A DNA stretch of 33,163 nt. It comes from a virus. The notes beneath the pieces were generated by a model. That model ran no database searches. It was not told where the DNA came from and was given only the letters and a program-made list of their open reading frames with translations. Shown here piece after piece: positions 1-33,163 of the stretch (its first letter is position 1; the number at the start of each line of letters is the position of its first letter). The stretch is from IMG/VR virus record IMGVR_UViG_3300027852_000030, positions 1 through 33,163 of that record; one strand, given 5' to 3'. The translations under genes and the position numbers were made by a program.

Positions 1-127
1 CAAACTCACAATCATGGTTGCTTTTTAGAGCATCAATGGGTTTATAAAAAGACATTTGAGAACGAAGGTTCAAAATTTAACGGAAAGGATGAAGCGACAT
101 GGTAATTCCTAAAAGATTTAAAGAGGC
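1..127. repeat. Left copy of the 127-bp terminal overlap
   Basis: Bases 1-127 are identical to 33037-33163. The overlap covers the 3' end of the replisome-organizer gene and the first codons of the DnaC-like gene, so coding runs unbroken across the join. I infer a circular assembly graph, with a unit length of 33,036 bp. A length of exactly 127 equals a commonly used maximum assembler k-mer. It is therefore more likely an assembly overlap than a biological direct terminal repeat, although a short true repeat cannot be excluded. Confidence 0.95.
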
Positions 128-632
128 TAGTCTAGATAATTTTAGAACTAGGACTAAGGTTGATAAAGAAATAGTTGCTCATTTACAGACTGAGCTAAAA
201 AATAATACAATTATTCTCGGAGGCGTTGGTATAGGTAAAACTCATTTAGCTTGGGCCTTATATAGATCTAAAGAAACTGAGGTAGAGATTAAAGGAGAGC
301 TTGTAAAAATAAATAATACTGTAAAAATAACTACAATTAAAGAAATTGTTGATGATATTAGAAGCGGATGGAAAACAGGGAAGTCAAATATAGAAGATTA
401 TAAAAATATTCCGATCCTTATTGTAGATGAGTTAGGCGTTCAATACGGATCAGATAGCGAGAAGATAGAGTTATTCGAAGTATTTAATTATAGATATAAC
501 GAAATGCTGCCTACCGTAGCAATAAGTAATCTTAATAAAGAGCAGATAAAAATAGCTTTAGGATTAAGAATATACGACAGATTGTTTGGCGGAGCTAAGG
601 TTTTCGAGTTATATGGGGAGAGTGAGAGATAA
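99..632 (+). CDS. DnaC-like helicase loader (AAA+ ATPase)
   Basis: This 177-aa protein is a phage DnaC/IstB-type AAA+ ATPase. Such proteins load host DnaB onto phage origins, as lambda P and DnaC do. A Walker A motif GGVGIGKTH lies at residues 41-49, Walker B ILIVDE at 106-111, a sensor-like TVAISN at 139-144 and a candidate arginine finger in YDRL at 160-163. Its length is somewhat below that of cellular DnaC, because a short N-terminus lacks most of the DnaB-binding extension. On the circular map its start overlaps the end of the replisome-organizer gene by 7 bp, so the two form one replication unit. The family call is firm; the DnaB-loading role is inferred from family and context. Confidence 0.85.
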   Translation: MVIPKRFKEASLDNFRTRTKVDKEIVAHLQTELKNNTIILGGVGIGKTHLAWALYRSKETEVEIKGELVKINNTVKITTIKEIVDDIRSGWKTGKSNIEDYKNIPILIVDELGVQYGSDSEKIELFEVFNYRYNEMLPTVAISNLNKEQIKIALGLRIYDRLFGGAKVFELYGESER

Positions 633-781
633 TGGCCGAAAATAAAATAAGTTATATTAAGGAAGATATAAAAGTAACAGGTCTAAAAGTAAACGGAAAG
701 AAACTACCTGATTGCTCTTTAAATGAACTATCAAAAGTTGTAGCTGAAGAGCTAAGTAAACAAGATAAAGGAGAAAAGTAA
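632..781 (+). CDS. Small hypothetical protein (49 aa)
   Basis: A 49-aa ORF starts MAENKISYIK and ends KQDKGEK. It overlaps the stop of the DnaC-like gene by one base (TAATG) and shares one base with the methyltransferase start, so it fills the gap exactly, which argues that it is translated. It is charged, has no membrane segment and has no motif I recognise. A purine-rich GGGGAGAGTGAGAG site precedes it. Function unknown. Confidence 0.6.
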   Translation: MAENKISYIKEDIKVTGLKVNGKKLPDCSLNELSKVVAEELSKQDKGEK

Positions 782-1469
782 TGCAAGAATTTATAAATAG
801 GTTAGAAAAAAATAACTTTAAATATAAAGTTTATGAGAAAAATAATATAATTATTGTAAATGGAGACTGCCTTAAGGTTATGGAGCTTATAGAAGATAAT
901 GGAGTAGATCTAGTTCTTACTGATCCTCCTTACGGAATAGGATTTAGTAGAGAGGTAAAAGAAAATAATGGATGGAAAGCTAAGCCTAAAAAAGACTGGG
1001 ACGATAAAATACCTAGCAAAAATGTTTTTAAAGAGATGTTTAGAATAAGTAAAGATCAGCTGATATGGGGGGGAATTACTTTACTGATTACCTACCTTCT
1101 AGTCAAGGATGGGACGTTTGGGATAAAGGACAAAGAGACTTTAGCCTTGCTGACGGAGAAATGTGCTGGACATCTTTTGATAAAGCTATGAGAATATTTA
1201 CTTATGCAAGAGGAAAATTCTTAAGCGTTAGGCACGGAGAACATCCTACTGAAAAGCCTGTTGCTTTAATAGAATGGCAATTAAATAAAAGTTCAGAAAA
1301 AAACGACATTATATTTGATGGATTTTTAGGATCAGGAACTACGGCCTTAGCTTGTTTAAAACAAGATAGATGTTGTATAGGAGTAGAGCTAGATGAGGAT
1401 TATTTTAAAATAGCGTGCGAAAGAATAGAGAAGCAATTACAATCGCCGACATTATTTGGGAGTTATTAA
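781..1469 (+). CDS. DNA adenine methyltransferase, beta class, split by a -1 frameshift
   Basis: Two overlapping reading frames together encode one N6-adenine/N4-cytosine-type methyltransferase. The first frame (from 781) carries catalytic motif IV TDPPYG at residues 47-52 and runs to the conserved IWGG at 95-98. The second frame (through 1469) continues with NYF, then HPTEKP and the SAM-binding motif FDGFLGSGTT near the C-terminus. Order IV then I defines the beta class, and DPPY favours adenine. The frame changes inside a run of seven G at 1067-1073. A -1 slip there gives a continuous protein of about 229 aa with a family-typical IWGGNYF junction. Without the slip, the first frame ends at 1191 as a 136-aa protein lacking motif I. 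It could be a sequencing error, phase variation, programmed frameshifting or a decayed gene. Its role is probably protection of phage DNA from host restriction. Confidence 0.8.
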
Positions 1470-1489
1470 CATGGAAAAGGAGAAAGAAA

Positions 1490-1804
1490 ATGATTGATCC
1501 AGTAGAGCTATATACAAAACTAGATGAAGCGATAGAGGAATACTCTAAAGCTACATATCAATTTAAGCTATTAGACTATAGTAAAAAGTCTGTTTTAGCT
1601 AAATTAACACTATCAGAAGAAGGAAGTAGCCATGCTGAAAGACAAACAAAAGCTTTAGCTAGTGACGAATATAAAACACATTGCGATGGGTTAGCTCTCG
1701 CAGAGGAATATTATATTAAATGTAAATTTAAGGTTCAAAATATGTTCTCGTATCAGGATAATATACGAACTAAAGAAGTATCAGAGAGAAACGCGGTTAA
1801 ATAA
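1490..1804 (+). CDS. Hypothetical helical protein (104 aa)
   Basis: I start this at the ATG at 1490 because an AGGAG site at 1478-1482 lies the right distance upstream; a longer in-frame version from 1415 would run back into the methyltransferase. The product begins MIDPVELYTKLDEAIEEYSK and is rich in Glu, Lys, Ala and Leu, which suggests a mostly helical, perhaps coiled-coil protein. There are no Cys clusters or membrane segments. It sits between the methyltransferase and an HNH protein. Function unknown. Confidence 0.7.
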   Translation: MIDPVELYTKLDEAIEEYSKATYQFKLLDYSKKSVLAKLTLSEEGSSHAERQTKALASDEYKTHCDGLALAEEYYIKCKFKVQNMFSYQDNIRTKEVSERNAVK

Positions 1805-1860
1805 TAGCAAAAACTAACCAGAAACGTCTAAATTAGAGCAGGAAGGGTAAAATATATATA

Positions 1861-2220
1861 ATGACTAAGAAAAAAGAAAGTACTATTTTAAAAGAGAGAT
1901 TAGATAAGATTGTTAAAATAGAAATCTTAACTCAGTATAACTTCTGCTTTTTATGTGGTCGTCCTGCTATAGAGCTTCATCATTGGATGCACGGCCGAGA
2001 TAACACAAGATATAGGTTTGATCCTTATAATCTATTGCCTATTTGCAGAGACTGCCATACAGAAGTTCATAAAGGAAATATAAGTTTTGAGGAAGTAAAA
2101 GGAAAAGCTTTGTATCACGGAATAATCTCGATAGAAGTATTTGATAGAATATTTAACGATAATAAGGTTTATAAAATATATAATCATGAACTAGAAGATA
2201 TGATAAAGGAGAGAAAATGA
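1861..2220 (+). CDS. HNH endonuclease (119 aa)
   Basis: This is a compact HNH nuclease with a zinc-knuckle ribbon. CFLC (C29, C32) is followed by LHHW (H40, H41), NLLP (N57) and CRDCHTEVH (C62, C65, H66, H70). These four cysteines plus the His-Asn-His set are what a beta-beta-alpha metal HNH fold needs. It would cut double-stranded DNA, either as a free-standing homing-type enzyme or as an accessory replication or packaging nuclease. A 56-bp gap containing a GGAAGGG stretch precedes it, and its stop overlaps the next gene start (ATGA), which suggests translational coupling. Confidence 0.8.
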   Translation: MTKKKESTILKERLDKIVKIEILTQYNFCFLCGRPAIELHHWMHGRDNTRYRFDPYNLLPICRDCHTEVHKGNISFEEVKGKALYHGIISIEVFDRIFNDNKVYKIYNHELEDMIKERK

Positions 2221-2573
2221 TACAGGCAAAAATGGAACTACCTTTTAAGGAATCAACTAACGCCTTTTATGCTGGGATGCATTATAGAAGAAGAAATCAA
2301 CTTAAAAACGATATGACTATTTGGTGTAAAAAACACTTAAGATATATGGATAAATTTACTTCTAAGGTAGATATTCACATGGATTTTTATTTTAAATCTC
2401 ATCCTTTAGATTCTAGTAATTGCTCTATAATGTTTAAAATGATAGAGGATAATCTAATAAAACTTAATGTTATTACTAAAGATTCAATTAAAGGCGTAGG
2501 TAAAATATCTATGGAATCTCATAAAGCGTCTTCGAATTATGTAGAAATTAGCATAAAATTAAATAAAAGTTAA
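2217..2573 (+). CDS. RusA-like Holliday junction resolvase
   Basis: The 118-aa product has the size and layout of phage RusA resolvases, which cut Holliday junctions and branched DNA before packaging. Toward the middle LDSSNCSIMFKMIEDNL (residues 64-80) corresponds to the RusA metal-binding DxDN helix region, and KDSIKGVGKIS (88-98) to the following acidic strand that normally carries the third Asp. The second Asp of DxDN appears as Ser here (D65-S-S-N68), so active-site assignment is tentative. It overlaps the HNH gene by 4 bp and ends the replication/repair transcript before the next promoter. Confidence 0.6.
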   Translation: MIQAKMELPFKESTNAFYAGMHYRRRNQLKNDMTIWCKKHLRYMDKFTSKVDIHMDFYFKSHPLDSSNCSIMFKMIEDNLIKLNVITKDSIKGVGKISMESHKASSNYVEISIKLNKS

Positions 2574-2645
2574 TCTTTTTTCTATCTCGAAAGTTATAGT
2601 AGAGTTAGAATAAGAAAAAAAAGTAAAAAAAAGTAAAAAAAATGC

Positions 2646-2674
2646 TTGACTTTATTTTTAAAATGTTTTAGAGT
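2646..2674 (+). promoter_or_regulatory. Sigma70-type promoter for the zinc-ribbon/recombination operon
   Basis: A -35 box TTGACT (2646-2651) lies 17 bp from a weaker -10 TAGAGT (2669-2674). A-rich tracts just upstream (2619-2641) could act as an UP element. It lies between the end of the RusA-like gene and the 2785 gene and would start transcription near 2681, at the foot of a structured leader. Confidence 0.55.
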
Positions 2675-2677
2675 TTA

Positions 2678-2760
2678 TTTAAGCCGAACGAAGAGGGATT
2701 ATAGAGGTTGCGAGACATACGTTCACGAACCCATTAAACACCAGAAACAGAAGGCTTAAA
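2678..2760 (+). ncRNA. Structured 5' leader closed by an 8-bp stem
   Basis: TTTAAGCC at 2678-2685 is perfectly complementary to GGCTTAAA at 2753-2760, enclosing 67 nt. Directly inside, GAACG (2686-2690) can pair with CGTTC (2720-2724), and GGG (2694-2696) with CCC (2729-2731). The nonamer ACACCAGAA (2738-2746) recurs in the tRNA-like leader at 5766-5774. The element ends 13 nt before an SD (GGAGTAGCGA, 2774-2783) that is shared with the leader at 31851. I do not recognise a known riboswitch class. Regulation of the downstream gene is inference. Confidence 0.45.
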
Positions 2761-2784
2761 GAAGTTTAACAAAGGAGTAGCGAA

Positions 2785-3129
2785 ATGACACAAACAAACT
2801 GTAGTAGTTGCGGAGAGCAATTAACATTAAAAGAAGGATTAGGTACTAAGACGACCGATTGCTTCTGTGATAAGTGTAAAAAAATTATACTAAAAGAATT
2901 AGCGGACGATGTAAATAATGATTATAGAAAAGTCAGTATTTATGTACTTGAAGAAAGTGTAGATTATCAAGACTGCTTATATAGTCGTGACGAATGTAAC
3001 TATTGTGACGAGTGTGGGGAAGAAACCCCAGAGGATTTCATGGAAGGCGATATTTGCAGCGATTGTAGATCTGCGAACGAGGACAGAGAGAGTTTAGAGT
3101 TTGACTGTCGTTCTGCAAGAAGAATTTAA
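2785..3129 (+). CDS. Cysteine-rich zinc-ribbon protein (114 aa)
   Basis: The product contains several knuckles of the CxxC kind: C6/C9, C26-C28-C31, C71/C74/C77 and C91/C94, which probably make two zinc sites. The middle and C-terminus are very acidic. It is the first gene after the promoter at 2646 and starts 1 nt after the SD decamer GGAGTAGCGA, which is identical to the one before the ORF at 31862. Zinc-ribbon proteins at the head of phage operons often modulate transcription or bind DNA ends, but nothing here fixes a function. Confidence 0.75.
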   Translation: MTQTNCSSCGEQLTLKEGLGTKTTDCFCDKCKKIILKELADDVNNDYRKVSIYVLEESVDYQDCLYSRDECNYCDECGEETPEDFMEGDICSDCRSANEDRESLEFDCRSARRI

Positions 3130-3139
3130 GGAGAAAAAA

Positions 3140-3292
3140 ATGAAAACAAAAAATTTCGTATTATGGATCGGAAGCATGGTGTTCTTATTACTTATTCATT
3201 TATTTGTAATGTATAGTTCTGAGGTAACACTAGCTTACGATCTAAGATGTATTAACGGAGAATTAGAGTATTGTGAGGTTGGAAATGGCTAA
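3140..3292 (+). CDS. Small single-pass membrane protein (50 aa)
   Basis: I start this at the ATG at 3140, 6 nt after AGGAG; an earlier in-frame GTG at 3101 lies inside the zinc-ribbon gene. Residues 6-26 (FVLWIGSMVFLLLIHLFVMY) form one hydrophobic helix, and the short tail has two cysteines. It overlaps the annealase start by 8 bp. The topology would place the Cys-containing tail outside the cytoplasm. The role is unknown; it may be a host-takeover or superinfection factor, but that is only a guess. Confidence 0.6.
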   Translation: MKTKNFVLWIGSMVFLLLIHLFVMYSSEVTLAYDLRCINGELEYCEVGNG

Positions 3293-3935
3293 TAACAAAG
3301 AAATAGATATATATAAGAAGCTTAAACAAAAGATAAATCCTGACATTGTAAAAACAAGAAAAGGAACAGGAAATAAGGAATTATCATATATAGAGGGTTG
3401 GCAGGCTCAACAAAATGCTAACGATGTCTTTAAATTTGATTGGGATTGTAAAACAATATCTAATGATTATATAATGCAGAGAGATTATATTAAGAAAAGC
3501 GAATGGAACGGTAAGAAGACAGAAAAAGAAATGGTGCAGGTTGCGTTTAAAGCAATTGTTGAGATTGTTGTTAGATTTGAAGGTAAGACCCTAACAAGAC
3601 AAGGCACAGGTTTTGGAGATGGTATAGCAGGAGTAGATAATATAGCAGGAGCTTACGAGTTAGCTATGAAAGAAGCTGAAACAGATGCTTGTAAAAGAGC
3701 GTTAAAAACTCTAGGATCACAATTCGGTATTGATTTATACGATAAAACTTATAGTGTTACAAAGGGTTATGAAGCAGATCTAAAATCTAATAAAGATTAC
3801 TTTAATGCAAATACTGATATTTCTAAGATAACAGAAGATTCTGAATTAGTTAAATATATTGACGAATATCAAGGTTCTTATAAAGAAGAAGTAATAGAAC
3901 TAGCTAAAGAAAGAAGAAAAGAGATTAGAAAATGA
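3285..3935 (+). CDS. Rad52-like single-strand annealing protein
   Basis: The product resembles the phage Rad52/Rad22 family of recombinases that anneal complementary single strands. SYIEGWQAQQNANDVFKFDW (residues 34-53) matches the start of the Rad52 fold, and KEAETDACKRALKTLGSQFG (129-148) is its most conserved block, followed by LYD. I chose the ATG at 3285 with GAGG 7 nt upstream, giving 216 aa; an in-frame GTG at 3273 would add four residues. It overlaps the exonuclease gene by 4 bp, the usual pairing of a two-component exonuclease-annealase recombination system. Confidence 0.85.
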   Translation: MANNKEIDIYKKLKQKINPDIVKTRKGTGNKELSYIEGWQAQQNANDVFKFDWDCKTISNDYIMQRDYIKKSEWNGKKTEKEMVQVAFKAIVEIVVRFEGKTLTRQGTGFGDGIAGVDNIAGAYELAMKEAETDACKRALKTLGSQFGIDLYDKTYSVTKGYEADLKSNKDYFNANTDISKITEDSELVKYIDEYQGSYKEEVIELAKERRKEIRK

Positions 3936-4597
3936 TTATACACGAAGATATAGAGCAAGGATCAGAGGAGTGGCATGGCAAAAGAGCTGGGAAGATAACT
4001 GGAACTAAAGCTAAGGCTATACTAGGCGCTAAATCTAAAAAAGACGGATCTTTAATTATTACTGATGGAGCTAATACTGTTATACAAGAGAAGATCATCG
4101 AGCTAGTTCTAGGTAAGGTTCAAGAAACAAAACAAACCGAAGAAATGGCTAGAGGAACTAGATTAGAGCCAGAGAGTAGGGCTTTATATGAATTTAAAAA
4201 AGACGTTGAAGTTCTAGAAGTTGGTTTTATTGAAGTAAGTGAATATAGTGGGTTTAGTCCAGATGGTTTAGTAGGAGAAGATGGCCTATGGGAAAATAAG
4301 AGCATGAATGCCGCTAACCATCTTAGGGCCGTTTTATTTAACTACGTTAAACCAGATCATTTATATCAATGTCAAAAAGGATTAGGAGATTCTAATAGAA
4401 AGTGGTGCGACTATACCGTTTATAACCCAGACGTTGACCCTAGCCTACAGTTCCATACTATAAGGATCTATAGAGATGAAGAGGTTATAGAAAAGATAAA
4501 TCAGGCTGTAAGTATTGCTAGCAGATTGATTGAAGAAGGATACAAAAAATATTTAGCAATTAAACAAAACAACACAACAACAGAAGGAGAAAACTAA
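3932..4597 (+). CDS. YqaJ/lambda-type exonuclease
   Basis: This 221-aa protein is a PD-(D/E)xK alkaline exonuclease of the YqaJ/lambda exonuclease family, which resects double-stranded ends 5' to 3' to feed the annealase. Visible hallmarks are the N-terminal QGSEEWHGKRAGKITGT (residues 9-25), RGTRLEPESRALYE (74-87, family Glu at 79), SPDGL (109-113, Asp111) and the catalytic E121-N-K123, followed by HLYQ (143-146). The whole nuclease core is present and looks intact. It follows the Rad52-like gene with a 4-bp overlap and precedes the unknown 4599 gene by 1 bp. Confidence 0.9.
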   Translation: MIIHEDIEQGSEEWHGKRAGKITGTKAKAILGAKSKKDGSLIITDGANTVIQEKIIELVLGKVQETKQTEEMARGTRLEPESRALYEFKKDVEVLEVGFIEVSEYSGFSPDGLVGEDGLWENKSMNAANHLRAVLFNYVKPDHLYQCQKGLGDSNRKWCDYTVYNPDVDPSLQFHTIRIYRDEEVIEKINQAVSIASRLIEEGYKKYLAIKQNNTTTEGEN

Positions 4598-4598
4598 A

Positions 4599-5222
4599 AT
4601 GAGTAACGAAAAAGTACAAAACAACGAAGCTACAGTGGAGAATATTACTGAAAAAGTAAAAAACGAGGTAGCTAAAAAAGTAACTAAAGATGTTTTTAAG
4701 AAGCTAATTGCTATCGATAACATCTCAAATTTAACAGATGATATTGTGGAAAATATGATGAATGACTTAAGAGATAAAAGCTTTATGACTGTTAGCTTAG
4801 AATTAACTAAAGATCAAAGAGAAGCATTATTAGACTGTTTCCCTACTATGATACAGAAGGTTAAACAAGAATATATAGAAAATCTTGAAACTGATAAAAG
4901 AACTAAAATGGTTACTAAAGAAATTAAAGAAAGCCTACAAGAGCTTATAGATGAATCTTTAGCTCAGATAGGTCAAGAAGTTAACAGAGGAGCTATTATA
5001 TCTTCTACTGCTGTTTCTGCAGATACTAAACCTAAAGATCATAATAAGATTGAGCTAAATCACAGTAAATCTAATGGAGATATTACAATTCCAACTCAAG
5101 GAATATTTATATCAACAAATTGTATTAAAGTAATAAAAGATACTATTTTAGATGAGAATTTAAGAGAAGAGGAAGAAAAAGAAGAAGTAGTTGATCCTGA
5201 AACAGGGGAGGTAACATCATAA
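4599..5222 (+). CDS. Hypothetical acidic protein in the recombination operon (207 aa)
   Basis: I do not recognise this protein. Residues 1-120 are predicted by eye to be helical and charged. The region 120-180 is more mixed, with a short beta-like stretch ([18 protein letters not shown]). The tail is strongly acidic ([11 protein letters not shown]) and ends DPETGEVTS. It is locked between exonuclease and SSB, sharing one base with the SSB start (TAATG). An acidic tail like that of SSB could compete for the same OB-fold or recruit partners, so a recombination mediator is plausible but unproven. Confidence 0.75.
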
Positions 5223-5668
5223 TGGCAGGCTCAATAAATAAAGTAATATTAGTAGGTAATCTAGGTAATGACCCAGAAATTAGATCTTTTCAAAACGGAG
5301 GAAGAGTAGCGAACCTATCTATAGCTACATCTGAATCTTGGAAAGATAAAGCTTCAGGCGAAAGAAAAGAAAAAACAGAATGGCATAGAGTTGTTCTATT
5401 TAATTCAGGTCTAGTTGATTTAGCAGAAAAGTATCTTAAAAAAGGCTCTAAGGTTTATATCGAGGGTAAATTAGAAACTAGAAGCTATGAGACTTCTTCA
5501 GGAGAAAAAAGATATTCTACTGAGGTCGTATTAAGGCCTTATAGCGGAGATCTTCAAATTCTTGATAAAAGAGAAGGTGGTACACAGGGTTGTACACAAA
5601 GTGAACCAGTTAGTGACCCAGCTTCAAACCCAGACGAAGATAATTTTGACGATGAGATTCCGTTCTAA
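5222..5668 (+). CDS. ssb: Single-stranded DNA-binding protein
   Basis: This is a typical bacterial-type SSB of 148 aa. The OB fold spans roughly residues 4-110, with [16 protein letters not shown] at the start, the WHRVV strand and the [18 protein letters not shown] strand. A Pro/Asp/Asn-rich linker leads to the canonical acidic tip DDEIPF that docks host repair proteins. It protects single strands in replication and in the exonuclease/annealase pathway encoded just upstream, and it is the last gene of that operon. Confidence 0.95.
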
Positions 5669-5677
5669 GTAAATTAT

Positions 5678-5799
5678 GAGGGTGTTAGTTTAAGTGGTAA
5701 AAACAGGGGTTCGATAGTATGGTTACTAAGATAGGTGGGTTAATCCTTAATGTAATTCGAAACGGACACCAGAACTTGGATCGAAACCAAGACACCTTC
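5678..5799 (+). ncRNA. tRNA-like leader RNA with expanded central region
   Basis: The RNA can fold three tRNA arms. Acceptor: 5678-5685 with 5792-5799 (8 bp, one G-U). Then come T and A at the tRNA 8 and 9 positions. D arm: GTTT 5688-5691 with AAAC 5701-5704 around loop AAGTGGTAA, which has A14, GG and A21. T arm: CTTGG 5775-5779 with CCAAG 5787-5791 around ATCGAAA, keeping the G53-C61 pair and TCGA but with A for T54. No orthodox anticodon arm is visible. The centre (5705-5774) is about 70 nt instead of about 23 and can form TAGTA/TACTA with loop TGGT (5715-5728). No CCA is encoded. It lies 23 nt before an HTH gene, so it may be a tRNA-mimic leader or a decayed tRNA. Confidence 0.5.
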
Positions 5800-5821
5800 A
5801 ACCCTAATAAGGAGAGAAAAA

Positions 5822-6004
5822 ATGACTAAATTAGAAAAATATATGCAGGATAAAAACTGGACTTCTCCTGAACTAGCTAAAAAGTTAGGAAGAAGTAAAA
5901 ATAGCGTAGATAGGTTCATGAAGGTTGGATTAACTAAGCACGATATATCTACTAAGTATGCTCGAGCAATGGGCTGTAACGTAACCGATATTAAGGAGGA
6001 CTAG
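5822..6004 (+). CDS. Small HTH DNA-binding protein (60 aa)
   Basis: This is a minimal helix-turn-helix protein. TSPELAKKLGRSKNSVDRFMKVG (around residues 14-36) has the spacing and Ala/Gly pattern of an XRE/Cro-like HTH, and the rest (KYARAMGCNVTDIKED) resembles the final helix of that fold. It has no dimerisation or protease domain, so it is more Cro-like than CI-like. It follows the tRNA-like leader directly, has a strong AAGGAGAG site, and sits 3 bp before the next gene. It is a candidate transcriptional switch for the region that follows. Confidence 0.7.
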   Translation: MTKLEKYMQDKNWTSPELAKKLGRSKNSVDRFMKVGLTKHDISTKYARAMGCNVTDIKED

Positions 6005-6007
6005 AAA

Positions 6008-6289
6008 ATGAAAGACAAATATACACAAGTATTATCGATCTTAAAGGAAAACGAAGCTACAAGATCAGACGATAACTTACTATTTATCCGAGTGGCCGAT
6101 AAACATTTTAACTTTAGCCTAGCTGAAGAGAAGTTTTTGCTTAAAGTTTTACGCAGGTTTAATCATCCTAGCGTTACTAGAGCTAGAAGAAAAGCTTTTG
6201 AGAACCACCCAGAGTTAAACCCTAAATTAGAACAACGCAAGCACCAGGAGAATAAAGTAAAATCTTGGGCTGGTAGTGAAACAAGATAA
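6008..6289 (+). CDS. Hypothetical basic helical protein (93 aa)
   Basis: This 93-aa protein has a helical N-terminus and an Arg/Lys-rich second half (PSVTRARRKAFENHPELNPKLEQRK) of a type I have seen in other phage hypothetical proteins, where TRARRK plus ENPEL recurs. It could bind nucleic acid. AAGGAGG precedes the ATG and it is 3 bp downstream of the HTH gene, so the two are probably co-translated. No enzyme motif. Confidence 0.7.
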   Translation: MKDKYTQVLSILKENEATRSDDNLLFIRVADKHFNFSLAEEKFLLKVLRRFNHPSVTRARRKAFENHPELNPKLEQRKHQENKVKSWAGSETR

Positions 6290-6301
6290 GGAGAATTAGA
6301 G

Positions 6302-6718
6302 ATGGGATTAAATTTAAGAGTTGAAGGGTGTGATGTTGAATATGAAAATGGATATATTACATTTATGCAATTTAGATTAGCTTTGGCTAGCAAATATGAT
6401 AAGGAGTTTGGAGACATATATAAAGAGTGTATGCTTTATACTGGGGGTACTCCAATAACAGAAAGAAGAATAAAAATAGGGGAAAGGTGGAATGAAATAT
6501 GCAACGATGATTTAGACATATTTTTAAACCATTCCGATTGTGATGGTAAAATGACACCTTCAGAATGTAGAAAAGTATATAATGTTATTAAAGACTGGGA
6601 AATGGATTTTACATATCATAATTACCCTGATGTTAATATAAGGTTTAATATGCTAGAAAATCTTAAAGTTATGTTAAAGTATAGTTTTGAGAAAAGAAGA
6701 ATTTTAAGATTTAGTTAA
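6302..6718 (+). CDS. Hypothetical protein with SDCDG motif (138 aa)
   Basis: The product starts MGLNLRVEGCDVEYENGYI, and its centre carries FLNHSDCDGKMTPSECRKVYNVI, a block that resembles one half of an EF-hand (D-C-D-G) and recurs in phage hypothetical proteins. Calcium binding is not established. AAGGAG lies 7-8 nt before the ATG. No membrane segment. Function unknown. Confidence 0.7.
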   Translation: MGLNLRVEGCDVEYENGYITFMQFRLALASKYDKEFGDIYKECMLYTGGTPITERRIKIGERWNEICNDDLDIFLNHSDCDGKMTPSECRKVYNVIKDWEMDFTYHNYPDVNIRFNMLENLKVMLKYSFEKRRILRFS

Positions 6719-6746
6719 ACAACGAACAAAAGAAAGGGTCGTAGTT

Positions 6747-7076
6747 ATGAGTGAAATAGGAGGATTCCTTTTAAAGGATTGTAGAGAAAAAAGAGGATTA
6801 ACACAAAAAGACTTTGCTTTGGACTATTTAGGTATAAGTCCACAGTATCTATGTGATATTGAAAAAGGTCGAAGAATGCCATCAAGACATACTATTAAGA
6901 AACTAGCACCACAAATGGATAAAGATTATTCTTATTTATGTTGTTTGTTTGGTAAATCGCCAGAGTGGATAAGTTTTGTTCCTGAAAAAGTATTTATTAA
7001 ATATTATTATAAGATGATAAATCACAAGAAAACACTTGAAAGTTTTGATAGACTTAGAAGTGGTAAGGACAACTAA
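6747..7076 (+). CDS. XRE-family HTH transcriptional regulator (109 aa)
   Basis: LLKDCREKRGLTQKDFALDYLGISPQYLCDIEKGRRMPSRHTIKKLA (residues 8-54) is a clear XRE/Cro-CI HTH with the GLTQ, SPQYL and IEKGRRMPS signatures. The C-terminal half is short, aromatic-rich and without a known fold. It has no peptidase or integrase partner, so it is probably a Cro-like timing regulator or an antitoxin-type repressor rather than a lysogeny repressor. A weaker AAAGGG site precedes it. Confidence 0.8.
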   Translation: MSEIGGFLLKDCREKRGLTQKDFALDYLGISPQYLCDIEKGRRMPSRHTIKKLAPQMDKDYSYLCCLFGKSPEWISFVPEKVFIKYYYKMINHKKTLESFDRLRSGKDN

Positions 7077-7077
7077 T

Positions 7078-7221
7078 ATGACAACAGCAAAAGAAAAACA
7101 GCGAATAAAAGACAAAGAAAACGAGAGTAAGCTAATTACAGCATTACTGATAGCATTGGCAATAGCATCTATACTTACAGTTCCGTTGTGTCTTTATTTG
7201 GAAAGGGCGAGTATATGGTAG
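7078..7221 (+). CDS. Small membrane protein (47 aa)
   Basis: I start this at the ATG at 7078 directly after the stop of the XRE gene; an in-frame ATG at 7036 lies inside that gene. A charged N-terminus (TTAKEKQRIKDKENESK) is followed by one hydrophobic helix LITALLIALAIASILTVPLC (residues 18-37). An N-in single-pass topology is likely. Function unknown. Confidence 0.5.
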   Translation: MTTAKEKQRIKDKENESKLITALLIALAIASILTVPLCLYLERASIW

Positions 7222-7412
7222 ATAAATCAATTACATTATTATCTTTATTGGTAATAGAAAAAGAGAGTATTGAGTTTAGAAGAACTTTTGCAAAGAATTA
7301 CACACATACATTTTTAAAAGATTATGATAATAAAGAAGTGTTGCCTTGTGTAAGTACAATATATTTACAAACTAAGGAAGAATTATCTAAAAAGAAAGAA
7401 GGACAAGAATGA
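7215..7412 (+). CDS. Hypothetical protein (65 aa)
   Basis: I chose the ATG at 7215 over the in-frame GTG at 7188. The product starts MVDKSITLLSLLVIEKESIEF and ends KKKEGQE, and it overlaps the next gene by 4 bp. The coding end forms part of a 22-nt junction (7391-7412) that recurs at 8204-8225, where a short 18-codon ORF also ends in KKEGQE. No recognisable domain. Confidence 0.55.
   Translation: MVDKSITLLSLLVIEKESIEFRRTFAKNYTHTFLKDYDNKEVLPCVSTIYLQTKEELSKKKEGQE
7391..7412 (+). repeat. 22-nt gene-junction repeat, copy 1
   Basis: An exact 22-nt sequence containing AAAGAAGGACAAGAATGA covers the end of one gene, the SD (GAAGGA) and the ATGA start of the next. The same 22 nt recur at 8204-8225. 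It is long enough to support exchange of the genes between the copies. Confidence 0.8.
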
Positions 7413-7627
7413 CTAAAACAAAACTGTTATCTGTGGAAGAAGCTAAAGAATATGAATCTTGTGGTAAGATAGGTAGTATTATTTTAGAACAAGCCCAAGA
7501 AATAGAATCACTTCAAAAGAAGAATGGGAAGTTATTGGAGTTTAAAGAAAATGTTACTAAAATATGTTATGAGTATGAAGATTCAGACGATGTTCACGAA
7601 ATGTTAATAGGGGAGATAGAAAAATGA
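7409..7627 (+). CDS. Coiled-coil hypothetical protein (72 aa)
   Basis: Residues 25-50 (IILEQAQEIESLQKKNGKLLEFKENV) have heptad spacing typical of a short coiled coil, and the tail is acidic. It is linked by ATGA overlaps to the genes on both sides. Phage operons often carry such small dimerising proteins between regulators. Function unknown. Confidence 0.65.
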   Translation: MTKTKLLSVEEAKEYESCGKIGSIILEQAQEIESLQKKNGKLLEFKENVTKICYEYEDSDDVHEMLIGEIEK

Positions 7628-7788
7628 TATTCCAATGTTTATTTTTACCCTTTTATCCGTGGATAATGTTTATAAATTTTCTACTTTTAGAATCAGAGCT
7701 TCGCACAACACCAACAAGGATTGCTGGATACATTGGTTTACATCTAACAGAATCAGTAATATTTTATATTATAATTAAATATTTATAA
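7624..7788 (+). CDS. Small membrane protein, two hydrophobic segments (54 aa)
   Basis: This short ORF starts at the ATG that overlaps the previous stop (ATGA). It encodes MIFQCLFLPFYPWIMFINFLLLE, then a polar turn, then GYIGLHLTESVIFYIIIKYL. Two hydrophobic stretches (2-22 and 34-53) suggest a membrane hairpin. It is outside the lysis cassette, so an early membrane-modifying role is more likely than a holin. The evidence is position and composition only. Confidence 0.5.
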   Translation: MIFQCLFLPFYPWIMFINFLLLESELRTTPTRIAGYIGLHLTESVIFYIIIKYL

Positions 7789-7821
7789 CACCACCAGAGC
7801 AAGAAGATAGGAGATAATTGT

Positions 7822-8046
7822 ATGGATATACATAAAGTATTAAAACGAAAAATAAAGAAATATGAAGGCTTGAATTTTGTTACTAATGAAGCTGATAATG
7901 AACAATTTTGGATAATAAGGTTTAAAGATAATTTTATAAAGATAAATCCAGATGATGCTGAAAAGCTATTTAAGGATATGCAAAGTCAATCAGCAGAAAT
8001 ACATTTTAAAAATTCTGTAATGTCTTTAGCAAACAGTAGTAATTAA
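7822..8046 (+). CDS. Hypothetical protein (74 aa)
   Basis: The product starts MDIHKVLKRKIKKYEGLNFV with a basic helix. Its middle, EQFWIIRFKDNFIKINPDDAEKLFKDM, looks like two strands followed by a helix. AGATAGGAG precedes the ATG. No family recognised. Confidence 0.6.
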   Translation: MDIHKVLKRKIKKYEGLNFVTNEADNEQFWIIRFKDNFIKINPDDAEKLFKDMQSQSAEIHFKNSVMSLANSSN

Positions 8047-8067
8047 CCAAACATAAAGAGGAATAAG

Positions 8068-8163
8068 ATGACTTGTAATTGTAATCATTGTAAACATAGT
8101 AGGGGAGAAATAACTACTGAAGAAGCTATAAAAAGAGAAAAAAAGGAAGAAAAAGAGTTATAA
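8068..8163 (+). CDS. Tiny Cys/His protein (31 aa)
   Basis: A 31-aa ORF starts MTCNCNHCKHSRG, with C3, C5, H7, C8 and H10 giving a compact potential metal-binding knuckle. The rest is a run of Glu and Lys. AAAGAGGAATAAG precedes the ATG. It is too short to be certain; the knuckle and ribosome site are the only support. Confidence 0.4.
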   Translation: MTCNCNHCKHSRGEITTEEAIKREKKEEKEL

Positions 8164-8168
8164 TAGAA

Positions 8169-8225
8169 ATGTTAACTAATATGTTAGGTGAAATCAATAT
8201 TTTAAAGAAAGAAGGACAAGAATGA
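8169..8225 (+). CDS. Possible 18-aa ORF, remnant of a gene end
   Basis: MLTNMLGEINILKKEGQE is encoded directly before the DUF3268 gene and ends in the same KKEGQE as the gene at 7215, because both carry the 22-nt junction repeat. I read it as the surviving 3' end of a replaced gene, or as a coupling peptide that delivers ribosomes to 8222. Low confidence that it has its own function. Confidence 0.3.
   Translation: MLTNMLGEINILKKEGQE
8204..8225 (+). repeat. 22-nt gene-junction repeat, copy 2
   Basis: This is identical to 7391-7412 and again spans a gene end, SD and ATGA overlap. It precedes the DUF3268 gene. Confidence 0.8.
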
Positions 8226-8611
8226 AAATATACTGCTGTGAATGCAAAGAACAAGTATTTACTAATATGGTAACAGGTCAGACGATCTACCCACATAGGC
8301 CAGATTTGTGGGATTTAGTTATATATCAATGCCCTAAATGTAAGAATTATGTAGGAACTCATAAGAAAAGCGGAATACCTTTAGGGGTTATAGCGACTTC
8401 CGCAATTAAGAAACAAAGGATGTTAATACATAATATGTTAGATCCTTTATGGAAAACAAAACGAATGAGAAGGCAAAAGCTATATAATATGCTAAGTAAA
8501 AAGCTGGGTTATAAGTATCATACTGCCAATATTAAGAGCCTAAGAGAATGTAAAAAGGTAAAAAAAGCGATACAGAACTTAAGGGTAGAGCTAGGTTTCA
8601 AGAAATATTAG
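8222..8611 (+). CDS. DUF3268-type zinc-finger protein (129 aa)
   Basis: The order of features matches the DUF3268 zinc-finger family of phage proteins: an N-terminal CxxC (C5/C8), the invariant HRPDLW (25-30), a second CPKC (C37/C40), YVGTH, PLG, then DPLWK and the C-terminal half with LGYKYHTANIKSLRECKKV. The family's function is not known; the zinc site and basic C-terminus suggest nucleic-acid binding. It is the last gene before the promoter at 8619. Confidence 0.75.
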   Translation: MKIYCCECKEQVFTNMVTGQTIYPHRPDLWDLVIYQCPKCKNYVGTHKKSGIPLGVIATSAIKKQRMLIHNMLDPLWKTKRMRRQKLYNMLSKKLGYKYHTANIKSLRECKKVKKAIQNLRVELGFKKY

Positions 8612-8618
8612 TATTTTC

Positions 8619-8647
8619 TTGCAAATTTTTTAAAATAATTTTATAAT
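8619..8647 (+). promoter_or_regulatory. Sigma70-type promoter for the MazG/terminase operon
   Basis: TTGCAA at 8619-8624 and a perfect TATAAT at 8642-8647 are separated by 17 bp. The 55-bp gap between 8611 and 8667 is otherwise very AT-rich. Transcription would start near 8653 and give a very short leader before AAAGGAG, in contrast to the long leaders at 2646, 17244 and 31812. Confidence 0.65.
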
Positions 8648-8666
8648 CAAATAAAGGAGAACCAAT

Positions 8667-9002
8667 ATGTCCAATAATAAAAAAACAACAGATGCTAGAA
8701 GCCTAGAAGATCTAGAAGAAGAGTTAAAGAATTGTCAAGATGTTCATGAAACATTAAAGGCTTCCGATAAGAATGTATCTCAGGAGAGAATGCACGGCTT
8801 AACTCATACCTCAATACCGTTAGCTAAGGCTAATAAGAGTTTACAATCAGGCGTTAACTACCTAGAAAATCAAAATACGCAGCTAATAGAGAAGAATAAA
8901 GTCCAGGAAGCTACCATAAACTTCTACAAGGGCCTTCTAAACAGAACTATTGAAAGCTACGCCTCCGAAATATGCCAAACTAAGGAGGAGGAAGATGAGT
9001 AG
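8667..9002 (+). CDS. Coiled-coil hypothetical protein (111 aa)
   Basis: Heptad-like leucines occur at two places: SLEDLEEELKNCQDVHETLK (12-31) and SGVNYLENQNTQLIEKNKVQ (61-80). The ends are acidic and the C-terminus is TKEEEDE. It is the first gene after the promoter at 8619 and its stop overlaps the MazG-like start by 8 bp. Function unknown; a dimeric scaffold-type protein is likely. Confidence 0.65.
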   Translation: MSNNKKTTDARSLEDLEEELKNCQDVHETLKASDKNVSQERMHGLTHTSIPLAKANKSLQSGVNYLENQNTQLIEKNKVQEATINFYKGLLNRTIESYASEICQTKEEEDE

Positions 9003-9585
9003 AATTAAGAAAATACTTGACTTTCACGGCGGATTAGAGAATAAAGCCGTTAAAATAGTAGAAGAAGCAGGAGAAGCTTCGGTCGAAATAATGAAAATAT
9101 TAACCGCTAGAGCCTTAGGAAAACCTGTTGATAATAAAAAATTAACTAAAGAGTTAGCTGATATTGAAGTAGTTATAGAACAGATAAAGCTAGACGCAGG
9201 AATTACTGGATCCGATATAGGCGCTGCGATGGAAGAGAAGATTTCTCGAGAAGTAAATAGGATAGATAATAACTTCTATCCGTTTAAAAACAAAGATATT
9301 CAAGAACCTTTTATAAAGTTAAATAAGGAAATACCTACTTTAAAAGATAAATTAGAGTTCGAATGCTTGTTAATGAACCCTTCTATAGTGGAAGAGTTTA
9401 AGAAAATCTTAGAGAAAAACGGCGCTAGATACGAAATTAAGGAAAACGGAGAAACCTATTTTAGAATATCTCCGTCTATAAGGTTTAAGCAAGTAACTAA
9501 ACTAGAAAACGGATCGTTAAATATATCTTACGAGCCTGAAATCAACGAAATGATTAAGGAGGATGCCGATGGAGGAAATAGTTAA
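8995..9585 (+). CDS. MazG-like nucleotide pyrophosphohydrolase-domain protein
   Basis: I start this at the ATG at 8995 preceded by AAGGAGGAGG; the longer frame from 8950 lies in the previous gene. Residues 10-70 form a MazG-type helical bundle with the metal-binding EExxE at 23-27 (VEEAGE) and ExxD at 53-56 (ELAD), followed by IEVVIEQIKL. MazG-like enzymes hydrolyse NTPs, dNTPs or (p)ppGpp-like nucleotides, and phages use them to shift the host nucleotide pool. The C-terminal 100 residues are an unrelated alpha/beta region that I do not recognise. Confidence 0.75.
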   Translation: MSRIKKILDFHGGLENKAVKIVEEAGEASVEIMKILTARALGKPVDNKKLTKELADIEVVIEQIKLDAGITGSDIGAAMEEKISREVNRIDNNFYPFKNKDIQEPFIKLNKEIPTLKDKLEFECLLMNPSIVEEFKKILEKNGARYEIKENGETYFRISPSIRFKQVTKLENGSLNISYEPEINEMIKEDADGGNS

Positions 9586-9877
9586 AAAGGTTAGAGAGCT
9601 ACACGAACTATTAAAAGGTACTAAGTATCACGTAAGAGTATGTAGTAAGTTCCTACAAGTTACGGTCGGAGATCATTGCAAAAGGAAAAAGGCTATACAG
9701 AAGTTTAAGGAACAAGTAGAACTTTGCAATTACGAGGATAAATACGGCGGTAGGCTAGAACTTAACGTACATTATAAGAATTTAATAGATTCAATGTCGG
9801 AGAAGAAGAAAAATAACTTTAAAATAATCCCTGTAGGCGGATTAAGTAAAGAATTTGATAAGGAAGAAGGTAGATAA
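9569..9877 (+). CDS. Hypothetical protein (102 aa)
   Basis: AAGGAGG at 9556-9562 is 6 nt from the ATG at 9569 and 0 nt from the one at 9563, so I choose 9569. The product (MEEIVKKVRELHELLKGTKYHVRVCSKFLQVTV...) is basic, probably alpha/beta, with no recognised motif. It overlaps the MazG-like gene by 17 bp. Confidence 0.65.
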   Translation: MEEIVKKVRELHELLKGTKYHVRVCSKFLQVTVGDHCKRKKAIQKFKEQVELCNYEDKYGGRLELNVHYKNLIDSMSEKKKNNFKIIPVGGLSKEFDKEEGR

Positions 9878-10134
9878 TGTCGGAAGATAAAGAATACATA
9901 TTAAAACTATCAAGAGACAAACTAGATATACTTGATTTTGATATAAAGACCTTAAGGAAAAAACTACAAGAAGAATCTTCAAGGTTAGATATATCAGCAG
10001 GGAAATTAGTTACTAAAGAAGAAAGTATTGATTTAAGCTTTTATAATATCCTATCTAATAAATTATTAGGTTATGAAGAAAAAAGATTTAAGCTACTTCA
10101 ACAAATAATTTGGGAGGAGAAGATTTATGAGTAA
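9877..10134 (+). CDS. Coiled-coil hypothetical protein (85 aa)
   Basis: LSRDKLDILDFDIKTLRKKLQEE and LGYEEKRFKLLQQIIWEEK give two amphipathic helices around a polar loop. It shares one base with the previous stop (TAATG) and overlaps the terminase small subunit by 8 bp. It resembles the small helical-hairpin proteins often found next to terminase, but no function can be named. Confidence 0.65.
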   Translation: MSEDKEYILKLSRDKLDILDFDIKTLRKKLQEESSRLDISAGKLVTKEESIDLSFYNILSNKLLGYEEKRFKLLQQIIWEEKIYE

Positions 10135-10522
10135 AGATAAAGAAGAAGGAAAGAACAAAGGCGGAAGACCTTTAAAGTTTAAATCCGTAGAAGAACTAAC
10201 GGAAAAGATAGACGCTTACTTTAATGAGAAAGATATTAAAGAGTGGACTATTACTGGCCTAGCCTTAGCTTTAGATACTACAAGACAAACCCTTATTAAC
10301 TACGAAGAGAAGGACGAGTTTTTAGACACGATTAAAAAAGCCAAGCTTATGGTTGAAAATTCTTACGAGATAGATCTAAAGAAAAGCGGAAGAACAGGAA
10401 CTATATTTGCTCTTAAAAACTTCGGCTGGTTAGATAAAGTTAATACTGATTTAACAAGCGGAGACGAACCTATTACCATTATAGGAACTGGTATAAATAG
10501 AGAGGGAGATAGTAATGCTTAA
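10127..10522 (+). CDS. terS: Terminase small subunit
   Basis: The protein begins with GGRPLKFKSVEELTEKIDAYF (12-32), then WTITGLALALDTTRQTLINYEEKDEFLDTIKKAK (40-73), an HTH that recognises the packaging site, and ends with GTIFALKNFGWLDK. This is the standard pattern of small terminase subunits of many podo- and siphoviruses. It would bind the packaging site and deliver DNA to the large subunit at 12627. Unusually, six other genes separate the two subunits. Confidence 0.85.
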   Translation: MSKDKEEGKNKGGRPLKFKSVEELTEKIDAYFNEKDIKEWTITGLALALDTTRQTLINYEEKDEFLDTIKKAKLMVENSYEIDLKKSGRTGTIFALKNFGWLDKVNTDLTSGDEPITIIGTGINREGDSNA

Positions 10523-10775
10523 AAGGAAAGATTCTAAATATCATAAAGTAAATAAGAAAGCAGTAGGAGTATGGTATTCTGTTAGATGTTTAATAGATGG
10601 CATTTTCCTTAATGCTACTTTTGAAATTGATTATGTATTATCTAAAAAATACTTAACTAGAGAAGAAGTTGAAAATAAGGCTGTTGAATGTTTCGAAGAA
10701 GCTATAGTTTCTAGACGAAAGAAATTAACAGCTGATAAGAAATTGTTAAAGAAACTTAAATCGAGGAATAAGTAA
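10515..10775 (+). CDS. Hypothetical basic protein (86 aa)
   Basis: The product is strongly basic (MLKRKDSKYHKVNKKAVGVWYSVRC... and a KKLLKKLKSRNK tail), with a central alternation of hydrophobic residues (VWYSVRCLIDGIFLNATFEIDYVL) that suggests beta strands. It overlaps the terminase small subunit by 8 bp. No motif. Confidence 0.6.
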   Translation: MLKRKDSKYHKVNKKAVGVWYSVRCLIDGIFLNATFEIDYVLSKKYLTREEVENKAVECFEEAIVSRRKKLTADKKLLKKLKSRNK

Positions 10776-11030
10776 ATGGCAGATATTAAAAAAAGATTGC
10801 AAAACGTAGTAAAGAAGTATAAGCTAACTAGTAAGGACCTACCTCATCCTTCCTCTGTAGCTGGTAAATCGGATAACGAGGTATTAAAACTATTAACTGA
10901 AATAGGAAAAGCAAAGGAGAACCAAGATGTCAAACCCAAAACCAAAGAAGAAAATAGAGAGTGTAACAAAGGATCTTCCAAAGATACCAAAAGCACCAAT
11001 GATAAAGAAACCAAGCCCAAGAAAGTATAA
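10776..11030 (+). CDS. Hypothetical Lys/Asp/Thr-rich protein (84 aa)
   Basis: The first 45 residues (MADIKKRLQNVVKKYKLTSKDLPHPSSVAGKSDNEVLKLLTEIG) look folded. The rest is low-complexity Lys/Glu/Thr/Ser. Its last 104 bp are also read in another frame by the gene at 10927, which has the stronger ribosome site, so the disordered tail may persist only because the overlapping frame constrains it. GAGG lies about 10 nt before the ATG. Confidence 0.55.
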   Translation: MADIKKRLQNVVKKYKLTSKDLPHPSSVAGKSDNEVLKLLTEIGKAKENQDVKPKTKEENRECNKGSSKDTKSTNDKETKPKKV

Positions 11031-11223
11031 ATATATCGTTAGAGCTTACAACTGGAAGCTTCATGCGGAGATAGTAAGAGATTACCCTATAGGTGGTAAT
11101 GATACTTTTGTATTAGTTAAAGTAGGAGAATGGGAAAATAATAATGAGTATAAGTACGATCAACCGTGCGATATGCTAGTACCAATGCACGAGATAAACT
11201 GTATTCACGTAGTTAAGGATTAG
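10927..11223 (+). CDS. Hypothetical protein (98 aa), overlapping upstream gene by 104 bp
   Basis: AAAGGAG lies 7-8 nt before this ATG. The N-terminus is Lys/Pro-rich and disordered (MSNPKPKKKIESVTKDLPKIPKAPMIKK). Residues 34-98 look like a small beta-rich domain (YKYIVRAYNWKLHAEIV..., TFVLVKVGEWENN, DMLVPMHEINCIHVV). The overlap with the 10776 gene covers exactly the disordered parts of both proteins. Function unknown. Confidence 0.65.
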   Translation: MSNPKPKKKIESVTKDLPKIPKAPMIKKPSPRKYKYIVRAYNWKLHAEIVRDYPIGGNDTFVLVKVGEWENNNEYKYDQPCDMLVPMHEINCIHVVKD

Positions 11224-11226
11224 ATT

Positions 11227-11535
11227 ATGACAGCAGATTCAAAAAAATACAGGATGACATATAGAGGGTGTAAGTGTGAGATATTTAAGAATGTAGACTA
11301 TGCCTCAGGCGGTAAACTAAGATTTACAGCTGAATTTAACTTTAATGGTAAGGATTATGTACACTCACTATATCCGTGCGTACTAGAAGTATTTAAAACT
11401 CAATTAAGGTTGCAAATAGATACTTTATGTAACCCAGAGCTATTTCCTTCTACGACTAAAGAAAGAGAAAAAAGATCTAAGCTCATTTCAAAACGTTGGT
11501 TAAAGACTTTAAAAAGATATAAAAAGAGGAGTTAG
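11227..11535 (+). CDS. Hypothetical basic protein (102 aa)
   Basis: The product starts MTADSKKYRMTYRGCKCEIF, has beta-like segments (KLRFTAEFNFNGKDYVHSLYP) and a very basic end (SKRWLKTLKRYKKRS). It starts 3 bp after the previous stop, with AAGGA upstream. No domain recognised. Confidence 0.6.
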   Translation: MTADSKKYRMTYRGCKCEIFKNVDYASGGKLRFTAEFNFNGKDYVHSLYPCVLEVFKTQLRLQIDTLCNPELFPSTTKEREKRSKLISKRWLKTLKRYKKRS

Positions 11536-11538
11536 ACC

Positions 11539-11718
11539 ATGAAACTAGTCAGCGGAAGAAAAGAAACAGTTAAGAGATACTTAAGATATATACCTACTAC
11601 GGCCACTAGTCTAGCTGAGGATATTATCTTAGTTGTAGGTTTAATAGTTTACGTTCCAGTAATTACGGTTATATCAGCTATAACTTATCCGTTCTACTGG
11701 CTTAAGAATAGGAGATAG
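11539..11718 (+). CDS. Small membrane protein (59 aa)
   Basis: This short ORF starts MKLVSGRKETVKRYLRYIPTT and contains one long hydrophobic stretch, DIILVVGLIVYVPVITVISAI (28-48), before YPFYWLKNRR. The basic N-terminal half suggests N-in topology. AAGAGGAG precedes the ATG, and the next gene starts 1 bp after its stop. Function unknown. Confidence 0.5.
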   Translation: MKLVSGRKETVKRYLRYIPTTATSLAEDIILVVGLIVYVPVITVISAITYPFYWLKNRR

Positions 11719-11719
11719 T

Positions 11720-12154
11720 ATGAAAAAGTGTATAGACTGTGGAGAAGAAAGAGAAGATAATTTCTTTGGAACAAACAAGTTTAATGCTGATGGTTTATAT
11801 AATACTTGTCTATTGTGTCAAGGCAAAGAACCTCGTAATGTTGCTATTCCTAAGGGACAATTCAAGAAAAAACCTAAAGATGGCAATGGAGATTTCTATA
11901 CTAGAGCGAATTATCTAAGATTTATAGGAAGTAATGCTTGGAGAAGTATTAGATATAATATATTAAAGGAGAGCGATAGAACTTGTTGTGTATGTGGTAG
12001 AAGTAGAAGAGAACATAATATAGCTTTGCAAGTAGATCATATTGCACCTGTTAGTTCTAACTGGGATAAAAGGCTAGATAAGAATAACTTGCAAATACTT
12101 TGTGATGATTGTAATTATGGCAAAGGGAATAGCGATAGCATCGATTGGAGATAA
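11720..12154 (+). CDS. HNH endonuclease near the terminase genes (144 aa)
   Basis: An N-terminal zinc knuckle (C4/C7 and C30/C33) is followed by a classical HNH domain: CCVCG (around C89-C92), VDHIAP with D106-H107, N123 in KNNLQ, and CDDCNYGKGN (C128, C131, N137). It lies between the terminase small and large subunits. HNH proteins in this position in HK97-like phages assist the terminase in cutting DNA. That role is an inference here, and a free-standing homing enzyme is the alternative. Confidence 0.8.
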   Translation: MKKCIDCGEEREDNFFGTNKFNADGLYNTCLLCQGKEPRNVAIPKGQFKKKPKDGNGDFYTRANYLRFIGSNAWRSIRYNILKESDRTCCVCGRSRREHNIALQVDHIAPVSSNWDKRLDKNNLQILCDDCNYGKGNSDSIDWR

Positions 12155-12193
12155 TCGAGTAGCATGGAATAAAATAACAAAAAGGAGAAAACA

Positions 12194-12625
12194 ATGAATA
12201 AATTAAATATAGAAGTAGAAAAATGGGAAGGTATAGGTAAAAGTAAGCCTCATTATGTAGTTAGAGTTAGGTTGTTTAATATAGTTTTTGATTCTTGTAA
12301 ATTCTATAAAGGTAGATGTGAGAATAGAATGGAGCATTATAATAAGATATGGTGGAAGTTCTATAAAGCCGTTAAGATAAGACAAGGTTTTTATAAGGAT
12401 AGATCTGGTAACGTATATGTCGGATATATAAAAAGTGATAGCAACTTCCATTATATGAGATGTGGTTTAACAGAACACGTCTTTACACATAGCGATTGCA
12501 AAAACTTAACTCCTATAGACTTTAAAGAGGGACTTGATTTGTGGTCTAAGATTAGAAGAAACAAGCTTGATGAGTTAATTTCTGATGATAAATTTATTAA
12601 ACAAAGAAGAAGAAACATGAAATAA
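12194..12625 (+). CDS. Hypothetical protein (143 aa)
   Basis: The product starts MNKLNIEVEKWEGIGKSKPH. It is rich in aromatic and basic residues, with a likely beta-rich first half and a helical, basic C-terminus (KLDELISDDKFIKQRRRNMK). AAAAGGAG precedes the ATG. It ends 1 bp before the terminase large subunit. No known fold; it might be an intron- or homing-type DNA-binding protein, but nothing specific shows this. Confidence 0.6.
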   Translation: MNKLNIEVEKWEGIGKSKPHYVVRVRLFNIVFDSCKFYKGRCENRMEHYNKIWWKFYKAVKIRQGFYKDRSGNVYVGYIKSDSNFHYMRCGLTEHVFTHSDCKNLTPIDFKEGLDLWSKIRRNKLDELISDDKFIKQRRRNMK

Positions 12626-12626
12626 T

Positions 12627-13952
12627 ATGAATAGTCCTAAAACCCATTATAAGAACACAGTATTTACAGGATACACTCCTAGACCTCTACAGGAGTTAAT
12701 CCATTTAGATAATACAAGGTTTAAGGTTATTGTTTGCCATCGTAGATTTGGTAAAACGGTTATGGCCGTTAATGAGTTAATCGATCAAGCTTTAAGATTT
12801 GTTAAGCATAAAAGAGGACAATTCGCTTATTTAGCTCCTACTTATGTTCAAGCTAAGAGGATCGCATGGGAATATATTAAAGAATATACAGGTAATTTAC
12901 CTGGAATTATTAAGAATGAATCCGAATTAAGCGTAGAGTTTCATAACGGATCTAAGATATTCCTAGCAGGTGCTAATAACTACGATAGTTTAAGAGGATT
13001 ATACTTAGACGGAGTTATATTAGATGAGTTCGGACTATATCCTCCTGGAGTATTTAACGAAGTATTAAGACCTGCTCTTGCCGATAGAAAAGGATGGGCT
13101 TGGTTTATGGGAACTCCTGCAGGTAAAAACGAGTTCTACGATAAAGCAGAGGACGCTAAGAAAGAAGAAAAAGCAAATTGGAAGTTCTACGAGTTTAAAG
13201 CTAGTGAAACAGGTTATGTAGATCAAGAAGAATTAGATAGCGCTAAACTAGATATGACGGAAGACGAATATAATCAAGAGTTCGAGTGTAGTTTTGAAGC
13301 TTCTGTTAGAGGTTCTGTATTCGGTAAATGGATTTCTGAGGTATATAAAGATAATAGATTTACTAAAGTTGCTTATGATCCTTACCTACCAGTTCATACT
13401 TACTGGGATTTAGGAGCTAGTAAGAGTGTAGCTTCGAATATTATCTGGTTCGTTCAGGTATATGGTACGGAAGTAAGGTTTATCGATTGCTATCCTGGAA
13501 TGGGCGAAAGCTTCGAGGAATATGCTAAAGTTCTAAAGGATAAAGGATATAATTACGGAGATCATTACGCTCCTCATGACGTTCAAAGTCCTGCGATGGG
13601 AACAGGAAAAACCGTATTAGATATAGCTAGAGAAGCAGGTATTACGTTTAAGATTATAGAAAAACAAAGTGAAGCGGATAGAATAGCTAACGCTAGGCGT
13701 AACTTCCATAGATGTTGGTTTGACGAGACTAAATGCGATGAGGCTTTAAAGGCTTTATCTCAATTTAGAGAGAAATGGAATGATAAACTAAGAAGGTTTA
13801 TGGGGCCAGAGCATGACTGGACTTCTCATTATGCGGATGCTTTCTGCTACGCTTTATGGGAAATACCTAAGTCTAATTCTCATAATATAGGATCTTCTAA
13901 CAACGTAGGCCAAATAGTAGGCGGAATGGATGATGACTGGGATGTATTGTAG
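12627..13952 (+). CDS. terL: Terminase large subunit
   Basis: The packaging motor ATPase and nuclease has 441 aa. The N-terminal ATPase carries Walker A CHRRFGKT (37-44), Walker B GVILDE (129-134) and the coupling motif GTP (162-164). The RNase H-like nuclease has candidate metal ligands D261 (YWDLG), D318 (PHDVQ) and D404 (HYADAFCYAL). All core motifs are present and the length is normal for compact terminases. The ATG follows the previous stop by 1 bp, and the next ORF overlaps the 3' end by 23 bp. Confidence 0.95.
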   Translation: MNSPKTHYKNTVFTGYTPRPLQELIHLDNTRFKVIVCHRRFGKTVMAVNELIDQALRFVKHKRGQFAYLAPTYVQAKRIAWEYIKEYTGNLPGIIKNESELSVEFHNGSKIFLAGANNYDSLRGLYLDGVILDEFGLYPPGVFNEVLRPALADRKGWAWFMGTPAGKNEFYDKAEDAKKEEKANWKFYEFKASETGYVDQEELDSAKLDMTEDEYNQEFECSFEASVRGSVFGKWISEVYKDNRFTKVAYDPYLPVHTYWDLGASKSVASNIIWFVQVYGTEVRFIDCYPGMGESFEEYAKVLKDKGYNYGDHYAPHDVQSPAMGTGKTVLDIAREAGITFKIIEKQSEADRIANARRNFHRCWFDETKCDEALKALSQFREKWNDKLRRFMGPEHDWTSHYADAFCYALWEIPKSNSHNIGSSNNVGQIVGGMDDDWDVL

Positions 13953-14325
13953 AGAATTTTTAATAGCTTATCATGAGCAGGATAAAGAGCATTGTAAATT
14001 AACGTGGTGGAATTTTATGTTAAATAAGAAGTTTATTCACGTAGATGTATATATAGAGATAGCTGGAGGCTACTTATTGATACAGCCTAATGTTATGGGA
14101 ATGGGTCTATATGAACAGTATTTTACTAAAAAAGAGATATTAACACTTGACAAAACAATTTTTCAGTCCTATATTGTTAAAGAGGACCAGATAAAAATAA
14201 GGCCAAAGGGCTTAATTACTTGCGTAAGTATAGTTAAAAGTCTTTTGTATGTAAAAAAATGGTGGATTATAACACCATTTCAACTATATAAATATATAGA
14301 GAGGCAACAAAATGTCAATATTTAA
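13930..14325 (+). CDS. Conserved phage protein after terminase (131 aa)
   Basis: The product is typical of small proteins found between terL and the portal gene in AT-rich podoviruses. Its final third, TCVSIVKSLLYVKKWWIITPFQLYKYIER, has a Cys that begins a helix and a TPxxLY near the end, a layout that recalls permuted NlpC/P60-type proteins. An upstream HVDVYIE could supply a His. Catalysis is unproven. Starts at 13930, 13933 or 13942 are all possible. It shares a pattern with the C-terminus of the 28791 protein. Confidence 0.65.
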   Translation: MMTGMYCREFLIAYHEQDKEHCKLTWWNFMLNKKFIHVDVYIEIAGGYLLIQPNVMGMGLYEQYFTKKEILTLDKTIFQSYIVKEDQIKIRPKGLITCVSIVKSLLYVKKWWIITPFQLYKYIERQQNVNI

Positions 14326-14521
14326 TCCAAAAAAACCTGACACATCGAAACAAGAAGCTGCTTTAGATAGACAAGAAGCATCAGCTAAGGCTAGAGAAGA
14401 AGAGCAAAATAGAGAACTAGCTGGAAGAAGAAAGTCTTTGAGAAGAGGTCGAAGATCTTTACTAAGCGGTAGTGAAACAGGAGAAGAAACAACAGCTCCA
14501 TTAAAAGAAACTTTAGGTTAG
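14312..14521 (+). CDS. Small charged virion-region protein (69 aa)
   Basis: Starts MSIFNPKKPDTSKQEAALDRQEASAKAREEEQNRE, then basic GRRKSLRRGRRSLLSGSETGEE. It is a helical, charged small protein at the position where podoviruses keep a short protein between terminase and connector. It overlaps the previous gene by 14 bp and precedes the portal gene by 4 bp. Function unknown. Confidence 0.7.
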   Translation: MSIFNPKKPDTSKQEAALDRQEASAKAREEEQNRELAGRRKSLRRGRRSLLSGSETGEETTAPLKETLG

Positions 14522-14525
14522 TCTA

Positions 14526-16076
14526 ATGAGTGATTTTTTAGCAAGATTTAAAAAAGCAGAGACAGATTCTTTAGAATGGCACTCTACCTATGAAGAAATC
14601 TATCAATGTACTATGCCGAACCGTAACTTATATGACGGTATTCAAAACGGACAAAGGAAAACACAAAAGATATTTGATGCTACCCCTGTTATGGCAACTA
14701 GAGGTTTTGTTAATTCTTTAGTTAATACTGTAACTCCAGCTTTTACTAAATGGTTTGAGCTAGGAACAGGTCCTTTTATTGCCGAAGAGCAGAAGGAAGC
14801 TATACAAGAAGCTTTAAATAAAGGTACAGAGATATTCTTTGCGATGTTAAATAAATCTAACTTCGATACAGAACAAACTAAATGTTATTACGATCTATCA
14901 GCAGGAACAGCTACTTTACTATTCGAAGAGAGTGATGAGCCTGGAGATCCGTTTTCATTTACTGCTATTCCCCCTATTAAACTAGGATTAGAAGCAGGAG
15001 TTAGAGGATCTATCGGCGGTAGTTTCGAGAAAGCTAAGATACAAAACAATCTTATAAAAGAAACATGGCCAGATATTAAGATTCCTACTGGATTAGCTGC
15101 TGTTATTAAGCAAGCCCCAGTAGAAAAGAGTGAATTTAAAATAGGTATCTATAAAGAGAAGAAGGATAAACAAGGTAGAGCATGGGTTTATCGAGTATAT
15201 TTCGGAGATGATGAAGTAGTTAAAAGAAGGTTCTTCGATAATCCTTATATTACTTTCAGATGGAACGTATTAAGTGGCGAATTATTCGGTAGAGGTCCTG
15301 TAATGGACGTATTACCTGATATTAAAAGCTTACATAAGATAAGAGAGATGTCTTTAAAGGCTAATGAAATAAGAACTATGGGAATGTGGACGGTAGCGGA
15401 TAACGATATTGTTAATCCTGCTCAAATTAAGATAAGACCTGGAACTTTCTTAAAGGTATCTAGAAACGGAGGGCCTATGGGACCTTCTATAGATAGATTA
15501 CCAGATATAGGGAACCCTCAAATATCAGAGGTTGAATCTGGTAGGCTTCAAAACGTAGTTAAACAAGGTATGTTAGATAATAGAATATCTACAGAGACAG
15601 CTCAAGATTCTACTGCTTTCGCAGTTCAACAGCTCATGAGCTTCTATAAGAGTGATTTAGCAGCTCCTTTCGGTAGGATTATGAATGAGTTTATGTATCC
15701 TTTCGTTAGAAGAGGCTTAGGTATTCTAATTCGTAAAGGTTTATGGACTATGCCAGCTCTTAAAATGTTCGATCCTGAAACTGGAGAAGAAACAGAAGTA
15801 GAACTAACGGCCGAAAACGTAGATTCTTTATTTGTAGCGGTTAATATTCTATCGCCTATAGCTAAAATACAGAAATCAGAAGAAGTACAAATAGCTAATC
15901 AAGGAGTTGCAGCAGCAGCAAAGCTTAGTCCTGATACTCTACCTCTAGATGTTATGGGTTATCAAAAATGGGTAATGGATAATGCTGGAGTTCCTGAGGA
16001 ATTTACTTACGATAAAGAAGAGATTAAAACTCAACAAGCGGAGGCACAAGCGAATGCATCAGAACAACCAGTTTAA
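14526..16076 (+). CDS. Portal (head-tail connector) protein, T7 gp8-like
   Basis: A protein of 516 aa, the usual size for podoviral connectors. Recognisable blocks are the start RFKKAETDSLEWHSTYEEIYQCTMPNR, TRGFVNSLVNTVTPAFTKWFEL, PYITFRWNVLSGELFGRGPVMDVLPDIKSLHKI and the C-terminal helical region. Twelve copies would form the portal ring through which DNA enters and leaves the head and onto which tail tubular protein A docks. The C-terminal end overlaps the start of the Bbp19-like gene. Confidence 0.93.
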   Translation: MSDFLARFKKAETDSLEWHSTYEEIYQCTMPNRNLYDGIQNGQRKTQKIFDATPVMATRGFVNSLVNTVTPAFTKWFELGTGPFIAEEQKEAIQEALNKGTEIFFAMLNKSNFDTEQTKCYYDLSAGTATLLFEESDEPGDPFSFTAIPPIKLGLEAGVRGSIGGSFEKAKIQNNLIKETWPDIKIPTGLAAVIKQAPVEKSEFKIGIYKEKKDKQGRAWVYRVYFGDDEVVKRRFFDNPYITFRWNVLSGELFGRGPVMDVLPDIKSLHKIREMSLKANEIRTMGMWTVADNDIVNPAQIKIRPGTFLKVSRNGGPMGPSIDRLPDIGNPQISEVESGRLQNVVKQGMLDNRISTETAQDSTAFAVQQLMSFYKSDLAAPFGRIMNEFMYPFVRRGLGILIRKGLWTMPALKMFDPETGEETEVELTAENVDSLFVAVNILSPIAKIQKSEEVQIANQGVAAAAKLSPDTLPLDVMGYQKWVMDNAGVPEEFTYDKEEIKTQQAEAQANASEQPV

Positions 16077-16413
16077 TTATGAAGAACCAGTAGATGAGAC
16101 AACCGATAAAGAAGCAGAGCTATTACGCTCTATTTATACAAAAACATTTAGTACTGAATCAGGAAAAGCAGTACTAGAGGATCTATTTAAAATCTTAGAT
16201 CAACCAGTCGCCGATCCTAGCTACCCGCACTCTTACGCGTGCTGTAGAGAGGGTCAAAACCAAGTAATTCGTAGAATACAAAACTTAATAGGAGAACCGA
16301 ACAATGACAGAAGAAACAGAAACACCAGAAGCAGCGGCAGCCGCAGCACTAGAAGCAAACAAAGAAACTGGGGAATCTCAAGAATCCTCAGAAAGCTTAT
16401 TAGGAAATCATAA
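16054..16413 (+). CDS. Bbp19-like phage protein
   Basis: I start this at ATG 16054 with GGAGG 9 nt upstream, inside the end of the portal gene. Residues 20-80 (TDKEAELLRSIYTKTFSTESGKAVLEDLFKILDQ... and REGQNQVIRRIQNLIGEP) match the Bbp19-like family, small proteins encoded between portal and scaffold in many podoviruses and of unknown function. The basic tail after about residue 84 is read from the same DNA as the scaffold start (110-bp overlap). It could be a non-essential extension. Confidence 0.75.
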   Translation: MHQNNQFNYEEPVDETTDKEAELLRSIYTKTFSTESGKAVLEDLFKILDQPVADPSYPHSYACCREGQNQVIRRIQNLIGEPNNDRRNRNTRSSGSRSTRSKQRNWGISRILRKLIRKS

Positions 16414-17149
16414 AGAAGGAGAAGGAGACCATACCCTTCCTGAAGATTTCTATAATGAAGATAAAACTTTAAACGTAGATAAGGTTACAGAACTTAATAA
16501 AAACCTACTTTCTAAGACGAAAGAAGCTACAGGATTAAGACAAAAGCTAGGTAAAGGCTTAGAAGCAGCTCCTGAGAATGTAGAAGGCTATAAGTTATCA
16601 GAAGAAACAGCCGAAAAGCTAGACGCAAAAGATCCTCTTTTATCTGCATTTAAAGATACAGCCTTAAAAATGGGCTTAGGAAATGACGTATTCCAAGCTA
16701 TTACAGATGAAGTATTATCTAAAATAGAAATACCTGAAGCAGCAGATAGTGAAGCAGCTTTAGAAAAAATAGCAACAGATGAAGCAGCTAGAAAAACTAA
16801 AGAGATTGAAGCTTTAGGAGAAGACGGTCCTAAAATGTTAAACGGACTAGATCTATTTAGTAAAGCTCAAGTAGAAAAAGGCCTATTCTCTCCTGAGATG
16901 GCTCAAGAATTTAACGATATGTTAGTAACCGCTGAGAGTGTTAGGGTTATGAGTTCTTTAATTACTCAGCTAGGAGAAACTCCAATGCCTAACGTATCTA
17001 CTGTTGCAGGATTACCAAGCGCAGAAGAATATAGAGCTAAGCTAACAGCTAAAGACGAAAACGGAAATAGCAGAATGGCTGAGCCAGCTTATCTAAAAGA
17101 AATGACTGAGCTAGGCGATAAAATGAGAAAAGCAGGAATGAAAGTGTAA
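16304..17149 (+). CDS. Capsid assembly scaffolding protein
   Basis: The product has 281 aa and is acidic and helical, with an Ala/Glu-rich N-terminus (MTEETETPEAAAAAALEANKE) and PEDFYNEDKTLNVDKVTELNKNLL, which is typical of podoviral scaffolds just before the capsid gene. The C-terminus (LGDKMRKAGMKV) is basic, as expected for the part that contacts coat protein. It is the last gene before the terminator at 17202. Confidence 0.85.
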   Translation: MTEETETPEAAAAAALEANKETGESQESSESLLGNHKEGEGDHTLPEDFYNEDKTLNVDKVTELNKNLLSKTKEATGLRQKLGKGLEAAPENVEGYKLSEETAEKLDAKDPLLSAFKDTALKMGLGNDVFQAITDEVLSKIEIPEAADSEAALEKIATDEAARKTKEIEALGEDGPKMLNGLDLFSKAQVEKGLFSPEMAQEFNDMLVTAESVRVMSSLITQLGETPMPNVSTVAGLPSAEEYRAKLTAKDENGNSRMAEPAYLKEMTELGDKMRKAGMKV

Positions 17150-17201
17150 TAGGATGTAACCAAACACTCTCTTTTTACATCGAGGTTATATTCTTTAACG
17201 G

Positions 17202-17230
17202 AGACTACTCAGAAATGGGTAGTCTTTTTT
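17202..17230 (+). terminator. Intrinsic terminator after the scaffold gene
   Basis: AGACTAC (17202-17208) pairs with GTAGTCT (17219-17225) around a 10-nt loop and is followed at once by a T run ending at 17230. This is a classical Rho-independent terminator. It separates the terminase-portal-scaffold transcript from the capsid promoter at 17244. Confidence 0.8.
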
Positions 17231-17243
17231 ATTTACTTTTTTC

Positions 17244-17272
17244 TTGACTTTCACTTTTTAATAGAATATATT
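17244..17272 (+). promoter_or_regulatory. Strong sigma70-type promoter for the capsid/tail operon
   Basis: TTGACT (17244-17249), 17-bp spacer, TATATT (17267-17272). It sits directly after the terminator, so capsid genes get their own supply of transcript. Start expected near 17279. Confidence 0.75.
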
Positions 17273-17278
17273 ATTTGT

Positions 17279-17460
17279 AGAGGCTCAATGATTACGTAAT
17301 AAACTTATATTATACATCCCTCTGACAGTCGGAAAGACGATTGACTAATAGCAAAGACTATAGCATACATCCCGATAGGATATGGCTCAATGCTTCGGCA
17401 TCCCTTTATTTCCTTAGGCACAATGAAAGCGAAAATTCGTGTTTAATTTAATTTAATAAA
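17279..17460 (+). ncRNA. Long repeat-containing leader of the capsid mRNA
   Basis: The gene-free stretch 17150-17471 holds the terminator, the promoter and this leader of about 180 nt. Repeated pieces: GGCTCAATG at 17282-17290 and 17384-17392; ATACATCCC at 17312-17320 and 17365-17373, with CATCCC again at 17399-17404; GACTAATAGC at 17343 and GACTATAGC at 17356. Stems: AGAGG (17279-17283) with CCTCT (17319-17323), GTC-GGAAA-GAC (17328-17338) and ATGC-TTCG-GCAT (17390-17401). I cannot assign a known RNA class. It may stabilise the mRNA or regulate the most abundant protein of the phage. Confidence 0.45.
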
Positions 17461-17471
17461 GGAGAATTACA

Positions 17472-18335
17472 ATGAGTAACAAAATTCCAGCAGTTTATCA
17501 AACTCTATATGATGAAACTGTAAAACAAGAGTTTCAAGATGAAATGAGACTTAAAGGCACCGTAAGATTGAGAAACAATGTTGTCGGTGACAAAATCGAG
17601 TTCAGACACTTCGGTAAAGGCGTAGCAAAACCAAGAGGCCCTCTAGCTTCTGACGTTCCAGTTATGGGTAATGACTATAACAAAACAACTGCTACTATGT
17701 CTGATTGGATCGCAAAAGATTATACAGATATCTTTTCAAAACCAAAGGTTAACTTTGACGAGCTTCAAGAACAAATGCTAAGTTCAGCAATGGCAACAGG
17801 TAGAAGACTAGACCAAATAATTATAGACGCTTTAGACGCGGCTGTAGTTCCATCAGCAGCAGATATTGCTGTTAATGCGGAAAGTCTTACTTTTGCTAAA
17901 GTTCAAACAGCTAAGAGAATCCTAACTAAGCAATCAGCTAGAGGCGATCTATATTTCGTTATCTCAGCCGATGAAGAAGCAGCACTATTAGCGGAAGCTA
18001 AAGTAACAGACGGAGACTTTATTACAAATAAACCTCTTCCAGAAGGTACTCTAGACGGACAAAAATGGTACGGCTTTAACTGGATTGTACTAGGAGATAG
18101 AGACGAAGGCGGATTGCCAGTAGCTTCTACTACTAGAACTTGTTTCGCTTATAAAGGTGGACTAAAAGGTTGTATCGGACTAGGTATAGGTATCGATATG
18201 ACTACAAGCGCTGATTGGGTAGCTCACAAGGCTTCATGGTTAGCAGGTACTAATTTCTCAGCGGCCGCTACAACTATCGGTGACCCTGCAGCAATTACTG
18301 GTTTAATCAAAGTTGATACTTTAGTAACAGCATAA
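17472..18335 (+). CDS. Major capsid protein
   Basis: A protein of 287 aa beginning MSNKIPAVYQTLYDETVKQEFQDEM, followed by KIEFRHFGKGVAKPRG and the long helix NFDELQEQMLSSAMATGRRLDQIIIDAL. This is the HK97-fold coat protein seen in many AT-rich podoviruses, a little shorter than T7 gp10. It lies between the scaffold and the tail genes, as expected. It has its own promoter, leader and strong AAAGGAG site, fitting its need for high expression. Confidence 0.9.
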   Translation: MSNKIPAVYQTLYDETVKQEFQDEMRLKGTVRLRNNVVGDKIEFRHFGKGVAKPRGPLASDVPVMGNDYNKTTATMSDWIAKDYTDIFSKPKVNFDELQEQMLSSAMATGRRLDQIIIDALDAAVVPSAADIAVNAESLTFAKVQTAKRILTKQSARGDLYFVISADEEAALLAEAKVTDGDFITNKPLPEGTLDGQKWYGFNWIVLGDRDEGGLPVASTTRTCFAYKGGLKGCIGLGIGIDMTTSADWVAHKASWLAGTNFSAAATTIGDPAAITGLIKVDTLVTA

Positions 18336-18351
18336 TTAGGAGGATAAAATT

Positions 18352-18603
18352 ATGGCTTTAGATGACACAAAATTGGTTCCACAGAATCCTTCTGCAGGAC
18401 CAGGTACAGTAACTCAGTATACTTACATTACCTTAGACGATGTAACTGTAGCAAACTATTTTAATGCTTCTCATTTAACTTTAAATGTTGGAGATCTTAT
18501 TAAAGTAGTTAAAACAGTAGCTGATGTTCCAACAACTATCGCAGAGTACGCTGTAACAGCTATCGCTGCAGGAGTTGTAACTATAGACGACTTAATAGCT
18601 TAG
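18352..18603 (+). CDS. Small head protein (head-fibre/decoration-like, 83 aa)
   Basis: The protein is beta-rich (TQYTYITLDDVTVANYFN, LNVGDLIKVV, EYAVTAIAAGVVTIDDLIA). Such YFNAS...LNVGDLI...VTIDD modules occur after capsid genes in several phages, as small head decoration proteins or bases of head fibres. TAGGAGG precedes its ATG. It is followed by a strong UUCG hairpin, so the two genes may form the most abundant transcript. Confidence 0.6.
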   Translation: MALDDTKLVPQNPSAGPGTVTQYTYITLDDVTVANYFNASHLTLNVGDLIKVVKTVADVPTTIAEYAVTAIAAGVVTIDDLIA

Positions 18604-18626
18604 GTTATAAGTTTAATGAATGGTTG

Positions 18627-18642
18627 GGGGGTTTCGACCCCC
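18627..18642 (+). terminator. GC-rich UUCG hairpin after the capsid genes
   Basis: GGGGGT (18627-18632), TTCG loop, ACCCCC (18637-18642) forms a very stable hairpin in an AT-rich genome. There is no T run after it, so it may act as a partial terminator, an RNA processing block or a 3' stability element that lets capsid mRNA accumulate above tail mRNA. Confidence 0.6.
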
Positions 18643-18661
18643 TGCTATTTAAGGAGAAATT

Positions 18662-19234
18662 ATGGGTAATAAAATAGATATAATTTCTAATTCATTACTT
18701 CTTCTAGGCGAAAAACCTATATCAGATTTAAACGATGGATCCGATGTAGCTGATATTATAAATAATACATATCCCAGTTTCAAACTAGATGAATTAGCAA
18801 ATTACGAGTGGACTTTTACACAGAAACAAGCACAGCTTAATAAGATTGTTAAAACTCCAGTATTAAAATATAAGAATGTTTTTGCGTTACCTTCAGATTT
18901 TCTGAGGATTAAAAACGTTTATGCAGATTCTGACGGAGATTATACTCTAGATAAATATTCAATTAAAGAAGATGGTTTATATTGCGATGAGGATGAAATC
19001 TACGTAGAATACTCTGCGAATGTAGCTGAGGAGAAATTCCCAGCATATTTCAACGAATATTTCTCTTATGCTTACGCTGCTAAAATCAATATGTCAGTAA
19101 CAGAGAGCGAGAATAAACAGGCATTGCTAAACTCTGTAACTCCTGATAAGAGACAAAAAGCTAAAACAACAGACGCAATGCAAGAAGGCAACGAATTTAT
19201 ACAAGAATTTTCAGTAATCAATGTGAGGTCCTAA
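18662..19234 (+). CDS. Tail tubular protein A-like (head-tail adaptor)
   Basis: 190 aa, the usual size of T7 gp11-like adaptors. IDIISNSLLLLGEKPISDLNDGSDVADIINNTYPSFKLDELANYEWTFTQKQAQL and the segment ALPSDFLRIKNVYADSDGDY match the pattern of this family, which forms the ring between portal and nozzle. It is followed directly by the tail tubular protein B gene. Confidence 0.88.
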   Translation: MGNKIDIISNSLLLLGEKPISDLNDGSDVADIINNTYPSFKLDELANYEWTFTQKQAQLNKIVKTPVLKYKNVFALPSDFLRIKNVYADSDGDYTLDKYSIKEDGLYCDEDEIYVEYSANVAEEKFPAYFNEYFSYAYAAKINMSVTESENKQALLNSVTPDKRQKAKTTDAMQEGNEFIQEFSVINVRS

Positions 19235-21163
19235 ATGGCTAAAACTATACAACAAAGATTTACAGTAGGCGAATTAGATCCTAAAATGATCTCTAGAGCT
19301 GATATAGAGGCTTACTTTTCCTCTGTAGCTACTGGTACTAATGTTGTAGGATTATCTCAAGGAGGATTTACTAAAAGGCCTGGAGATTTATTTATAGAAG
19401 ATTTAGAAGATGTTGGCAATTCAAAACTAATAGAATTTCAATTTAACACAGAAATAACCTATATGTTACTGGTAATAACTGGTAAGATTAGAGTATATAA
19501 AAACAGAGTATTTCAAGCAGAAATAACAGACGCAGATATAACTAACGATATTATACCTCATTTAAACTGGACGCAGAGCGCAGATACAGCTCTATTATTC
19601 CATGAAGATCTAGAAACTAAAATAGTTACAAGGATGAATGATACTACATGGACAATAGATAATGCCGAGTTCTTAAATATACCTTATTATAATTATATAC
19701 CTAACCAGGTAGAGCCTGCTACTACGTTAACTCCCTCAGGGACTACAGGAGTAATAACATTAACAGCAGGAGCTAGTGCTTTCGTAGCAGGAGATGTTAA
19801 CCAGTATGTAGAATCTTATACTGCAGGCGGTAAATGTAGGATATTAGAGTTTATCTCTGTTACAGAGGTAAGAGCAAAAATAGAAATCCCTTTTTATTCT
19901 ACTGACGAAATAGCCGATGGAGACTGGTTTATAGATCGAGGATATGAGCCTATGTGGAGTGCAACCAGAGGTTGGTCTAGTTGCGGTACTTTCCACGAAG
20001 GGCGTTTATATATGGCTGGCTTTAAATCAAGGCCTAATACTTTATGTGGTTCAGTAGTTCAAGACTTCTTTAACTTTAGCGAAGGATCTTTATTTGACGA
20101 TGAAGCTATAGTAAGAACATTATCGTCTGATCAATTAAACAAAATAGTTAATTTAAAATCAGATAGAACCTTAATACCTATGACAACTGGAGGAGAGTGG
20201 ACTAATAAAGTAGTCGAAACTATAACTCCTACTAATGTAAACTTCGTTAGAGCTACTACTTATGGATCAAAGGAAGGTACTAGAGTATATGAAAACGAAG
20301 GGTTTAATATATTCGTACAAAGAGGAGGTTCTAACGTCTTAGGGTTAATATTTGAAGATACTAGACAGAACTATATAGGACAGCCTATAACTCTATATAA
20401 CAGTCATTTACTTAATAATCCAGTTAGTGTAGCTCTAAGAAAGCCTATATCTACAGATGATGCCGCTCAATACTATATTGTTAACGAAGATGGCTCTTTA
20501 ATTATAGGAACAATTTATACAACTCAAAAAATAGGATCTTTCTTTAGATCAGAAACAGATGGTTTATATAAAGCCGTAGCTGTTGACGATCAAGATATTT
20601 ATGTAGTAGTTGAAAGAGAAATAGACGGCGAAACTAAGCATTACTTAGAGGTTTTAACTAACGAATATAACACGGATTCATGCGCAGTATTTACAGATAC
20701 TACTACCACTATTACAGGATTAGACCATTTAGAAGGTAAAACAGTTAAGGTTATAGCGGATGATTCTATGCTTAGCGATGAAGTAGTTACAGACGGAGAG
20801 ATAACTATAGATCGAGAGGCTACAAAATTAGAAGTAGGTTTAGATTTTAAACCTTATATTAAGACATTACCTATAGAAATTCCTAAATTTGGAACATGGC
20901 TAGGTAAGAGAAAACGAATATTTAGAATGGATATGAGACTATTCGAAACAGGGTCACTAACTATAAACGGTAAGAATATAGTTAGCTTTAGGGGGTTTGG
21001 TCCAGCAGGTGCTGGTTCTCCGTTGGATCAAGCGCCGCCAGAATTTACTGGAGAAAAAGAGTTGACAGGACTGTTAGGATGGAATAAACTAGGACAAATA
21101 GAAATAACACAAGACGATCCGAGACCTTTAACGGTTTTAGCGTTTGCGATAGGAGTTAAATAA
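19235..21163 (+). CDS. Tail tubular protein B-like (tail nozzle)
   Basis: The product has 642 aa, with the T7 gp12-like start MAKTIQQRFTVGELDPKMISRADIEAYFSSVATGTNVVGLSQGGFTKRPG and the block WSATRGWSSCGTFHEGRLYMAGFKSRPNTLCGS that identifies phage nozzle proteins. It is beta-rich throughout and forms the distal tail tube. Gene start directly follows the previous stop. Confidence 0.92.
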   Translation: MAKTIQQRFTVGELDPKMISRADIEAYFSSVATGTNVVGLSQGGFTKRPGDLFIEDLEDVGNSKLIEFQFNTEITYMLLVITGKIRVYKNRVFQAEITDADITNDIIPHLNWTQSADTALLFHEDLETKIVTRMNDTTWTIDNAEFLNIPYYNYIPNQVEPATTLTPSGTTGVITLTAGASAFVAGDVNQYVESYTAGGKCRILEFISVTEVRAKIEIPFYSTDEIADGDWFIDRGYEPMWSATRGWSSCGTFHEGRLYMAGFKSRPNTLCGSVVQDFFNFSEGSLFDDEAIVRTLSSDQLNKIVNLKSDRTLIPMTTGGEWTNKVVETITPTNVNFVRATTYGSKEGTRVYENEGFNIFVQRGGSNVLGLIFEDTRQNYIGQPITLYNSHLLNNPVSVALRKPISTDDAAQYYIVNEDGSLIIGTIYTTQKIGSFFRSETDGLYKAVAVDDQDIYVVVEREIDGETKHYLEVLTNEYNTDSCAVFTDTTTTITGLDHLEGKTVKVIADDSMLSDEVVTDGEITIDREATKLEVGLDFKPYIKTLPIEIPKFGTWLGKRKRIFRMDMRLFETGSLTINGKNIVSFRGFGPAGAGSPLDQAPPEFTGEKELTGLLGWNKLGQIEITQDDPRPLTVLAFAIGVK

Positions 21164-21164
21164 C

Positions 21165-21761
21165 ATGGCAACATTATTATTAGGAGCAGCAGCAACAGCA
21201 GCAAGCGCAGGGGGAGCAGCGGCAGGAACAGCGGCAACCGTAGGAACAGCAGCGGCAGGTACTGCAGGAGCAGCGGCAGCAGGAACAGCGGCTACCGCAG
21301 GATTATTCGGAACTGCAGGCTCTTTTAGTTTAATGAGTACATTATCAACCATAGGAAGTTTAGCTAAGATAACTAGTGGAATTGCTGGAATAGGTAGCGG
21401 AATAGCCTCTCGAGAAGCAGCTAAAGGTTCAGCTAAACAATATGCCTTACAAGGAAGACAAGCTGAGGTCCAAGCTTTACAAGATGCTAACGCGATAAGA
21501 GAACAAACCTTACAGAGACTAGCTAGCGCTAGAGCTGGTAGAGGAGGAACAGGATCTGTAGAAGAACAAACTCAAACATTAAGATTTGGTAACATAAACG
21601 TAGGAACTACTAAAGATACTGGAGAACTTAGAAGCCTACAAAGCGAAGGTCAGGCAAGTCAATTAAGAAAATCAGCTAATTTAGCAGGATTAACCTCATT
21701 TACAAGAGCAGGTTCTTTAATAAGTAGCGGAGCAGGCGATATAGGGAGTGATTTAAGATGA
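21165..21761 (+). CDS. Internal virion protein, gp14-like (ejection protein)
   Basis: 198 aa. The first 45 residues are almost only Ala, Gly and Thr, followed by SLMSTLSTIGSLAKITSGIAGIGSGIASREAAKGSAKQYALQGRQAEVQAL. This is the layout of T7 gp14-type ejected proteins, with an N-terminal membrane-active segment and a helical body. It would leave the head first and form the outer-membrane channel. The Ala-coding repeats cause a spurious long reading frame on the other strand. Confidence 0.75.
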   Translation: MATLLLGAAATAASAGGAAAGTAATVGTAAAGTAGAAAAGTAATAGLFGTAGSFSLMSTLSTIGSLAKITSGIAGIGSGIASREAAKGSAKQYALQGRQAEVQALQDANAIREQTLQRLASARAGRGGTGSVEEQTQTLRFGNINVGTTKDTGELRSLQSEGQASQLRKSANLAGLTSFTRAGSLISSGAGDIGSDLR

Positions 21762-23398
21762 GTATAGATAGAAGAACAACTAGTTTAGGCGGCTTTTCTC
21801 AGGTAGATCCTACACTTGCGAAAGTTCAAGCTCAGGTTCTGGGCCAAGTTAGCGATGACTTGACTAAAACTAATGAGTTTCTACAAGGCAAGGCACTTCA
21901 ATTAGCTAAAGAAGAGTTTAATGTTACGGCTAGTCAAAGAGTTAGAGAAATCTATACTAAAGACGCAGCAAACCCTGCTTTAGTTCAATCAAATATAAAA
22001 GAATATAGAAAAAACTATATGAAAAAAGTACCTTCTGCTATAAGTTCAGAGGTTAATGGTTTGTTTACAAGTCTAAATGATAAATATATTACTAAGGCAA
22101 AAGACAATCAAGTAGCTATAGTTAATAATCAAGCTGAATTTTTAACAGCTAGAAAAGAAAATGAAGTAGAAGCTAATACTATCGAGCTTACTAGCGGATT
22201 ATTTGGAGAGGGATTAGCTCAGTCTTCATCATTTAAAAATGCTTTAGATGGGATAAATACAGTTCATGAAATGTATGCTACGCTAGGAGAAGATGGAAAA
22301 CCTCTATATACTCCTGAACAAAGAATAGCGGCCGAAGAAGATTTTGCTTTCAATGTTCTTAAGAGTTCAGCTGTAACCGCTCTTAGAAATAGTCCTAATA
22401 AACTAGCTACTATAAGAAAGATTAGAAACAACGAGTTTATTATTCCTGCTATTGAAGGAGTAACAACTGAGGAAACTAAGTTAGATATATTCTTACCAGT
22501 AGATAGATTAACAGAATTAGGTAAATCTTTAACAACAGAGCTAAATAATGAGTTTAAATTATCTGATAATGAGAAAAAAATGAAGGAAAAAGAAGATACT
22601 TTAAAATCCTTCGAGTTCGAAAATGGCTTTTTCCAAGCTATGGAGACTGGAACTAAGAAGACATCTGCGGAATTAGACGAGGCTAAACCTTATTTAACAA
22701 CAGATCAGTTCGTTGAAATGAAGGTTTTAACCGATACTATAGCTCCTGATGCTAGTAACGAGCAAACTATAAATAGATTAAGACTTAAGGCCAATAACGG
22801 AGAAGATATAGAAGAAGAGTTATTAAATGGTTACTTCCAAAGGGAGGTAAGTGATGAGGATTATGTAAATCTAAGAAATAGAGAACAATCTATAAATAAC
22901 AAACCTATAACTCCAGTAGAGAACTCTAAGCAAGTATTCGGCCAAATGAAGGGATCTTTTGTAAATCCTATGACTGGGGCCTTTAATAAAATAGAGGATT
23001 CTGTAAGTATAGCTAAGGCTACTACTACATTTAACGATATTCATAGAGAATTACAACTTAACGGACAGGTTATAAACAACCAAGAGGGCTATGATATAGC
23101 TCTATACTCTATAGCTAGTAACCTACCTCCAAGAGAGGCAGCTAAATTCGGTATTAAAATTGGAGAGCCTAAGACAGAAACAACTAAAAACGCTGACGGA
23201 ACGGTTAGAGTGAAGAAAGTTTACCCTAAAGTTAACGTTAGTCAAGCTATATTTGATACAAGAAAAGTCGATTTAGTAAAAAAATACAGTAAAAAGTTGA
23301 ATACTACGAACAAAGATATTATACTAACAAATGAGCAATTCAAGATTGAATCAGATCAACTACTTAACTTTTATGGGATGTTTGACAAATGGGACTAG
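21758..23398 (+). CDS. Internal virion protein, gp15-like
   Basis: A 546-aa protein, mostly helical and highly charged, starting MSIDRRTTSLGGFSQVDPTLAKVQAQVLGQVSDDLTKTNEFLQGKALQLA. The position (second of three between the nozzle and tail-fibre genes) and the style match T7 gp15-like ejection proteins of the periplasmic channel. It overlaps its neighbours by 4 and 10 bp. Confidence 0.72.
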   Translation: MSIDRRTTSLGGFSQVDPTLAKVQAQVLGQVSDDLTKTNEFLQGKALQLAKEEFNVTASQRVREIYTKDAANPALVQSNIKEYRKNYMKKVPSAISSEVNGLFTSLNDKYITKAKDNQVAIVNNQAEFLTARKENEVEANTIELTSGLFGEGLAQSSSFKNALDGINTVHEMYATLGEDGKPLYTPEQRIAAEEDFAFNVLKSSAVTALRNSPNKLATIRKIRNNEFIIPAIEGVTTEETKLDIFLPVDRLTELGKSLTTELNNEFKLSDNEKKMKEKEDTLKSFEFENGFFQAMETGTKKTSAELDEAKPYLTTDQFVEMKVLTDTIAPDASNEQTINRLRLKANNGEDIEEELLNGYFQREVSDEDYVNLRNREQSINNKPITPVENSKQVFGQMKGSFVNPMTGAFNKIEDSVSIAKATTTFNDIHRELQLNGQVINNQEGYDIALYSIASNLPPREAAKFGIKIGEPKTETTKNADGTVRVKKVYPKVNVSQAIFDTRKVDLVKKYSKKLNTTNKDIILTNEQFKIESDQLLNFYGMFDKWD

Positions 23399-26300
23399 AA
23401 AATGATTATACACAGGCTATAAGCCAATTAGAAACAACCGAATTAGATCAAAACTTTTTCGCAGATAAGCCTAATGAAGAGTTCGGTTTAGAATCCGCTC
23501 AGGAAGAAACTCTAAAAGAAGAGGCCTTACCAGTTGAAGAAACTCAAGAAGATGTTTTTAAACAACCAGATTTTGAGCCTGAGGAAGGATTAACTCCTCC
23601 AGGAGAGAGTAAAGCTAGTAAAGTAGGTAAAGATATAACTAGGGGTCTTGTAGAAGCACCTCAAGCTATTGTAAAGGGAATTACTGAAGCAGGTAATGAA
23701 ATGATAAATATAGCTGATACTATAGGATTTAATATAGTAAAAGGGTTAACCCCTAAGTCTCTAGAAAAACATTTACCAGACCCTAAGGCAAATAAAGATT
23801 TGGTTCTAAAATTATTTAAGGATACCGCTTTAACTCCTGAGTTAGAATCTACTACAGGGGAGCTAATAAGTAACGTATCTCAATTCATGACAGGTATGGC
23901 GGTATTACCTGCAGGAAAAGCAATAAAAGGAAGTAAAATAGCCTTTAATCTAGGTAAAGCTGCATTAGCGGATATGATAGCTTTCGGAGAAAACGAAGAT
24001 AGACTTTCAGATATGCTTAATCAAGTAGTTCCTGACGGATCTATGGCTAAAGAGTTTACTAATTGGATGGCTGGAGACGAAGACGATGGCTTTATAGAAG
24101 GTAAATTTAAACAAGGTCTAGAGGGTATCATGCTAGACGGAGGTATTCAGCTATTAAGTAAAACTGCTAAAATGCTTAGACACGCTAAAAAATCTATTCC
24201 ATCGCAGGCAGCTAGGGTAGTACCTACAGGAGGACAAGCCTTAGAAGCAGGTGTTGAAAAGAAAGCCTTTAATATTATAGGAGACTTAGAAAGTCCTGAT
24301 TTAATTATTAAGAAAAAGTTAAAACAGGCAGCAGGAGAGGTTCAAGATCCTAAACTTGTAGGCCCTAAGGAAGAAATAGCAATTAACTTTGCTAAAATAG
24401 ATTCTCCTGAGAACGTTAAAAACGCAATGCAAGAGTTTGCGAATGTAAACGCTACTACTATTAAGAAGGCGGCTCGAGGAGTTGTAACGGATGAAGATGC
24501 TATATTAAAAGGAAACTCTCAAGAAGCCTTTACTGATCTATTACAAAGAAGAGCAGGACAACCTCTAAACAAAGAACAGACAGTAGGAGCTAGAATGTTT
24601 TATAACGCTACTACAGAGAAACTTATGGAAACTGCTGAGATAGCGGCCAAGTTTCCTGAAGATACGGCAGCTCAATATAACTTTAGAAAAATGTTAACAG
24701 TTCATCATGCAACTCAAAAAGAATTACTAGGAGCTAGGGCAGAAGCAGGTCGAGCATTACAAGCTTGGAATGTAGAGCTAGGAGTTCCTAAAGAAATGAG
24801 ATCACAAATAGATAGTATAGTTGCTCAAACTGGAGGTAATGATGTATCTGCGGGTTTAGCTCAATCTTTATTACAAGTAAGAGATAATCCTGACGCTATA
24901 GCCACTATAGTAAACGGAGGATGGAAAACTAGAGCCTTAGACGCGGTTATAGAATTAAGAACTTTCGGATTATTAACTTCAGGAAGAACTCACGTAAGAA
25001 ATACAGTATCAAACGCTACTATGAGCTTTAACGCAGTAAGCGATAGGTTCTTAGCTTCGGCTACTAACCCTGAAGCAGTATCTAGAACAGAGGCCTTCGT
25101 ATTCGCTAGAAATATGTTAAATTCATTTTCTGATGGTTGGAAAGCGGCTAAAGAAGGATTTAAAACAGGAACTCAAACAGGAAAAGCGGAATCTGGTTTT
25201 ATTAGGAGATCTTCTGCGGAAGTATTAGATCCTAATTCTAAATTACCTCAATTCTTTAGAACAGGACTAGACGCCTATTCTAGCGGAATGGCTAAATTAT
25301 CCGTAAACGCTTTATCAGCGATGGATGGATTCTTTAATACTATTTTATTTAAAGCAGAAAAAAGTGCTTTATTAACAAGAAACGGATTAGCTAAAGGACT
25401 AAAAGGTAAAGATCTAGATAGATTTATTACTTTAGGACTTACTCAAGCAGACGAGGCTATAGACGCTTCAGCTAGACAGTATGCGTTAGTTAATACCTTT
25501 AATAACTCTCTAGATGGATGGGAAAAATCTTTACAGAGCTTAATAGGTAAAAATAAGTCTATGAAGTTCGTAGTTCCTTTTGTTAGAACTCCTATTAACG
25601 TATTTAATATGGGTTTAAAATCTTCTCCTCTAGCTCCTTTATATAGGACTTATAGAGACGATATAGCAGCAGGCGGAGCAAGAAAAGCCTTAGCTCGAGC
25701 TAGAATGTCAACAGGTACAGGTGTTTTATGGACAGCGGCCTCACTTTCAAGCGATGGAGTTATAACTGGAGCAGGGCCTCAAGATAGATCAATAAGACAA
25801 GCCTGGATGAGAAAAGGATGGAAGCCTTACTCTATTAAAGCAGGAGATAAATACTATTCTTATCAAGGAATGGAACCTTTAAGTACATTATTGGGCTTAG
25901 GAGCTACTATGACAGAAGGACTATTAGCCTTTGATATGTACGGTTTAGGCGAAGATGAAGAACAACAAATAGGCGACTTAATGGCCTCTTTACCTTTAGC
26001 GATGTCTCAAGAAGTATTTAATAAATCTTATCTAACAGGATTCTCTGACTTATTACAAGTTTTAGATCCAGCATTTAGCGGAGATGTATCAGCTCAAATG
26101 AAAAGAGTAGGTAGGTCTATGGCTACTTCGTTTATTCCTAATATAGAAAAAGACGCGAGAAAAGCATGGGACGAAAAAAGAAGATACGTAGTAGATTTAA
26201 CAGACGCATTTAAGGATTCTGCTCTAGGTTTATCTAAGACTTTACCTGTAAAAAGAGATATGTGGGGAGAAGAACTTACATATAGAGAAGGAAATAAACT

Positions 26301-26760
26301 AAGCGAAAGAATGCTACAGTTTGTTAATCCTTTTATTATATCTGCGGTTAACGAAAACCCTATAGACGAGGAGATAATTAGACTTAATGCAGGTGTAACT
26401 CGACCAGGCTATAAACAAAGCTTTACAAGAGGAGGCTTTTCTGCTAAAGTAGATTTAAAGGAAATGCCAGAAGTTTATTCAAGATTACTAGAATTATCAG
26501 GTAACGGCCTAAAAATGGAAGAGTTCGGAGGCTTAGGAGCTAAAGATTATTTAAACGCTCTAGTTACTGGTAAGGCTGACGAAAGCGAAGATTACTTTGA
26601 ATTACCTGACGAGTTTAAAGAAAAGTTCTTAGGTCAGATTGTAGATACTTATAAATCTATGGCTAAAAACCAAGTTTACGATGAGTTTCCGCAATTAAGA
26701 AACAAAGTAAATCAAGGTGTGCAAAAAAACTTTAACGAAGTACAGGAGATGTTGAAATGA
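23389..26760 (+). CDS. Large internal virion protein, gp16-like
   Basis: The largest gene: 1,123 aa. A disordered acidic N-terminus (residues 1-80) is followed by a glycine-spaced hydrophobic region (GLVEAPQAIVKGITEAGNEMI...) and long helical tracts. The C-terminal part has LPVKRDMWGEELTYREG and IISAVNENPIDEEIIRLNAG, which recur in large ejected proteins of podoviruses. I see no transglycosylase motif at the N-terminus, unlike T7 gp16. Start overlaps the gp15-like gene; stop overlaps the tail fibre by 4 bp. Confidence 0.75.
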   Translation: MGLENDYTQAISQLETTELDQNFFADKPNEEFGLESAQEETLKEEALPVEETQEDVFKQPDFEPEEGLTPPGESKASKVGKDITRGLVEAPQAIVKGITEAGNEMINIADTIGFNIVKGLTPKSLEKHLPDPKANKDLVLKLFKDTALTPELESTTGELISNVSQFMTGMAVLPAGKAIKGSKIAFNLGKAALADMIAFGENEDRLSDMLNQVVPDGSMAKEFTNWMAGDEDDGFIEGKFKQGLEGIMLDGGIQLLSKTAKMLRHAKKSIPSQAARVVPTGGQALEAGVEKKAFNIIGDLESPDLIIKKKLKQAAGEVQDPKLVGPKEEIAINFAKIDSPENVKNAMQEFANVNATTIKKAARGVVTDEDAILKGNSQEAFTDLLQRRAGQPLNKEQTVGARMFYNATTEKLMETAEIAAKFPEDTAAQYNFRKMLTVHHATQKELLGARAEAGRALQAWNVELGVPKEMRSQIDSIVAQTGGNDVSAGLAQSLLQVRDNPDAIATIVNGGWKTRALDAVIELRTFGLLTSGRTHVRNTVSNATMSFNAVSDRFLASATNPEAVSRTEAFVFARNMLNSFSDGWKAAKEGFKTGTQTGKAESGFIRRSSAEVLDPNSKLPQFFRTGLDAYSSGMAKLSVNALSAMDGFFNTILFKAEKSALLTRNGLAKGLKGKDLDRFITLGLTQADEAIDASARQYALVNTFNNSLDGWEKSLQSLIGKNKSMKFVVPFVRTPINVFNMGLKSSPLAPLYRTYRDDIAAGGARKALARARMSTGTGVLWTAASLSSDGVITGAGPQDRSIRQAWMRKGWKPYSIKAGDKYYSYQGMEPLSTLLGLGATMTEGLLAFDMYGLGEDEEQQIGDLMASLPLAMSQEVFNKSYLTGFSDLLQVLDPAFSGDVSAQMKRVGRSMATSFIPNIEKDARKAWDEKRRYVVDLTDAFKDSALGLSKTLPVKRDMWGEELTYREGNKLSERMLQFVNPFIISAVNENPIDEEIIRLNAGVTRPGYKQSFTRGGFSAKVDLKEMPEVYSRLLELSGNGLKMEEFGGLGAKDYLNALVTGKADESEDYFELPDEFKEKFLGQIVDTYKSMAKNQVYDEFPQLRNKVNQGVQKNFNEVQEMLK

Positions 26761-28118
26761 CAAGTATAAACATAGAACCAAACGATAGAAGAATAGAATA
26801 TACAGGAAATGTAAATACTGTATATGTTTACGATTTTCCTATAGCTAATAAAGAAGATATTACTGTAAATAAAAACGGTGTAGATTTAGTTCTAACTACA
26901 GATTATACAGTTCAAGACGTAGGAGTGGAAACAGGCGGAACCATTACGTTAGTTGTAGCTACTGCAGTAGAGGATGACTTAGTTCTATTCGGATCAGCCA
27001 TAGTTGAAAGAGTAGATCAGAACTTTCAACAAGCAGGAGACTTCTTCTCAATTACATTGAATGGACAATTAAACGCTCAGGTTGTATTTATACAAGAATT
27101 ATCTACTAGGGTAGATAGAAAATGGGGATTATCAGATAGTTCTACTTATTCAGGAAGCTTAGACTTCCCTGAAGCTGTTGCTGGACAATTATTAGGATGG
27201 AATGCTTCAGCAAACGCTTTAGAGAATAAAGACGTATCTAGTGGAGGACAATTACCTTCAGTAGCAGATACTTATATAAGGGCTAACGGTAGCGGACTTT
27301 ATGTGGCTAAGACGCCTTTAGAAGTTGCAACTGAGCTATTCTTATTAAAGAATACAAACAATTTAGCAGAAGGATCTTCTAATTTATATGACAAAACAGT
27401 AGTTTTAAATGCTGGTACTGGAATAGGAGTAAGTGGAACATATCCTAGTTTTACTATTACAAATACGTCTGTATTTGTTCAGAAATTAGAAGAATGGGAA
27501 ACGACAGGGTCTGTTCCTCAATGGGTAGATGCAACCACCCTTAGTATTCCAGCAGGTAAAGTTAGAAATTATGAAAACTCAGCAGACATTACAGTTCAAG
27601 CTAACGCTAGTGTTACAACATCAATGTCAGCTAATACACCATATTTTGTAAATGTTAATTCTAGTGGTGTAACAACAATAGAAACATCTATTGCAACTGG
27701 TACAAGCAGAACTTTATGGGCTTACAAAACAAACGCAAGCTCACAAATAAGAGAATTTATAAATACTGATTTAGGTGGATCAGGTATAATGACTATTTAT
27801 GCTAATTATGTAACAGATGTCTCTGGCACAACTACAGCTAAGACCTTAAGAAATATGTCGGTTCCTAGTGGGGCAGATGTCGAGCTTCTTGGTGTTGCTT
27901 TCTTATATACAGATGTGGCCTCTCCTAGAGATATGTTTATATATGATGGGAATGATAGTAAAATGTGGATTGGTGTTATCAACTCCAATGCTAGAAACTC
28001 AGACTCTAGTCTAACTGGGGTAAGAACTAGCACAGGAACAATATCAACAGAGGTAAGTGGATCAATAAAATCTATATTGGTTAGATTAAACGGCTATATT
28101 TATGGAAGGAAACAATAA
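26757..28118 (+). CDS. Tail fibre protein with T7 gp17-type N-terminus
   Basis: 453 aa. Residues 1-130 (NDRRIEYTGNVNTVYVYDFPIANKEDITV..., DFFSITLNGQLNAQVVFIQELSTRVDRK) are the phage T7 tail-fibre N-terminal domain that anchors the fibre to the tail. The rest has short repeats and beta-rich segments up to a distal domain rich in Ser, Thr and Val, which is the likely receptor-binding part. It overlaps the gp16-like gene by 4 bp and shares one base with the next gene. Confidence 0.9.
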   Translation: MTSINIEPNDRRIEYTGNVNTVYVYDFPIANKEDITVNKNGVDLVLTTDYTVQDVGVETGGTITLVVATAVEDDLVLFGSAIVERVDQNFQQAGDFFSITLNGQLNAQVVFIQELSTRVDRKWGLSDSSTYSGSLDFPEAVAGQLLGWNASANALENKDVSSGGQLPSVADTYIRANGSGLYVAKTPLEVATELFLLKNTNNLAEGSSNLYDKTVVLNAGTGIGVSGTYPSFTITNTSVFVQKLEEWETTGSVPQWVDATTLSIPAGKVRNYENSADITVQANASVTTSMSANTPYFVNVNSSGVTTIETSIATGTSRTLWAYKTNASSQIREFINTDLGGSGIMTIYANYVTDVSGTTTAKTLRNMSVPSGADVELLGVAFLYTDVASPRDMFIYDGNDSKMWIGVINSNARNSDSSLTGVRTSTGTISTEVSGSIKSILVRLNGYIYGRKQ

Positions 28119-28618
28119 TGGAATACAGAACAAAAGATGGAATAACTATCGAAGAGGCTCCTGACTTTGGAGAGGATTTTTACAGAGATGGCTATAGAGT
28201 TCCATCTTCAGGCGAGTTAAATAATTATATTTTAGGTAAGGCTAAGAAAAGTGCTTGCGATATATTACAGACAAACTATACAGAATATTGCGATCAAGGC
28301 TTGTCTTTTACATACGAAACGGTAGAATATACCATAAGCAATACAGAGAAAACTAGTAATGAAATAAATAAAAAGATTACTAACGTTGCTTTAGATATAG
28401 ATGATAGTTTTGATTGGACTATGGACTTACCTAGAACAAAGATAACTTTTGCCGATAAGGCGAGCTGTTTAGTATTCATAAAGGCGGTGCAGGCGGTAAT
28501 AGCTTCTAATGAAACCCTATTAAGAGATAAAAAGACGGATATTGATAATTATGATCTATCTCAAGTAGAGACGTTTATTGCAACTCCGAATTATCCTACT
28601 TATGGAAGGACTGTATAA
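28118..28618 (+). CDS. DUF4376-like protein next to tail fibre (166 aa)
   Basis: Residues about 40-150 (NNYILGKAKKSACDILQTNYTEYCDQGLSFTYETVEYTISNTEKTSNEINKKI... and FADKASCLVFIKAVQAVIASNETLLRDKKTDIDNYD) show the pattern of DUF4376-type domains found in tail-fibre accessory and assembly proteins. It probably helps fold, attach or decorate the fibre. It shares one base with both neighbours. Confidence 0.6.
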   Translation: MEYRTKDGITIEEAPDFGEDFYRDGYRVPSSGELNNYILGKAKKSACDILQTNYTEYCDQGLSFTYETVEYTISNTEKTSNEINKKITNVALDIDDSFDWTMDLPRTKITFADKASCLVFIKAVQAVIASNETLLRDKKTDIDNYDLSQVETFIATPNYPTYGRTV

Positions 28619-28791
28619 TGCCTAGAAAAGGAAAAGTATCTTTAATAACTAAGACCAAGAAAGAGCTTGAAGAAGAAAAGCGCTTAGAAGAGGAACGCCT
28701 AGAGAAAGAGGCTATAAAATTAGCGGGATTTAGAAACAATAAACATCGAGGCGGTCATGTATTAGTTAAAAAACCAAGAGGAACAGGGTAA
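28618..28791 (+). CDS. Small basic/charged protein (57 aa)
   Basis: A short ORF is precisely framed by TAATG overlaps on both sides. It encodes MPRKGKVSLITKTKKELEEEKRLEEERLEKEAIKLAG, a single charged helix, then NKHRGGHVLVKKPRGTG. It may be a small virion or chaperone-type protein of the fibre cluster. Function unknown. Confidence 0.6.
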   Translation: MPRKGKVSLITKTKKELEEEKRLEEERLEKEAIKLAGFRNNKHRGGHVLVKKPRGTG

Positions 28792-29501
28792 TGATTTTAA
28801 TTTTATCAGTTATATTTTTAGATATATTAACATTTTATACAGATAATGTGTTTTTAACTGATACTTATTTACAGGTTCAATTAGCACTAATAGCTTACTT
28901 CGCATGGTTATGGTTAAAAAATCAAGATATAGCTAAAAGAAGTATATTTGCTCTTTTAACTCTTCATATTATTTTTGTAGCTTTGGTAGATTGGAGTATA
29001 ACTTATATGTGTCCTATGGCATTTTGGGCTTATAACATAGGGTTGCTCCTTATAGGTATATACTTATCACATAAAAGAATACTTAGGGGACATAGTATAA
29101 GTAAAAAAAATATAAATCTTATATTCCATATTCCAGTTAATTTACAGCAAACGACTATTAGTTTACCTTCAGAGCCAGTAGCAAGTTTTGGGATGATAGT
29201 TGGTAATAAACTATTCCAGGCTAGATACGATAAATCTACAATTCAAGAACTAGAATATAACGTTACTGATATAGAGAGAAAGTACGTAGTAATAGACACA
29301 GGATATCCTATAAGTATTATAACTCAGAATGATATTGATATACTATTAAAACAAAAAGCTAGACAATTAAAGACTTTAGGGTTAAGATTAAACTGTTTAA
29401 GGAGTTTTAGACATATTCTAAACAAATTAGAAGGTTTTGAGTATGAAGGGGAATTATTACCAACCTGGTATTTAAAGAAAATTATGAAGGAAAAAAAATG
29501 A
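28791..29501 (+). CDS. Polytopic membrane protein with soluble C-terminal domain (236 aa)
   Basis: Residues 1-95 contain about four hydrophobic segments (ILILSVIFLDILTFY, LQVQLALIAYFAWLWL, IFALLTLHIIFVALV, AFWAYNIGLLLIGIYL). The remainder is a soluble domain that ends with YVVIDTGYPISIIT and NCLRSFRHILNKLEGFEYEGELLPTWYLKKIM, a Cys-started helix pattern like that in the 13930 protein. Candidate roles are superinfection exclusion, entry or lysis timing. None is shown. Confidence 0.65.
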   Translation: MILILSVIFLDILTFYTDNVFLTDTYLQVQLALIAYFAWLWLKNQDIAKRSIFALLTLHIIFVALVDWSITYMCPMAFWAYNIGLLLIGIYLSHKRILRGHSISKKNINLIFHIPVNLQQTTISLPSEPVASFGMIVGNKLFQARYDKSTIQELEYNVTDIERKYVVIDTGYPISIITQNDIDILLKQKARQLKTLGLRLNCLRSFRHILNKLEGFEYEGELLPTWYLKKIMKEKK

Positions 29502-29710
29502 AGCACACAATGATAACACCAAAAGACGCGGTTATAATACCAGTAGGTTTTACAGCTCCAGCTTGGACAGCCCAAGTAAATACTTATTTAGGGGTTCTTA
29601 TAACAATATTAACATTTTTTTATGTACTATTTAAGGCTGTAGATGCTTATTATCAATGGAGACATAGATGGGAAATTAGGAAAACACAGAAAAAAGGAGA
29701 AACATCATGA
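29498..29710 (+). CDS. Small single-pass membrane protein, holin-like candidate (70 aa)
   Basis: Residues 29-52 (YLGVLITILTFFYVLFKAVDAYY) form one membrane segment, followed by a basic tail YQWRHRWEIRKTQKKGETS. Size and tail would suit a class III-like holin or an anti-holin/lysis accessory, and the lysis cassette is about 1 kb downstream. The better holin candidate is at 30641. Overlaps both neighbours by 4 bp. Confidence 0.55.
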   Translation: MKHTMITPKDAVIIPVGFTAPAWTAQVNTYLGVLITILTFFYVLFKAVDAYYQWRHRWEIRKTQKKGETS

Positions 29711-30570
29711 GTTTAGACACAAGAATTACGGACGTAAAAGAAGATGCTTCTGTTGATGCAGGGAATGTAGCAACCGTAGAAAACAACGCTCTAAATGTTA
29801 GTATAAACGGAGTGGTACCAGAAGCTAATGGAGCGTTACCAGTAAATGTACAAGATCAACATACAAGAGCTTTAGATTTAAAGTTCTTAAATGCTGATCC
29901 TAATAATTTTACAACATTAACAGCAGACGCTTCAATAGGAGATATAGTAATATCTGTTACCCAAACAACTGGTATGATAGTAGGTGCTACTATAGGTCTA
30001 ACTAATCCTAGTGGCATTTTCTATTTTGGAGAGGTTGTTTCTATTGATACCTTAGATGTAACGCTCGACACGCCTATTGATAATGACTTTCCTTCTGTTA
30101 GTTCAAACGTAATAGTCGCAGATTCTCATTTAAATAAACTTGGAACTTTAGCAGATCCTGTAATCTTTCAAATAGGTGGAGTAGGCGTTGGTACTGGAGT
30201 TGAAATTGATATAACTAGAATAATGGGTAATATATCAGATGGCTCTGCAATGGACGATGGAAAGTTTGGGGGCTTAGATAAGCTCGATAACGGTTGTATT
30301 TTAAGGCATGTAAACGGTACAACTCAAAATATATGGACTGTAAAATCCAATGGAGATATTGCTCTAATTTGCTTTGATGCTCAATATACTACAAAAGCTC
30401 CATCTGGAGAGAATGGTTATAGATTTAGAAATACCTACGCAGGACAGTCTAAGCATGGTGTAACAATAAGACTAGAGCCTGGAGATACTTTAGAGTTGTT
30501 AGTTCAAGATGATTTAACTGATTTAACAGACTTTCAAATGATGGCTCAGGGGCATGTCGTTACAGATTAA
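29707..30570 (+). CDS. Predicted virion/receptor-interacting protein (287 aa)
   Basis: The protein is beta-rich, with few Cys and many Thr, Val, Gly and Asp: NNFTTLTADASIGDIVISVTQTTGMIVGATIGL... and GVEIDITRIMGNISDGSAMDDGKFGGLDKLDNGCILRHVNG. Related-looking proteins sit near tail fibres in other marine-type podoviruses and are often virion components. It lies last in the structural operon, before the lysis promoter. A distal fibre or tip protein is the best guess. Confidence 0.6.
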   Translation: MSLDTRITDVKEDASVDAGNVATVENNALNVSINGVVPEANGALPVNVQDQHTRALDLKFLNADPNNFTTLTADASIGDIVISVTQTTGMIVGATIGLTNPSGIFYFGEVVSIDTLDVTLDTPIDNDFPSVSSNVIVADSHLNKLGTLADPVIFQIGGVGVGTGVEIDITRIMGNISDGSAMDDGKFGGLDKLDNGCILRHVNGTTQNIWTVKSNGDIALICFDAQYTTKAPSGENGYRFRNTYAGQSKHGVTIRLEPGDTLELLVQDDLTDLTDFQMMAQGHVVTD

Positions 30571-30572
30571 AC

Positions 30573-30601
30573 TTGACAACTAAATTAAAATTGTTTTATA
30601 C
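30573..30601 (+). promoter_or_regulatory. Promoter for the lysis cassette
   Basis: Consensus TTGACA (30573-30578), 17-bp spacer and TTATAC (30596-30601). It starts 2 bp after the previous stop and lies 40 bp ahead of the holin-like gene, so lysis genes can be timed apart from tail genes. Confidence 0.6.
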
Positions 30602-30640
30602 CATATTATATTCGAAATTTAAACAATAAGGGAAAGACTT

Positions 30641-30895
30641 GTGGAAAAAATTAAAAAAATATTAAGTACAATCATTAAAAAGACAGATAAAATGATTTGC
30701 GATGATGACGGAAACACTAGTTCTAAAAGAATTATAGGAGTTATTATTTTTATATTATCAGTTCCAACTGCTTTTTGGGTATTATGGTATGATGTTCAAA
30801 TAACAAATAACCAAACTCAAATTTTATCAGGTTTAATTGTTGCAGGTGGTGGAATGATTGGACTTGGAACTGCAATAGAAAAGTTTAGGAGATAA
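30641..30895 (+). CDS. Holin-like protein with two membrane segments (84 aa)
   Basis: I read this from a GTG at 30641, which has AAGGGAAAG at the right distance; the first in-frame ATG is much later. After a basic N-terminus (EKIKKILSTIIKKTDK) come two hydrophobic helices, IIGVIIFILSVPTAFWVLWY (31-50) and ILSGLIVAGGGMIGLGTAI (61-79). A two-helix small protein directly before spanins and lysozyme fits a class II holin, which opens the inner membrane for the lysozyme. Confidence 0.7.
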   Translation: MEKIKKILSTIIKKTDKMICDDDGNTSSKRIIGVIIFILSVPTAFWVLWYDVQITNNQTQILSGLIVAGGGMIGLGTAIEKFRR

Positions 30896-30896
30896 T

Positions 30897-31109
30897 ATGT
30901 GGATATTAAAATTAAAAACAAAATTATATATTGCAGGTGCTTTTATAGTTGGAATGTTAGCATTACTTTATAAGGCATATATAGCAGGTGGTAAAAGGGT
31001 TAAAACTGAAGCCTTAGAAGAAAGGGTTAAATATGACAAAAAAAAGAATGATACTCTTGCTGATGATACTGACATTGACAAGTTGCACAAAGCTAATAAA
31101 CTTAAATGA
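30897..31109 (+). CDS. i-spanin (Rz-like), short
   Basis: One N-terminal membrane helix (LYIAGAFIVGMLALLYKAYIAG, around 10-31) is followed by a short charged helix VKTEALEERVKYDKKKNDTLADDTD. It is short for an Rz protein (70 aa) but has the right topology. The decisive point is that the o-spanin-like lipoprotein gene begins inside it in another frame, as in Rz/Rz1 pairs. Starts 1 bp after the holin-like gene. Confidence 0.65.
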   Translation: MWILKLKTKLYIAGAFIVGMLALLYKAYIAGGKRVKTEALEERVKYDKKKNDTLADDTDIDKLHKANKLK

Positions 31110-31233
31110 AGATGAGGTTATTATGAGGTGTGATGAGATAATATGCTCCACAACTGAGAGAGAATCTTATGAACCATATAATTATGACAAGGCCGAAAAA
31201 CAAATTAAAATGTGTAGGGATAACTGCAAATGA
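31033..31233 (+). CDS. o-spanin (Rz1-like lipoprotein)
   Basis: 66 aa. MTKKRMILLLMILTLTSC is a lipoprotein signal peptide with lipobox LTSC, lipidated Cys at 18. The mature part is short and polar with four further Cys. The first 77 bp overlap the i-spanin gene out of frame. Together the two would bridge the periplasm and fuse outer to inner membrane at the last step of lysis. Confidence 0.7.
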   Translation: MTKKRMILLLMILTLTSCTKLINLNEDEVIMRCDEIICSTTERESYEPYNYDKAEKQIKMCRDNCK

Positions 31234-31355
31234 GTAGAAAACAACAAGCAGATGCTATTAAAAAGTCGATTAAAAGAAATAAACGACATGATCGAAGAAC
31301 TGTTAAGTGTAAACTAAGAATTAAATATATAAAGGGTAATAATTATGAATTATAA
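31230..31355 (+). CDS. Very basic 41-aa peptide
   Basis: A short ORF starts at the ATGA overlap with the o-spanin stop and runs 11 bp into the lysozyme gene. It encodes MSRKQQADAIKKSIKRNKRHDRRTVKCKLRIKYIKG, extremely Lys/Arg-rich. It could be a coupling ORF that carries ribosomes to the lysozyme start, or a small nucleic-acid-binding peptide. The exact fit to both neighbours supports translation. Confidence 0.5.
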   Translation: MSRKQQADAIKKSIKRNKRHDRRTVKCKLRIKYIKGNNYEL

Positions 31356-31770
31356 TTTAATAAAACAGTTTGAAGGATTTAGCCTCGTAGCATACAAGTG
31401 TTCAAGAGGGGTTTGGACTATTGGTAATGGTAACACCCACTATCCAAATGGGGAAGCAGTAAAAGAAGGAGATAAAATTTCTCAAGAATATGCTGATGAA
31501 ATATTTTATGATTACTGTAATAAAGAAGTAAAACCTTTAGTTGATGTTTATGTATGGTTAAATAATAACCAAAGAGAGGCCCTTAGTAGCTTGATTTATA
31601 ATTGTGGGGGATTATTTACAAAAAGGAACCCATCGCTCCACAAGGCTCTTAAAAAGCAAGATTATAAAGAAATATATAAACAGTGGAATTTTGGAATATC
31701 TAATGGCGGCGGTTTAATCACTAGAAGAGCCGAAGAGTTAAGTCTATTCTTTAGATATCCGTATAAATAA
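31345..31770 (+). CDS. Endolysin, GH24 lysozyme
   Basis: A 141-aa phage lysozyme that cleaves the MurNAc-GlcNAc bond. The family triad E-8aa-(D/C)-5aa-T is complete: E10 in QFEGF, C19 (the Cys variant) and T25 in GVWTIGNG. NNNQREALSSLIYNCG and a C-terminal ITRRAEELSLF are the other usual blocks. No signal peptide or SAR helix is present, so export depends on a holin such as the 30641 protein. Confidence 0.92.
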   Translation: MNYNLIKQFEGFSLVAYKCSRGVWTIGNGNTHYPNGEAVKEGDKISQEYADEIFYDYCNKEVKPLVDVYVWLNNNQREALSSLIYNCGGLFTKRNPSLHKALKKQDYKEIYKQWNFGISNGGGLITRRAEELSLFFRYPYK

Positions 31771-31811
31771 ATATCTTTTTAATAAAAAATTAAAATAAAT
31801 TATTTTTTTAC

Positions 31812-31840
31812 TTGACAATTTTATATTTAATCTATATAAG
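31812..31840 (+). promoter_or_regulatory. Promoter for the replication region
   Basis: TTGACA (31812-31817), 17-bp spacer, TATAAG (31835-31840). Start expected near 31847, leaving only a few bases before the SD GGAGTAGCGA of the leader ORF. The surrounding 80 bp after the lysozyme gene are almost pure A/T. Confidence 0.7.
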
Positions 31841-31846
31841 TATTTT

Positions 31847-31967
31847 TTAAGGAGTAGCGAAATGAAAAAATCTAATTATATTATGGCAGGAAATGAGGGA
31901 AGTGTCGCTACTCGCTCTTATTTTTGCATTGAAAAATGCCCTGCCACCATTATAAGGAGTAGCGAAG
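31847..31967 (+). promoter_or_regulatory. RBS-sequestering leader with duplicated SD and one antisense copy
   Basis: GGAGTAGCGA occurs at 31851-31860 and at 31956-31965, in each case as the ribosome site of an ORF. Between them TCGCTACTC (31905-31913) is the exact reverse complement of the last nine bases. It can therefore pair with either site, 44 or 43 nt away. Interleaved with both is a third stem, TGGCAGG (31884-31890) with CCTGCCA (31940-31946), and a GCATT-GAAA-AATGC hairpin (31926-31939). The pairings exclude one another unless they form pseudoknots, as expected for a translation switch. The ligand or trigger is unknown. Confidence 0.6.
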
Positions 31968-31993
31968 ATGTCAAAAAGATTTACAGATTCTGA
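31862..31993 (+). CDS. Leader ORF (43 aa) overlapping the next start
   Basis: The ORF begins MKKSNYIMAGNEGSVATRSY and continues to IYRF, with stop at 31991-31993. Its SD and spacing (GGAGTAGCGA-A-ATG) are identical to those of the gene at 2785. It passes through the antisense segment and the second SD and ends 26 nt into the following gene in another frame. Ribosomes on it would unwind the structures that can hide the second SD. It may be a regulatory leader peptide rather than a functional protein. Confidence 0.45.
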   Translation: MKKSNYIMAGNEGSVATRSYFCIEKCPATIIRSSEDVKKIYRF

Positions 31994-32510
31994 GAAGTTC
32001 AGAGATACCTGGTATCGTAAACTTAAACCTAAACATAAATGCTTATGGGAGTACTTTTTAGCTGAGTGTTCTGTTGCAGGAACTCTAGAAATAGATCTAG
32101 ATAGCATTTCTTTTCATATAGGAGATAAAATTTCTCATGGAGATATAGCTATTTTTAAAGATAGAATACATTTTATCAAAAAGAATAAAATATTTATTCC
32201 TTATTTTATAGAACTTCAATGTTCTAAAAAAGGAAAATGGCATTGGAATTGGATGGGTGGAATAACACCAGCAAATAGAACAATTAGAAACTCATCACAA
32301 TATAAAACATGGAGAAAATCTGTCTATAAAAGAGATAATTATAAATGCCAAATTGCTGGTTGTAAAGCAAACAACCTAGAGGCGCATCATATAAAAAGCT
32401 TTGCAAAACATCCAAAAGAAAGATTTAATGTAGCAAACGGAATAACATATTGTAAAAAACACCATACGGAGCTACATAAAGGAGGTTCAGATGCGAAAAA
32501 GAACAATTAA
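31968..32510 (+). CDS. Chimeric replisome-organizer-like / HNH protein (180 aa)
   Basis: Residues 1-90 (KRFTDSEKFRDTWYRKLKPKHKCLWEYFLAECSVAG... and IHFIKKNKIFIPYFIELQC) match the winged-helix N-terminus of phage replisome organizers. From about residue 92, GGITPANRTIRNSSQYKTWRKSVYKRDNYKC leads into an HNH domain with C127, C132, H140-H141, N157, C162, H166 and H170. The organizer's usual C-terminal half is missing. The DNA-binding part may target the nuclease to the origin, or an HNH domain may have invaded an old organizer gene. It overlaps the intact organizer at 32491 by 20 bp. Confidence 0.75.
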   Translation: MSKRFTDSEKFRDTWYRKLKPKHKCLWEYFLAECSVAGTLEIDLDSISFHIGDKISHGDIAIFKDRIHFIKKNKIFIPYFIELQCSKKGKWHWNWMGGITPANRTIRNSSQYKTWRKSVYKRDNYKCQIAGCKANNLEAHHIKSFAKHPKERFNVANGITYCKKHHTELHKGGSDAKKNN

Positions 32511-33141
32511 GCCAGATTTTTTCTCTGACCCTAAAACAGGTCGATTATCCCCTACATCTCAAATATTATTTATTGGTATGTGGTGTCTTGCTGATAGAGA
32601 GGGTTATATAGAAGACGATAATGATTTTATCAAAATACAAATATTGCCTTATTTAAAATCTAATATAGATAAAAATATAGAAGAGTTAATATCTAATAAG
32701 CTTATAATTAAATGTAATTACAATAATAAGAATTTATTAAACATAGTTAATTTTAAGAAACATCAGCCTATTCATCCTAATGAAGCTAAAAGTCCTTATG
32801 TATCAATAGATTCAGAGGATGTAATTAAATGTAATTACAAAGAATTACATCCTAATGTTAATGGTATAAGTAAAGGTAATAGTAATGTTATAAGTAAGAA
32901 AGAATATGGAATTTATAAAAATATATTATTAACCGATGATGAATATAAAGGTTTATTGAAATTATATAAAACCGAAGAGAATTTAAAAAGAGCTTTTCAG
33001 CATCTAGCAGTATGGAAGAAAAATAAAAAGAAAAAACAAACTCACAATCATGGTTGCTTTTTAGAGCATCAATGGGTTTATAAAAAGACATTTGAGAACG
33101 AAGGTTCAAAATTTAACGGAAAGGATGAAGCGACATGGTAA
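32491..33141 (+). CDS. Replisome organizer (DnaD/gpO-like)
   Basis: 216 aa. The N-terminal winged helix (DPKTGRLSPTSQILFIGMWCLADREGYIEDD...) and VNFKKHQPIHPNEAKSPY are typical of phage replication initiators that bind the origin inside their own gene. The C-terminal part (WKKNKKKKQTHNHGCFLEHQWVYKKTFENEG) resembles primosome contact tails that recruit helicase or loader. GGAGG lies 5 nt before ATG. The DnaC-like loader follows with a 7-bp overlap on the circle. Its middle carries the repeat cluster described as a candidate origin. Confidence 0.75.
   Translation: MRKRTIKPDFFSDPKTGRLSPTSQILFIGMWCLADREGYIEDDNDFIKIQILPYLKSNIDKNIEELISNKLIIKCNYNNKNLLNIVNFKKHQPIHPNEAKSPYVSIDSEDVIKCNYKELHPNVNGISKGNSNVISKKEYGIYKNILLTDDEYKGLLKLYKTEENLKRAFQHLAVWKKNKKKKQTHNHGCFLEHQWVYKKTFENEGSKFNGKDEATW
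32705..32915. other. Candidate replication origin: iteron and palindrome cluster
   Basis: The 19-mer TAATTAAATGTAATTACAA occurs at 32705-32723 and 32822-32840. The second copy contains the perfect palindrome TGTAATTACA (32830-32839) and is bracketed by GGATGTAATT (32817-32826) and its inverse AATTACATCC (32843-32852). Downstream, TATAAGTAA occurs twice (from 32864 and from 32891) in an AT-rich stretch. Repeats inside an initiator gene are the lambda-type origin layout. The peptide IKCNY is repeated as a consequence, so coding repetition is the alternative. Confidence 0.5.
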
Positions 33142-33163
33142 TTCCTAAAAGATTTAAAGAGGC
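33037..33163. repeat. Right copy of the 127-bp terminal overlap
   Basis: This is an exact duplicate of the first 127 bases. It contains the end of the replisome-organizer gene and, from 33135, a second copy of the start of the DnaC-like ATPase gene, which is truncated by the contig end. It should be trimmed before the genome is treated as a circle. Confidence 0.95.

Follow-up and report, generated by a model that had tools for sequence, protein, structure and literature searches.

An uncultured, podovirus-like phage has, between its lysozyme gene (31345-31770) and its replication genes, a leader that carries two identical ribosome-binding sites (RBSs) and, between them, a segment complementary to both. 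We asked whether this candidate switch region could control the translation of the genes behind it, or whether its features have a more ordinary origin.

Genome and organization of the leader

The window, i.e., the whole stretch of DNA analysed (33,163 nucleotides, 33 kb), is the entire genome of this phage. The 127 bases at its two ends (1-127 and 33037-33163) are identical, so the record appears to represent a complete genome that is circular or circularly permuted. It encodes a T7-type head-tail connector, a terminase, a Rad52-like protein, a YqaJ recombinase, a phage lysozyme, and SSB. The nearest named relatives of its portal protein, from Methylophilales phage MEP301 and pelagiphages, show at most about 29% identity.

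The first site of the leader, SD1 (GGAGTAGCGA, 31851-31860), is the RBS of a short leader ORF with its ATG at 31862; the second, SD2 (GGAGTAGCGA, 31956-31965), is the RBS of a gene starting with the ATG at 31968. The antisense arm (TCGCTACTC, 31905-31913) lies between them and is complementary to both, and all these elements, like the promoter and stems described below, are on the plus strand. The letters and positions that the sequence-only reading had given, for this triad and for the third stem, were all correct. Perfect complementarity of the arm extends over 9 of the 10 bases of the repeated RBS, and the true direct repeat is 17 nt long at 94% identity (31845-31861 and 31950-31966). In the whole genome TCGCTACTC occurs only once, and the 9-mer GAGTAGCGA is present in five copies, counting both orientations; one of these is located within the ssb gene (5304-5312), away from any start codon. 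A predicted sigma-70-type promoter (TTGACA-17 nt-TATAAG, 31812-31840) was found directly upstream, as had been proposed, in an AT tract with 7% G+C (31770-31850), and from the sequence transcription would be expected to start near 31847.

A third copy of the RBS (GGAGTAGCGA, 2774-2783, plus strand) precedes ORF 2785, which opens the Rad52/YqaJ/SSB operon. Near this copy, no inverted or antisense counterpart was found; both this site and its lack of a partner had been overlooked before. The repeated RBS can thus occur without a switch. In the same region (2626-2785), a promoter-like sequence (TTGACT-17-TAGAGT) precedes a 5' untranslated region containing an 8-bp stem (TTTAAGCC/GGCTTAAA; z -1.4), and the RBS copy (GGAGTAGCGAAATGA) stands before a cysteine-rich protein of 114 amino acids.

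Leader ORF and downstream genes

The leader ORF (31862-31993, plus strand) has 43 codons and overlaps the following gene by 26 nt. As previously claimed, both the antisense arm and SD2 lie within its course. The codon score of the ORF, -7.8 bits, compares with a mean of 12.6 bits (standard deviation, 6.7) for 43-codon pieces of real phage genes and -17.8 bits (standard deviation, 7.7) for off-frame pieces. The codon CGC, which accounts for 2 of the 9,633 codons of the phage, occurs in the leader ORF at 31913-31915, its first base being the final base of the arm; GTC, likewise rare, is found at the other end of the arm region. Such codon usage fits a sequence shaped by RNA pairing over peptide, and equally fits plain noncoding sequence. 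The peptide itself is probably unimportant. No significant family match was found for it, and a tblastn search against phage records returned chance matches only. We also considered a type I toxin and rejected it, the peptide not being hydrophobic.

The gene under SD2 (31968-32510, plus strand) was earlier taken for a replication gene. Its C-terminal part is an HNH endonuclease domain (PF13391 above its cut-off; PHROG HNH families), and its first 84 amino acids share 56% identity with the beginning of a 273-amino-acid viral protein, the rest of which weakly matches "replication initiation O-like" (E 0.007). Based on this N-terminal initiator-like similarity and the C-terminal HNH domain, we call it an initiator-like/HNH chimera. 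The earlier assignment therefore has to be amended, although a replication initiation protein (32491-33141, plus strand; phrog_16167, E 3e-26) and, as the next gene past the circular junction, a DnaC-like helicase loader (99-632, plus strand) follow in the same direction. Elsewhere in the window, next to a RusA-like resolvase gene (2217-2573), positions 1861-2220 encode a small protein with matches to HNH and NinG/Rap-type junction endonuclease families.

Predicted folding of the leader

Folding was calculated for nested structures, and pseudoknot energies were added by hand and lie within model error. In transcripts ending at 31915-31925, the arm was predicted to pair with SD1 (state A) with a probability of 0.99. 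Once the transcript reached 31946 or beyond, stem S formed instead (probability, 0.94 to 0.99; 0.98 for the complete leader) by pairing of TGGCAGG (31884-31890) with CCTGCCA (31940-31946). This stem closes a compact three-way junction comprising hairpin 1 (31891-31923), in which 31891-31899 pair with 31915-31923 and the 15-nt loop 31900-31914 displays the antisense arm, and hairpin 2 (GCATT-GAAA-AATGC, 31926-31939). When the RNA was masked through 31890 or 31904, as by a ribosome, the arm paired with SD2 (state B) with a probability of 0.96 to 0.98. In this helix CUUAU/AUAAG extends the 9-mer pairing, giving 14 bp interrupted by a single 3-nt bulge, so that SD2 (AUAAGGAGUAGCGA) is wholly covered. 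State B had a probability of approximately 0 in the complete leader and was dominant only with the 5' arm of S masked.

Both the sequence and the calculation support the earlier propositions that the one arm can pair with either SD and never with both, and that stem S interleaves with both pairings. The notion of a two-way toggle fared less well. The arm can indeed pair with either site, but neither A nor B is the nested ground state of the complete leader, in which the arm is paired to neither SD and both SDs are mostly or half open. Since A, S, and B each dominate in a different context, the predicted logic is three-state and ribosome dependent and not a simple two-way toggle. Of the tRNA-like outline seen in the leader, the CCA after the outer stem is present (31947-31949), but the comparison as such was not borne out: ARAGORN detects neither a tRNA nor a tmRNA in the window, and the predicted fold has a three-way, not a four-way, junction.

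With a penalty of 9.6 kcal/mol, the Dirks-Pierce value, we roughly estimate the S scaffold with an additional arm:SD pseudoknot at -33 to -35 kcal/mol, compared with -29.5 kcal/mol for the nested fold. Judging from the loop lengths, the pseudoknot with SD2 looks easier to build than that with SD1, because a single nucleotide would have to bridge the SD1 helix. The core of the leader (31877-31955) was more stable than its shuffled versions (z -3.4, P = 0.002), with bounds set after the fold had been seen, while the longer stretch 31838-31993 was no better than shuffles (z -0.4), so the energy evidence hinges on the ends chosen.

Chance expectation and search for relatives

The genome has a single exact direct-inverted-direct triad of 9-mers contained in 200 nt, where dinucleotide shuffles would lead one to expect 0.067. 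When the spacer was shuffled, none of 20,000 versions contained TCGCTACTC, 9 of 20,000 had any 9-mer complementary to AAGGAGTAGCGAA, and 14 of 5,000 gave a duplex energy as good as the real one. Among the approximately 50 RBSs of the phage, the local complements of SD1 and SD2 rank first (-16.3 kcal/mol), the means being -5.7 and -6.2 kcal/mol for upstream and downstream partners, respectively (standard deviation, 2.6). In other viral loci, an exact 9-nt complement within 110 nt was found for 9 of 519 RBSs (1.7%), and 587 kb of other viral DNA contained 9-mer triads at three loci only, two of which are repeat clusters. For one site the pattern exceeds the chance expectation, and for a pair of sites with a common arm it is clearly unusual, although these figures call for some discount, the triad having been picked by eye from the whole window. 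In an unrelated virus (L043:5191-5235), the RBS AAGGAGTAGCGAA is followed about 30 nt downstream by its exact complement, GCTACTCCT.

Relatives were sought with the rep gene, the HNH gene, the portal, the terminase, an alignment of the HNH N terminus, and the exact triad pattern in viral and genome contigs. Apart from an identical contig (IMGVR 3300002180_000254), this search gave no relative alignable at the DNA level; the protein relatives found were far too distant for RNA alignment. The regions upstream of three distant initiator-like genes (L111 to L113) showed neither a strong RBS complement nor a similar leader layout. The string AAGGAGTAGCGAANATG was present in 53 viral loci, our own contig included, mostly before unrelated genes, and in the fetched loci with AAGGAGTAGCGAANATG the exact TCGCTACTC was never found outside this phage. 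Outside its own phage, AAGGAGTAGCGAANATG is thus a generic strong RBS, and we rejected the string alone as the mark of a special regulon. No part of the window matched an Rfam family at the gathering score, and the best subthreshold matches were at chance level.

One of the leaders preceding a distant initiator-like gene (L113:1870-2000, from the same virus as L008) has a very strong structure of its own (z -4.5), in which a long G+C stem closes two hairpins and is followed by TTTTTCTTT, with an interleaved 10-bp helix (GAGAATGCAG/CTGCATTCTC) and a 36-amino-acid leader ORF. It has no Rfam match and looks like an attenuator.

Proposed mechanism and alternative explanations

The reading we prefer, tentatively and with somewhat less than even confidence, is that the leader exerts cis-acting translational control over the replication operon of the phage, in which a ribosome on the short ORF times the opening of SD2. 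The sequence features were observed and the folding was calculated; from there on, we infer the effect on translation. According to the calculations, the arm would pair with SD1 first during transcription, delaying translation of the leader ORF. Once 31940-31946 has been made, stem S and the two hairpins would form and SD1 would be freed, and the arm in the loop of hairpin 1 would, by a rough estimate, remain able to form a pseudoknot with SD2. On entering the leader ORF, as calculated for the masked RNA and proposed for the cell, a ribosome would disrupt stem S; with this stem broken, the 14-bp bulged arm:SD2 stem would form and shut the next gene. The same ribosome, held back where the arm carries rare codons (e.g., CGC), could then open the arm:SD2 stem in passing and so create a window for initiation at SD2. 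By these four steps, we propose, the initiator-like/HNH gene, and perhaps later genes as well, would have its translation tied to that of the leader ORF. A bolder version, which we consider doubtful, is that one loop-displayed arm arbitrates two identical RBSs, steered by the leader ribosome, as a switch with three states that times itself and controls when the phage enters DNA replication, acting perhaps also in trans on the third site in the recombination operon.

The simplest alternative is that the leader contains ordinary tandem RBSs, the cassette AAGGAGTAGCGAA being reused in the operons for replication and recombination, the leader ORF being a small or decaying gene, and the complement being coincidental and having no regulatory effect. 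The third RBS copy (2774), which exists without an antisense arm, is in keeping with this, as are the many unrelated viruses in which AAGGAGTAGCGAANATG precedes genes without an exact TCGCTACTC in the locus and the nested ground state, where the arm pairs with neither SD. A 9-nt complement is moreover found at about 1 to 2% of RBSs elsewhere, and the finding was chosen by eye from the whole window. We nevertheless consider this explanation somewhat unlikely, as the complement is exact, suits both SDs, ranks first among 50 genes, and appears in none of the 20,000 shuffled spacers, and as the codon usage of the leader is not gene-like. Another possibility is that the repeats act as DNA, GAGTAGCGA being an operator or a replication iteron for the downstream initiator-like protein and serving autoregulation or the opening of an AT-rich origin. 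The presence of five 9-mers genome-wide, direct as well as inverted, would agree with such a role, and so would the spacings of 53, 52, and 105 bp, which are close to 5, 5, and 10 helical turns, the adjoining promoter and 7% G+C tract, and the initiator genes immediately downstream. However, three of the four direct copies stand exactly 1 to 2 nt before an ATG, as expected of ribosome sites, and this fixed distance argues for a ribosome-site role. Furthermore, the copy at 2775 is about 120 bp from its promoter-like site, that at 5304 lies within ssb, the GC skew does not change sign nearby, and only three sites are clustered, which together make DNA sites distinctly improbable.

Two further explanations assign the arm a different function at the RNA level. 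In a transcription attenuator, hairpin 1 (31891-31923) with its U-rich tail (UUAUUUUUG) would be a weak terminator competing with the arm:SD1 helix, and translation of the leader would decide between them. This helix is indeed the first to form in the nascent RNA, and a U-rich stretch does follow hairpin 1 (-9.7 kcal/mol for 31888-31926), but a consensus scan detects no terminator, the U tract belongs to the stem, and the G+C-rich core is interrupted and reaches just -6.5 kcal/mol; we regard attenuation as very unlikely. The displayed arm could instead act in trans on the third RBS copy (2774) and thereby couple the replication and recombination operons. The 9-mer is present in that copy too, and the duplex calculated for it and the arm region (-17.6 kcal/mol) is as favorable as the cis pairings, but this follows trivially from the common RBS. 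As a separate small RNA is not visible, with no terminator after the leader and no Rfam match, we rate action in trans as likewise very unlikely.

Should the cis-acting control that we favor be real, a DNA phage would set the onset of its replication by leader-ORF-coupled translation, a mode of control described chiefly in plasmid replicons and RNA phages. The leader would then also be a compact natural case of one antisense segment serving two identical RBSs, which could be rebuilt with reporters. Should it not be real, the locus would serve as a caution against inferring switches from one genome without relatives.

Comparison with known systems

Control of replication genes through a coupled leader peptide is known from the IncFII plasmid R1 (tap-repA). 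Likewise, in I-complex and IncL/M plasmids (repY-repZ of ColIb-P9 and repB-repA of pMU604), a short leader ORF enters the RBS of the replication gene, its translation is thought to open the structure there, and long-range or pseudoknot pairing is involved (PMC8125031, PMC10286972). The 26-nt overlap of the phage leader ORF with the following gene is as in rep control of the IncI-alpha and IncL/M type. In the plasmids, however, the pseudoknot activates translation and an antisense RNA regulates it, whereas the candidate pseudoknot of the phage would close the RBS, and in the phage one arm serves two identical RBSs. Folding revealed no activating pseudoknot of the IncI-alpha or IncL/M kind in the leader; the interleaved pairings involve the SDs themselves and would close them. 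For an antisense RNA against the leader, the minus strand offers only a weak promoter-like site (31908-31880; 9 of 12 positions), in a scan that yields no more sites than expected by chance.

Nascent toxin mRNAs such as timP adopt mutually exclusive conformations, a pseudoknot among them, that determine how accessible the RBS is; in timP the pseudoknot is required for translation and is antagonized by a small RNA (PMC11228461). The phage differs in having a leader ORF and no known antitoxin RNA. As an activating pseudoknot is absent and no antisense RNA is evident, the leader is not a member of the plasmid-rep or timP-type families.

In the ermC translational attenuator, SD1 is free and SD2 is held in a stem until a leader ribosome stalled by the drug exposes it. 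The phage leader resembles it in having a leader ORF with its own SD and alternative stems chosen by the position of the ribosome. Unlike in ermC, SD1 of the phage shares the arm with SD2, and a ribosome at the leader start is predicted to close SD2; the folding gave SD1 closed in the nascent RNA and SD2 closed with the ribosome masking to 31890-31904, an order other than that of ermC, and no ligand is known for the phage leader. In the coat-replicase arrangement of MS2, ribosomes translating the ORF upstream disrupt a long-range pairing that covers the start of the replication gene, whereas here the phage is a DNA phage, a short leader takes the place of the structural gene upstream, and the RBS sequences are duplicated. 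Set beside these systems, the leader, whose function we infer, is probably a variant of leader-ORF-coupled SD-sequestration switches.
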